DNA of 64,000 nt from Hoplostethus atlanticus. Lineage: Eukaryota > Chordata > Actinopteri > Trachichthyiformes > Trachichthyidae. The first letter of the stretch is position 1. Each line of letters begins with the position of its first letter. The translations under genes were made by a program, and so were the position numbers. Positions 1 through 64,000 of the stretch are shown here, one piece after another. The notes below the pieces were generated by a model, which saw only the letters and a program-made list of their open reading frames with translations, was not told the DNA's origin and did no database searches. The stretch is taken from NCBI GenBank assembly GCA_034670405.1, contig JAXDDX010000142.1, positions 124,001 through 188,000 of the forward strand, written 5' to 3'.

Positions 1-2997
1 TGCAGGTGCAGACACTTGTTTTGAATTGACCGAAAATCACAGGCACTCAAGCTTGTGTTTTGCAACAGCATATATACGCATGCAAGTGCATGCACATATC
101 CACACATGCACACACATATATATAGATATGCAAAGACACACATGCACACACCTGGTCATGCAAAATTATTGCTTTTGGATGAGTTAACGCAGTCATTTAA
201 CACACAACTATTACTGTGTTGCTAAGATGAGTGTACTGAACTGTATGTCTCTTCATCTATCCTCTGAGGCCATATGAGTCAGCCAGCAATATAAATGTTT
301 CAGTGCTACTTCAGGGGTGTTTAACCACTGATCCTGAACGCTGTAATCCAGGGTAACTCCGTAATTGATTTCATACTACAAATGCTCTCTGTTGGAGGCA
401 TTTTGGATTAAAACCTTATTTGCCAAATGATGTGCCATTACGAATGGTAGTAGAGCTGTGAGTGTGCTACTTCAGAGTCCATCATGCCACAATGTGAAAT
501 GCTGTAATTTGCAATAATTGGTTGAATGCTCCTAAGCAAAACAGACCTGCACAGTTCTGTACATACTTGATCTTAACAGACAGAGAAAACTTAACCAGAC
601 AAGAGGTGTATTCTAAGTATAAGATTAACTGTGTAACTTTCAAAAGATAGCCACAGCTTTATCATACTGTAGCACTGGAGTGGAGCCTACGAAGCCATTT
701 CAGGCAGACGTACTCGAGTGGCGCTACAGCTCAGTTAGCTGACGTGTCAGCTGAGCTCACATGTTGCCATTGCAAATTGTGCGGTCTATTGAAACTGTCG
801 AACTCACTCGCTCATTCTCTGCTGCTGCTTACCCTGCCGCACTGTGTTGCTCTGCCACCGCTGCTGCTACTGCTGCACATGAATCTCACACCCCACCACC
901 ACCACCACCCCAGCATCCATCTGTGGGCTCTGTTTCATAGTCCCCCAAGGGAGGAATGCTATCGATGCTCCCTGCCTCACTGGGCTGTCTTAATTATGTT
1001 GCACAAAGGCCAGCAACAGAGCTTTGACAAAATAAATTCTATGTAATTGTTCTCGATAAAAATCTGATTGAAATATCAGAATGAGTGTGTGTTCCTTTTT
1101 TTGGAAGAAAACACAATGTAGCCTAGAACAGTTGTCACAGCATCTTTGTGATAGGACCAAAGAAAAGTGGATTGCAGAATTGTCTCTTCTTTTCCCTTGA
1201 GCCCTCAGGTATCTCCACATCCTCTTTCATTTACTCTATCTCCACCAATTCCCACTCTGGGAGGAAGGTGCTTCATCATACATCATATCATATAAATCAT
1301 CATAAATCCTTTCCTTATAGATACAAACCACATCACTGACGTCAACCTCAGGCCCGTAGTGATATATTGTATGTAATCTCGAGTGCATGTAATCTTCAAA
1401 GGCATAAAGAAATAGCATTGGAATAGATGCTATTCCTTTGCACCTTTTGATTTCATAATGCACGCAGCTTCAAAAACATCATCTCCTTCAAGTGTTAGAT
1501 GTACAATCCATGCTAGCAAGGTTTATGCTGTAGCTTCCTCTTGGCGTGAACCGCCTCCCAGTCTCATACTAACCTGTTCTGTCGGCTACCATGTTGGACA
1601 GCTGCTCTACTAATCAAGCTAATCCAAGCTAATCAGACAAATCTTTGGCAGTATTTTGAAAGATAAGTGTTAAAAAGATTTAAAACAGAGGTAATAGTTT
1701 ATTATTGAGCACATGAGGTAAACTTTAGGTTGTTTACAAAGCTAAAATCTATGAAAACTGATAACCATTACCTAGTCTTGCTTTTTAAATATAATCAAAA
1801 AGGATGTGGGAATATACAGTCACCTCTGTCTAAACATTGTTGCAGGTCCTTGGTTGTTTGTAGATATTTCACACCATCACACCATTACTCATCTCACACA
1901 ATATTGACAGTGTTTAATCTCTCTGGTTGTTTGAGGTTAAGTACACTAACAACAGTTGAGCACAGACTCACATCACTCCAGGCTGTTGGAGGAAACAGGT
2001 GAATACTGAGTGCCAGAGTGCTAAAACAAACCAGAAAACCCAGATTAGGAACATTTGTGCAGGGTCCTCTAGGAATATTCACACCAACTGGTTAAAGAAG
2101 ATTGTGTAAATTAAGGAAGTCATGCGAAAACATCTGCTTGGAGTTTTGATAAGTTTGTTTTTTATTATTGTTGGAGTTGTTGGAGGATGGAATTTCTCAG
2201 TGATCATTTCATTAACTACCATAACTTTATTGTAATCATGAAAAAAAAGAAAATATTTATTGTCATTCATCACTATCTTTGAGTCTTGATTGTAATGAGA
2301 ATATGATTCATTATAAACCATTCCAGACATTTTAAATTTCTGTTTCTGTGTTAAACCGGATACTCTTAGAGAGCAGGCCATGCATTTTAATTTATGACGA
2401 AAATGAAAATCATCCATGTCTCTTGGTATAATCTTTTTTGAGTTTTTGAAATATCTGGGGCACTGTTTCCTTGGTGAAATGACTTCAGTATGAATCGTGG
2501 CTCCTCATTTATCCACTCACATGCACAAAATAGTACTGGGGTCATCCCTCGAGTGAATTGTCTTCTCCTTCTCTCCCAGTCATTCACCATATCTACAGTG
2601 CCAGTGGCCTCATTTGATTGGACAAGCCATAAATCACACGTAGTTGAACGGTGGAAGTGAAGAAGGAAATGCTCCTTCCTCCCTCAACAGCTACCACGGA
2701 GGTGCCCCTGAGCACTGATCTTTAAAAGACCACGTTCCTAATCAATAAAGTAAAGTAAAGTAAAGATAAAGATTCAAATGACCACCCTATGCATGCCGGT
2801 ACTTGGTGGGTTATGAGGGTGAAAGTCTCAGAGTTGCCACACTGTCTGCTATTCCCGAGGTACATCCCGAGGCACTTTGTCGCGTGAGTGTTGAGATTAA
2901 CTCTCCCTGGGGACATTGTTATTCAGAAGGGATGTATATGAGTGGTGACAGCGATAGCCTCACAACTCAAGGTCAACCTCCCACCAAGACCCATTGG

Positions 2998-3000
<3 letters not shown>

Positions 3001-3046
<46 letters not shown>
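3001..3046. repeat. (CA)n microsatellite
   Basis: 23 perfect CA units in the leftmost slc2a9 intron. Confidence 0.95.
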
Positions 3047-3049
<3 letters not shown>

Positions 3050-3299
3050 CCCCCTGTGCATTTGCAGTGTCATATATATCCTAGCAACTCACAACGGGTG
3101 CTATTTAGTATGGTAATATATGGTAGCACCTGCCGTTGTGATTCTGATCACAGACACACCGGTTGGCTTATTCCAGTCGCTGAAGCAGTCCGGAAGCACT
3201 GCGAGCAGAGCCGTGTGTCACTTCTCTAGTTTGAAAAGTGAATACATCTAGACAGCCAGAGACGCTTAATGTGTCAGTAATGTGTTTTTCACATTGGAG

Positions 3300-3414
3300 T
3301 AGTAAGGAGAGAAAAAGAGAAAGTGAGAGAGACAAAGAGAGAGAGAAAGAGAGATTGAGAAAGAGAAAACGAGAGCGATGTCAGAGAAAAAGAAAAAGAA
3401 AAAGAAAGAGAGAA
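3300..3414. repeat. GA-rich low-complexity tract
   Basis: Imperfect GAGA/AAAGA run. On the transcript strand it is a CU-rich tract just downstream of the exon at 3447-3522. Confidence 0.85.
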
Positions 3415-3446
3415 TCTCAATCCATACTGTAGGTCAGCAGCTTTAC

Positions 3447-3522
3447 CTGGCCCGGAGCAAAAGGAGGCAATCACAGCCAGTATACAGACGTAACTGAGGT
3501 AGGGCATCCATGACACTCTGTC
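3447..3522 (-). CDS. slc2a9: slc2a9 exon, helix 10
   Basis: This exon encodes [17 protein letters not shown]... to ASFCSGP with one extra base, before gtaaag. The transcript acceptor follows a roughly 50-nt run of CT and CCCT repeats. The next exon (Gly-Ile-Pro-Phe in the family) was not found in 1-3446 and must lie left of the window. Confidence 0.92.
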
Positions 3523-4397
3523 CTGAGGAGGGAGGGAGGGAGGGAGGGGGAGGGAGAGAGAGAGAGAGATGATTGCAATGATCAGATCATTGGGTCATCT
3601 AAAAGATCTCTAGTCGACAACACTGCCTGCCAAAGTAATAATAATGTAATTAATGTCTATGTATCTATATGGATTATGGATTTTTATTATGGACTGTGGT
3701 GGAACATTAAGTGCTGCTGATCAGCATAAGGTGCACTGCATTTGCTGTCATAATAAGAGTGCAATTAAGTGTTATTTGCAGGTTGTCAGAAATTTGCAGA
3801 GATGATATGTGGTAACCTCATTTATTCAGCATATAAAATCCTGACTGTCTGGCAACAATATAATAGGACTAGCAATGAGCAGCACCAATGTGTATTGTAT
3901 GACAGCAATTAAGTCTGGAATGAGGTCATTAGAAGTGACTTACCTGTAAATTGAGGAACACAGTGAGAAGACTGAAGCACACGGCCATGGCAGAGAAACC
4001 AAATATGAGGAGGGGTCTCCTCCCGATTCGTTCGATCACTAAGCCCTGGGGACAAGACAGACAACAGTGTTAGATTATGTGAACATGTGAAACAATACAT
4101 CACGTGTCATATTAAAAGAAAATTGATTTCTCCAAATCAATAAGTCACTTTCTTTTGTGGACATGTAGTTGATAGTATGTGCCTCTCATCTGAATTCTAA
4201 GTGTGTGTGTGCCATGTGATAACATTTTTGCACATGACAGTCCAGGATACAAAAATAAAACCTCATATAAATGCAATCATATACAACACATCCCTAGTTT
4301 CTTAACCTTTCCAGTATGCCACCTGGAAATCCTGCTGAAATAAAATGGGGTCTGTTGGTGGAGACTGTCATACAATGCATCATATATACAGATGGAG

Positions 4398-4439
<42 letters not shown>

Positions 4440-4764
4440 TATTGGTTCATAAATAATCCACAGGTATATTCTGGCTCTCCACCCAGGAGTGTTGCTAGAG
4501 GGATCATGAGTGGAGAGTGTCCCCCGACCGTCAAATCCACACCGAGCTTAAAGCAAACCCTGAGCCAAAGCTTCTTTCCCCACGGCTTGAGAGGCAAGCT
4601 GAGTGAGCATTAAATCATTCATGGTGCTGTCTCCACCTCACCTAAACACTGATATTTCATGAGGTTGTGGAAAGGTCACTGGTATTTGTACAGTATTTAT
4701 CCCTTTACCAACGGGTTCCCGAGTGGGGATACTCGGTGGAAAAAGATAGTGTGCTGTGTGTCCC

Positions 4765-4809
<45 letters not shown>

Positions 4810-7800
4810 GTTTAGGTAGGTGTTCACGCTAGACTTTTCTGCTCTCTTTCACTCTTTATTTCCAATGTTTTGTTCTTTTTCATTTCCATGTGAAAAGTAT
4901 CCCTTTGTTTGTGGGTTATTCCCTCAAGCTAATGTGCTTTAGATTTGCTGTGGCTGCGGTGGGATCTGTGTGTGTGTGTGTGTATTGTGTGTGAGACAGT
5001 ATCAGTCATATCTCAGCAGCTTCTCTGAATTCCAGGACATGCACGAGGACTGGAGGATCTCTGCTCACACCCCACTGCACCCTGAAGGCACAGAGCTTTC
5101 CTCTCCCTGATGCTCACCACACTGCAGGACTCAGCCACACACATCGTCCACCGGCTACGGCTCATAAAGCGCTCTCAAAGTGAGAGAGTGTGAATGTGTG
5201 AGTGTGTGATGGAGGGTGGGGACAGTAGTGTAGGAGTGTGTGCATCATTGATAGTCACAGGGATGTCGGTCCTGAGGGAACAACAATGTGTGTGTGTGTG
5301 TGTGTGTGTATGCATTTGTGTGAATCCTTGATCCTTTCTGCTGCATTCATTCATTGGTTCACTCTTCAATGCACATACATTATATTACGGCTACAACTAC
5401 ATAAGGTGAGAAAGTGTTTCCAGAACTGGGCAGAATGACTACAGTTACACAATGTGAATAAACATGATCCAATACCACACTCCTTGCCAGACTCAACAGT
5501 GGCCAGCACGGGGCCTTCAGGGCCCTACTGTTGGCGGGGCTAAAATGCCTGGTCATTATCCATCACATCAAGAAGCAAATGAGCCATCGAACTGGCCACA
5601 GCTTCAGGCACCGCTGGCCCTTCACATGTACCGTCATTTCTCCACCAACCCTAGTAAGACCCTTGGGAGAAGCATGAATGGGAAATCTACTGACAGATTA
5701 GCACACAACCTCATAAACATGTACTGACATTAGCACTTTGATTGGTTTCTCTTTAGTGTCACTCAAAAGGCAAATAACCTCGTAGGACAAAGACAGGTCC
5801 AGAAGGTCAGCTGTTTTTATGCCCAGTGATTATTTGTTTGCCAAAAGGATGCAAAGGGTGACGGCGTGACACAATACCTCTGATGTAATGTGGGGCGGCA
5901 TGCACGCCATGATTACTGTGTAATGTGCCAACCATATAGTGACAACTCTGCTACAGTGAAAGGGCAATGGCACAGTAGGACAATGGAGAATGGGGACTAG
6001 CAGGTCAGTGGACAGCATTATGCACGTGAGAGATAAACCTGTCTTGACTTGCTTCTAGGCTCTATTCAAACAAACAATCACAACAGCAGTAAGCATAAAG
6101 AGAAATTTTCACCGTAAAAATGTTCATTCCATAAGTCACTGCTCTCACAGGGCTGCAGCTTCCTGTAGCTTCTGCAGTCAGTTTCTGCTAATTCAATAGA
6201 AATTCTAGACTGAATTTATGACATACTGAATGTTACTAATAGCCTGTACCTACCATACATTATGCCCGAGTCCTTATATTGGGCTATAAATAAAGATAGA
6301 TAGGTTGGAATAAGACATGCAAGGCCAATTAAAAGCAGGAAAATTCAGTGGTTGTGGTGGTAGCATATGAATACAAATATCACTCACTTTTACTGCGAGT
6401 GCAGACCAGCCACCAAAGGGAGGGCTGAGGAGGAGAGTAAGTAAATAATTGGTCGCCCTCACCCTCTAACCCATCCTTCACGTCATGGATGTGATCTTTG
6501 GATATGAGAATCAGACGGCTATTTTCTGCTGTAATTAACAATACATACATTGGCTGAGAGAATTAAAAAAATCATAGAGGCTAAAACAAAGCTTTAATTA
6601 AAGATTAAAGGGGAAGGGTGGCTAACTCCTCACCCAACACTGCAGGTGATGGACAGTCCAAGATGAAAGGCTTCACAGTCTGACTCTTTTTTTGCATAAG
6701 CAAATTAACTACTGTCAATCATTTTCACTCCCTCAAACCCCTTTGCACAAGAGCTACTTCTCACATAAGCTTCTTCAAACTTCTGTTGAGTGTCTGTGTG
6801 CACTCTCTTGATGAGAACACAATGTAACTCAGGATCATTAGCCATCGCAGTGTGACTCAGGTTGATCATAGTTGTCTTAGTGATTATGTGCATTTGGAAG
6901 GTGAGGCTACTGTCCATACAGTAGCAACATACAGGCCAGTGCTGCATTCATTGTCACAATAGCATCAACAGTCTAAAAAAGAGCAACAGATAATTATTCC
7001 TGAGTGCTCAAATAAAGATGCATATGTAAAAGAACCACATGACAAAAAAGTGAGAGTGAGTGAAAAGTGAGATGTTGAAAGCTCTGCCTATAACACTGTA
7101 GCTCCAATGCTGCTTCACCCATCTCACCAACTAATAAAAACACAAGATTTGTATAAAAATGTTGACATTTTCTCTCCAATACTTTGCCTACATAACTCAA
7201 TACAACATATTGTTATATATGTATGTTATATACAGTATATATACAGACGGGTGACAAGTTAAAGGAAAAACCAACAACCAAGTGTCTTAGTAGCCGCCAG
7301 AACAGCTTCAAACTGGAGGGATGGAACACCATTCTTCCAAAAGATATTCCCTAACACATCGGTCCAAAATCTCCCATAGGTGTTCAATTGGGTTGAGATC
7401 TGGTGACTACGAAGGTCATAGCATATGATTCATATTGTCATACTCAACGTCAAACCATTGACCCCACCAGTGACCCCTCGTGCCCTGTGGATGGGGGCAT
7501 TGTCATCCTGGAAGAGACCACTCCCATCAGGATAGAAATGTTTCATTATAGGATAAAGGTGATGACTCTGAATAACTTTGTATTGATTTGCAGTGACCCT
7601 TCCCTCTAAGGGGCCCAGTGGACCCAAACCATGACAGGAGAATGCCCCCACAGCATAACAGAGCCACCGGACCCCCTCACTGTAGGGGTCAAGCATTCAG
7701 GCGTGTACCGTTCTCTTGGTGTACGGCACACATGCACTCACCCACTTGTCGAGAATATGGTGAAGAATGACTCATCTGACCATATCACTTTTTTCCACAT

Positions 7801-10800
7801 CTCTGTAAATCAGTGCCTATGGCTTTTGCACCACTGAACTCTCAAATGTGCGTTCCTCTTTGTAATGAGGGGTTTCTGCACTGCAACCCTACTATAATAG
7901 TCCTCTCTATGTAGTTGTCGACGGACTGTTCTTGCTGACAGTCTGATCACGTCCTGCCTTGAAATTCTCAGTCACCTGAGGAAGAGTTGCTCTTCTGTTT
8001 TTCCTTACATATCAGACTAATGCACGAGCATCACGGTCATCCAATGTGCAATTTTCACCACAATTTCCAAGCCTATTTACTGATATCTTTAGATCTAAAT
8101 GCAGATGTCACTTTAGGCACTGTTCCTATTGAAACACTAGCCAGTTGAGCAGTCTTGTGTCTGAGGCTCCTGCCATCCGGGCCCCAATAATCCTGCCTTC
8201 TCAGCATTCATGCCACAGAGCATGATAGGATGTTAATTGCTTAATTGTATCATGCAGTACACCAGTATGGAAGCATCTGTATGAGTTATGTTTCTCCACT
8301 CATTTATTCAGGTTTTTCCTTTAATTTGTCACCCGTCTGTATATTTGTTGGTTTTAGAACAAATTAACCCACAAAGCATAGTGAAAGATTTAATCCCAAA
8401 TAACAATTACACTTTTCTCTTTTTTCTCCTACTATTTTTCTGGGGATTCCCAATATCACTATTTCCACATAACATTCTAATTTTTAGTGCAACAGTCCTT
8501 TAGCAACAGTCCTATGTCCCATCCAGTCCTTTGTCTCATCAGTAATCACAAATCTTAATTTCCCTTGAGCAATGCCAGGAAAGTAAGATGGCGTCTTCTG
8601 GGTGCATGGAAAGCCTGGGTTCTCTATCTGCTCCCAAAACTCATTAAAGGCAAACTACACAAATCAAACAAGCCAGTAATCTCTTATTGCAGAACTTCAA
8701 TATTTAAAGAAAGGAGCAGATTTACCAGGTGAGCTGACCCCTGCATACACTGAGTCTTCCTCCAAGGACACCGCTTTCTCTGTAGTGGGGCATGAAAAAC
8801 CCACGTGTGATATGTAAGAGATTATTGTCTGTTGGTGTGCATGAATGGTAAAGGCATTACTAAAGGGATAAGATTAGAGCCCTGCAGTGCACTACATTTG
8901 TGATATTACGAAGCCTTTGAAAACATATCACCGGATTTGTCGATTTTATTAGAATACACCCTCTTCTACTGCACCTTTGCCATCCAAACGAATAAAGTCT
9001 CATTTTTAGCCAAAACCCTTATGTCCAAATATTTTATTTATAAATATAATCAATAACAAAATAATACAGTTCAAATATAAATATTTGAAGCATGTGAAAT
9101 ACCATTAAATTCGTCTTTCACTGGTCTCTCTAGTCGTATGGATTTTTCTCAACAGACTTTGGAGCCAGTAGAAGATTCTTCCTGGCTAGTTCTTTTTTTT
9201 AATAGATTTTGTTTCACGCATTTTGCCTTTATTTGACAGTCAGCAGTAGAGAGAGAGAGAGAGGAAAGATCGAGTGAGAGAGGAGGGATGACATGCGACA
9301 CAGGTCCCGGGTCGGACTGGAACCCAGGCTGTCGGTTACATGGTATGCGCCTCAGACCACTGATCCTTTGACTGGTTAACTTCATACCCAATTATTTACC
9401 CATCCGTTCTACTTCCCTACTTGATTTAACTAAAGCAAAAGGAGATTCACTTATTTTTGCACCAGCACTAATTCCCTTTAAACTATTTTCATTTTACTAA
9501 ATGCTCAATTTCCTCTAAGAAAATTGGTGAATACAGATCCTTTATTTCAGCTAATTTGGATTAAAGGAGTGACTGTATATGTTTGAATCCTGCCAGTGGC
9601 TCAGATACTGTTGCAATGGATAAGCTTCCATGTGAGAAATGTCATAAGGGTAAGCACAATATTTTTCAGTGTTATCTGTTTCTCTGAAGATATGTGTCAC
9701 TTAAAATAGGCTAAGTAATATACAATAGCGCCAATATTATCAATTCCATCATCCAACTGTGTAGGTGAGGGAATTGAGTGAATTTTACATTACAGAAGAG
9801 TCACATTGTGGTTGTCTTAGATTTATGATTTCTGGTTTATTTGTGAATGGCACTCAAACTGCCAATGCCTTTCTTATTATCAATGACAGAATGATGGTGG
9901 TGTTCAGTAAGTGTGGGTTGGGGATGGGGTAGGTGTGGGATTCAAGCTGTGACTGATGGGCTGGGAAGAGGTGAGATGCTGTGCGGCTAGCGGGTCTCTG
10001 TGCTGTGTTTGAAGGGCAAAGACTGGTGTCTGAAGTCAGTCACCTAGTAGCTAACACTGTCAGTGGGGCTTCCTCACAGCAGCAGATCAAAGCTCAGCTT
10101 TACTTTGCTCCAACTGAGAGGAATCACAGAACTGGATAGCAGCCCAAATAGAGTATTAGCACACCAATTAAATGGAGATGGATGGATCTTCAGAGTGGGT
10201 ATCCCACTGCGTTCTGAACCACCTTGTTTGAAAAATAGACAACAAATGACAAAACAAACAAAATGGACAAAAAATCCTCCTCCTAGGTGTTAATGAGTGT
10301 TTGTATTTTGCTGGTAATTTTCAAATGCATCCTTGTAGTTTATGTGAATTTAGTAGTGGAAAAATGTATGTTAAGCACCTGGCACTGTAGTGTGAGTGAA
10401 CACGTAGCCTTCTTGGTTCTGGTGCATACAAAGGAATCCGGATCAATAACATGCAACCTTTGTTAGGTCGGTAGCCTTTGTCTACAGCAGCAGTTAACAA
10501 GATTTAAATTGCGTAAGGCAAAGTATCGACTGCTTTACGCTGAAAGGAATTGTGTCAAAGCTGCAGTAAGGGATAGTCTAGCTCTACTCTTCCACTCTCA
10601 GGAATAGAGGACACATGCTACTGTTCACATCTATCATGTTGTTGTTGGACGTTATGGGAGAATAGAGTGAAATCAAATGAAAACATCAATACAGTATATT
10701 ACACCCCGTAAGCATTATAGGAGCCAGTGGGATTCCACTGGTTTCAAGTGTAATCATATATTCTCAGCTTTTCTACCTCACTGACAATTCAATAGGGGGA

Positions 10801-13800
10801 AAATTAAGGTAAACGCTCTGCAGATGCAAACTACAATAGGATTTATCTTGAAGGCTGCTTGACGTTTGTATGTATGCATGCCCTAGACAGAACGCTTAAA
10901 TACCATATATGCTAAATCTCTGACAAAGATTAGCTTTTGGGTTGCCAAGATTATCATACATTTTAGTGGTGGCATCAGGAGGGCTAAATACAATAACCTC
11001 ATTTTTTCATCATTCAGCTGCAGCAGCTACTTGAGTCACTGGGATTTACAGGGAGATACAGTTCAGTGTCATCAGCATTACAATGAAAAGAGATATTATG
11101 CCAATGAATTATGTGGCCAAGAGAGAGCATATAAATAGAGAACAAAATAGGACCAAGGATGGATCCTTGGGGGACCCACAGGTAGATTGAGCTACAGAGG
11201 ATGTAGAACTACCCAGGCCTACAGAGAATTGCCTATCAGAGAGATAAGATGTAAACCAACAAAATTGCTAAGATGATCCGAGATGGTTGATGGTTGATCA
11301 TAGGTTGCACCTATAATGAATCTAAGTCTGTTTGCCTCCATACCATACAGCTCCCTCCAGCAAAGTTTCTTCCTCTCTACACATTCCCAATTCATCCACT
11401 GACTATGTTTTGCCTGAGAGACAGCGTTAGCACACCTTGCTGCTTCCTCCTGCTGCTGAATTTAGACTTTCTTTCTTTTCCCTGATGGAGTTGCCTTACT
11501 CCATGAAGGTTGCCCTGAGCATAGCCCTAATCCTCCCTGCCTTAGTTGCACCTGCCCTACAGCATCCTTGAGCTCTGACTGTGCCTGCTGAACTGCTTAC
11601 TTTTGGATTCCATTTTCACCCCGGTGATACTGTAGGCGCTGCACTCCTAACCGTTAGGTCTTTCGACTCTGTCAGTGCCATCTCTAATCTTACCTTTGCA
11701 CATTTAAATCCCTCTGCTAGATATAGGCAGTTCTTTCCCATACACAGCTACACTGCTAAGACACCATGGGAGTCCCAGCAACTTCCTGACATACGAGCTA
11801 ACCAGCCTCTCTAACTTCTGTACCTTTGATAGGCATCTCGTATACTGTCAATGGCCACATAAGCCCAGGCAACAGAAATTGCAGGCACCACAGCTTTAGC
11901 TTTCCTCTAACTACATCCTGCCTCATCTCCTGAATCTGCCCCTTGTTATTTAGGTTTGCATCATACCACCTTCCTAAGCTTTCAATATTGGAATTGCTTC
12001 CTCATCTATATAAAATCTTCTCCAGTTTTTCCTTGACAATGGGGATGCTCCTAGACTTATTCAGTTTAATATTCATCCTAGACCAATTTAGGTTATCATT
12101 TAATTTGTTCAGCAACATTTTGCCACAAGGTGCTGTAGTAGTCACAGTATAATCCACATATGCCCATACATATATTACCCATTCCGAAATCCCTCTTTTC
12201 AATCCAATTTGTACATTAAATTCATTCAATTTAATTATATTCATTCATATAGAAATTAGGAAATTCCAACAATTAGGCATAATTGATAGAATATATTATC
12301 CCCTTCAGTAGACTCATCAGTTCAGAAGTCAGTTCAGAAGTCTAAGGTTCTGATAAACAAAATTCAACTACATGTGTGGCTCATATGCCTCATAGCCCTC
12401 ATATGCATGTATTTAAACCTGTGTGATTACAAATTTCCCTTATCTGATTGCGGCTCTTGCACAAATTCAGCAATGACGACTCCATCTCATGAAGGTTGTG
12501 GGCATTCATAGCCTCAGTGCATGCTAAAAAAGTTTTCTGGATGAGTAAAACTTTTGGCACCAGTCAAGGCAAACAAAAACTACCTTGTGATTATTCATAT
12601 CAAGAGCTAGCGAGTGGATGCACTGTAAAGAACCAGTCATGTCTGGTTGATCGAAAGCGGCAATACTCACTGAGATGATGGCAGCGAAAGTCTCTAAGCC
12701 GCCTGTGCTTAGGGTGATGTAGGGGAGAAGGTTCTCAGCAAAGCCCGCCTCCCGTAGGATCCCATTGGTGTAGTACCAGATCTATGAGAAAATGACACAT
12801 AAAATGTAAATGTCTTAAAACTATGAGTATCGTATCTTTTTTTTTTTTTTAACACTTTATTTTTCACTTCGTCCTACCGAGGCTGGACTGTGGTTGCACC
12901 TTGGACAGCCAGGGTCTGTGCTGGAAAAGAGTCTGGCAAGTTTATCCCCCGAGTAATGGAGACAGTGAAGTATCTTAAATTGAATTAGGCTGTGTCGTAT
13001 ACACAGTGAGGAGGTGTGTATACCTCATGTAGGGAGAGGGATTTGCACCGTTTTAATTCCTGTATCAGTGTGTAGATTGTAGAGACACGTTTCTTCTCAA
13101 AGGGATCTAGCTCCAGAATAAAGTCTAATTGGTTTCCTGGGTGGTAGGTGAGGAAATGAGGGAAACACTTTTTTGGCAAAACTACGGATTTGGAGGTACC
13201 TAAAAAAATGGGATCTGGGTATGTTATGGTCTTTAGTAAGTGTTTCAAAGGAGGCAAATGTATCGTCTGTAAATAGATCACAGAAAAACACCAGTCCATT
13301 TCTATGCCAATGTTGAAACGTTATCCAACACAGATGACGGGAAGAATTGATTATTTGCTACTGGGAAAAGTGAAGCTACTGTGAAGCTACCGGGTTTGGT
13401 ATCATATCTTTTAAATACTATTATCCATGAAAAGATATACATTTCTATATCCAGTTCTTGTCATTTAATCAAAGTTGATTTCAGGGTGAATTGATGCTTT
13501 CTGTTCACTCCTTCAGTCACAGTAGGATGTAAGCGAAAAGTAAATGCTAGAGGTAAAGTAAATAAATCACGATGCTTAAACATTTACCCAGAACACCCAC
13601 ATGACAATCGAAATACCAGCTGTAAACATTTCTATGTGAATACATGGATGGAGGCCTGTGTGACTTCGACCAACTGAAAATCAGAATGAGGCTGTAGTGG
13701 TCAGACAACAGAGCAAAGAGACTGGCATGATTATTAATACCAAGGAGAGTTTGAAAAGTCCCACTGTTAAATCAGATGCCCTGTTGCTTTCAGATATTGT

Positions 13801-16800
13801 TGTCACCCCCCCCCACACACACACACCCTTTGCCCTGCACCAATCTCTCCATTGGCCCTTTTGACAGGCACCAGTGAGAAGTCAGAACATCAATAGACCA
13901 TTGTCACAGATTCTGAACTTTGACAAACTGATGACCGGGAACTGCGACATTGTTTTCAGTAATATTTCCCAACTGTCAACTTTGAGTCATCAGTATGACT
14001 TTTTAATATTTGACAACTTTGATGGCTACGTGGCAGTGAATAATATAGGCTGATGAAACTGATCTAAAATACTTTCCTTTCTACTTGGGATGAAAATGCA
14101 TGTACAATTATGACAATTCAGATGCGATATGTGAATTCTAGCCTAGACTTATATCAATGAAAGGTCCATTACATATGAAACCCCACACAAATGAATGAAT
14201 ATGAACTTGGCTTAAATGTGAAACTATTTAAGTGAAGTTGTGAGACAGCCAGTGGCGGCTGGCCAATAGAGGGCGCTAGGGCGCCGCCCCACCACTCCCC
14301 ACATCCTAGACTTCATTGAATAAGACTTTAAAAATTACTTAGAATTTTTTCTTTTTTCAAAAGAGCGAGGTAAATATTATATAGTTAGTGAGTAAAATGT
14401 ATAATCAGCAATAAAATGTAGATTAAAATTGTTCTACGTTGTCTAAAGTTACTGCTAGGTCACGTATTTCCGGCCTGGGGCGCAAAAATCTTTGTCCATT
14501 GACTCTCGTTATAAATTGTACATGCGCAGTTCACTCCTCTCAATACAAGAGATAGGAGCTTGGTGGGGCGCAGGAAAGCTGCAAGCATAATGAAGAGGTT
14601 GACAAAAACAGGCACATCCTGTCTAAAATAATAAACTGTGTCAAGTTCTGTGGTGCCATAGAGTCATTGAGAAAAATGTATGTACAAAAGGTTTAAGCCA
14701 CAAGGTAGCAAAGTCATATGGCTTTGAGCCAGTTCACTCAGCTTTTTGATGGCACTGGGTATTTCAAATGTTATTTTCTATTAGGTCTTAATGTGTTCAT
14801 AATTTTCTGCCATTGTCTCAGGGTTTTGTGTTGTCAGATTTCTGTTGCACTTATCGAGGCACTTTTCGGTTACTTTAGTCTTTCACCATTACATATTGTA
14901 GTATAAAAGATAATTATTATAAAGAATTTGCACTAATTGAAGTACCTTAACTTACCTTAAGCACGTTTCATTACAACAAATGTTGTAATTTTAAGTTTAT
15001 GATGCAATGTGAATACAAATTTTTAATCTCTTTAATTTTACTTCTGACTGAAATTTGGATTGCAGAATTGTGATTGTGAAACCTGGAAAATTGACATAAC
15101 TGTCTAAGTCCAGACCCATGTATGTATGCACTATAACTAGTCTGTTCTGTTGTCTATGTTGTCTCTTATGTTTGGAGTATGAGACTGTATGACTCCCAAG
15201 GAAGGTCAAGCATAATGGCCACAGCCTGGGGGGCTTTGGATGGGCAGTGTGTGATCACCTTTTACAGACAAAAAGAGATTCTTAATGCTCATGGATGAGC
15301 AGTCATGGACATGGTGGTCAGTAAGCCTTTGCAGCTTCTGCAGAAAATAAAGCAGCTAGTATTGTTAGTTTCTTTTTTGTTGATATTTGCTTCCCTCATT
15401 TTCTATTAGGGATTATTTGTATCTATTAGTATTTTTATTTATTCATTAGTGCACCATTTGACTCAGAGCTCAGATTGGCTGTGACATCATGACATTCTGA
15501 GAGACACAATGGGCACCAGATGAAACTCAGAGCTTCAGACTTCACTCTACCAACCTGAAAGAAACAGCGATTTCATTGTCTTAGTTAGCAAACCATTACA
15601 ATTTCATTCATTTAACAAAAGCAATTATGGAGGAGACTTTCTGTCCAGGTATTTTTCTTTTTTAAACAGATCTACTATTACTGTCTGGTTAATTGTCTCT
15701 GTGTGATAAAAGATGAAGCTAAATGTTTTAGAACTGAAACTCTCTGTCAGCCTATGTTTTTGCTAACATGCTGACATACCTTGTCTCACTTCTTTCAGCG
15801 TGGATGGATCAAGTCATTCGCCTCAACGCCCTCAAAGGTGATGATGACGAATTCATGGCTTACACCTCAGCCAACGACCATGGGGAGAGACGATATGCTT
15901 ACGCTCCAGCCTCTATCAATGGATACGCTGTTGAGCTCAACTGTGCCCTTTCCCCATTTTCTCAGCCGACCGTAGGCTCCAGATCTACCTGTGGACTTGA
16001 GAGTCTCCACTTCTGGGAACCAGTAGTCAGCGCAGAGGAAGACGTACCTCTCGTAGCTAAGGACGAGACTTCAGGAAATGCTGAACCATGCAGCCATCCA
16101 GTCCAGGACGCCGAGAGTCCATCCAACCTGCTCAGAGATGCTGAGGCTTCATTCAGCATGTTGCAAACCAGTGAGACCATAGAGCTCATTGGGAGGCTGC
16201 TGCAGCAATCCTTCATTGGTGACCTAGAAGACCACGTGTATGAATACTGCAAGAATGTACTTGGTGAAAAGTACTTCTATGCTCCTTCATCTGATGTATC
16301 TGGATTTGTGGTTGACTGCTCTTCACCCTGTGGGCCATATAAAAACCAGCTTGATACATGGGAGCCAGTCGTCATAGCAGATTCTGACTCAATGCAATTC
16401 CTCTCAGACTTGGAAAAAGAGGAAGAGGGCCAAGACCACGTGGTCCTCAAGGAAGACAAAGTCATGTTTTCTGCCAGTGATCCAATTGATGAAAGTGCCA
16501 CAAGTGTCCATGAAGATGCAAATCCTGAGTGTGATGAGAAAAACAACGTCACTACTTTGCTCTGTGCTGGGCCTGACAGCAGTATCACTGCACAGGAGGA
16601 GGGAGACTTCGTCCAAGGGCTCAACCCTGCAGGACTTGATCGCTCCAACGTTGAGCTCACCGCTTCAAAACCAAAGAAAGAGAGGAAGAATTCTGTCTGC
16701 TTCTCTTGGCTCTTCCGTCTCTTCAGGCGAAAGAAGAACAGCAAATCCTCTAATGCAAATCGTACTTGAATCATGATGCTTATTGTCATGTTCAAATAAA

Positions 16801-19800
16801 TGTATTTAAACTAAATACATTTAAACTAAATACATTGTGGATTCTATCTGTACAAGTGTATTTGTATAAACCAAGGGATCTACTATTCTTTGTTTTGTTT
16901 TAATGTCATTTTTTGTCATTTTGGAACAAAACTCAATATTGCCTACAGAAGTAGAGTCTTGTTTTGGGGCTGATCCATTGGCTACCAAAGCAGGGAAGCT
17001 TCCACACTGCAGACCTTCTCAAAAACAAGGAGGCATCTGCAAGATGATGAGAATGCATTTTCATCAGCAGCCCACACCTGATTCCTTGTCATTTTACTTT
17101 ACAGTTAAATGTTTTACAGCTCAGCAAATACAAATAAAGGCCTTTTCATTTATTTAAATACACTGATTATACCTTAGTACAAGTTTGCTTGATTTTTGGT
17201 ATAGCCCCCCCTGGAGAAAAATGCACCAGCCGCCACTGGAGACAGCCTAGCAATCCATTAACATTGCTAGCACTGGATGCAGCCTACTATGCCACCCTGA
17301 TTTAGGAATTGAGTGTTGTTGACTTTTGTATTCATGAATTACAGTTCAAATTCAAAATGACAGTTATTATGGCTTCCTCCTCACCAGCAGTGCCAAATGA
17401 CCCAATTAAGCTTGAAGCTGTGCCGGTAATAGGGGCTATCTCACCTGCCTCGTGGGGATTAAAATACAGTATACCTGCCCCTAATGGCATGATCTCCCCT
17501 TTTTCCTAATAGACTGAAAATAAAGGTATTTTCATGCAAATTACAGTGCAAACATCCATTAAACTTCTTGGTCCCCTTTGGCCCTGCTCAGCTCTTCTTG
17601 GGTGGATCTTGGTATGTATAGCTCTGTTCTGAGGAAGTCATTCCACCGCAAATACTGTGGCATTTTCACCTCCAAATCCCTGAGGCTCGAATCAAGCATA
17701 GAAACCATCCACAGTACAGTCATTACAGATGCATGATATGCATTTGTAATTCTGAGCACATCATCTCTCAGATCTGTAGTATGTTGACTGATTTCCACAC
17801 TTCAAAAATAGGAAAATGGGATTGGTTTGGGGGTGACGACGGCTGAATTTAAATGATTTCAATTTAATGTTTCTCAATTGACTGTTCCCATTCCCTTTAT
17901 ATGGAGTGGAGGATGGCAGCACAAAATGGGCAAATAAGGACATAGATTACAGCTAAAAAATCCTTCATGGCTATATGAAATATATGACTTGGGCATTTTG
18001 AAGAGCTGCTGTTGAATCAATAACAGTTTGTGTAGTACAAGTTAATGTCTATATAAATAAAAGTAATATAATAAGAATACATGAGGCCTGAATATGGAAA
18101 TATGACAATATGAATACATGAAGCACACTGTGCATTGATGCAACAGAGTAGCAGACCTGTCTCCTCCAATCCCATCAACCAATGTGGCTGCATTAAAATC
18201 TGAATTTGAATTATACAGAGAAATCCAAAACAAAAGGATTACTGAATGATCCTCTTCATCACTCAGCCTCAGAGAGGGGAGTATCAGTGATTACTAGTTT
18301 TACTCCAATCATAAAGCTAAGATTGCTTTAATTATCTGCCTGTCAAACCCTTTAAGAAAAAAAAACTCTCTAGTGCATCTGGAAAAGAAACAATTTCATC
18401 TGTCATTCTGTGTCCAGATCAAAATGTTAATGTACGTGTTTCAGTTGATCCACTGTATGACTTTACCCCCTCTGGTTTTTCCTTCATGCACATTCTCTGT
18501 CATTTGTATTGTAGCTCCCATCTCACCATGGCTCAGTAAGCTTATCAAACATTAGTGTATTTGTATAATTGATCTGGATAATCATCGGGATTATGGAAAT
18601 TATTCACAGAAATCTCTGAAGTAAATGTTGTACATGTTAATTTGTTTTTGTCCATCCTGGCAATAATAATTCCAAAACTCAAAACTTATTTGTACTTTTT
18701 TTGTATTTATGTGTGTACGAAAATACCAGTGTGGGATTCATAACGCATGCGGAAAACGTTGATTTGTGCGAACCCCAGGTGTATCAGATGATCAATGCCA
18801 ATCGTTTGTAAATGGGATGCATGTGCCTGTTCAAGACGATTCGCATTCCTGTTCAACACTATACAAAGGCCTGCAGACTGAACCATGGCCGAAAGAGGGA
18901 AAAGAGGAACTTTGCAGAGTCCAAAATTGAAGTGTTGCACGCGTGCATGCATGAGAGAACAACCGAGTTTTCAGAAGCTTAAGCAGCGGCGTCACAAGAA
19001 ATGAAATGGATTAAAAATTGGATTAATAACGAGAAGCAGACACTTATTAGGAGGACGGCAACACACTGTGGCGCTATTCGACATGGATCAAAGGATCAGT
19101 TCCATAATTGGAGCGACCTCATTGTCCGTGTCCAGCCGGCATTGGAGTTGCACACCGATCAAACCCAGGCTGTGTCTTCATCAGATAGTCATAAGATAAT
19201 ATAATTGTATTTGTAAGGCGTTCAGTCCATGTGATCAACCCATTACAAGTTGGATAATCTTGTATTGTTACGAATGGACAATTCTGCAAATACGCCAATT
19301 CAGCCTTTCTTTCTTTTCTACAAGGCCACTGAAGCATCTTGTTGGTAATGAGGTTTGGCACAACTGTAATTGAGTTTGCATGAAGAATAAGGCATTCAGA
19401 GTGCCTTCCTGCATGTTACCAAACACTGGTAGGTTTTGATCGTACCAACGAACAAATTCAGATATGAACAAAATGATGAATCAGAGGCCCAATTAGTTCA
19501 GTTGCCCTGAATCTTACATGGTTAATAACACTTGCTGTTGGTGTTTCGGCTTTTTCATTAATCATAAATCCAGCCTGAAAAAGAGAGTGCTTTTTAAGAG
19601 GCTTCTAGGCATTAGTGATACAGGTACATCTTGCACAGAGCTGAATCCCATCTCAAGTCATATATTTCCCAGTAGAGATCTTCATTCTGATAGCTATACA
19701 TATTTCAGACTGAGTTCCAAACATTGCTTGTGCCACTGTACACATTTTCTGTGCATAGCTCATTTTTTTCCAGACGTGAAAGATGGTGGTGTAAAATCAC

Positions 19801-20286
19801 ACACCTCAAAGCGTGTAAACATTTTTTGTGCTTGATTCACAGATGCCTTCTGTGTTTACTTCACAAGGAAAAAGGTCAAAAACAGTTGTTAAGAGGAATC
19901 TCTAGAGAGCAGAACTGTCAGTATGAAACAATCTTGAGGAACGTTGAACCCATTTAAGATGAACTTCTGCTCCCTGACAACACTGTCCACTCCTCAAGTT
20001 TTCCTTTGTGAACGGATCATTTATGAATAGTGTATGACGGTGGATCCACTGGAAAACTGAAGTGTATTAAATGATATAACAGCTGTTAGCTTACAGCGTT
20101 GAGGCCACAGAGCTGGTAGCAGGCCATGGTGATGATAATTGTGATGAGCTGCCAGCGAACAGCCGGGTTCTTCATCAGCTGTAACACAGAGATGGTCTGC
20201 AGGTTGTTCTGGGCTCGGCTCTCCGCGTGGACCTCTTCCAGCTCCTTGGACACGTCCTTCTTCCCCAGGAACCTCTGGAAAGCTAA

Positions 20287-20352
<66 letters not shown>

Positions 20353-20462
20353 TAGGGAGCTCTCTCAGTCAACATAAGTAATAACATTACACAGGGAATG
20401 ATTTTATACTGTGGTCCAAAAGGTAAAATTCTAAAATTCTTAAATCACTTTTTGTGTTAGCG

Positions 20463-20514
<52 letters not shown>

Positions 20515-23500
20515 ACAAAAGAGAAGACCAGTTTTCTGGCAGCTTTGGGCAATTGAAGGTTGTTTTGACCTCATCATGCTAGTGAAATGTTTTGGGCTGA
20601 AGGAAATCAGTGGGTGTAGAGATGGCACACGCCTACCCCCACTAATCCTTTCTCCTGTACAGGTATTGGCAAGCCACGACATGGGAGTTGGACACCGCTC
20701 TGAGCGGATGCTGACCAGATAGGTGGTCCAACTAAGGCCTGTTCAAAGTCCACCAAGGTGGCATGACGTGGCTGTCAGGGATGAAGGTGTGTGTGTGTGT
20801 GTGTCCACCTAATCAGGTGGATTAGGTGGGGCTGCAACAGTGTCCCATCCCCCCTAACTGAGGCACCATTGATCTTCCATAAATGACCTTGGTGACACTT
20901 CTGTGCTCACAGGAAGCAATGAATCAAAAGTGAATAGTGAAATACAAACTGTCTCCTAAACCGCAGTGAGCGAGCATTTTGTCCAGGGAAAGCTGGACTC
21001 GCCAGCGTTAGATCTTTTGCCTCTCGTCTCTTTGGTCCCTTGCTGTCTGCAGTTTACTGACAATAACAATTTCTGGGAATTGTTCAAAAACAGTTCCGTC
21101 TCAATACCATTTGGAGTCACTAACGCTCCAAGTTGCCTAGTGCAGCTTTAAAAGCAGTTGAAGTGCATTATAATAAAGATTTTTTTTAAAAAGAGATTTT
21201 AGAAGAAATGTGTGTGTTCCACAACTTCATTCATCTTAAAATTTTGAAGCATCAAACTCATCCCATTCAACCTTATAACACTCACAATGAAATGATAGCA
21301 AACACGTCTCAATACCTGCTGTTAAACTTAAACACGAGGCCCATCATGTCACATTACTTTAATTATCATCCAGATCTGCATATGTAGATGAGTCTCCATT
21401 GTCACTCCCTGCTGATGGAAAACATGGAAACCCGCTTTAATCACACCGGGGCTGTCGAAGTCAGTGGCCTGACAAGATGTGGATATTTATAAGCCCTTGG
21501 TGGGATGTGCAGCAGTGAAACTGTCCTCATGGCAGTCTATTTTGTTTTCCCTGCAAGATGACAGTGGGGCTACATTGCACCATGCAGGGACGTGAGCCCT
21601 TGCAGTGTCCCAAGGACGAAGGATACACAACAAAGGGCCTTATCGAAAAGCAGGCAGACTTAAGCTGTTTGAGGAGGGCTCCCACTGGGGTATTAACCAT
21701 TAACCACTAGTGAGACGAAAAGTCAGTATTTGAAGAATGTCTGAGAGGGATTGAGAAAGGGTTAACATGGAGGCACTGGTGCGTGAATTCAATTCTGCAC
21801 ACCAATTCTGTCAAGAACAGTTCACTACACACAGACTAGGACAACATATTGTGTATTGATTGTGTATATTATGGTACTTCAATAGGAGAAAATAAACATC
21901 ATTATAGAAATCTGGAATTATAGGGGAAAACGACCTAAACAAGTATCAAAAGTACTTGTCCGGAGCTGGATTAAAACCCAGGTTTCTGAATTAGATCACT
22001 CAGCCATCCTGACAACGAGTGTGTGCAGGGAAAACACATATGGTGTTACTTAACCCAGACTTTTCAGACACCCTGTATAATGTTGGACTCTTGTCATTGA
22101 CTGACTCAATGTATATTTCAAAACCCAATGCAGAAATAATGAGACTATTACCATTATTTGACCCATTCACAAATGCTGTAGAGCCTAATTTAAGAGCATT
22201 TTGACAACTGCTCTGACAGCTTTTGTCATACCAAGCCATCGTCAACCTCTGTGACCTTTAAACGGAAAGGGGGGACCGCTGCAGATATACGACATGACAA
22301 GAGACAAGGTGAGGTGTGAGAGAACATGCTGTTTCTGTCTGACAGTCGGTATGCTGATAACAGGAAGCTACAGGACCACCTGCCGCCCTGCTCATGCTAG
22401 GCAGGGGGATGTTTCACCGACCCTTCATCTCTTCTTCAGGGAATTTTCCATGTGATCACAGAGGTTGCCTGATGCTAGATGAAGCACCACACAGGAACAC
22501 GTTTTTCCAACCAATGGCAAGTAGCATGTAATAGTTTCACATTTTCTGAAAATTGGCATAATGTTTAAAGGTGGTTGCAAACTTTATTGCTGCCCATCGT
22601 GTTAGGAAGTACCTTATGTTGTATTAAATAATGTTGACTACTGTTGTGTAGTAATATTAGTAGTGGCATGTAGATTGGCAGATGAGCTGGTTTAATGGCA
22701 AATCTATCTGCACACTTCACTGCCTTTTGTCATCTTTGAAAAAAAGAGAGATAAAAAGATGTTTTGTAGATTCCAATTTGTCGTATACACTCAAGGTTGG
22801 AATTATTTATTTGCTGAGAGCAGAAGACAACTGGGAGAGAAAGTCCTCGTCAAAACAAAAGCAAGTGCCATGCTTGAATTCCAAACACTTTAACAATAAA
22901 TTCTGAATAATGCCTGAAGATAAATAAAATACAAAGTACAGATTTAGGATCAGTTTTCAAAGGGATACTAATACTGTTGTGCTCTCCACAAAGCAAACTC
23001 AAAAAGCCCAAGCACTTTGTTATGGTTACATATTGACATGATGTCAATAGCAATAGCACAAAGATATTTATTGTTTAGCTCTCATGAAATGATTATTAAT
23101 TGTTATTATTATTATCAATGTTAATACAGTATTCTACTTGGCTAGCAGTCTTGACATGTTGCTGTCTCTTCTTGTATGGTCACACAAGACTTTGTGAGAG
23201 ACACAAGACACTGAAAGTTTCCACAGTATAAAATGGGTTGAGAGCCACAACTCTACAAATGTTCACCAATATCGGCTCTCATCAGTGTTCTGGTATCCAA
23301 TCTGGTCTCTCTTGGATAGAAGGGAAATCTTTGTGTTCCCAAAGACTTATATTTAATCATACTTATATATACTGAAAAAGGAGAGCTTTCATATTTGAAA
23401 TGTATTAAACTGTACTGACGCATTGTCTAACATTTTTGGTACACCCAACAAGACACAAGTAAAACAAAACAAACCATCCAGCTTGTTTATTAAAACTGTC

Positions 23501-26500
23501 AATGCCAAAGAATTACTTCAGACTCACACTCAATTAAGTCATACACTCACTTATGAGAGTCACTTCAACCTTAACAGCCCCATTGTGTCAAAAGTAAAGT
23601 TGAAGCTTTAACTCTTCTGCAACTTTCAGCAGTTCCCAGGAAACATGAACACAGGATGTTCCACTGTATAAAGAAAACAAGCACCCAGACCATCTGATGG
23701 TACTTATATATAATGTATGGCGATGGACATCAAAGAGACCCTGGGCTCCCCAGACACTGGTCAAACTATATTCTAGACATATCTGACATATCACAGTATT
23801 TCATGAACTAACCCTCTACCCCATGCTGTTTCTGCTGCTGGCACAAAGTTTACACTCAGCAAGATGGTTTTTATACTGCCTGGTTTTCTGAGATGCCTGA
23901 CATGACTTGGATCAACAAGAGGGTTGATCATCATGAGAGCAGAGAAGAGAAGAGTCGTAGAGGCCAAAGTGTAAAGTGTATTAGCACATTAATACACTTT
24001 ACTCTTAGTGTTGCTAAGGGGAAAGCTAAAACACCCTGTAGTTACCCTTCAAAGTCACTGAAAATGCAAGGACGCATTTAGACTAGCGGAGTGGGAGAGT
24101 ACACACAGGCTTTGTAAACAATTGCAGATTTTTAAGGGTTTTGTTATGGAAACTCTTCTCAATTTACTGGCTTTCAAAACTTTAGGACGACTGTACACAT
24201 ATACAAGATGTGAAAACCGCAGAACATTTATCACCAGAATAAAGGCATAAACCGAGCTGTCAATACGATTTTATTCTTTCTGCTTTGTGGAAAACTTTAC
24301 ACATGCCTCCTAAAAACTGACAGGGTGTGAGCAGTGGGATGTTAAACATTAATATCATTCCTACATGCCCTGGAAGTGTGGATTCAGTGGTATTAAAGGA
24401 ACAAAAATACTTCTCGAAGCGTTATATTGTGTATGTGTGTGTTTCTGTCCGTGTATATAATACCTCTCTCAGCTCCAGCCTCGTCCCTCCTCTCCATCAG
24501 CAGGTAGCGAGGACTCTCGGGGAGGAAGGGCAACACACACAGCTGCAGCAGCGCAGGCAACGCCAGAAAGGCAAACAGGAAGTTCCACCTGGACTCCTGC
24601 AGTCAAAATATCAACAGATTTAAGACAAACCTCAAAACTTCAGGCACAGTTACACTATATAAAAACCAGAAACACAAACAGAAGCAAAAGAGATACAGCT
24701 GTTAAATATGACAGTATGTAATAAGTGGATGCAAATCATTCCCTTGTGTAGAATTTCCTCAAGTAGTTAAAATGATCATTTAAATGCAAAATAACGTGGA
24801 AGATAGGGCTTAAGCCTGCAATTCTGGGGATTCCTTCCTGCACGGTGCAAGCTTCATTAAAGCCAGCTGATTTCAATAAAAGACTTATGGTCTTCAAGTA
24901 ATGTATTTCTATATGCATCTCTTCCCTAAATGTAAGGAGTGGAATGAAATGTGATTCAAATGTTGCCTGCTGACATAATTAAGCTGCTGACAATCAGACT
25001 CATAAAGCCAAAGGAAGCATGACGTACGCCGAGGGACACACAGTACTTTCTGCTGTTTTTGCAAAGGGTGGATTTGTCAACAAAATGACGCTCTATGTTG
25101 GAGAGATAAAACACGTTTCTCTGCACCAGAAAAAAAACACATATAAGGTGTACAAGGTATATAGGGTATATAAGTATTTCATCTCAAGCCATATCTTTAA
25201 CCTGCATTTCACTTTAATTCTAGCCACTGTAAATCAATCAAAAAAAAAAAATCAAACCCCAATTTTGATTGCTAAACAAAAATAAATAAATAGATAAAAC
25301 AAATACATCATTTCAAGTTCTTGAGTGTTGTGGTTGCAGCTTTCCCCCGAACTCCAACAATAGAAAAACACTACATTTAAATGTATTGTAATGCTAAATA
25401 TTGGACTAGTTGGATTTTCTCTGTGGTCAAAGTAATCACATTTTACTGGCCATTGTAAAAGATGAGGTTATGCCTACAACAGGATGTTAAAAAACATTTA
25501 AAAATGGCACCTCCTTCTCTTTGAAGTAACATGGGTCAAGGACATGCTCGGCTTTTGTTTAACTGCTGTGACAAACTCAAAAATTGAGTTGGCCACACTC
25601 CCAATCACTGCCGTGGTGGGTGAAGGACATGACCATCTGATAATGAGGCAAACATTCAGGGATCTTTAAATGTAGGAATGCAGGAAACCTGTGTTTCTAT
25701 ATCACCCCCAGCCAATTCTGGAATACATGAGGAAACAAACCAAAACACTACATGGTGCATCTACAAGGATTTAGTTAGCTGTCTAGGTTGTCTCACTTCC
25801 ATTAGACAGTGACTTTTCCCCAAGTTTTCAGGAGAGACATTGCCTGAGGGAGTAAATATTTATCACAGCCTGGTGGATTTATAGAACCAAATATTAAAGG
25901 TCTTTTCAAAGAACTACTTTTCAAAAAAATAAACAAATAAATAAAGCAGAGAACACTGGAATCTGGGTCATTCAAGCTATGTGAATCTGTCACTGTAGGA
26001 AAACAAGCCCATTGTGGTAAAGAATATCTTATTTTCACTCAAAATGGTTTCAGTTACTGACACAACATACTATTGAACCTTCTACGTATTTGGTTTAATC
26101 TAAAAGTATCTTCTGCATGCCTTGTAGCAACACACAAATAGTGTAGTCGTAATTTTCCTGGGCTGATGATGAAGCCTGCAGCTAAGAGTAGTGTGACGAC
26201 CTATCTGTCTGGATGACGGATAAGGTCGCTGACCCGGCATTACACCGTCACCACTACAGGTGCGTTACCCACATCAAAATGAATCGCTGAGTCACTGAGT
26301 GACAATACACTTGCACATAAAAACACACAGACATACACACAATTCCCCTTGGGAAGGATAACAGGATACACAACCCCATCTGTTTGGCAGATCTGTGCTT
26401 CTTGGTCCCAGTTGGGTAGATGGGAGGGGGACATTAGTAGATATGCAGGGACTGCAGCAGGAGATGCCCTTTGGAAAGAAAATGTCAGCTCCCAAGATAC

Positions 26501-29231
26501 TCACAAGAAGCCTGTCAGGGATTCAGTTGCCTAACCTTTAAGTGGAAGAAAATTTGTCCCTCCAAAAAAAAAACTTATATATTCCAATTAAGTTTTGTTC
26601 AACAGCTCTAAATGTATGTAAGCACCACTCACATTAACATTCACAATACTCCATATTCTACAGCAGTGGGTCTGAAAACGGGGTCAAGATCTCAAGGGGA
26701 ACAATATGTACAGTATATGAAAGTATATTAAAGTACAGGAAACAGGCAAACATATCAGAAGTCATTATTGGTCGAGACAAGCTCAATGTCTCCTCTAGCT
26801 GCAGAAATTTGGGGGTCATCTTTGATAAAAAGCTGAATTCAGACAAACATGTCACATTAGTTGTGCAAAGCTGTTTTCTACAACTACGGAAAATCTCTAA
26901 GATCAGATCATTTCTTTCAAACAAGAACCTGGAAACAGTTTTTCATGCTTTAATCACATCTCGCCTACTGTAACTGTAACTCATCATTAGCCCAGAATGC
27001 TGCAGCCAGACTCCTGACGAGGAACAAAAAGAGAACATATTACTCCTGTTTTAGATGCCCTTCGCTGGCTTCCTGTTAGGATTCATTTAGAGATTTTACT
27101 AATCACTTTTAAAGAATTGTGTTTTTGAAAGAGATTTAAAAGATGACACCAAGCTGGCTAGCCTCAGGCAGGTCGTTCTAGAGTTTAGGGGCCCTGGTGA
27201 AGAAAGCTTCTTCACCCATAGTCTTTCATTTTGCTTGCGGCGTGACCAGAAATGCCCTGTGTGGGGATCTCAGGCTGCAACTCGGCTCATAAACGGTTAT
27301 TAAAAGATCTGGTGCTCGGCCTGCACGTGCCTTAATCTCGCTTTCACTTGATTTCAACCAAGTAGGGAAACCATTTTTGATTACTTTGACCTTGTGTCTT
27401 CACTGTCCAGCTTTAAAAGAAAAAGTGTATTTAGTATTTTATTATCTATTTTGTTTTAGCTTGGCTGTTTCTTTTTACTCCTGTGAAGCACGTTGTAACT
27501 GTGTTTTGATAAGTGCTATATAAATAGTTATTATCAATCCTAGTCCAAGGACTGATTCAAATAAAAGATTTATTTGAATCACCTCAGGCTAAATATGAAT
27601 GTTAGACATTCTAGACAAGAATGTTAATTGAAATGAAAATGAAATAGAATATGGAAAGAAAAGGTTAAATGTATTACATGTGATGAGAATTAATATGTTA
27701 TATAAATTAATAAGTTGAGAGCCAACTGAACCCAATGTGCAAATGCTATGGCAACAGGTAAATTAAATGTATGAAACAAAAATGACCTTCAGTAATTTTT
27801 AATAGGTAGAGGAAGTGCTTTGATGTCCAAGAGTAATGACACCTTTCTTCATTCTAGCAAAGCCGTTAACATGCAGAGATAATTAGACTGATCACAGCTC
27901 TGATTTAATGCAATCCCACAATCATTCTGCTTTCATGCAAAGAAATGTTTTTAAAAAGTCAAATATTTTCCCCCGTTTATATGTTAACTTGCTTGCATGA
28001 GTTCATATTTTGAAAAGGTGAAACTGTTTGACTTTTGCCTGCAATGGTTTTCCTTTGGGTTGATGCCCGGGCCCAGCACTGAGCTATTGTGTCCAAAACT
28101 TTCATTGGTTAGCGAAAGTCCCCGTCCAAAACTGTGTTGTGTGGCAACAACATCAACACTGATTCTAAGAGATAGGCGTAGAAGTGGGCAGTTTTTGAGG
28201 GAAGAGGGGCTTAGTACAGAAGCCCTGAGAGGCAAGAGAAAAAAAATCTGTTTTGGGGGATCCAAATCTGTTATCCCAAGTACTGTCTAATTTTGTTTCT
28301 CTCAGGTGCAAGAATCCAGTTCTACCAATGTTCTACCAATTTTCTTCTGTTTTTATCTCAGCATATTGACTATTGACTTGAGCAAGCTAGCCAGCTATTA
28401 CAAATATTAATATAGCATATTCTGCTTTAAAGGGTAACAGACAGCGAATCGCAACATAACTGGTCATGGGCAGAGATTTTACAGTAACAAATGAAATTTA
28501 TCGACATAATGGCCCAGCATTAATCCCACTCCCGACTGTCAAATCTAAATGAAACTTGAGCAAAGCAAAAACAGGGGGGCAAAGCACACTCAAGTTTTTC
28601 TGCTTGCAAGCTGCAATATAGATATAGAGCTGTCACTGCACTTGCTGCAAATACCCGCATGTGTGCGTGGTGGTCACACCCGTGTTTTTGTCATGGAGAG
28701 TTTTTGTCATGGAAATGCCACCATACTAAATCCGGATAGGCTGTATAATTGTAAGACTCCATTGAGGTGTGGGTTTTTTATTCCAGCTGCAGATGGGAGT
28801 GAGCGGCTAGACTGTTGCAAGGCTGCTCCGACAGGCAAAGAACCTAATAAATCTTGCACAAGCATTGATTTCTGTGATCTGTGCCGTAAGTATCTCACAG
28901 ATAACCTATTTGTCACCTCACATATAATTTCCTCCTATAGGTTGAGATCACTGGCAAAAGGCATAGACTTGGCATCGGATACACTGTAGATGTGTTGCTG
29001 CAGTCAAGTGTTCAATGTAATTTTAATTTCTACGGGCAGTGAGCTATTGATCAAAACAGTATATTCAACAAAATATCTTTCCCCTTGGCAGATTTCCTGG
29101 TTTCCACTTAGGTGTTGACTATCAAAGTAACCTCCCATTAAAGAGTGAGTCAGTTCATAGTGCAAACAAGGGACATTTATTTAGCTCTCCAGAATTAGTG
29201 TCCTCTTTCTCTTGTGATAGTATTCATGGTC

Positions 29232-29263
<32 letters not shown>

Positions 29264-31921
29264 GGTTGCAGCAGCATAACAGTATCACAAGAATGTACAA
29301 AATACAAAGGCAAGGTACAAAATACAAAAAACAAAGGCCTAAAAACCAACTACTAAAAAACTACGGTACTAGGTGACATAGAACCAGGATGTACAGCGGA
29401 TGGATGGCATGTTCACATATATACAAGCAGGGAAGAGCGAATGAATGGATGGTACATGTACACAGAGTTAAAGAATGGTGATGGGTGAATGAACGTGAAA
29501 GGGAATGAGTGGCTGGAGTGTCTAAAGTGCAGGGCAATGAATAAGTGTGAAAGGAAATGAATAAATGCAGGGCAGTGAATGAATGGGAATGGATAAAGTG
29601 GATAAAGTGCAGGGCAATGGCAATGAATGAATGTGAAAGGGAATGAATAAAGGATGCTAGGTGATAGGAAAGACTTCCTGTAGCGCTCAGATCCACGGAT
29701 GATGCTGTCTCCCAGGTACTGCACACCACACTCTCTCATCTGGACAGCCGGAAGGGGGGCTATGTGAGACTGCTGTTCATTGACTATAGTTCAGCTTTCA
29801 ATACCATAGTCCCCACCAGACTGGCTGGCAAGTTGATGGAGCTGGGACTGAACACCCCCCTGTGTGCCTGGATCCTGGACTTCCTGACCGCCAGGCCCCA
29901 GGTGGTCAGGGTGGGTAGACACACCTCCAACCGCCTCACCCTGAACACAGGATCCCCCCAGGGTTGCGTCCTCAGCCCCCTACTGTACTCCCTGTACACA
30001 CATGACTGTGTGGCCAGGTTCAGCTCCAACTCCATCATCAAGTTTGCGGATGACACAGTGGTGGTGGGCCTGATCTCCGACAACGACGAGAAGGCCTACC
30101 TGGAGGAAGTTGCTGATCTGTCACTCTGGTGCCAGGACAACAGCCTCCTCCTGAATGTCACCAAAACTAAGGAGCTGATTGTGGACTTTAGGAGGACACA
30201 ACAACAGAGGACGTACTCACCACTGGGGATTAATGGGACTACTGTGGAGAGGGTGAGCAGGTATAAATACCTGGGAGTCAACATCACCGAAGATCTCACA
30301 TGGTCCACACACACTGACACTCTGGTGAGAAAGGCGAGGCAGCGCCTTTACCACCTCAGGCAACTGAGGAAATTTAAAGTCTCCCGGAGGATCCTTCAGT
30401 CCTTCTACTCTGGAGCTGTAGAGAGCATCCTGACAGGAAGCATCACTGCCTGGTTTGGCAGCAGCTCCGCTCAGGACAGGAAGGCTCTGCAGAGAGTAGT
30501 GCGTTCGGCTGAGCGCACTATTGGAACTACACTCCCCACCCTGCAGGACTTGTACACCAGGAGGTGCAGAACCAGAGCCTGCAGGATCATGAAGGATCCT
30601 CACCACCCCAACAACGGACTGTTTCAGCTGCTGCGGTCAGGCAAGCGCCTCCGTAGTCACGCTGCCAAAACAGAGAGACTGAGACGGAGTTTCTTTCCTC
30701 AGGCCATCAGGACTGTGAACTCTGACCTCACCAGGGCCCCCACCAAGACACACACACTGCCCCTCTTATGCACACACACACTTAGGTAAAGACTACACAT
30801 AATTTATAATTTATATTATATTATACATACAATTTTCCCTTTTTTACTATATTTTTTTATAAAGTGCTCTTATTGTAAATATTGTGTTTTTTTTTTTTTT
30901 TATATAGAGCTCTTAAAAACTGTGACATTGTAAATATTGTGTTAGTTTATTGTAAATAGTGTGAACCTGTTATTTTGCACATTTCTGCTGAGCATTGCCA
31001 CTTTGCATTTCACTACACACCTCGTGTGTGTATGTGACAATTAAACTTCTTGAATCTTGAATCTTGAATCTCTGTCGCACCGTGGTTTGATCAGTAAACC
31101 ATGACTTTATGAAATGAACAGATAACTTACAAATTCAAGAACGCATGAAGACACAGGAGAAGCAGTGTGACTGTTGTGATGGTGGATACTGGTGGGCAAC
31201 CAAACACTCTTCACTGAGCACCTGTGGCTGATCGCCTTGATTAGTGGCTAGATTGGTATGAATGGTGGAGAATTAGTTAGATGCCATTAACCAGGGAGAA
31301 TTCGCAACACAACCTGAGACAAATCCTGGTGACAGACAAACTGAATACTATTCAAATAGGCTTAAAATTATAATAAGATTTGACCAATTTTACCCTACTG
31401 ATGCATACAGTTTGATCAAGGGAGATACATGTGAATGTGTAGAGTAGGGAGGATGTTGAGAGGAGGAGATGTCTTATATCAACTGTGTTGCGAATCACCA
31501 GGGCTAACAGCCTCCAGAAGATTCAGCTAAATCTAAGAATCAGGTTGGACTGTCAGTCCAGCCTAAGAGCTATTTGGGATATACAGCACTGTGCAAAAGT
31601 CTACTGTGCAAAAGGTACAAAAATTCTGCTTTCAAAAATAATGAAATGAGAAGTTTTTAAATATCAAAAAGATTGCTATAAAGAGCAGTAACGTAAAACA
31701 ATAATGCACAAAACTAAAAAATAAACATCTAGGACCAAATTTATATGAATAAAAATGTAGGGTGCCTAAAACTTTTGCACAGTACTGTACTAAATCATTG
31801 ACCTGGCCATTGTGAGACTGTTGGCAGATGAAAGATGATCGTTTGTGGGTACAGGGGCCTCCACGGAAGATATAGTGGCAAGAGTGAGTGGATGTGGAAG
31901 TAGGACAGGCTGGAGCGGGCA

Positions 31922-31980
<59 letters not shown>

Positions 31981-32030
31981 TCAGCACTGCACACATACAT
32001 GCATGAAGTAGGACAGGCTGGAGCGGGCAA

Positions 32031-32076
<46 letters not shown>

Positions 32077-35000
32077 TCAGCACTGCACACATACATGCAT
32101 GAATGTGCTCAACCAATAGTTATTTTTAATTTGTGCAAACCAAGTGAGTGTCTCCCTCCTGGGTCCCATCAGTGCTAATACAAATCTCAGCTCAGAAAAC
32201 ACAACTATGACCTGGATCGCTAATCAAAACACCCAAATGGATCGTACTCATCCTAAGAGACCAGAGGGGACGGCATCAGAATCTGAGATTTCCCTCAATC
32301 TCAATGTTAATTTATCGCTGTGTGCCTTGCAGTTTTCTCTCGATTATGAGAGAATGCAGTGGCTGGAGGGTGAACACTGACATCTTATTATTGAGCAAAA
32401 GCAAGGGATGAAACAGTTATTTAGTGCCTGAGGCTGAGAGGAACACAACAAAGAAGGATGTTGCAGCAGCCCCCCAGCCGCTGTTACTAGAAGTCATCAC
32501 AAAGCCAGAGGGAATTTCTGTGCTGAGAGCAAGCAACAGTATAGTACACATCTTTGGTGTGTCCAATTATATAAGATAATATTATCTGTGTTAGGTGAGT
32601 CTTAATTACCAGTGAGACCATTCCCTAAGTGAGAAACAAACATGCTTGTTGCTAACTTGGCTGGTCATGGTACAACCAGCAATTAGTCACAGATCTCTAA
32701 TTCCACAGCAGGGGGTGAGATTTAATTGGCTGTCACTCAGCATTAATCAGACAGTGACTAGTGCATGGTGGATTACGGGGCCCACTTTTCCTTGTATTTA
32801 CCACGATCTGTTCACAAAATGTGTAAATGGGAGTCCAGTCACAGGGGACAGTAAACACTTAGATGTCATCGATCAAAACCTGTCAAATTCAAGAGGAACA
32901 GACCTTGAGATTAGCCATATTTGTATAAATTTTCAGTTTTGCCTGCAGTGTAATTAAGTAAATAAGAAATAATTCCGGCCAAGCCAGTGATGCATGTGGC
33001 ATACCAATGGGTTTGAAAATGAGGATTAAGAAAGTAATGGCAACCTCTCTCTTCTTCTGGGCTGCCACATCCCACTAGCCCCTCCACTCTGCTTCCTAGG
33101 AGACATAACCAACATCAACCTAAACAACACATCCAGTAGAATACTCTCCATAGCCCTAACCATCGCCAAGAAAAATATCCTCATGAACTGGAAGTCAAGG
33201 AACACAATCAATATTACACTTTGAAAAAATCTACTAATCGAATACATATCAATGGAAAAATGATCTGCCTCCATCAAAAACCAAACCGTTGATTTTGACA
33301 TAATCTGGAATCCATTCATCAATACTCTGATTTTCTAATTACCACACTGATTTCACTCATCACCTGTTCACCACCCACAATAAACATGCATACTGTCATT
33401 CACACACACATATCTGCCATTACTCTTACACTGTGATCTCTCCAAATTTTTAATCTGACATACACTTGCACATACACAAGCATCACACACACACCCAACA
33501 AACATACACACATTCAGACCCCCACCCCACGTTCCCTCTAATCTATCCCTCTCTAACCCTTTTTTCCTCTCTTTTCTTTCTCTTCTCACTCTCTTTCCCT
33601 CTATTATTATTATAATGTGTACTTATTATTTACTTAAATATTTTCTTCATTTCTAATCAAATATATGGTTATTATTATTACTGTCATTATGGTTATTATC
33701 AATAATATTGTTGTTATTATTGTTATTGTCATTATTATTATTACTATTATTGTTACTGTTATTAATGTTGTTGTTAAATAAAGCAAAAAAAAAGAAAAGT
33801 AAGAAAAAAGAAAGTAATGGCTCAGCTCCTCTGTCTGTTGAAGCATTTTGTTGAATGCTAATAATAAACAAGATAGCCAATGGTGGACCATACAGGCAGA
33901 GGACTGTGAGTGTGGCCTGTGACCCCTAGCAGAATGCTGAGCTAATCTACAAAGACTGTGAACTTTGTTTCTAATACAATGCATTATTGGTGTCTCTCTC
34001 ACTGGAGGTGTCATATTTGACTGTAAGGTGTAAATGGGGAAAAAACACAACGAACCCTTTCACTTTAACTTCTCAAAAGAGGAGCGTCTGGTTGGTAAAA
34101 AAATCACGTCACCACAACCTCAGCCTTACTAGCTCGGCTGGGATCAGAAGAAAAACCCATCATCCCTCTACCAATACCTGCTTGTAAGAAATGTCACATT
34201 GTCTGCCAGGCTATCTTCCCAATGCTCCTTTAGGAGAGCAAATCCTTCAGGAGAGCAAATCGAAAGTGAGAAACAAAGTAACATGTTACTTTCCTCTGGG
34301 ATTCAAGAGTTGATACCCTGCGTTTCAGGCATGGCAGCACTTTGGTGTTTACTTGCAGGAATAAAGCCTAAATACTATTGAACAGAATACGATTGTGGCT
34401 ACTAAATAAATAATAATAGCAATTACAAATGCATAAAGCACAATGCCAGAATGCTTGGTGGAAATTCATTCTGGCCTAAGAGAAACAGGTTCATGAATGA
34501 ACTTTACTTGTCACATACATGCAGTGATTATATATCACCCCACACACATTTTGGGGGCAAAGCGCAGCCATTGAACAGCGCACCTGGAGCAGTTCTTGGG
34601 GTTAAGTGCCTTGCTCAGGGGCACTTCGGCAGTGTTGTGGGCACCGTAGATGTGACACCAGTCATTTTTCCAGCTCACAGCTGGAATACACCTTCCTGGT
34701 GGTGCCAGGGATCGAACCAACGACCGTCCGGTGATGGGTCAGCCTCACTAACCGCTAGGCCAGACCGCTTCTCCTTCATCCGTTTCATTTTGTTGTTGGT
34801 GGCAACCCTGCCATGCTAATCATCAGAAACAAAGAGACAAGCTGTCCCATGATATCACCCCCCCCCCCCCCCCGACAGTAAAACAACTACTTCATTAATC
34901 AAGTAATTAAACACAGATATGAGGTTAAATTAAATCCTTCCAGACAGAAAGAGAGCATAAGATAATGACAATGACACAAAGACAACTGAGAATCATTACA

Positions 35001-38000
35001 AACTTGTGGAATGGCTTAAGACTAGTTGGGGAGTTCAAAAATACAATTAATATTTATCAATCTTCCATGTGCATATATGTAATTGGTACTCGGGACCAAA
35101 CCATTTGCCACTGATGTCCATGTACCAGTCACAAATATCTGTAAGCATGTCTGTTCAGTAGGAAACTTAGTCTACTATCACTAACAACAAATAGATGAAG
35201 AACAAACTCTCCAACCATGGTGGTGCAGTAATGAACTGCAGTATATTTACTTCCATACTGACATTACTTACATGCACACATTTAACTAAGGCAATTTATA
35301 ATTGAATTATTCACTAAAAATGGAAATCATTACTTTTCCATGTTCTTAATGTAATGGGATGTCTGAAAAGCAAGGATATATTGTGAAACGAGTGTAGGTA
35401 TATACTTTTGGCCCTTCTCTCAGACACAACAGGTAAATATCAACCAAACCCATTTAATACACCACATTACCGTGATGGCTAACAACAGCCACACTCATTT
35501 CAAATGAATTGCACTTGAGGGACCCTCGGTGAGTTGACACCCCATCGATTTTTGCCCCTTAACACTCCCCAAACCACTGAAGCCGAAGTCGGCTGTGATA
35601 GAGAGGGTTTGATAGGGAAGATAGAGTATGGATAAGGGCCCAATAAGGCAGCTGATAGTCGCCTTACTGGTGCAAGCTGCTTTGAGGCATGCTGATGAGG
35701 TCAGTGTCTAGGGGGAGTTCAGTGAGAGACTGGCTAAAAGCTTGTTCTTGCTGTAAAGCAGGCATAAACATGTTCCCCTGCTGGGAGAAAGTCAGTGGCC
35801 GAGCATGAAGGTAAGAATGATTATCATTTGTCAAAGCTTATCGCCATTTCGCACCCCACACCAACTGACATCATAGATCGGCTCCCATTAACACAAACCT
35901 GAACAGACAGAAAAACCTGTTTGAATCTCACAACCAAAGGCCAGCAAACAGATTGGAGCCATTGCCAACAAATATATCACATGTATATTGTATATGGTTT
36001 AGAAGCACTTGTCAAATGACAGCGAAACAGGCTGGCGTGAAGGGCACCAAAGGGGCGATGTGAATACACAGACATTGGCTATGTATTAACATATACAACT
36101 CCATATGATATTTATGAAGGTGGTCTGGAGGTTGGAATGATGGATGGGATGAGCCAATCCTTATAAATTAAAAATGAGTATCTGCTTCACCAGGTGCTTG
36201 GCGACTACGCCTACATATAAATGTCACTGCAGAGTGGCAATGGAATAAAATGTTCACTCAACTTGGTCAAATCCTCTGAAAATAACACCAAGGACCAGGG
36301 AATTTGAACAATATTGATTTCTGCCTTCATTGCTTGAAAATACACATTGATTCAGGGAGGGGTGAATATGAGTCTGAAGAAATCTGACTTTATAATAAAT
36401 CAAGGGTCAGATATCAAAGGTTGCATATTGACAAGCTGGCTTAAAAGGTGACAGTCGTTTTGAATTCAAAACAAGAAAACATGGTGTAGAAATGCAATGT
36501 GCTCTTTTTGCTTCCCCTGCAAAGAAGATTTGTACTGCTAGTTTACCTGTGCTTCATCTTGGATTTAAAAGGAGATGCTCACAGAGAGCCCATTCATTAA
36601 TCAATACCGGTTTGATTATGGTCTCATACAGACAAGTCTATACACAAGTCTATACCAGAAAAGTAACACTGTAAAAGTAATAAAAGAAGATAAGATAAGA
36701 AAACGATTAATGATTGCCAAATCCATCAATTAAACCCTTTTCATTAACTGACCTAATGAACTCCAATAACAAATCGCATGGCGCATCCAAGTCTTGCTTC
36801 TGTTCTCATTCACTTAGCAGCGAAGACAGTCAAGGACAGATCAGAGCAGAAAAAGACAGGAAATTGAAATTGAGGAAGCATAGCAGCGTTACTCTGCCAA
36901 AGCATTCCAGAGCTCGCAGCAATCCAGATACTTTACTTTCCTTAAATCATCAGTCATTAGCTTGTGTGTAATGACAGGTGATGAATAGCTTGCAAACAGT
37001 TCCTTGTGGACATACAGAAGACGGCACTATTGACTTGCATGTTACGTGTTGTGTGTTTGTGTTTGAGTTAAATGTTGTCAGTTATGACTACACCAAGCTG
37101 GCTCCCTCAGCAACAACCTCTACCTCCCACACAGAAATGTCCTTTCACCAGAAAACGTTTTCTCTTGCAGCATATGGATTAGGAACAGATCCATTTGGCC
37201 TAACCACGTTACAATAGCAACAGGGATACAAGGCTGCATTCAGGTCATGAGTCACATCATTAGCGCTGGATTAAAGTCTTCACACTTTCTGAACATACAC
37301 AATTGGCATAAGAAGGGCCAGGGATTGCATGCCATGAATTTGGAAAAGCAATTTAGAGGCAGTTGTTAACTTTTCAACACAGAGCCAACGTGAGCAATGA
37401 GCTAAAGAGCAATACAATGTGCCAGGAGAAGGGTGCTTTTATATCGTTGGCTTGCTGTCCACATTACGAAACTGAATTTGACTTGCAAAGCATCTGTGCC
37501 GAGGGGCTAATGTCTGTTTTCAGCTCTAATAGATAAACGGTGAAAAATTTGGCACATGAATAATCATGGGTATAGTTGGGATTATGATTCTCTGGTGTGA
37601 AAGCGTCACAGCAGTAGGCCTAGTCAACAAGGCTGAACCGCTGTACACTGGAGTTTCAGGGGAGAAGAACGGAAAGTGGATAACCTTTCCTCTAGGGTAA
37701 ACGAGACGTGACTGAGAAGTTGATGTCTGATTGAAATGGGACAGATAAAACCAATCAAATACTATGTAGGGTGAAAGCGTGAGTTTATTACTGAAGTGGG
37801 AATGGATGGGGTGGGCTGAGGAGGACATGGTGCTAATGGGAACATCTCTGCCTGCCCTGGTTTTTCCATTACGATGGGAGAAACAGACTACATAGCATGC
37901 ACCATGATGCACTGAGCCATAGAGCTCTCCAATCTTTGAACTACTTCCCTTGACACCAGTTGGCCGTGTAGTATTCTCTTTAAATTCAATGTGTAGTGTT

Positions 38001-41000
38001 GAGTGAAAGAAATGGCCAACAGCACTGACCTGGCCCAGTAGCTCGGGCAGCCCCAGCACTTGTCCAGTGAACACTCCCAAGCAGATCAGTATGGCGTTAA
38101 ATTGGCCAATGGAACCTCTTATATGTCTCGGGGAAATTTCTCCCAGATACATGGGGAGGGCACTGAGAGCTATACCTATAAAAAAAATATAGAAATAAAA
38201 ATGATTACGTCATTGATGTATCAAGTGATACATTCTATCTGCAAATCTTGCTGTGTAAAAGACAGGGTGAACACTCTGCATGTTTGATATGATGCATAGC
38301 TGGCTCAGAAATCCCAACACTGATCAGCTGATGAGCATATAACCAGTCTGAAATACTGCAGTATTTCCACTATGTATAGGCGATTCAACCCTGACACACA
38401 TGCCTTTCAAGAGCTATTGGTCAGCAGTGAGCATTTAAGGCCACATGAATGTTTATCCTCTTATCAGACATTTGCTTCCTTCCCTTATCTAATGTGCCAA
38501 ATCCAGAACAAAAGAAAGCGACACTGACCTCTCATGAAGTAATTTACTGTTAGGACTGTGAAGATTGATTTGTCCTCAAATAGTCCCTTGAAAGGTTGCT
38601 CTCAATTCTACTTATCTAATCATTATAATGGTAAAAAGCACTGGAGAGCACTAAAGTACTAAAGTGAACTGTAAAAGTGGTGATTTTACATGCTCAGCGA
38701 TTGGCACTGATTCAATCAAAGTCATGTACGTCTCCTAGAGACTATTTTTAGCAGAGCAGGATAATAGGCAGATTCCTCCAACCTAGTAAAAGTAGCACTT
38801 ACCGGAGTCCACCCCCATGATGAGACGGCCTATGATGAGCATCTCAAAAGATCCTGCCTTCTCCCCCAGGGTCAGCAGCAGAGCAGCGATTATTGCAAAG
38901 CTGTTATTCAGCAGTAAGGTGCCCTTTCTACAGCCAAAAAAGGACAGAGACAGTTGGGGAAAAAGCAAGAAGTGAAGTGGAGAATGTCAACAGTAGCCAC
39001 AGGTGGAAATGTTCCTGCTCAGAGCCTTCAATAGGACTGTAACAGCTTTTGCCATCAGGGGTGGCACTACGTGGTTTGGGCATTACAGTGGCAGGAATGA
39101 TTGATGATATTTTATCCAGTGTGGTGAGCCAACAATATATTAAAAGAAAATTCCAACCTCAGATCCTCTTAAACTGTTAGATCTCATCAATCAATGTTCA
39201 GTGCATTCCGGGAGTTGTACCCACTTTCCCCTCCACCTGCCATGTTTACTTCTACTTTAGTTAGATTTCTCAGAATGACTTTCAACAACCGCCAGAGAAG
39301 TATTCCATTTAGCTGTGGGTTGTATGTGGCCAGAGTAAAATTAGCTTGATGTTGGATATCGTATCTGCTGTGAATATTCATTTTTCCACCTTCAATAACT
39401 TGTAAAGCACAAGTAAAAGCAGATTAATTCATATATTTGTGATTAGTGGAAGAGGAAGAAAAAATTACAACCACTTCATTCAGTGTTTGAGAAAATATCT
39501 TATGTGCAGCCTGTTTGTTGAACTGTGTTGTGGCTGCATTGCATTATGGTCTATTGAGGCTACTGTCGATGGATAAATTGATATCTCTTCCTCTTCTTTG
39601 ATGGATTTCTCCCTGTATGATTGTTGAACATTGGTGCAAAATGGTGAGTCTAAAGAAGTCCTTGTTCTTTGATTCTGAGGGACTGACACCAAAACATGTT
39701 TACTGTTGATGTTTTAGTTAGTTTAAAATTGTCTCCTATCAAACTCAATTGTAGTTACACTGGAAATATCTTGACATGATGTCACATTGTCTACATTTGG
39801 GCAGTTATCCACTGGAATATGAAAAATAACAAAATGGACCCAGGAATGCAAAATACATCGCCAATAACTTTTTGCAACGGTGTTGAAGTGTGTTAGGGTG
39901 GATTTCTTAATTTTCAATGAGAATTTCAGAAATTGCAATGTATCCATCTTTATTGGAGGGAGGAAATCAGACTGGTAGGCTGGTTCTCCTGGCACCCGAC
40001 ACCAGCTGCAGCCAATTAAGGCTAATTGGACAACTGCAGCCTGGAATTGATTTGACCATGTGTTTCCAGTGAGTGGGGCAGTAGGCACGCAAACCTGAAA
40101 GATTGAGGTGAAAAGCTGACCTGAGAGAGAGTGATTTTCAATGGTGGTCCGTTCTGTGATGCGTGGCCTGAAAATAAAACTGTGCACCTGCCAATAAACT
40201 CACCCTCTCTCTCTCCTGTTGCCAGTCTCTGTCCGTGACGACCCCAGGGTGGCAAAGCTTGTGCTACAATAATCTATTCTTTTCCAATTGAATCTCTCCC
40301 ATGCACTGTTCACATACTGTATCTTAATGCAGTGGTAAAAAGAATCAATACCTATTTTCATCCTACAGTCGAGAGAGAAACATTAAGTCAGGCCCACTGG
40401 ATGCTTTAAGATTCATTTAAATCATTGTGCTATCTTGATGTCAGTGTATTCATCTAACTTATAATTTATTCCTGAGTGAATGAATTGTTTCATCTCCACA
40501 GTATGTACATCAAAACATCAATGTGTCAAGATAGGCAGAATGATTTATTTAAACATTATATTCGAGAGGCAAACGTAGCAGACTAGACATGTTTGACATT
40601 ATTTATTTGTGCACGTGTCTGATGAGCAGGAAGCTTTTTGCATGAAATTCCTATTGTGTCACACTGTTACGTTTCCAGGTCAGAGCCGAATGACATGACA
40701 ATTCCCTCTGTGTAGGGAATGGACCACAACTCATTACTTTGGTTATTGGGTTGTTAGCCTGACTGGTTTTAATATCACCAGCCTTGTAGTGGTGATATTT
40801 GTTCAGACTATAAAGTGCTTGTTTTGTTTTGCTGTTCTTTTTCAAGCTGAATGACCTAGTTTTTGTGAATGGTCCTAAGTGCTGATTTTCTCTCTTCTTT
40901 TTAAGATGCTCCCAAGGCCAACAGTAAGTAGGAAGCCATTTCTCTAATGCCCTTCAAATGAGAATCCTCACCGAATACACAAGTATTTCAGAGGAAGCAA

Positions 41001-44000
41001 ATCTAACGTGTTCACGATCTATCACAGTTCACAACCTATCTTCTGACACATTTCAGTAAAGTTTTGTTGGAGCCAAAACCCCCTTGTTATTCTCTAATCT
41101 TACATGGCCAAGGTGACATTATATGTGGCAATAGCCTACGTAAGGAAGGAATAACAAAGACGGGGTAATAAGGATGTCTCATTCATTCAAGACTGCATCA
41201 CCAGGATAAGCACATTGTTACTTTGTACATCCACTGCTGCATAACTGCAACTGACAATAAAGAGCCATCTATCTATTTAAGGTAATGACGACTGAATTCA
41301 TTCATGCTGTCCTTCAGAAACAGGAAAACAGATATAAAGAACTTTAGTGTTTAGTGAATATCTGTGGAAATGTATTCCTCCTCTTTTGAAATATAAAAAT
41401 TCACGTGGTGCAAAAAGAGCAGCAATGCAGACAGAGCTTTTGAATCGATTAAGGTTAATTGTGGATTTCAAAGCATATAAAATACACAGTGGATAAAGGG
41501 TGCGACTGCATGTGTCCTCTCAACAACCTGAAAGGATCAGACTGACAACAGCTGTCAATAGTCACATTTTGTCAATATGCTTGTGTACTTTGTTCACTTC
41601 AACAATACGGCAGCAGATTCTTGCCTACAGGTTAGAGAGGCGGTGTTTTGACTGGAAAATCAACAACTTAAATCCTGGATCGGCTTGGAACAGCTGGGCA
41701 GGCGAAGTAGAGAAACAGTCTCCTGATGCCAGCGCCCTTGAGCATGGCAGTCAACTCCCAATTGCTCCAGTGGGGCTGTTCATTTGCCTCCAGTAGAAGA
41801 TTGTGTTGTACTGGGCAGTACGGCTTTTCCGATAAACAACATCCATATCCATCCATACAGAGCATGCACCCGTATTACTGTGATATTTTTATTACCCAAA
41901 AAGGCACAGGGAGATATGGTAAATGGCTATTCTCTAAAGGAAACTGTTCAGGGAAAGTGCTGATTAGCAGTCAAGCTTTCAAAGAAAAATTGATAAATCA
42001 ATTCAAAATTCTGAGTTAGATATTCAGACAACTGTGCCAGTCGTCTGTGCGCTCCTGCTATATATCTTCTGTGGCCACTGTTGACCGTTCATTCTGAATT
42101 GGCTTGTGCTATTTAAGAAGTCTATGGGGAACGTGTTTTGTGTCTGGAAAAAGTGAAAATAAAAACTATCAGCAGAATAGTTTTACCGTAATATCAACAC
42201 TTTGGATTGGGGCCAGGGAAAACACATGGTTTAGCCTCTCTCATAAAACACATTCTCTTCCAAACAAGAGACTCAAATTACACCCAGAAATCTCAAACTT
42301 ATGACCTTCAAATTGTCTGAACATCACTTTTCTTCTAAAGGCCCAAATGTATTCCCTGAAATGGCCACTTACAATTCACTGACTAATGATAGGTTACCTA
42401 AAGCCTTTGTGTGAAAAGCAAAAAACCCCATGGCTCCTGAACTGCAAAGTGTCTCTACAGAAAATATTTGAACATACTGGTAGATTTGTTCCCTATTTTA
42501 GTGTGTAGCTGAGTTGTGGAGGCCAAAAGCAAATGAAATGGAAACGCCTGTTCAAATCAAGAACTCCTGAATTTAGGTTTATGACAAATCAGGAAACTTG
42601 ACAGGAGGAATCATACCCAAAAAAAAAAGAGAAAAAACTGTTTAATGTCACTTTTACCTGTAAGCCACAAGGGGCCAACCTTTAATGAACCATTTGGTCA
42701 CTCTGAAATTCAGAAGTCAGGGAGGAGAGTTGAATATATATTAGCTGGTGAGAACGTATTCAGCAGTTTAAATGAAGAGTACTTCAACCTTTCCAAGACA
42801 GTGTGCAAAACTACCAGCTGGCCCACAGGTGTCTAGGAGAGGATTAGAGGGAAGATGAATAATAAGTTCCAGCCTCATCGACACCTTGAAGATCCCCACC
42901 GGAGAGATCCAAGGTGAATCTTAAGGGGATATCAGCACATCAGACAAGTTGTTTGACCTTGGCTCTCTGCTCGGTTCCTGTAACCTGCTGGTTTCGTCTC
43001 CTCAACTGACTCAGAATAAAGGCTTCATGAGTCTTCTGCTCTGAGAGTGACATCCTCATCATTAGTGGATAATGGATTCTTTGGATTTCAGAATAATGAG
43101 GAAATATAGTCTCTGCTGGCGAGTGCCCCTGGGGAGGGGGGGGCGGGGGGAGGTTGCAGTCCTAGACCAAGGCTCAGTTGAAATAACACCTGGGGGCCAG
43201 ATAGCCCTAAAACCCGGGAAATTCATTACACTGTCTGCAAGATTGGATCTCGGGGAGCCACTGCCACTCTGTCAGAAGCAAATTCTCTTTTCTCCACCCC
43301 AAAAAAGTTAATATTGCAATATGCCCTTGTGAGAGCACGTACAGATGTCTCTGATTGTTTGTATAATAGAGTTTAATAATGATCCTGCCATCTTTGGGTT
43401 ATTTACAAAATATCAGGGGACTTGATTACCCTTTTGGCTTACCCTTTTCAGCTTCTCTCAAACTCTCAACTTTGATTGCACTCAATTCTTTATCTGCAGA
43501 GCAACCTAGATACAGCCTCGTTAATCTCCTTTTGAAGACATGAATTGACACTGAAATGCTGCATGTGGCTACTTGGCAAAAGCTCCAGTCTAATATCTTA
43601 CTTTGGAGCCTCTAAGTCACAGTAAGCAGTATTTAAAACAGTTCTAAGCCCTATAAAAACCCCAAGCAACAATATTTAGCTCAAGGTTTTGTGGGTTGAA
43701 AAAGAAATCAAACCAGACAGTCAGACATAAAGCACACAAAGGTGTTGCCTGGCTACACCGCCCACGTTTTTCCACCCTAAACAAGCATCGCTTTGTATTT
43801 AAGACACAGTAATGGAATAACTGTAATGTTTATCTGTGTTGTCCATCTGACACTCATTCAGATGGGACCGTTGGGTTGCATATTCTCTAGATTCTCCCCA
43901 AAGTCTCAAGTGATGAGCCACACTTCAACTTTCATTACTGCAAGCACTTAGTCAGACCTCTTACTGTCTCACTCACTCTGTAGGAGGTGGGGACTGATGG

Positions 44001-47000
44001 GGAAAACAAGGAATGATTGCACTGTGGTGTCAACATGCCACTAGAGTCCACATTATGACCCCGGCAGCAGTCTGTAAATCAAGGGAGACAACAGGGAGAA
44101 TCAAAGCATCGAGGATCATTATGAGCCACGGCAAACCAACGGGTCCCCAGAGTCTGCACTAAGGGGAGATTGTCAACAGAGTGGAACAACTATTACAACA
44201 ACTACCTCTTAAGTGCAGCTGAGAAACTCCGATGACAAGCAGAATGTGACTCATTACGGTAGCTCATTGTCACATGACACATAACATCTTTGGGTTATTG
44301 GGATCACAAAGCATTCCTCAATCGAAATAGAATATATACACACACAAGTTAGACATCGCATCCCTAACAAAAGTAACAAAAGAATGAAATGAAAATATTT
44401 TTTCCGGTGAGTGAGAGCACTTATGATCAATAAAGCTCATGTGTTCAATCGGTGCACATGATTTCATCAAAGCTTTGCCAAATTCCCTGACCCAGCAGAT
44501 TGCACTGATTGTAAAAGTATAATTTAGAGTTACCATTTCTGATGTGTGCATGAATGAGTACCTCAGTATAAAGTACTGCTGAGGAGGCTTAGTGCTGGAG
44601 CTCAAAGTTTGCCCTCATGTCACATTCCATTTGTGCCTGCAGGCTTTTAAGCCTTGTTCAAAATGCAACAGCCACCCTGAGAATCTACTCAGCAAACCAA
44701 GATGCGACGCTGTACATCTGACTTAATGGAGAATTTGTGTTAAATTTAGTATACACATTTTTTTCCACCCACCAGTGAGAGGGGGAAAAAATCCCACACA
44801 AATGGTGTTTATTTTTATATGCCCTTGGGGGCTTGTGCTGCACCGACTGATTCTTTCTATAGTCCAAGAAATACATCTATATGAAGAACGCATAAAAGCC
44901 AATGATGCTTTGCTGGAAACTGCAATTGGTAATTTGTGCCCCTGAAGAATAATAGCAGAATAGAACCATATATTAGCCATAGAATCGGCATAATTAGAAG
45001 TAATTAATAAATAATGAATAAAGACAAAATAAATAAATATCGAAAATAGTATGCATAGAAAGTTACAGTAAATAAATGAAAAAATAAAAGATAAAAAGGG
45101 AAATATATGGGGAAATAAATGACTATAGATAATGTTTTCATTGATCAATTGGCTTATTTATTTATTTCTAATTTTGATTCTGCCCTCTACAGGTGGGGGC
45201 AGCAAGCAGCCACTGACACAGAGCCTAAAGGAAAACAGCGGGGAGCTCATGCCACATTCATTGAGGTAAATCTGCGACGCCTAAGCCTGCTAGACAGACG
45301 GCCTCTCCGTATGTGCTGTACGGTGCCACGTGTACATCATAAACACTTACAGTTCTCGCATTGAGCTGATGGATGTGGAGAGTGACAAGAGTAAAGAGTT
45401 GGAGGGACAATGACTGACAGAGAGAAAAGCTGGAGGGATGAGAGAATGACAGGGAGAAGAGATGGGTGGATCTAGAGAGATTGACAGAGAGGAGAGGGAG
45501 AAACCGCAAGAGGTACAGGGGGAAATGAGAGAAGGTGAGATGAGCAGAGAGACACGGAAGGAAAAAGGAGGTTGTGTTATAGGATAGAGCAGCAGGTTCT
45601 CCACAGCTCCAAAAGAGAATACAATTTTAGTTCTAGCAAGGCTCGGCAACTCAATAGACACACTGATCACTAGAAATGTGTGTCAGTACAGGGGTAAAGG
45701 TTAATTGTGCCATGCCTTTAAACCCAGCCTGGATAAATGTCTCCGTTTATGAGCAACGTAGAAGTCGTCATGTTTGCACGTTTGTACTCTGGAGTCACCT
45801 TACCTTCCCAGGACTTTGATGATTAACGAGACAGCAAGCGTTCCAAGAAGGCCTCCGATAGCAAATATAGAGACTGTGATAGACCACAAGAGGGTGGCTG
45901 TCTCTGCTCTCACAGGCTCCCCGTATCTCTCCATCCATGTCTTGTTGTAGAAAGCTTTTATGTACTACAGAGCAGGAGACAAATGGGAGACAGTCACCTT
46001 TCATATTCATCATGCTGTCCCTGCTCCATTTAACTTTAACCTTTGTAAACTATACTGTAATTGTAACACACACAAACAAACACACACACACACACACACA
46101 CACACTATTACTAATGTAATTTTCCTATGCATTCTTTACAAGAATGTTCTATATCACCAACCTGGTGATATTCAATACATTCCACTTTCCTTCAACCTGC
46201 CTTGTCTACTTCTACTTGAGTTAGCGATTTACTACATTTCCCAGAATGCCTTACAAACGTCCCCCAGAGAACAGATGTGATGGTGTTCCATTTAGCTGTG
46301 ACTGGAGTCCAAGAAAATTAGCTTGACATTAGATATTCTGTCGACATTTTTCCAACTCCAATAACTTGTAAAGCAAACAAGTAAAAGCCCATTAATGAAT
46401 ATTTTTCTTATGCAACCTATATGGGAAACAAGCTAGACTGCACAGGATATTGAAGGTGGATAAACAAGTATCAAAACAGTTGATGTTTTAGATTGCTGAA
46501 AAAATGGACCCTTGAATGCCAAGTACATCGCCAATAACTTTTTTTTAACATGTTTTAGGGTGGATTTTCCTTTAACAAGATATAAGACAAGTCACCTTCC
46601 CAATGCAAAATTGAGTGAAAAGTGAATAATTTACTAAATTTGGCCCTTCTGAAATATGTCTTCTTGTCATTTCATTATTTCATCATCCATCTCTCTTGCT
46701 TTCTTCATCTGTCTCTTTCTTAGTTGAAAGCGCCAACCCCCTGAATTGACCTTACACTAGTTTGTAGAAAACTTCATTATGTGCTCATATTTTGTGTGTA
46801 TCTATTTTGTATTTTTATAACCTTTGCCTTACTCTATCAGTTCAAAGAAGCAGCTAAACACTGGTTTGATTACAAGCTGTATGTCAAAGAATTCTCTCTC
46901 AGTGGGTGTTTTGTCACAGTGTCTTTATTGTGACAACCAACAACACGGCTTGAGAAACAGTTACGATCCAATAGCCCTCTACGATCTAGGAGATAAGGTA

Positions 47001-47187
47001 GGGTGCTAACTCAAACATGACACTTGGCTATTCATTGTAATGTAAAACCTTCAAAAGTCACATTTCAGAGGAATCATGGCGTGACAGAATCTCCTACCTG
47101 CTAACCTCATCCTTTAGAGGATTAGAGGCTTTAGAGGCCACTTCTCTGTCTCCCATGTTCAACACTGATTTTGAGATCATAAATTTC

Positions 47188-47249
<62 letters not shown>

Positions 47250-50200
47250 AGGAGAGTGGCAAGACAAGCAAATAACAACATGTTACAATTACTGAGCTAT
47301 ATCCAATTACAGCATATGTAATGGCTCTGTGTAACAGACGGGTGGGCAATCTAATCTAATCTAACAACTCCTTCTGGTTGGGGAGCAGTTTTTGTTTCAG
47401 GAGGAAGGCTCAAGTTTAAGAATTTGTTTTCACATTCAGTCAAGTCACTCTGGTTTCTGCTGAATGTGTGTCAAAAGAAAAAAATGTGAAACCGTTGAAC
47501 TGGCCCTGCAAAACCATCCTATTGACAATCCTATCAAAAATAGGTGCTGCACAACAGGACAATCGTATCCATACAGTTCATTTTTTGCTATGCAGCCATC
47601 TTTGTAGGCATGTTTTTGTCCAAAAAAACAGATGTTAGTAATTAAATGTCATGTGTTACGGAATTGAATGACAGACTATAGCTATGATCTAATTTAACTT
47701 GTGCATTTTGGACACATGGGGAACACATGGAAAAACAATGGTGAACTAATAGCTTGACTCACCAGAGCAGGAGCGTTGACCACTGAGAGGTTGTAGCCAT
47801 AAAGAAAAGATGACCCCAGGGCACCAAAGAAGGCTGTGCTCACCAGACAGGCTGTGATTGGCTGCTGCGAAAACAAAACACACATGTTAGAGGCGTTGTT
47901 ATGTCACTTTGTTTTTTATCATGGTCAAGGTAAAACGGAAGCCAAGGGAATTCAGCAGAGGACATTTCAAATGGGGCTGGGTATCTAGGTCAGGAATCCA
48001 GGTCATTCCTCCTCCTTGTCCTTAAATGTGTCACTGGTTCAGTAACAAATATAACATGTTGAACATGACATAGACTGAGGGTAAAGAAAGAGCACTGGAG
48101 GAAAGGGATGAAGGCAGCTGCAAGAGAGGCTCTTGTGGTCCAACATGAATTCCTGTAATATCTAACTGTAAATGTAACTCCATTTTGTTTGTTCCATTGG
48201 GTTTGCGGAGATGCTCTGCTGATAATTTATATATAGTTCATGAAATTGCCAAAAAGTAGGCTTATTTCTAGATTAACAGCATGCTGTGCATGGGAGTGTA
48301 TTGAAATACAAGATTGCCACAAACCACTAAACTTCAAGAGACAAAGGCTACAGACACATTTCTTATGCCCAGATGCTGAGGAGCGTTTTACTCTAGCATT
48401 ACTACAGTATGTGAACACGTTTGCCAACTATACCCATGTAACTACTAACATGTTACATGGGTAAGTTGTGCATGCTTGATTTATTAAGGTAATTGACATA
48501 CGTTAATATATAACACTACCTCAATGAAAAAGCAACAGGGTATATAGGATGAAGCCAAGAATCAGTTGTCTGATCTGTTCACTGAATTTCATATCAAACG
48601 CGTGTTACTGAGTAACAACAGACCAGATACATATAACTATGTTTATGTGGGGTTGTATTTTTACAAGGGCAGACAGAATCACAAAGGCATATTGAAAGCA
48701 ATGCCCATTGCATTGTACCATAGTATATTGCATACAATGCAATGGTGGCGCTGTCACTGTTCAACTTGATTTAAACTTGACTTTAAGGGATGTGAATGCT
48801 GGGGGCCTGTGCCCCAGTAGTGCTTTTAGTCTAGCCCCGCCCCTGGATCAAACCTTTGACTAATAGGCAGCATCACCTAACCACTCTGTCAGCTTATAAT
48901 AAGGAAAAGTCAATTTTCAGAGCTGATTCTACAGCAGAGACAATTACTGTGAATAAATTAACCAACCTCTGATATGAACTTGTGAACATAGTGTGAGCCT
49001 AAGACTTGTCTGTGTCATAATAATTGATGTGTATTACCCAAGAGCAATATTTAAATTGGTAAGGGATAAAAAGCATGAAATCTAATCATGTTTTAGGGAC
49101 TTATTAGTGACTGATTACTCCTATTTATAGGTGGAATAGACAACTACAGTCCTCTAAAGATGTCTGGCAATGAGCAGCAGGTGGAGAGGGCTTGCAATGA
49201 CTTACACTACCACGTGGTTGGTGGTTGTTTACATAGAATCTTTAACCTATAAGAGATGAGGCCTGTAGCCCAGTTGGAGAGCAGGCTGAAAGAAACTGAG
49301 GGAGTAGTACACAGTAATAATATAAACCCCCCACCACCAGACCAGCAGCAGCTGAGAGCTCTCATCTCAAGAGCTCTCTCCAGATGAGAGCTCTCCTTTC
49401 CCTGTCAGCAGTTTCTCCACCAACAGAAACAGACCTGTGATCCCTTCAGACACCTGCAGAGCAGCCTGTGGATTGAGTTACTAGTCAGTTACTGAAAACA
49501 AGGCACACAGGCCTACATGCCAACAGACAATTGTTAAACTGCAGGCAATTAAACACCGGCAATTGAATCAGAACAAATAGGAATAATTTTGTCTGATGAT
49601 GTGAAAGAGTTTAGGTTAGGTTTGGGGTTTTTTACCCAGGGAAATGCTGTGTCAAAGTGCCCATTTCACAGGCAGGTTACATTTCTGAACACTAGATAAG
49701 AACATTGAGCAGGCAGATACAGTCTGACCTTCAAACGCATCTCACTCTGCAGTCGTTCTCAACGTATGTGCAGTAGCGCACAGGGACTCAGGGACACAGG
49801 GACTGCTTATGGTCACACGTTTGCTCCAAGTTAGAGCATTTTAAATGACTACTCCAATACCTACTACTCCTACCTTCATAATACAAGCTTTAATGTGACA
49901 TTTCCAAAACATCTAATATTCGGTGTGCTGTACACTGTTGATGATGATGAGCTGCGACAAGGTAAAGAACCACTCTCACACTGTAATATCATGTACATTG
50001 ACTTACTTCTCAGCAGTCAGCACAAATGTCAGTACTTATTAAAGCAATTTCTTTAGAGCAATTTCAGAGAACTGACACCAATGGAAGTTTTACCAACTGA
50101 AGTTGTATACAAAGCTGTCAAGGAAATGTTTGTTTATAGTTTAAGTAAAGATTTAATTTCCAAAATGCTTTACATATTCATTGTGGCAAGAAATCATTAC

Positions 50201-51087
50201 CTGAAGCTCGTCATTCAATATCTCTAAAATATAGAGAATGGTTAAAGTATGGTTTTGTCCCTTTTCTCAAATTGTGGATATCTACTTATCCACTAAATAC
50301 GTTTCAGCGAATGTTTGCTGAATGACCTCAATGAACTATTCCTCACCCAAGTTGTTAACCTGCTGAGGCATTCTTCACTAAACAAAGCTGAGCTATACTG
50401 TAGCCTCCTGGGTTTGCCTGATAAAACATTACTCATTGATTTCATGTGGTTGAAAGGGGAAGTAGGTCATTTTTTGGCCAGTAAAGTCTTTTGTTTGTCT
50501 TAACGCCTTCAGTGAAATAAATGGGACCTAATGGACACAACACACAGCTCATCCCTGAAAGGATGAGTGGCAGTCTGGTTGTGTTGACTAAGAATGAGCG
50601 ATAAGAGATAGACAGATGAATTACACAGTTACATGATGTGACTACCCTACTCAGTTGTGTAAAAACAGCAACCAGATATAGAGGACCTCGCCCCCCTTCC
50701 CATTTCTTAGATGACATCAATCTACCACATTTATAAATTCAAAATACATTTCGTCAGTCACATTCCTACTGAGGAAATTACTTAGCAAAATCAGCTTTGA
50801 CGTAAACTTATAAAAAAAATTGCGAATTAGGGAATTAAGGGTCTGTGTTGTCAGTTATACATATGGAGTCATTTTGTAAATGTAGAGAGGGTGTTGACAG
50901 GTAGGATTGTATAAATAAACCAAAAAGTAAGGAGCAATTATGCTCATCAGTATACAAACACTAAACAACTAAATACCAGTTAGGCACAAATGTTTTGATC
51001 ATTTATGGAAAAATTGAGTTAGCCTTAGTTAGTCCAGTTAGAGACCCATACAGCACCACAGTAGCACCAAAGAGCCCATACAGTGAG

Positions 51088-51138
<51 letters not shown>

Positions 51139-51794
51139 TTAACATTATGAAAAGGCTTACAAGTTGTTACGTTGAAGTTGTCTTCCACTGTTGTTGTCTT
51201 CCAAGTTTTTGTCCAGTACAAAAAAGTATAAAAATAAGTTTATTGATAGACTTTTTGAATCTGGATGTAGGTTTGTACACAACAGATAATTGCAAAGATT
51301 CTAAATACATTTTTTTAATTCACTTTTACATTATATGACCACTTATCATGGGTGTCAAGTGGGGAAAGATGCCTCCTTTCAATTAATTTTATTTTGTATT
51401 ACATCATCAAAGCAGTTTTTTGTCTCAATTTGAATGTCATGGGCATTTTAGGCTAACTAACTGGGGTCATCAGCACCAGTACAGTACAGTATCCTTATGA
51501 ACGCCCCTGTCCATCTGCTGGGTGAAGGACCTTTATATTGCTATCAATACATGGCTATCAAGATAACAACAGTGTCAAATTCAATACATTAGAAAAGATG
51601 TAGATTTGGGAGCTGCAATAAACATGTTCATACAGTATTAAAGAGATATGAACATGGCCATAAACTGTAATTTATATAATTTGGTTACTACTGACTTAAA
51701 TCATACTAACCTTTTCTGAGTCCTTTCCAGGGGCGCATGTCATCTTGTGGTTATTAGTTGCTGCAGCTACGTGGTCCTCCCCTGGTTTGCCCAT
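3447..51794 (-). CDS. slc2a9: GLUT9 facilitative transporter (urate/hexose), partial, 10 exons
   Basis: Ten exons with GT-AG borders join in phase on the minus strand into about 409 codons. Family motifs appear in order: first helix with [11 protein letters not shown]; a glycosylation sequon (Asn-Lys-Thr) in the first outer loop; VLGRKGT after helix 2; [10 protein letters not shown] in helix 4; [23 protein letters not shown] before the central loop; QLCGLNAIWYY in helix 7; ERIGRRPLL; and CSGPG at the left end. The QLCGLNA form in place of QLS, and Asn-Ala-Ile in helix 7, fit class II GLUTs. The residues match GLUT9 better than GLUT5, 7 or 11 as I know them. Human GLUT9 is about 540 residues, so roughly 110-130 C-terminal residues lie left of position 1. 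Known role: plasma-membrane urate (and possibly hexose) uniport. wdr1 lies upstream on the same strand, as in human. Confidence 0.93.
3525..3570. repeat. (GGGA)n/(GA)n tract
   Basis: It forms the pyrimidine tract (CCCT and CT repeats on the minus strand) of the acceptor of the exon ending at 3522. Confidence 0.9.
3944..4045 (-). CDS. slc2a9: slc2a9 exon, helices 8-9
   Basis: This exon encodes 34 residues, [17 protein letters not shown]... to LTVFLNLQ, with the conserved E-R-x-G-R-R cytoplasmic loop motif. The acceptor is ccccag|GGC and the donor CAG|gtaagt; both ends are in phase 0. Confidence 0.93.
4402..4438. repeat. (CA)n microsatellite
   Basis: About 18 CA units. A complementary (TG)n lies at 4769-4805. 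Confidence 0.95.
4769..4805. repeat. (TG)n microsatellite
   Basis: About 18 TG units, complementary to the tract at 4402-4438. A shorter TG run is at 5287-5309. Confidence 0.95.
7244..8339 (-). mobile_element. Tc1/mariner transposon, full length, inactivated
   Basis: The 1096-bp element has terminal inverted repeats of about 31 bp, starting CAGACGGGTGACAAGTTAAA on the left and matching with one mismatch on the right. TA dinucleotides flank both ends (7242-7243, 8340-8341), as expected for Tc1/mariner insertion. A decayed transposase gene fills the minus strand. Confidence 0.93.
7259..8200 (-). pseudogene. Tc1-like transposase pseudogene
   Basis: The three catalytic motifs of a Tc1-type DDE transposase are visible in different frames on the minus strand: WSDESFF (near 7765-7786), QDDNAPIH (near 7490-7512) and NPIEHLWE (near 7371-7394). 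A stop codon and frame changes separate the second and third motifs. The N-terminal DNA-binding part (near 8000-8200) is also broken. The gene is therefore inactive, although its length is normal. Confidence 0.88.
9205..9375. repeat. dispersed fish repeat
   Basis: Contains ttttgcctttatttgacag, an AG-rich tract, gggatgacatgcgacac and cccgggtcggactggaaccc. I recognise this order as a frequent interspersed repeat in fish; the class is uncertain. Confidence 0.5.
11012..11240. repeat. dispersed fish repeat
   Basis: Contains cagtgtcatcagcattacaa, atgtggccaagagagagcat and atccttgggggacccacag, which I recognise as a common interspersed sequence in fish. It abuts the R2/NeSL-like debris to its right. 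No coding capacity. Confidence 0.5.
11300..12260 (-). mobile_element. degenerate R2/NeSL-like non-LTR retrotransposon fragment
   Basis: Minus-strand translation in several broken frames gives short blocks such as [10 protein letters not shown] (near 11960) and [15 protein letters not shown] (near 11690). I associate these with the region after the reverse transcriptase in R2/NeSL-type LINE polyproteins of fish. Stops and frame shifts are frequent. The clade assignment is from memory of the motif pattern and is less certain than the LINE call. Confidence 0.55.
12671..12781 (-). CDS. slc2a9: slc2a9 exon, helices 7-8
   Basis: This exon encodes 37 residues, [14 protein letters not shown]... to [13 protein letters not shown]. 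The first Ile completes the Asn-Ala-Ile motif of helix 7, a position linked to substrate choice in class II GLUTs. The acceptor is ctcatag|ATC and the donor TCA|gtgagt. Confidence 0.93.
12841..13398 (-). mobile_element. 5'-truncated L1-like LINE insertion with target duplication
   Basis: On the minus strand this encodes the end of an L1-type ORF2 ([12 protein letters not shown] near 13200, then a [12 protein letters not shown] and Cys-x-x-Cys stretch near 12900-12960) with frame breaks. It is followed by AATAAA and a poly(A) run, read as poly(T) on the plus strand near 12840-12850. Near-identical 14-bp sequences flank it: gtatcgtatctttt (12827-12840) and gtatcatatctttt (13399-13412), one mismatch apart. 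This is the product expected of target-primed reverse transcription. Confidence 0.75.
15474..15489 (+). promoter_or_regulatory. possible promoter elements of the cargo gene
   Basis: An inverted CCAAT box (ATTGG, 15474-15478) is followed closely by a CRE-like TGACATCA (15482-15489), about 140 bp upstream of the cargo start codon. The pairing is suggestive only; no clear TATA box lies at the right distance. Confidence 0.25.
15627..16769 (+). CDS. unrecognised 330-aa cargo protein, two exons, inside hAT-like element
   Basis: Exon 1 (15627-15648) encodes MEETFCP in a strong start context (A at -3, G at +4). Exon 2 (15799-16769) begins at a ttctttcag acceptor. The junction forms Ala in frame, followed by WMDQVIRLN. 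Alternatively, translation could begin at ATG 15768, reading through the intron end. The protein has two copies of a module: residues about 39-84 and 165-199 share Tyr-x-Tyr-Ala-Pro-x-Ser, then Gly-aromatic-x-Val-acidic, Cys and a closing Trp-Glu-Pro-Val-Val. A linker is acidic (residues about 204-285). The C-terminus (about 299-325) is basic with aromatic residues, e.g. [12 protein letters not shown] recognise no family; it is not a transposase. There is no signal peptide or clear membrane span. The frame is intact over 323 codons, unlike the decayed transposons nearby. Confidence 0.75.
16795..16800 (+). promoter_or_regulatory. polyadenylation signal of cargo gene
   Basis: AATAAA, 26 nt after the cargo-gene stop codon (TGA 16767-16769). 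It suggests the element carries a complete transcription unit. Confidence 0.5.
18880..19180 (+). mobile_element. possible PIF/Harbinger Myb-SANT-like remnant
   Basis: In broken plus-strand frames there is [12 protein letters not shown] near 18902 and [11 protein letters not shown] near 18976. Myb/SANT-like proteins carried by Harbinger transposons in fish have a similar start and a later LSSGVT-type block. No inverted repeats were found. This is a weak call. Confidence 0.35.
20095..20282 (-). CDS. slc2a9: slc2a9 exon, central loop and start of helix 7
   Basis: This exon encodes (A)[16 protein letters not shown]... to [13 protein letters not shown], the large cytoplasmic loop and the entry of helix 7. 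QLCGLNA replaces the QLS-type motif of class I GLUTs. The acceptor ends a (TG)n microsatellite (tatgtgtgttag|CTTTCC) and has no normal pyrimidine tract. The donor is GCT|gtaagc. Confidence 0.93.
20286..20351. repeat. (CA)n microsatellite at a splice acceptor
   Basis: About 30 CA units with one TA interruption. In the slc2a9 transcript this is (UG)n ending a few nucleotides before the exon that starts at 20282. Confidence 0.95.
20464..20512. repeat. (TG)n microsatellite
   Basis: About 24 TG units, 112 bp from the complementary (CA)n at 20286-20351. Confidence 0.95.
21961..22013 (-). repeat. tRNA-Leu-like remnant
   Basis: The minus strand reads gtcaggatggctgagtga near its start and a weak B-box-like gggttttaatcc later, resembling a shortened tRNA-Leu. 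The variable and anticodon arms are missing. A decayed tRNA-derived SINE head or tRNA pseudogene fits; a functional gene does not. Confidence 0.35.
23971..24002. repeat. perfect 13-bp inverted repeat, 6-nt loop
   Basis: Arms gtaaagtgtatta and taatacactttac flank gcacat, in a slc2a9 intron. Function unknown. Confidence 0.85.
24464..24596 (-). CDS. slc2a9: slc2a9 exon, helix 6 and PESPRY motif
   Basis: This exon encodes [18 protein letters not shown]... to [20 protein letters not shown]. The PESPRY motif that closes the N-terminal half of sugar transporters is intact. The acceptor is ctgcag|GAG; the donor gtattat follows one base of the next codon. Confidence 0.93.
26690..27536 (+). mobile_element. 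L2-like LINE 3' fragment, interrupted by another repeat
   Basis: On the plus strand a broken frame gives RT C-terminal motifs of fish L2 ([11 protein letters not shown] near 26805, then [11 protein letters not shown], then QNAAARLLT near 26995). The far end (about 27400-27536) reads GTGAAGCACGTTGTAACTGT and GTGCTATATAAATA, the typical L2 3' tail. Between about 27125 and 27395 lies sequence of a different dispersed family, so one element is nested in the other. Confidence 0.8.
27125..27395. repeat. unclassified dispersed fish repeat nested in the L2 fragment
   Basis: It starts near gtttttgaaagagattt and includes tctagagtttaggggccctg. I recognise these strings as a common interspersed sequence in fish genomes but cannot assign a class. 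It separates the L2 coding remnant from the L2 3' tail. Confidence 0.45.
29233..29263. repeat. (GATA)n microsatellite
   Basis: About seven GATA units. Read on the minus strand it follows a LINE-like 3' end as a (TATC)n tail, so it may mark the end of a truncated minus-strand LINE covering about 29264-29400. Confidence 0.8.
29400..29665. repeat. GAATGA-type imperfect minisatellite
   Basis: Many imperfect copies of gaatgaatg/gggaatgaataa/agtgcagggcaatg run up to the 5' truncation point of the LINE at 29668. A (GATA)n run lies just left, at 29233-29263. Confidence 0.7.
29668..31073 (+). mobile_element. 5'-truncated L2/CR1-group LINE with long open RT frame
   Basis: The plus strand carries an uninterrupted frame into the reverse transcriptase, beginning near RSTDDAVS and running to a stop at 30787-30789. 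Diagnostic motifs are [24 protein letters not shown] and the catalytic FADD (30043-30054), followed by the CR1/L2-type C-terminal region. A 3' UTR follows, ending in a (TTGAATC)n tail at 31049-31072. The 5' end is truncated inside the RT domain. The open frame of over 370 codons suggests recent insertion. It lies antisense in a slc2a9 intron. Confidence 0.9.
29764..30789 (+). CDS. LINE reverse transcriptase, 3' part (5'-truncated)
   Basis: Reading from a GTG at 29764 the frame is 341 codons; it is open upstream to about 29668 with no plausible start. It contains RT motifs from the palm ([10 protein letters not shown]) through FADD and thumb. The endonuclease domain and the N-terminal half of the RT are missing, so this is a dead copy of a LINE ORF2. 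Confidence 0.85.
31584..31787. mobile_element. 204-bp Tc1-type MITE
   Basis: The terminal inverted repeats CAGCACTGTGCAAAAGT and ACTTTTGCACAGTACTG differ at one position. TA dinucleotides flank both ends (31582-31583, 31788-31789). No coding capacity is present; it is a deletion derivative moved by a Tc1/mariner transposase. Confidence 0.85.
31897..32104. repeat. tandem duplication of a unit containing (CA)n
   Basis: Unit 1 (31897-32004) and unit 2 (32005-32104) both read gaagtaggacaggctggagc, then a (CA)n tract, then aatctcagcactgcacacat and acatgcat. They differ by one base in the flank and by the length of the CA tract (54 versus 40 bp). This is a recent segmental tandem duplication. Confidence 0.92.
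33042..33807 (+). mobile_element. 5'-truncated L1-like LINE insertion with 14-bp target duplication
   Basis: The plus strand encodes the last ~90 residues of an L1/Tx1-type ORF2 ([12 protein letters not shown], then DFDIIWNPF) with two in-frame stops. A 3' UTR rich in ATT/GTT repeats follows, ending in AATAAAG and an A-rich tail. The identical 14-mer aagaaagtaatggc flanks the insertion (33028-33041 and 33808-33821). Confidence 0.85.
33600..33780. repeat. ATT/GTT-rich low-complexity tract
   Basis: Mixed trinucleotide-like run that forms the 3' UTR of the L1-like insertion at 33042-33807. A separate poly(C) run of about 17 bases lies at 34857-34873. Confidence 0.85.
34490..34775. repeat. dispersed fish repeat with tRNA-like B box
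   Basis: It contains gttaagtgccttgctcaggg and later gggatcgaacc and cactaaccgctaggcc. This arrangement is a very common interspersed sequence in fish. I cannot name the family; the B-box-like string suggests a SINE-related origin. Confidence 0.55.
38030..38175 (-). CDS. slc2a9: slc2a9 exon, helices 4-5
   Basis: This exon encodes (G)[20 protein letters not shown]... through [16 protein letters not shown]. The Y-L-x-E-x-x-P-x-x-x-R-G motif of sugar porters is intact. The acceptor is tttatag|GTA and the donor CAG|gtcagt; the exon ends in phase 0. Confidence 0.93.
38419..38498. repeat. short dispersed repeat, copy A
   Basis: The block ggtcagcagtgagcattta and the following aggccacatgaatgtt recur at 58892-58971 with few changes, and both copies continue into ttccttcccttat. 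Family unknown. Confidence 0.6.
38803..38927 (-). CDS. slc2a9: slc2a9 exon, helices 3-4
   Basis: This exon encodes (R)[17 protein letters not shown]... to [14 protein letters not shown]. It contains the conserved GR-x(3)-G pattern of helix 4. The acceptor is gctgtag|AAAG; the exon starts with one base completing Arg and ends after one base of Gly, before gtaagt. Confidence 0.93.
39140..39910. repeat. MITE-like dispersed repeat, copy 1
   Basis: It shares long stretches with the copy at 46165-46575, for example tgtggccagagtaaaattagct versus a close variant, aataacttgtaaagca, and tacatcgccaataactttt. The ends look inverted: ttaaaagaaaattcc on the left and ttagggtggatttcttaa on the right. A non-autonomous DNA transposon is likely; the superfamily is not known. 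Confidence 0.65.
41175..41266 (+). repeat. LINE-type 3' tail fragment
   Basis: The string gacaataaagagccatctat followed by a short tATC-type repeat resembles the 3' end of fish LINEs. Nothing upstream is recognisably coding. Confidence 0.35.
45804..45964 (-). CDS. slc2a9: slc2a9 exon, outer loop 1 and helix 2
   Basis: This exon encodes [10 protein letters not shown]... through [16 protein letters not shown] to IIKVLGR (53 codons plus 2 nt). The Asn-Lys-Thr sequon in the first extracellular loop is at the place where GLUT9 proteins are N-glycosylated. The acceptor is ctgtag|TAC and the donor GGAAG|gtaagg. Confidence 0.93.
46165..46575. repeat. MITE-like dispersed repeat, copy 2
   Basis: It is the same orientation and order of blocks as the copy at 39140-39910, but shorter because of internal deletion. 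The right end reads tttagggtggattttccttta. The left end is not clear. Confidence 0.6.
47190..47245. repeat. (TG)n microsatellite
   Basis: About 28 TG units in a slc2a9 intron. A (CA)n run of about 25 bp also lies at 46081-46105. Confidence 0.95.
47763..47864 (-). CDS. slc2a9: slc2a9 exon, transmembrane helix 1
   Basis: This exon encodes 34 residues starting QPITACLVS and running through [17 protein letters not shown], the first helix and the signature GLUT9 [11 protein letters not shown] stretch. The donor is CTG|gtgagt. The acceptor is a NAGNAG site (cgcagcag), so the first Gln may be included or skipped. Confidence 0.93.
48431..48463. repeat. perfect 12-bp inverted repeat, 9-nt loop
   Basis: Arms tacccatgtaac and gttacatgggta in a slc2a9 intron. 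Function unknown. Confidence 0.85.
51091..51136. repeat. (GT)n microsatellite
   Basis: About 23 GT units in the intron after the proposed first coding exon of slc2a9. Confidence 0.95.
51711..51794 (-). CDS. slc2a9: slc2a9 proposed first coding exon
   Basis: This exon encodes 28 residues starting MGKPGEDHV and ending CAPGKDSEK, followed by a GT donor (AAG|gttagt). It joins in phase 0 to the next exon. An in-frame TGA lies four codons upstream of the ATG, which supports this start; a second in-frame ATG is 17 codons downstream (51741-51743). N-termini of GLUT9 are poorly conserved and differ between isoforms, so the assignment rests on frame, splice site and position rather than similarity. 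Confidence 0.6.
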
Positions 51795-52304
51795 CTTAAC
51801 TTTTCAGCATGCTGAAATGAGAAGGTCACATGGTATCACTCTTCCAGCTCACATGGGGGAGAGAAGGCATATGGAAAGAGGGAAGTGGAATTTCTTGCAG
51901 AAACCACTGAGTGAAACATTCAGTGAAGAGGAAATGATGGCACTGATATGTGCTGACATGCAACAATACAGGATGCTGGTACATCTTATGTTCATCTTCA
52001 GACAATGGAAAACCGATATTGTCCTAGATTTAAGCTAGTATTATTAGTATAACTTTTTTTACTTCAGAGTGTAGGGTTTCACAGTGGTGGCCAAGTTTAG
52101 AACTAGATACCACAGAAATAGACTGCCACCTAGTGGTCATCATAGTAGTAACACTCATGAGATGGTTGAGAATATACTGTTCTTTTGTCAAACCTTTTCT
52201 TCTGTAGTTACTTGAGTTGCTTCCAACTGCTGTATAGTGTGGCATTCATACTGTATGATCAATCATTAGCTATGGAGGGGAAAGGTGCTCAGTCAAGAGC
52301 ATCA

Positions 52305-52438
52305 TTTCATTACAGTCATTTAGCAGATGCTTTTATCCAAAGTGACTTACAAAGGTGATAGTTGACACTATGTGGGGATCGAACCCACGACCCCGAGACT
52401 GAGAGTCTCATGCTCTACCAACTGAGCTGTCCTGTCGT
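52305..52438 (-). mobile_element. tRNA-Lys-derived SINE
   Basis: Read on the minus strand, the head resembles tRNA-Lys. It has an A box region (agctcagttggtagagc, near 52412-52428), an anticodon-stem-like tgagactctcagtctc and a B box (gggttcgatcc, near 52377-52388). The tail contains aagtcactttggataaaagc and atctgctaaatg, the conserved 3' end shared by many fish SINEs and their partner LINEs. The acceptor stem does not pair and the tail is fused directly, so this is not a functional tRNA gene. Confidence 0.85.
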
Positions 52439-53388
52439 GGTGTTTGTCTATATTGTAGAGAAAAGATTCTGGTGGTAACCATAATCGGATACCTTCCTTA
52501 TCGTCTCTTCCTTATCAAACATGACTTTAGTGACTTTTTAAAGATAACCATTTGCCAAATAGGAGGCTTCAGGGTCAGTGTGAGTTCCATAACTGATCCA
52601 AAATGATACAAAATCACTTTCTGAGGCTGGAACAGAAAACCAATGGAAATCTGTAAAGTGCAATCAGTATAACATAAGCTGTATTTGCAATATTTCAACA
52701 CAACACACACCTTGATTGACACTAAGCTATGATTGCACTACCCTACAGCTGCTTTATCAGGGTCTAGTACTGGAGTTATCACACGTTATTGTGACCACCC
52801 TAAATCATTACAACATCAGATCAGATTATTCATTTAAGAATGAATTACTTTCTGAATGGATACAAAAACATATCATTCACAATCCTGTCTTCTCTGTTTT
52901 TCTAATCTGTTTGCGCCACTGTTCTGCACGCGTCTTGTCATGCCAAAGCAAATTTTGCTGATTCATCTGGGTGGATCATATTCCTGCCAATAGAGATTAC
53001 ACAGGTACTTTCTAATAGTGCTGTGCTGCAGGCATGGGGCTTTTCTCATTTCCTTGACTTCCTTGACTAGGCATTGCATTTTTACTTACAGACTGCAGTG
53101 ATTGGTCAAGGCAATCCAGCTATATTATCTTTGTCAAGATCAACAGCCTTACAATACAAATGTGTTTCTTGCATGACCCATCCAGTTCAAACAGGGCAGA
53201 GTGTAAAAAACACTATAAATAAGAGACAGAGTTAAAGGTAAACCAAATTTCTATACTACACTGAGTCAGAATTCTCACACACACACCGGCCGTCTTACTC
53301 ACCCACATGCAGGTTGTGTATCCAACGGCGGAAATTCATACCGACTGGGTATGACACAGACTGGACTCCTCCTGACAAATTATTAACT

Positions 53389-53392
<4 letters not shown>

Positions 53393-53433
<41 letters not shown>
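53393..53433. repeat. (CT)n microsatellite
   Basis: About 20 CT units just left of the BEL/Pao-like remnants. Confidence 0.95.
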
Positions 53434-53436
<3 letters not shown>

Positions 53437-53479
53437 CTATCAGTTATGTAACTAAACTTTCAACTGACCTGCCAAGTAC

Positions 53480-54690
53480 GCAATACAAGGCATTACTATA
53501 CAAGGCAGGCCGCTTTATGTTCCAAACCCCTCTCATGCTGGCCCCGGGCCATCCTTATTGTCGAGCCCTGCAGATTCTTTTAGACCACAATCATCACTTA
53601 GGAGCATACAAACTTGCTAAATCCAGCATGTATGATATTAGACCCTACTCCTCTGCTCTCCAGGCCCTACACAATTCCTGCTGAATTCTCCTCCAAATCC
53701 GTATGGGTGATGTAGGAGCCTTTGATCATTTCTCATTGTATAGTCATGCTTTAGTGGGAATGCTGCTTTCCCTTGAAGGTCCTAATGGCTATGCATTTAG
53801 ATGTGGCTCTCATGTAGACGCCTCAGCAAGCCTCCAGTGATGATATACACAGTGACCCTTTGATTTGAACCATGTGAGGACAGTTGTTTGTGCAGCACAG
53901 AAAACTGGAGATGTGTTGACACAAACAATAACCCAGTAGATGATATAACACAAGGTAAAACATTGATAAAGCTCTCCTCTGGGGTGAAGCACCTCCATTT
54001 CCCCTCCCCATATTCTGACAACCAGTCAAAATGGAACTTGGTTTGACGTAGACACTGTGCCACAAAACATGGGTTTTCTAAGTTCCTTGACCTTACACAG
54101 CTAAATGCTATGTTGACGCAGAGAGACATGTACTGCAAAGAGCCCAATCAGAGTGTTTTTCTGAGGAACTCAGTAAGCCAATTCCAGATAGCAGCAAGTT
54201 GCTCCCCCCACCCCATATGACCCTGTACTATGCCTCCGTGTGGGTCAGCGTGGTGACAATTCATCCCATTGTTATGGATCCTAAACACCCAATCACCAAA
54301 CTTCACATTCAGGATTATGACAAAAAACTGCTTCACCCCCTTGCCCTGAATGCGTTGGATCTTGCAAGGGCGCAAAGCCATTTGCCATGAACAACGCCAG
54401 TGTCTGGACGGCCAAAGATGGCATCCCAACTGAACCATTCTCAAAATGGCCGACCTGCATCGAGCCCACCTTCGGCCCTTTAAACACCCTGTCTGGTCCA
54501 CAGGTATGGACTGCTTCAGACCCTTGACAATTAAACTTGTATGCCATGCAGAGAAAAGATGCGGTATAGTATTCAAGTGTCTCACTACTCATTGTATACA
54601 TCTTGAACTCTTGAATAGCATCGATGTTTATGCATTCAGGAGATTTGTCTCCCGTTGAGGGAAACCGTTTGAACTGCTACATCTTCAGAT
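53480..54690 (+). mobile_element. BEL/Pao-like LTR retrotransposon remnants
   Basis: A gag-like block with a Leu-Val-Gly-Met and Arg-Cys-Gly-Ser-His-Val pattern lies near 53690-53830. An integrase-like block follows: a His-Pro zinc-binding-region remnant near 54260-54350 and a Gly-Met-Asp-Cys-Phe core-domain motif near 54505, with FKCLTT near 54575. Protease and reverse transcriptase are absent between them. Both blocks carry stops and frame breaks, so the copy is dead and internally deleted. I found no LTR pair. The family assignment is by motif memory. Confidence 0.65.
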
Positions 54691-55359
54691 CTGTCACAAC
54701 AAATATGCTTTTAATGCATTACTTTTATGCATTACTTTCACAAGTAATGCATTGCACAACTGAGAGATAGCGCCACAGTCAAATACTCTTCTGGTCCGCC
54801 TTTATTCATCATTACTAACTAATATTGCAGCTGTTGATTTGGCAGTGACGTGCTGCAATGCATACTTCTTTCATGTCAAAATGTGTAATGACGCCACTCT
54901 AAGGAACCATGTTCTACAACAAGCTTCTAGTGGAACCATTGTGGACACACTACAGGTTGTTATATAACAGCAGCAAAAGGCTCAATTCCAACAAAAAGCT
55001 CTCATCATGCAGCTTGTTTACTGATCAATGACTGCGTTATTTTATCTTGGCTTCAAATTAATCAGGAGCTGGAGCATGTGGCTGGAGAACTGAGAAATAC
55101 TCGTACTGCGTATATGATCTCCTTGATGAACTGTGCTGAAAAAGACTTTGACTCAGGAGGAGCTGCCATGGGAAAAGAGATAGGGCCCAGTAATGAAAGC
55201 CAGGCTTGTAATCTGAACACTCTGTTTTGGACATATTTTTCAGCCCTGGACTCTAGGTAACAGTAGTAATAGGTTCCCTAGGGTATGGATAGAGAATGCA
55301 GTGGGGAGAGAGTCCACAGGCAGATTGCAACAAACCAGTTGGAATAGTTGGGATGTGGG

Positions 55360-55394
55360 ATGTGTCAGATCAAGTTCTTCTTGATCTGACACAT
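55360..55394. repeat. perfect 15-bp inverted repeat, 5-nt loop
   Basis: Arms ATGTGTCAGATCAAG and CTTGATCTGACACAT are exact reverse complements around TTCTT. Function unknown; it is too short for a typical pre-miRNA. Confidence 0.9.
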
Positions 55395-58300
55395 GCATTA
55401 AATAATTGACATTCACATAACTGAAAAAGAGCAAACACTGATGAAAGCTTTATCCAAAGATCAAAGTTTACAACTCGTTTTCCAACTCTAATCAGTCTCA
55501 AATTCTCCCATTTGACTGCACAATGTGACACGGCTGAAACAAAAAACAGAAAGATATAGAGAATGCACTCCTGTTGAGGTGCTGCCACAGCTTACAAGAA
55601 GCCACTGAAATCTCACAGCCTCAATGAAAATATTTTGTTCAATGCAACATTTCCCCTTTTCTGACTGTGGTGGTAAGAAACACCAACCCATATAACGTGT
55701 GGCGGTCCTCCCCCATGCTGCCCCAGGAAAAAACATTTTTATTAAACACCCAGGGAGATTTCACCTCAAAACCAGTGTTATTAAGTTAGAAAATTGGAAA
55801 TATGTTAGGAAAGTTGAGAAATATGAGAATACATTTAAGAACAAGTTGACTTTACTGCTATGTGCACAATGAATATAATGCCTGCCCATTTACTTAAAGA
55901 GACCATTTAGAGTGAAAATAAAATCAATTTACAAATATGTTTTGCATGGTGGGTAGTGAGCCTACCATGGTGGGCTGCCATGGTAGAATACATGTAGGGG
56001 AAACACTGGTTCAATGTAATAAAAGTTACTTTTTTCCAACGAAAATAAAACGTATTTGTCAAAACATGGTGATATACTAGTTATAGATGCTTGTCTGCAT
56101 TTCCACGCCAATGGAATGCCTACGAATGTCTCACGTTTCCACTCCAACCATGTCTTTTTGATTCAGTTCATGCATTGTGTTTAATATTAGTTAGTTTTTA
56201 TACAGCACTTTTCCCCAACAAGAATCTTGCACTACTTAAAAATGTCTACACAACCTTGCGTACTCCAAACTTTGCACACCATCAGCCTAGGGAAAGTACA
56301 TCCTCCAATGCCTAGAACGTATTTCATGCTTCTCATTCTTTTCAGTATAACTCATGGTAGGCTGGACCAAAGCCACTACACTTCTCTCTACAGCTGATTG
56401 ATTGAATTTATTTGACATGTTTCAATTCATAACATATGCACAGTTCTTCAGACAGAGATAAACATGAATTAAAAGAAAGGGGTCAGGATAACACAATAAT
56501 GCTCAAGAGCTTATTTCCATTGTGGTCCTTTGGAGAAGCGACAACCATACTACACCACACTGCTCAAATGCATACAGCTACAGACTACTGAATATTATGT
56601 AGACACAGTCTACTGTCCATTATAATGTCCACTGTATGATGTCCTGTTGCCCATGTACTACATATCAGTATGTACTGAAACTCTTGCAGACAAGTAAAGT
56701 GATTCTGATGCTGATTCTGCAAATGTTACAAAGTGCTTTCCATAGCTAAACATAAACACACCATTAACATTAACATGCATTGTCCTTAGTGTCCCCACCT
56801 CACCTGGTTGCCACAGACAACTTTTTGTAGTGCTTTGACTCTGTACAGACTGGTCGTTGTGAATGATTATTGTTAGCATGAAGTTCCTAAATATCTGCTT
56901 GGATAAAATTCAATCTGAGCAGGAAAACTCACCAACCACTCCGTCTCAGGACTCTAGCTGAACAGAATCAGACTTGTTGGACTTGTTGGACTGCCCCAAC
57001 AAAGAAACTGCAGACATAATTACTGATACATCGTTATCACATGAGTACTTGCTGGCTAACTCAATTCAAGGAAACAGGACGCATTAACCAAAATTGGCCT
57101 GAGCCTTGGTGTGGAATGCCAGTGAAGGACACCACCCTCTTTCTACAGAGACTCTACACTGATGAACTTTAAACATGTTTTATACCAACTAAAGTTTATT
57201 GGGTAACCTTTTTAAGTAGAAACCAGAGAAATGTAAAAGGATCTGAAGTACTGCCATTAAATGTTATTTTTTTAAATATATTTTTAAAGCAATATGGTGC
57301 TTTACTTAAATAGATGCTATAATGTCAGTGTATCATACTCTGGTCTTCAACAAATTTACCTCACTTTTCACTTTCAATATTTAATACTAGAAAACATAGA
57401 GCTCATCTTGTTTGCATGCTTGTTTACCCTTTCTTCATGTATTTGGAATATGAAGGGATGTCAAATGGTTTAGCGTGGCAGTGACATCATTGATTTTAGA
57501 AAGCACAAGGCAGGTCTTGGTGGACCTGGAGCAGCTGCTCGCACTCTCACTCTTCCCAGGAAACTCAAAGCAAGCATCATAAATGAAGCTTAGCAGAAGT
57601 TCAATCAGGAAGGCTACCTCTCTCCCAGTCATTTATCATCTAATCCATTTAAAAGTTAAAGAATACGCCCTTTCAGTATCACATCACATCATCGAATCAT
57701 CCAAGTCCACACTTCACACCTACCCTGGGAACCAATCACAAACTTATACGTTCTACTTTTACTCCCTCAGCAGTTTCCATATGTTGCTGTCATTTCAGCT
57801 GCTGGCAGTTCCCCGTGCTGCATCACCACCTTTCCCTGCCACCACCAGCATCAAGACTCAGTGGGATTATATCTTCAGCCTGTGGGTTTTTTCCTGTCTC
57901 CAGCCTGTCCATGGGGATCTTCACCCTAAGAACGGATACCTCTTGGAGTCTACACCAAATCCCCAAATACGCCCAATGTTATAGTCTTCAATAAATCCTT
58001 TTGAATTCGTAATCCTAGTCTGTCCTGATTGAACTAATTTGATGTTCAGCATCATCCTAGAATTATGAGGCAGGTTGGATGAGTTATATATGAAGGTTAT
58101 TCCATTATCTAAATCTAGCAAATGCTACCCATACAGATAATTTATAATAAGTACATTTATCCACAATATATTTCACACACTTACCTCGTCATCCTTCCTT
58201 ACAGGTGAATCAAAGTCCCATAGTCAACCTAATATTCAGCATCATCCTGTGGCAAAAGATACAGCTTGTTTCAGTTAAATTGTCCAATTTGGAGATTAAT

Positions 58301-58891
58301 GAAGGACCTAATTGAATGATTTAACTAAGGAGAGCCTTCTTATCCTGTCAATGTATTTGCTGCGACCAGCAGTCAAATCTCCAATGACATTGTGAGAGAT
58401 GTGACCCCCTCAGACAGTTTTCTTCTTCAACTTTTCCACTCCCCCTGACCACCCCTTTTGCTTCCTCAATCTCTTGCCAGTAGGCTGGCCCATGCATAGA
58501 CTTCTAAAGGGACTGGTGCTCAGTGTTAAATGTTATTTTTTTATGACAAATGACAAATGACAAAAAAAAGCCTGCTCCTCTTCAAAGATAGAAAGCCGCA
58601 AGGCAAATTATTATCACAAGTTAAAACCAGCCAAGGTAGTTTGTATGGATTATGCCAATGAGAAGGCAGTTGTGCACGTGCCTGCCAGAATGAGCAGGAC
58701 TGGCAAGAAACTGGATAAAACCTTAACTGAACATGAATATAGCCTTACTTGTGCCTCATCATCCTCTCCTCTATCACTTCTTCATTTTCACTGTCTTCTC
58801 ATCCTGCTGATTTTTTCTGCAACAGTTATAGAGGGAGGCTGCTAGAGTCTGGTCAGAGTGGGGAGGGGTGGGGGGGGGTTACAGTCTTTCT

Positions 58892-58971
58892 GGTCAGCAG
58901 TGAGCATTTAAGGCCACATGAGTGTTTCCATCCTCTCTTCATCCACTCTTCCTTCCCTTATATAATGTGTA
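58892..58971. repeat. short dispersed repeat, copy B
   Basis: It is about 80 bp, closely matching 38419-38498 in the same orientation, 20 kb away. Family unknown. Confidence 0.6.
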
Positions 58972-59869
58972 CAGATAAAATGTCGACCGTTGTTTGGGTT
59001 TTGTAAAAACCGGAAGTTGCATGTTTAATCTTTGCTGTCCCTCTCTGTAAAGCAGTGCGCCTGGTAAAGTGCTTATTCAGCTTCCATACTAACTGTCTAA
59101 CTGTAGCCATCTATCGTAAGCCACCTTCTAATAGATAGAAGCCCTTTCATAGCCAGAGTGGGGAAATCGCCTGGAAACGCTACAAACATTTATTATATAT
59201 CTAATATAATAAATTCTTATGGAGAGCAAAAGTGTTCTTTAACAATCAAGAGTAAAATTAAGTTGATTTACCGGTATTCATGCACAGAGGCAAGGTGAAC
59301 TGACTGCCGCCCCGAGAAAAGGAAGCAAGTGGCAGCAGTTTAGTAGGAGTGAAAACAGGTGAATACCGGTGTTATATAAACTTAGTTGCATATTGGATAT
59401 TCGAACTTTGATCGTTGGCTCACACCACCAAAGTCCTAACCGATTTTGAAATCGGGTTGCATCACGCACATAAGGAGAATCTTCACAGATGTTCTTCTCT
59501 CTAATCTCAAACATGCAAACACGTGCATCACACACTATAGGATATTATTAAAATAATCGTGCCAGAGGGAGCATGAATGCACCGCCTCGCGTGATCTCAC
59601 GTAATCTCATGAATTTCTCAGGAAGTAGATGTAAACAAAACGGAGACTGAATGGTGAGTGTACTTGGGGCGGCAAATTAGAAAGGCAGATCTAGAAATTG
59701 AATTACTGGAACACAAGTTAGAGGTGGGTGCATGGTCACAGGTGAAATGTGTTGTTGGAACAATATAAAATTACCAACTGTTGCTTTTGTATTTGTAGGC
59801 AATAAAGAAGACCAAATGAAATGTGAATGATGTGTCTTTATTTGTCTGCTCGGGGTGGTGGTAGCTTAA

Positions 59870-60240
59870 TCCGTGAAGTGTAAACGGCATATTATATCTC
59901 GAACAGCTGTTCCATCCTGCACATCTGGAGGGTGGATGGGATGGTTTATGGGAATGATAGAACATCTAATCGGGGTCTCAAAATCCTCTCCCGACGTAAG
60001 GCTATGCAAATTACTTTGGCTTGAATATCGATCGGGTTACCGAGGAAAGGACACGTCATGTCCGACAGCTGCTTCAGGTTCAGCAGGAGGGAGGGGACAG
60101 GGAGAAACTCAGGGTTTGTTAAAGAAAACCTGCCAGCGAGCAGGTTAGGTTCAGAGTCAGGGTTTGAGTTTGAGTTACCTCTTTCTGGAACGGAAAACCC
60201 AGAGTTTCCCTCATCTCAGGGTTAACAAACTGATGTGTTA
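59870..60240 (-). mobile_element. possible PIF/Harbinger-like remnant
   Basis: The minus strand contains a short block (PFLGNP...ALRRERILRPRLD, near 59965-60060) resembling the N-terminus of Harbinger transposases. Sequence to the right is rich in cagggttt/ctcaggg motifs that I associate with related fish elements. Stops follow at once and ends are undefined. Confidence 0.3.
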
Positions 60241-61219
60241 CTGTTTGCTGTTGTATTTTTCTTATCTGAAGAACTGAATTCCTCAGCTCATTCTGCATAC
60301 ATCCAGGTGTGTGTAGTTTCAGCTCTGCTTGTAAGCATTAAAGGCCTAAGAGACGTAAGTCTCTGACGAATATTGTGTTATAGCTTTATTAAGCTGTTCT
60401 CACCAACTAGACAAAGTACAATTGACTTAAATTGCCACGACAGACCGTACAGTCAGAGTAAAACCAAAGTTAGCTCGCTAACCCACTAATCTAGCTTCGT
60501 GAGACAGGCCCCTGGTGAACAACCTGCACACAAGTATGCGTTTGACCATCAGAAAGACTGTAAATGTACATGAATGGGAAAATGCATAAAAAGTGTTTTA
60601 TTATCATTAATATTATGAATCATTTCCACCTTAAGGAAGGTGAAGCACCAAAAAAAGTGAGACAAGAATAGTGGGCCAAACAAAGACAGAGCAACAATAC
60701 TGGAGCTTCATTAAAAACAGCATTTTGATTGTATACATGATATTATTTTTGTTCTTCAGTTCCTATTATTGCTCCCCATCCCACCAGAAAGTATTCTGGA
60801 TGACAAAGACAAAGTATGGAGTCAAAGACAAAGCAAAAAGCAGAATACCCACTCCTTAAAACCTTACATCCACCATTGCTGAAAACAGAAATTGACAGGC
60901 AAGTGGAGTTGGGACAAATTACGTAACATTGCAGAAATGTAACCAAAAGGCTTCATTTTCAAACAAGATTTAACTAATAAAAAACACTTTCATTTAATCC
61001 ATTACGTTAGGATGCATTGAGCCCAACCACACAGACAAGCATTGCATTTGATCTGAGAGAAGGCTATTACCTCTGGAATGTTGAGCTAGCAAGTATTTTT
61101 CTGGTTCCATAAAGCTCAAGAAGATGTAAAAGCACTTTCTTCTCATGGTACTTTTCATTGCTCCCCCCCTGTGTAAATTGAGGTTATTAACATCAAAAGA
61201 TATATCTTAGCTATCTTTC

Positions 61220-61225
61220 TTTATT
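61220..61225 (-). promoter_or_regulatory. candidate wdr1 polyadenylation signal
   Basis: AATAAA on the minus strand, about 160 nt past the wdr1 stop codon. It is the first canonical hexamer I noticed downstream; a longer 3' UTR is possible. Confidence 0.4.
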
Positions 61226-61381
61226 GGATCTTTTCCCTGCCATAATGACCATTTACAATTCAGGGGTTTACCAACAGCAGAGACCATCATTTAGATGCTG
61301 AAAATATAGTATAAGAAAGAAGAAAATGAGTTCTACAGTAGTCCTTGTCCCTACAGATGTGGATGCGTGTCTGTTTGCAGC

Positions 61382-61488
61382 TCAGAACTGAATAGTCCAC
61401 TCCTTGACACTGGCATCATGGGAGGTGGTGACGAGGGTATGTTCATCGATCCAGGCCAGACCGCTGACATGATGCAACCTGTGGGTAT
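61382..61488 (-). CDS. wdr1: wdr1 terminal coding exon
   Basis: This exon encodes (D)[16 protein letters not shown]... to SVKEWTIQF followed by TGA at 61382-61384. The acceptor is tctgcag|ATACC. The final WD blade closes with VKEW, as in other WDR1 proteins. Confidence 0.96.
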
Positions 61489-63888
61489 CTGCAGAATGAA
61501 ACAACTAGTCACTAGATGTCTTACAAAAAGGACCAGTGTCAAAAAGATAATCTGCTGCCAAGTACAGAATGCTTAGCAATCGTCGTCGTCGTCGTCGTCG
61601 TCGTCATCATCATCATCATCATCATCATCATCTCCTCTCACACTGGGGGAAACCCCAAGTGCATTTGTGTACATATGCGCCTGAGCAAGAGTGAATGTGT
61701 GTGCACGTGTATGCCCTACCTGGGAGCTTAATCCTCCTATCTGAATCATTGACTGTCCAGATGTACACCATCATGTCCATCCCACCACTGGCGAAGTGCT
61801 CATTATCAGGTGACCAAGCCAGGGTCACAATTTTTGCATGGTGTCCATAAAAGTCACTTTTGATCTGGGGGGGAGAGAGAGCTCAATTTAAAAGTTAATC
61901 ACATTATTTACACGATTTACAACAAAGAAATCATTTCCTGCAGCATGTCAGTATATTGATTCTGTGTTCAAGAGGCATTGCCCCCCAAAAAAGGGGTGTA
62001 TAGGAGAGAAGAATGTTTACCGAATAACCATCTGCCACAGTAAAGACCGTGACAACCTTCTTCTCATCTGTGACAGCGAGATAGGCTCCATCATTGGAAT
62101 AGGCCATGTCAGTGACCGGCCCCTTAGCCTCCAGCGTTTGACCCTCTTCCTTTAGAGTGTTGCCCTGAATAGAGTACAGATGGATCTTCCCATCCTAAGG
62201 AGAAAAGGCAACTGATAAAACTGAAAACCAAAATTACATTGATCCAATTTCACCATGGTCTGATGATAGGGAAGTGTGTAATATAACGTCCTGTGATGGC
62301 TGTTGAACTGCATGATAATACACAATGAAAGGAGATGCTTTTGAGTATCACAATCATATCTGAAACAGAGCCAAGCTGCCTGAGGCGCGGGTTTGATACG
62401 ATAATCTGTATTGTTTAATGTCCTTACTGCTCCCCCCACTGCGGCAGTGGTGCCCCCAGGGTGGATAGCTCCAGCCTCCGGCTCATAGCCGAGGTTGTCC
62501 AATGTGAATACTTTCTTCTGGTCCTTCAGCAAGACAACCTGGGTAAAACAAGACAACAAAAATTGTTGCAACTGAACTAAAATCTGCCAAGACCAAAATG
62601 TTTAGAGGATCATGACATAACATGCTTGATGTAAAACCCTGCAAATGCATCAAAAGGGAGGCTGAACTGAGCAACTTGCTAAGCTGATGGATAGTGACTA
62701 ATGAAATTAGATTACCTGTCCAATGCACACAGCCAGTGTAAGCCCCCCTGGTGCTACAGACACACATTTAGGCTGGACATCCATCTTCACCAAGTCAGAG
62801 GCACTGGAAAAAAAATGAAAAAAAATACATTTTGTGACTATTGATGAAACTTATGTTAACTTAAAACACACCTTTAGAACAATGGTTTAAAATAAACTTC
62901 AAAACATAGTTTGTGACTGACTGTCTGGGAGGGGCACACAGGGGATGTTTCAAAGAGTGACAGAGGGGAGCAGCAGAGGGAATAGTTGAAGAGACCCCAA
63001 ACAATAATAACAATGACTGATAAACATAGGTATAGATTTACAAAATTGCAGTTCTATCATGATTTTGGTATTATTTCTTAATAGATCACATAACTATCAT
63101 GTCGCCAAACATAAATATAGAAACAAAATATTGAAGAAGGGCTTATACAATGACTCTCCCAGACAAAATGTTTAATGTGGAGCTGACACTGCAAAAGTGC
63201 TCCAAGGAAGTGTTGTGACAGCTCTTGCCAACAGCATCAGGGAATTACATTAACATTTTCCACATGGCAGAGCATAATCAGTATGCACATCCACCCATTA
63301 CCAATTATCATAATAAGAGCTAATTCTAAGACTCAATCTGATAATCCAATAAGTAGGTCAACCTCCATTATCATTAATAGATAAGATCCAGAATGCATTC
63401 AATTTCATGCCAGCATCACAACACGTCCCACCAAGTCTATTTGGGAGTTTCCCCTGAAGGAGCAATGGTCCCACCTGTACTCCTTCTTGCTGAGGCTGGT
63501 GTAGCGCACTGTATCGTCCATGCTGCAGCTCACCAGCTGGTTTGCGTCGTCCACCACCATCTTGCTCACTTGGTTGCTGTGGCCCTTCCCCAAGAAGTCA
63601 TCACTCTCCCCAGTTTCAGCATCCCAGTAATGTGAAGGAAAAGTTAAGGAACAATTTCATTACAGAGATGGATAGAGAGAACAAATAAACAGTTTCAGAT
63701 AACAATGTTGAAACCCTTCAAATTACAAAAACAAAACTCCTCCAATAGACAAAAACCTACAGAACTCCTTCAGTTGAAGGGATGTTTTTTAATAAACTGT
63801 GCAGATCATCTAATGAGTCTAAACAGCAGATTACAGATTCCAAAGTGTTAGTTGTGCCATAACTGTGAAAGTGCCTCTATTCTAAAAA

Positions 63889-63922
<34 letters not shown>

Positions 63923-64000
63923 TTGGCTACATTGTGTGCCAGCCAGCTACCCACAGTCATTCATTGGCACTTCAGCAGTGAAAGGATATTGATGTGTCCA
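61382..64000 (-). CDS. wdr1: WD repeat protein 1 / AIP1, C-terminal propeller (partial)
   Basis: Seven exons in phase encode about 263 C-terminal residues and the stop. Motifs in order match WDR1: [111 protein letters not shown] and the C-terminus [12 protein letters not shown]. Human WDR1 is about 606 residues with two seven-bladed propellers, so this is most of the second propeller. Known role: WDR1/AIP1 works with cofilin in the cytosol to disassemble actin filaments. The 5' part lies right of the window. All borders are GT-AG except the first intron, which is AT-AC. slc2a9 lies downstream on the same strand, as in human. Confidence 0.96.
61580..61632. repeat. compound (CGT)n(CAT)n trinucleotide repeat
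   Basis: Eight CGT-type units pass directly into about nine CAT-type units, in the last intron of wdr1. Confidence 0.95.
61720..61864 (-). CDS. wdr1: wdr1 exon
   Basis: This exon encodes [19 protein letters not shown]... to [13 protein letters not shown] plus one base. It contains a strong WD-type blade ([10 protein letters not shown]). The acceptor is cccccag|ATC and the donor CCAG|gtaggg. Confidence 0.95.
62021..62194 (-). CDS. wdr1: wdr1 exon
   Basis: This exon encodes 58 residues, [18 protein letters not shown]... to [12 protein letters not shown]. The acceptor is tccttag|GAT and the donor TCG|gtaaac. Confidence 0.95.
62428..62538 (-). CDS. wdr1: wdr1 exon
   Basis: This exon encodes 37 residues, [18 protein letters not shown]... 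to [10 protein letters not shown]. The acceptor is tacccag|GTT and the donor GCA|gtaagg. Confidence 0.95.
62716..62803 (-). CDS. wdr1: wdr1 exon
   Basis: This exon encodes (S)[20 protein letters not shown]... to LAVCIGQ. The acceptor is ttttccag|TGCC and the donor CAG|gtaatc; the exon ends in phase 0. Confidence 0.95.
63475..63631 (-). CDS. wdr1: wdr1 exon after the AT-AC intron
   Basis: This exon encodes (N)[17 protein letters not shown]... to [16 protein letters not shown] plus two bases. No AG occurs in the 30 nt before the exon; the intron instead ends cttcac|ATTACTGG. The donor is TACAG|gtggga. Confidence 0.94.
63632..63989 (-). other. wdr1: U12-type AT-AC intron of wdr1
   Basis: The 358-nt intron begins ATATCCTTT (63989-63981) and ends with branch site TCCTTAAC (63650-63643), a short pyrimidine stretch and AC (63633-63632). 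The branch adenosine is 12-13 nt from the 3' end. These are the consensus signals of minor-spliceosome AT-AC introns. The splice restores Asn between exons in phase 1 and gives the conserved peptide HINYWDAETG. Confidence 0.92.
63990..64000 (-). CDS. wdr1: wdr1 exon fragment at window edge
   Basis: Only the last 11 nt of this exon are in the window (reads t-GGA-CAC-ATC-A). It encodes Gly-His-Ile plus the first base of Asn. The exon is followed by ATATCCTTT, a U12-type 5' splice site. Joined to the next exon it gives GHINYWDAETG, exactly the family sequence. Confidence 0.9.

Follow-up and report, generated by a model that had tools for sequence, protein, structure and literature searches.

How a two-exon gene came to lie between the ends of a DNA transposon, and whether it was spread together with them, is the question raised by positions 14250–17238 of the window (the whole 64,000-nucleotide stretch analysed), which form a 2,989-bp non-autonomous hAT-type element of a 633-Mb genome. 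The element is bounded by a left 13-bp terminal inverted repeat (TIR; CAGTGGCGGCTGG, 14250–14262, forward strand) and a right one (17226–17238, reverse strand), each fully complementary to the other (14 nt if one flanking base is included). Outside the TIRs lies an exact 8-bp target-site duplication (TSD), GAGACAGC, with its left copy at 14242–14249 and its right copy at 17239–17246, so that the 2,989-bp unit delimited in the earlier note was confirmed. At up to 3 mismatches the TIR had 14 matches in the window against 8.15 expected, a number reached in 6 of 100 shuffles; the only exact matches were the two element ends, the remaining 12 having 2 or 3 mismatches. Both the 8-bp TSDs, GAGACAGC and those of the relatives, and the short TIRs common to many copies agree with the hAT superfamily. 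Only its ends and TSD assign the element to the hAT type, because no transposase with a hAT dimerisation domain was found inside it, the sole trace being a decayed N-terminal remnant. A missing transposase is expected for a non-autonomous element.

Between the TIRs, three parts were distinguished on the forward strand. The left hAT module (14250–14984, right border approximate) is common to the gene-less form described below and lacks in the window copy about 350 bp found in many relatives. It is followed by the captured gene segment (14993–17106), whose left border is approximate and whose right border is sharp at TTTACAGTT/AAATGTT, and by the right hAT module (17107–17238), common to gene-less copies.

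The cargo gene, likewise on the forward strand, was read as a first exon with its coding part at 15627–15648 (ATG at 15627; MEETFCP and the first base of codon 8), an intron of 150 nt at 15649–15798 (GT..AG) and a second exon at 15799–16769 including the stop, which completes a 330-aa protein. The spliced frame (15627–16769) is open with no internal stop, and AATAAA, a putative polyadenylation-type signal, was read at 16795–16800; the intact two-exon product and the signal were thus as previously described. The intron, which had been called clean, has the given length and GT..AG borders, but its donor is altered: it reads GTATTT in the window copy. Exon 1 was recognised in 36 of 43 element-type loci examined, and the 35 of these other than the window copy have GTAAGA. 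The altered donor would be expected to make splicing of the window copy poor. Relative to L025, L036 and similar copies, the window intron lacks 17 nt right after GTA and 29 nt more. Exon 2 of the window copy holds a 35-aa repeat once, which is present two or three times in some other copies, and the protein tail is conserved and basic, with cysteine and tryptophan. Searches with the cargo protein and its relatives gave only weak matches below the cut-off and no recognised domain in Pfam, and no match in the PDB. No transposon domain was found, and the frame was thus not a fragment of a known hAT transposase, an outcome that had been named as a possible refutation. One scan of viral contigs returned 15 pattern matches with no confirmed relative, and a viral origin of the cargo was rejected.

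In the genome, a 27-base left end was found at 602 places (≤3 mismatches), the junction between gene and right end at 61 (54 exact) and the gene-less junction of the same end modules at 524; the backward-read control gave 0 in each case. Gene-less siblings are thus about nine times as many as gene-bearing junctions, and the ends are shared by other genomic copies, which disposes of the doubt that they might be confined to this one. The 61 places carry the two-exon gene in full or in part. Exact and mutually different 8-bp TSDs flanked 15 of 38 fetched relatives, and 4 more matched at 7 of 8 positions; among these 19, L044 and L046 are shortened and hold part of the gene only. In the remaining 19 fetched places at least one end was missing, or no matching duplication was present. 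Exact TSDs were also present at the gene-less copies L063 and L064. Because 61 places share the right junction and the 8-bp duplications are distinct, the junction arose a single time, and the composite has since moved repeatedly. The central claim of the earlier note, a host-type gene in a hAT-type element that was spread with it by transposition, is borne out by these junctions and TSDs, as is the spread of a chimera expected of a gene-capturing TIR transposon (Pack-TIR). Its reservation that the gene might be a later nested insertion was upheld in part: given the 524 gene-less places, it may well be that a gene-less element received the gene. The right junction is nevertheless identical at 61 places and many have their own TSDs, so it was the composite itself that moved.

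Related genes lie elsewhere in the genome without hAT-type ends, and L047, L048 and L049 keep the intron at the same place, which argues for captured genomic DNA and against a retrocopy. As in Pack-TIRs, the sequence between the ends is host sequence (no transposon domain, relatives outside elements), taken up as DNA and not by way of a spliced retrocopy, with the intron present in the elements and in L048 and L049. This genome houses the multi-copy family to which the gene belongs. DNA identity to the nearest outside relatives was 85–92% in the best pieces and 70–77% in others. Several of these are broken (L051–L053, and L050 by a scripted check); L048–L052 carry no TIR, and none is a clear parent. 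In the tree, the element-type copies formed one group apart from L051–L053 (support 0.81).

The left module retains a hAT transposase N-terminal remnant (14583–14693, forward strand), recognised by reading the frame and not a working gene. The same remnant was present in 150 of 150 scored genome places elsewhere; its 35-aa piece alone had no Pfam match. The absence of a transposase stated in the earlier note therefore holds for a working enzyme, but not for this decayed piece. No frame of more than 120 aa was found among the 150 places scored of 914 remnant-bearing candidates, no long transposase frame lay next to copies with a longer 3' side in the stretches fetched, and gene-less copies with long interiors (L062–L064) held unrelated inserts and no partner transposase. 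The copy L013 has a decayed hAT piece 3' of the gene, and no matching right end was found there. The genome is rich in hAT transposase domains; when the coordinates of 99 of the 602 left ends were compared with those of 21 hAT-domain matches, none of the matches fell within an element and one was 2.7 kb away from one. Fuller left modules resemble the finger stretch of the transposase of L065, a hAT transposon of this genome. L065 encodes DUF4371 and Dimer_Tnp_hAT domains in one frame of 886 aa but shows none of these TIRs, and was rejected as partner. No partner transposase was found among these candidates, so one may be encoded elsewhere.

Taken as a whole, these data are very probably best explained by a hAT deletion product, still bearing a transposase remnant, that captured a two-exon gene and was moved by a transposase from outside. 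A hAT transposon would first have lost its interior to become a non-autonomous element, with its transposase left as a short remnant. This element would then have taken up one genomic segment with the complete two-exon gene, its intron and its 3' end, possibly by template switching or gap repair, as the filler-like junction suggests. A transposase encoded elsewhere would recognise the ends and mobilise the element in trans, the gene-bearing form presumably moving just as the gene-less siblings do, which outnumber it by far, with the cargo gene as a passenger that probably has no role in transposition.

The order of these events may be reversed, with the gene-bearing form older, the gene-less form an internal deletion of it and the capture further back in a longer ancestor; we regard this as possible but rather unlikely, and it is compatible with the rest of the explanation. 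The left flank of L036 is identical to the gene-less junction through ACAAATGTTCATTCA and then passes into the gene segment, a pattern explicable by a deletion with a 2-base overlap (CA), yet also fitting an insertion into a gene-less element. All 40 gene-less copies scored (the best 40 of 749 candidates) were identical over 176 bp, so the gene-less form may be young. Set against this are the gene relatives without any hAT end, from which it follows that the gene came from outside at some point.

Capture by a hAT element leaves a further set of copies unexplained. A dozen gene copies or more end differently on the 3' side, with variable starts and the common end ...GATTTAGGATCA, which is reached by 13 gene-linked places. 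The right TIR was not found in the fetched copies of this kind, nor was a TSD in 8 tested, and most of them branch close to the root of the element clade in the tree, at low support. The gene family might on this evidence have been spread mainly by another mechanism, as a unit with a constant 3' end and variable starts, of which the hAT-type copies are one branch. This appears unlikely, since the hAT right junction recurs at 61 places, the starts of L019, L045 and L056 coincide with the left hAT TIR to within one base, and L017, L019 and L057 pair with hAT-type copies in the tree.

The preferred explanation by capture and mobilisation in trans takes the cargo to be a passenger. Among 39 copies dN/dS was about 0.95 and divergence from the consensus 1.5%, which is low enough to explain open frames. 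A frame-shifting indel within one 795-nt stretch was present in 20 of the 39 copies (compensated in L039). The share of distinct indels that shift the frame was similar in the coding stretch (22 of 26) and in the adjoining non-coding stretch (42 of 54), while their density was lower in the former (26 in 795 coding sites against 54 in 313 adjoining, repeat-rich non-coding sites). Pooled premature stops numbered 4 against 15.5 expected, these counts not being independent, and distinct stops 4 of 256 substitutions against about 8.8 predicted from a 3.4% share. Start, splice signals and frame were kept in 13 of 43 element-type loci, one of which, L042, is a tandem pair where the scripted reading combined exons from adjacent copies. 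The protein pattern since the spread is near-neutral and the cargo gene behaves like a passive passenger; the stop deficit and the sparser coding indels could point to some constraint. That the frame had been kept open by selection, as the earlier note held, was not borne out.

The 13 loci, the low number of stops and the sparser coding indels would agree with an accessory role, in which the gene is retained because it benefits the element, for example in its expression, its localisation or its escape from silencing. We consider this very unlikely in view of the dN/dS value, the frame-shifting indels in 20 of the 39 copies, the share of frame-shifting indels, which is like that in non-coding DNA, and the roughly ninefold excess of gene-less siblings. 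Just as improbable is a reading in which the cargo is expressed from its own captured control region and its protein supports the element or damages competitors; the element would then be a vertebrate hAT whose accessory gene stems from the host, with two amplification routes (hAT ends and the constant-3'-end form). That unrelated inverted repeats flank an ordinary local gene by chance was refuted, to the point of practical impossibility, by the copies across the genome that share the borders and carry their own TSDs.

DNA transposons that capture host genes and multiply them are familiar from plants (PMC8277862; PMC8903248). PMC8277862 also describes Pack-TIRs in animals, and the term "undescribed system" used in the earlier note is therefore too strong. 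High-copy capture of host genes is seldom seen in vertebrates: reported multicopy Pack-TIRs number four among 100 animal genomes, one frog case having five copies (PMC8277862). Among the open-access papers matched for gene capture by hAT or other TIR elements we recognised no gene-carrying fish hAT, and the sole open-access match to the TIR sequence was an unrelated phage-protein paper. The 61 gene-bearing beside 524 gene-less junctions offer a natural comparison of the cost or benefit of a captured gene to a transposon, which also bears on whether captured genes become new genes. They are also a warning to annotators that this "gene family" consists in large part of transposon cargo.

Pack-hAT-N8_XT and the other vertebrate multicopy Pack-TIRs (PMC8277862) likewise have non-autonomous hAT ends, captured host sequence and several copies with distinct TSDs; their parent sequence lies elsewhere, whereas here relatives lie elsewhere and none is a clear parent. 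The cargo of Pack-hAT-N8_XT is a 291-bp piece of a 5' UTR in three copies, in contrast to the two-exon gene, complete or partial, with one right junction at 61 places. The Drosophila Ssk-FB4 family, in the same source, resembles the present case as a nearly complete gene that a non-autonomous TIR element captured along with its upstream region; there, too, the transposase that moves the element is not known, and one capture breakpoint bears a de novo insertion. It differs in its MULE-like FB4 ends, 9–10-bp TSDs and four copies, and in the reported signatures of positive selection, the cargo here being near neutral (PMC8277862). Plant Pack-TYPE elements, including maize Pack-hAT, share the host DNA between transposon ends and the 8-nt hAT TSD (PMC8903248); the present family differs from them by its animal genome and by one gene at high copy number. 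It is best filed as an animal "Pack-hAT", and is an unusually clear animal case of a gene-capturing transposon.

The genome, comprising 632.8 Mb in 1,161 contigs, was searched with the element at the DNA level, which returned at least 115 matching pieces (best 40 of 918 candidates scored). Among 38 places retrieved for a survey of terminal inverted repeats (TIRs) and 8-bp target-site duplications (TSDs), both ends and an exact TSD were found in 15, all 15 TSDs being different; the duplication agreed in 7 of 8 bases in four further places, and the remaining 19 had no matching duplication or were without at least one of the two ends. Patterns were counted genome-wide with up to 3 mismatches allowed, the backward-read control giving 0 for each. 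The left-end 27 bases were located at 602 places, the gene-less junction, joining both hAT modules without cargo gene, at 524, and the gene/right-end junction at 61 (54 exact). One identical right junction shared by 61 places points to a single capture event.

In gene-less copies (L047:1-176; L063) the left and right modules are directly joined; the best 40 of 749 candidates, those scored, are identical over 176 bp. For 67 of the 99 left ends listed on contigs C1–C16, a gene-less junction, among those listed, lay within 6 kb. Two gene-less loci with exact TSDs, L063 and L064, were enlarged by unrelated inserts. In relatives with a fuller left module, that module can be read as the decayed start of a transposase, with a finger stretch similar to the one in L065, an intact hAT transposase locus with DUF4371 and Dimer_Tnp_hAT domains (best E 6e-5, six left modules as targets, E without composition correction). 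Pfam searches of these remnants returned nothing relevant. The longest frames at remnant places reached at most 120 aa (150 of 914 candidates scored), so that no autonomous copy was seen at the 150 scored places. In one copy that retains its left TIR, the gene segment is followed directly by the decayed transposase of a different hAT type (L013:3673-4872).

The copy at window 14250–17238 is bounded by 13-bp inverted ends matching each other perfectly and by the exact 8-bp TSD GAGACAGC. Copy-to-copy comparison delimited a left module (14250–14984), a gene segment (about 14993–17106) and a right module (17107–17238). The cargo gene has two exons, a 330-aa frame and a 150-nt GT-AG intron, with AATAAA starting 26 bases 3' of the stop codon; its protein gave no domain above the cut-off in Pfam and no relative in the PDB. 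This copy appears somewhat worn. Its left module is ~350 bp short relative to many other copies and its left junction ~70 bp short relative to some, which may also exceed it by one or two units of the 35-aa repeat and by up to 46 nt of intron. Splice sites were surveyed in 43 element-type loci, a set that includes nine loci with an alternative constant 3' end; exon 1 was recognised in 36, of which 35 carry the donor GTAAGA, the window copy (GTATTT) being the sole exception. In 13 of the 43, the ATG, the GT/AG splice signals and the frame up to its usual end were all intact; these 13 include L042, a tandem pair for which the script paired exons from neighbouring copies.

Selection was assessed on exon 2 of 39 copies, including the window copy, by scoring differences against the consensus. 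Amino-acid-changing and silent differences numbered 332 and 119 (ratio 2.79, expected without selection 2.93), and distinct substitutions per site were alike (0.32 coding, 0.37 non-coding). A frame-shifting length was seen in 22 of 26 distinct coding indels vs 42 of 54 in the neighbouring non-coding DNA; at least one frame-shifting indel was present in 20 of the 39 copies, those of L039 compensating one another, as its frame stays open. Recurrence of a 2-nt deletion common to four copies is possible, since it sits in a short GA repeat. A stop deficit and sparser coding indels tell against a purely neutral reading: 4 stops were observed vs 15.5 expected when pooled over copies, which are related and hence not independent counts; stops made up 4 of 256 distinct substitutions, ~8.8 being predicted from a 3.4% stop share; and 26 indels fell in 795 coding sites vs 54 in 313 non-coding sites, the latter including a 15-bp tandem repeat. 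dN/dS against cargo-gene relatives beyond the elements was 0.25, 0.54 and 0.67 (three pieces of L051), 0.40–0.55 (L048), 0.43 (L049), 0.29 and 0.62 (L050) and 0.44 (L047); within L048–L050, where differences were few, it was mostly ≥0.9, apart from a value of 0.34 in one short piece. Because dN/dS against these outside relatives is below that among copies, the cargo gene was under constraint at some time, yet not clearly since its spread.

A genome search with the cargo protein gave at least 206 matches (121 of 238 candidates scored); among the matches listed, the higher-ranked were mostly >85% identical, and diverged members were located on C187, C77, C25, C451, C388 and C569. The gene of L047 (C187), with a 368-aa frame and, by reading, a first exon and intron arrangement matching the cargo gene, is a candidate for the ancestral gene type; its nearer relatives lie on C19, C77, C105, C34 and C1. 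This diverged relative beyond the elements (L047:1140-3050) has, by eye, a possible third exon after ...FRRKNTISAK. The intron is retained in L048 (180 nt; frame 621 aa) and L049 (179 nt; frame 416 aa). No TIR with up to 2 mismatches was found in L048–L052; L053 held one match resembling the right end, and a gene-less relic lay upstream in L047. C77 harbours four members, differing in type, which suggests a native cluster. L051–L053 are frameshifted or interrupted, and the parent is therefore not pinned to any of them. The ~1.5-kb interruption of the C77 member L051 (L051:1411-2943) consists, by reading, mostly of the simple repeat ERERDEQAHVQAE...

The main account of the family does not accommodate a group of copies that share a constant 3' end. 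L017, L018, L019/L055, L042, L045/L054 and L056–L061 extend past the capture border, where they share a downstream sequence, and, except for L018, which leaves that sequence early, stop within about ten bases of ...GATTTAGGATCA; 13 gene-linked places in the genome reach this end. The retrieved stretches (only 1 kb for L060 and L061) showed no right TIR, and no TSD was found in the eight copies tested; three copies begin at the left TIR or at most 1 base from it. The first half of the downstream sequence also adjoins outside relatives, for which reason the sequence is native 3' flank. In the tree, most of these copies branched close to the root of the element clade, at low support; L017, L019 and L057 paired with hAT-type copies. 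L055:1-216 and the ends of L017, L042, L054 and L056–L061 combine the constant end (...GAGAACCATGATTTAGGATCA) with variable starts. L042:2001-7374 consists of two head-to-tail copies of a 2.9-kb gene-holding unit with the same non-element flanks, a local tandem duplication.

Elsewhere in the window, a 373-aa reverse transcriptase frame (RVT_1) was located at 29668–30786 (+ strand), to which a 935-aa frame within the gene-less element L064 is very similar. A sugar transporter family frame (PF00083) at 37529–38209 (− strand) is apparently part of a host gene.

In the literature listings searched, neither the element's TIR nor a fish hAT element that carries a gene was on record. Among described kinds, the Pack-TIR, a TIR element with captured host sequence, comes closest. 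The portion of PMC8277862 drawn on here reports 370 Pack-TIRs across 100 animal genomes, with only four multicopy cases; Pack-hAT-N8_XT, one of these four, with a 291-bp capture, has three copies, one frog multicopy Pack-TIR has five, and the Ssk-FB4 family of Drosophila is reported beside these. Pack-hATs are described in plants in the corresponding portion of PMC8903248. Relative to the vertebrate Pack-TIR cases in that portion of PMC8277862, the present family is higher in copy number and goes further in carrying a whole intron-bearing gene. The principle is common to this family and the described Pack-TIRs, and the family is therefore assigned to the known Pack-TIR kind.
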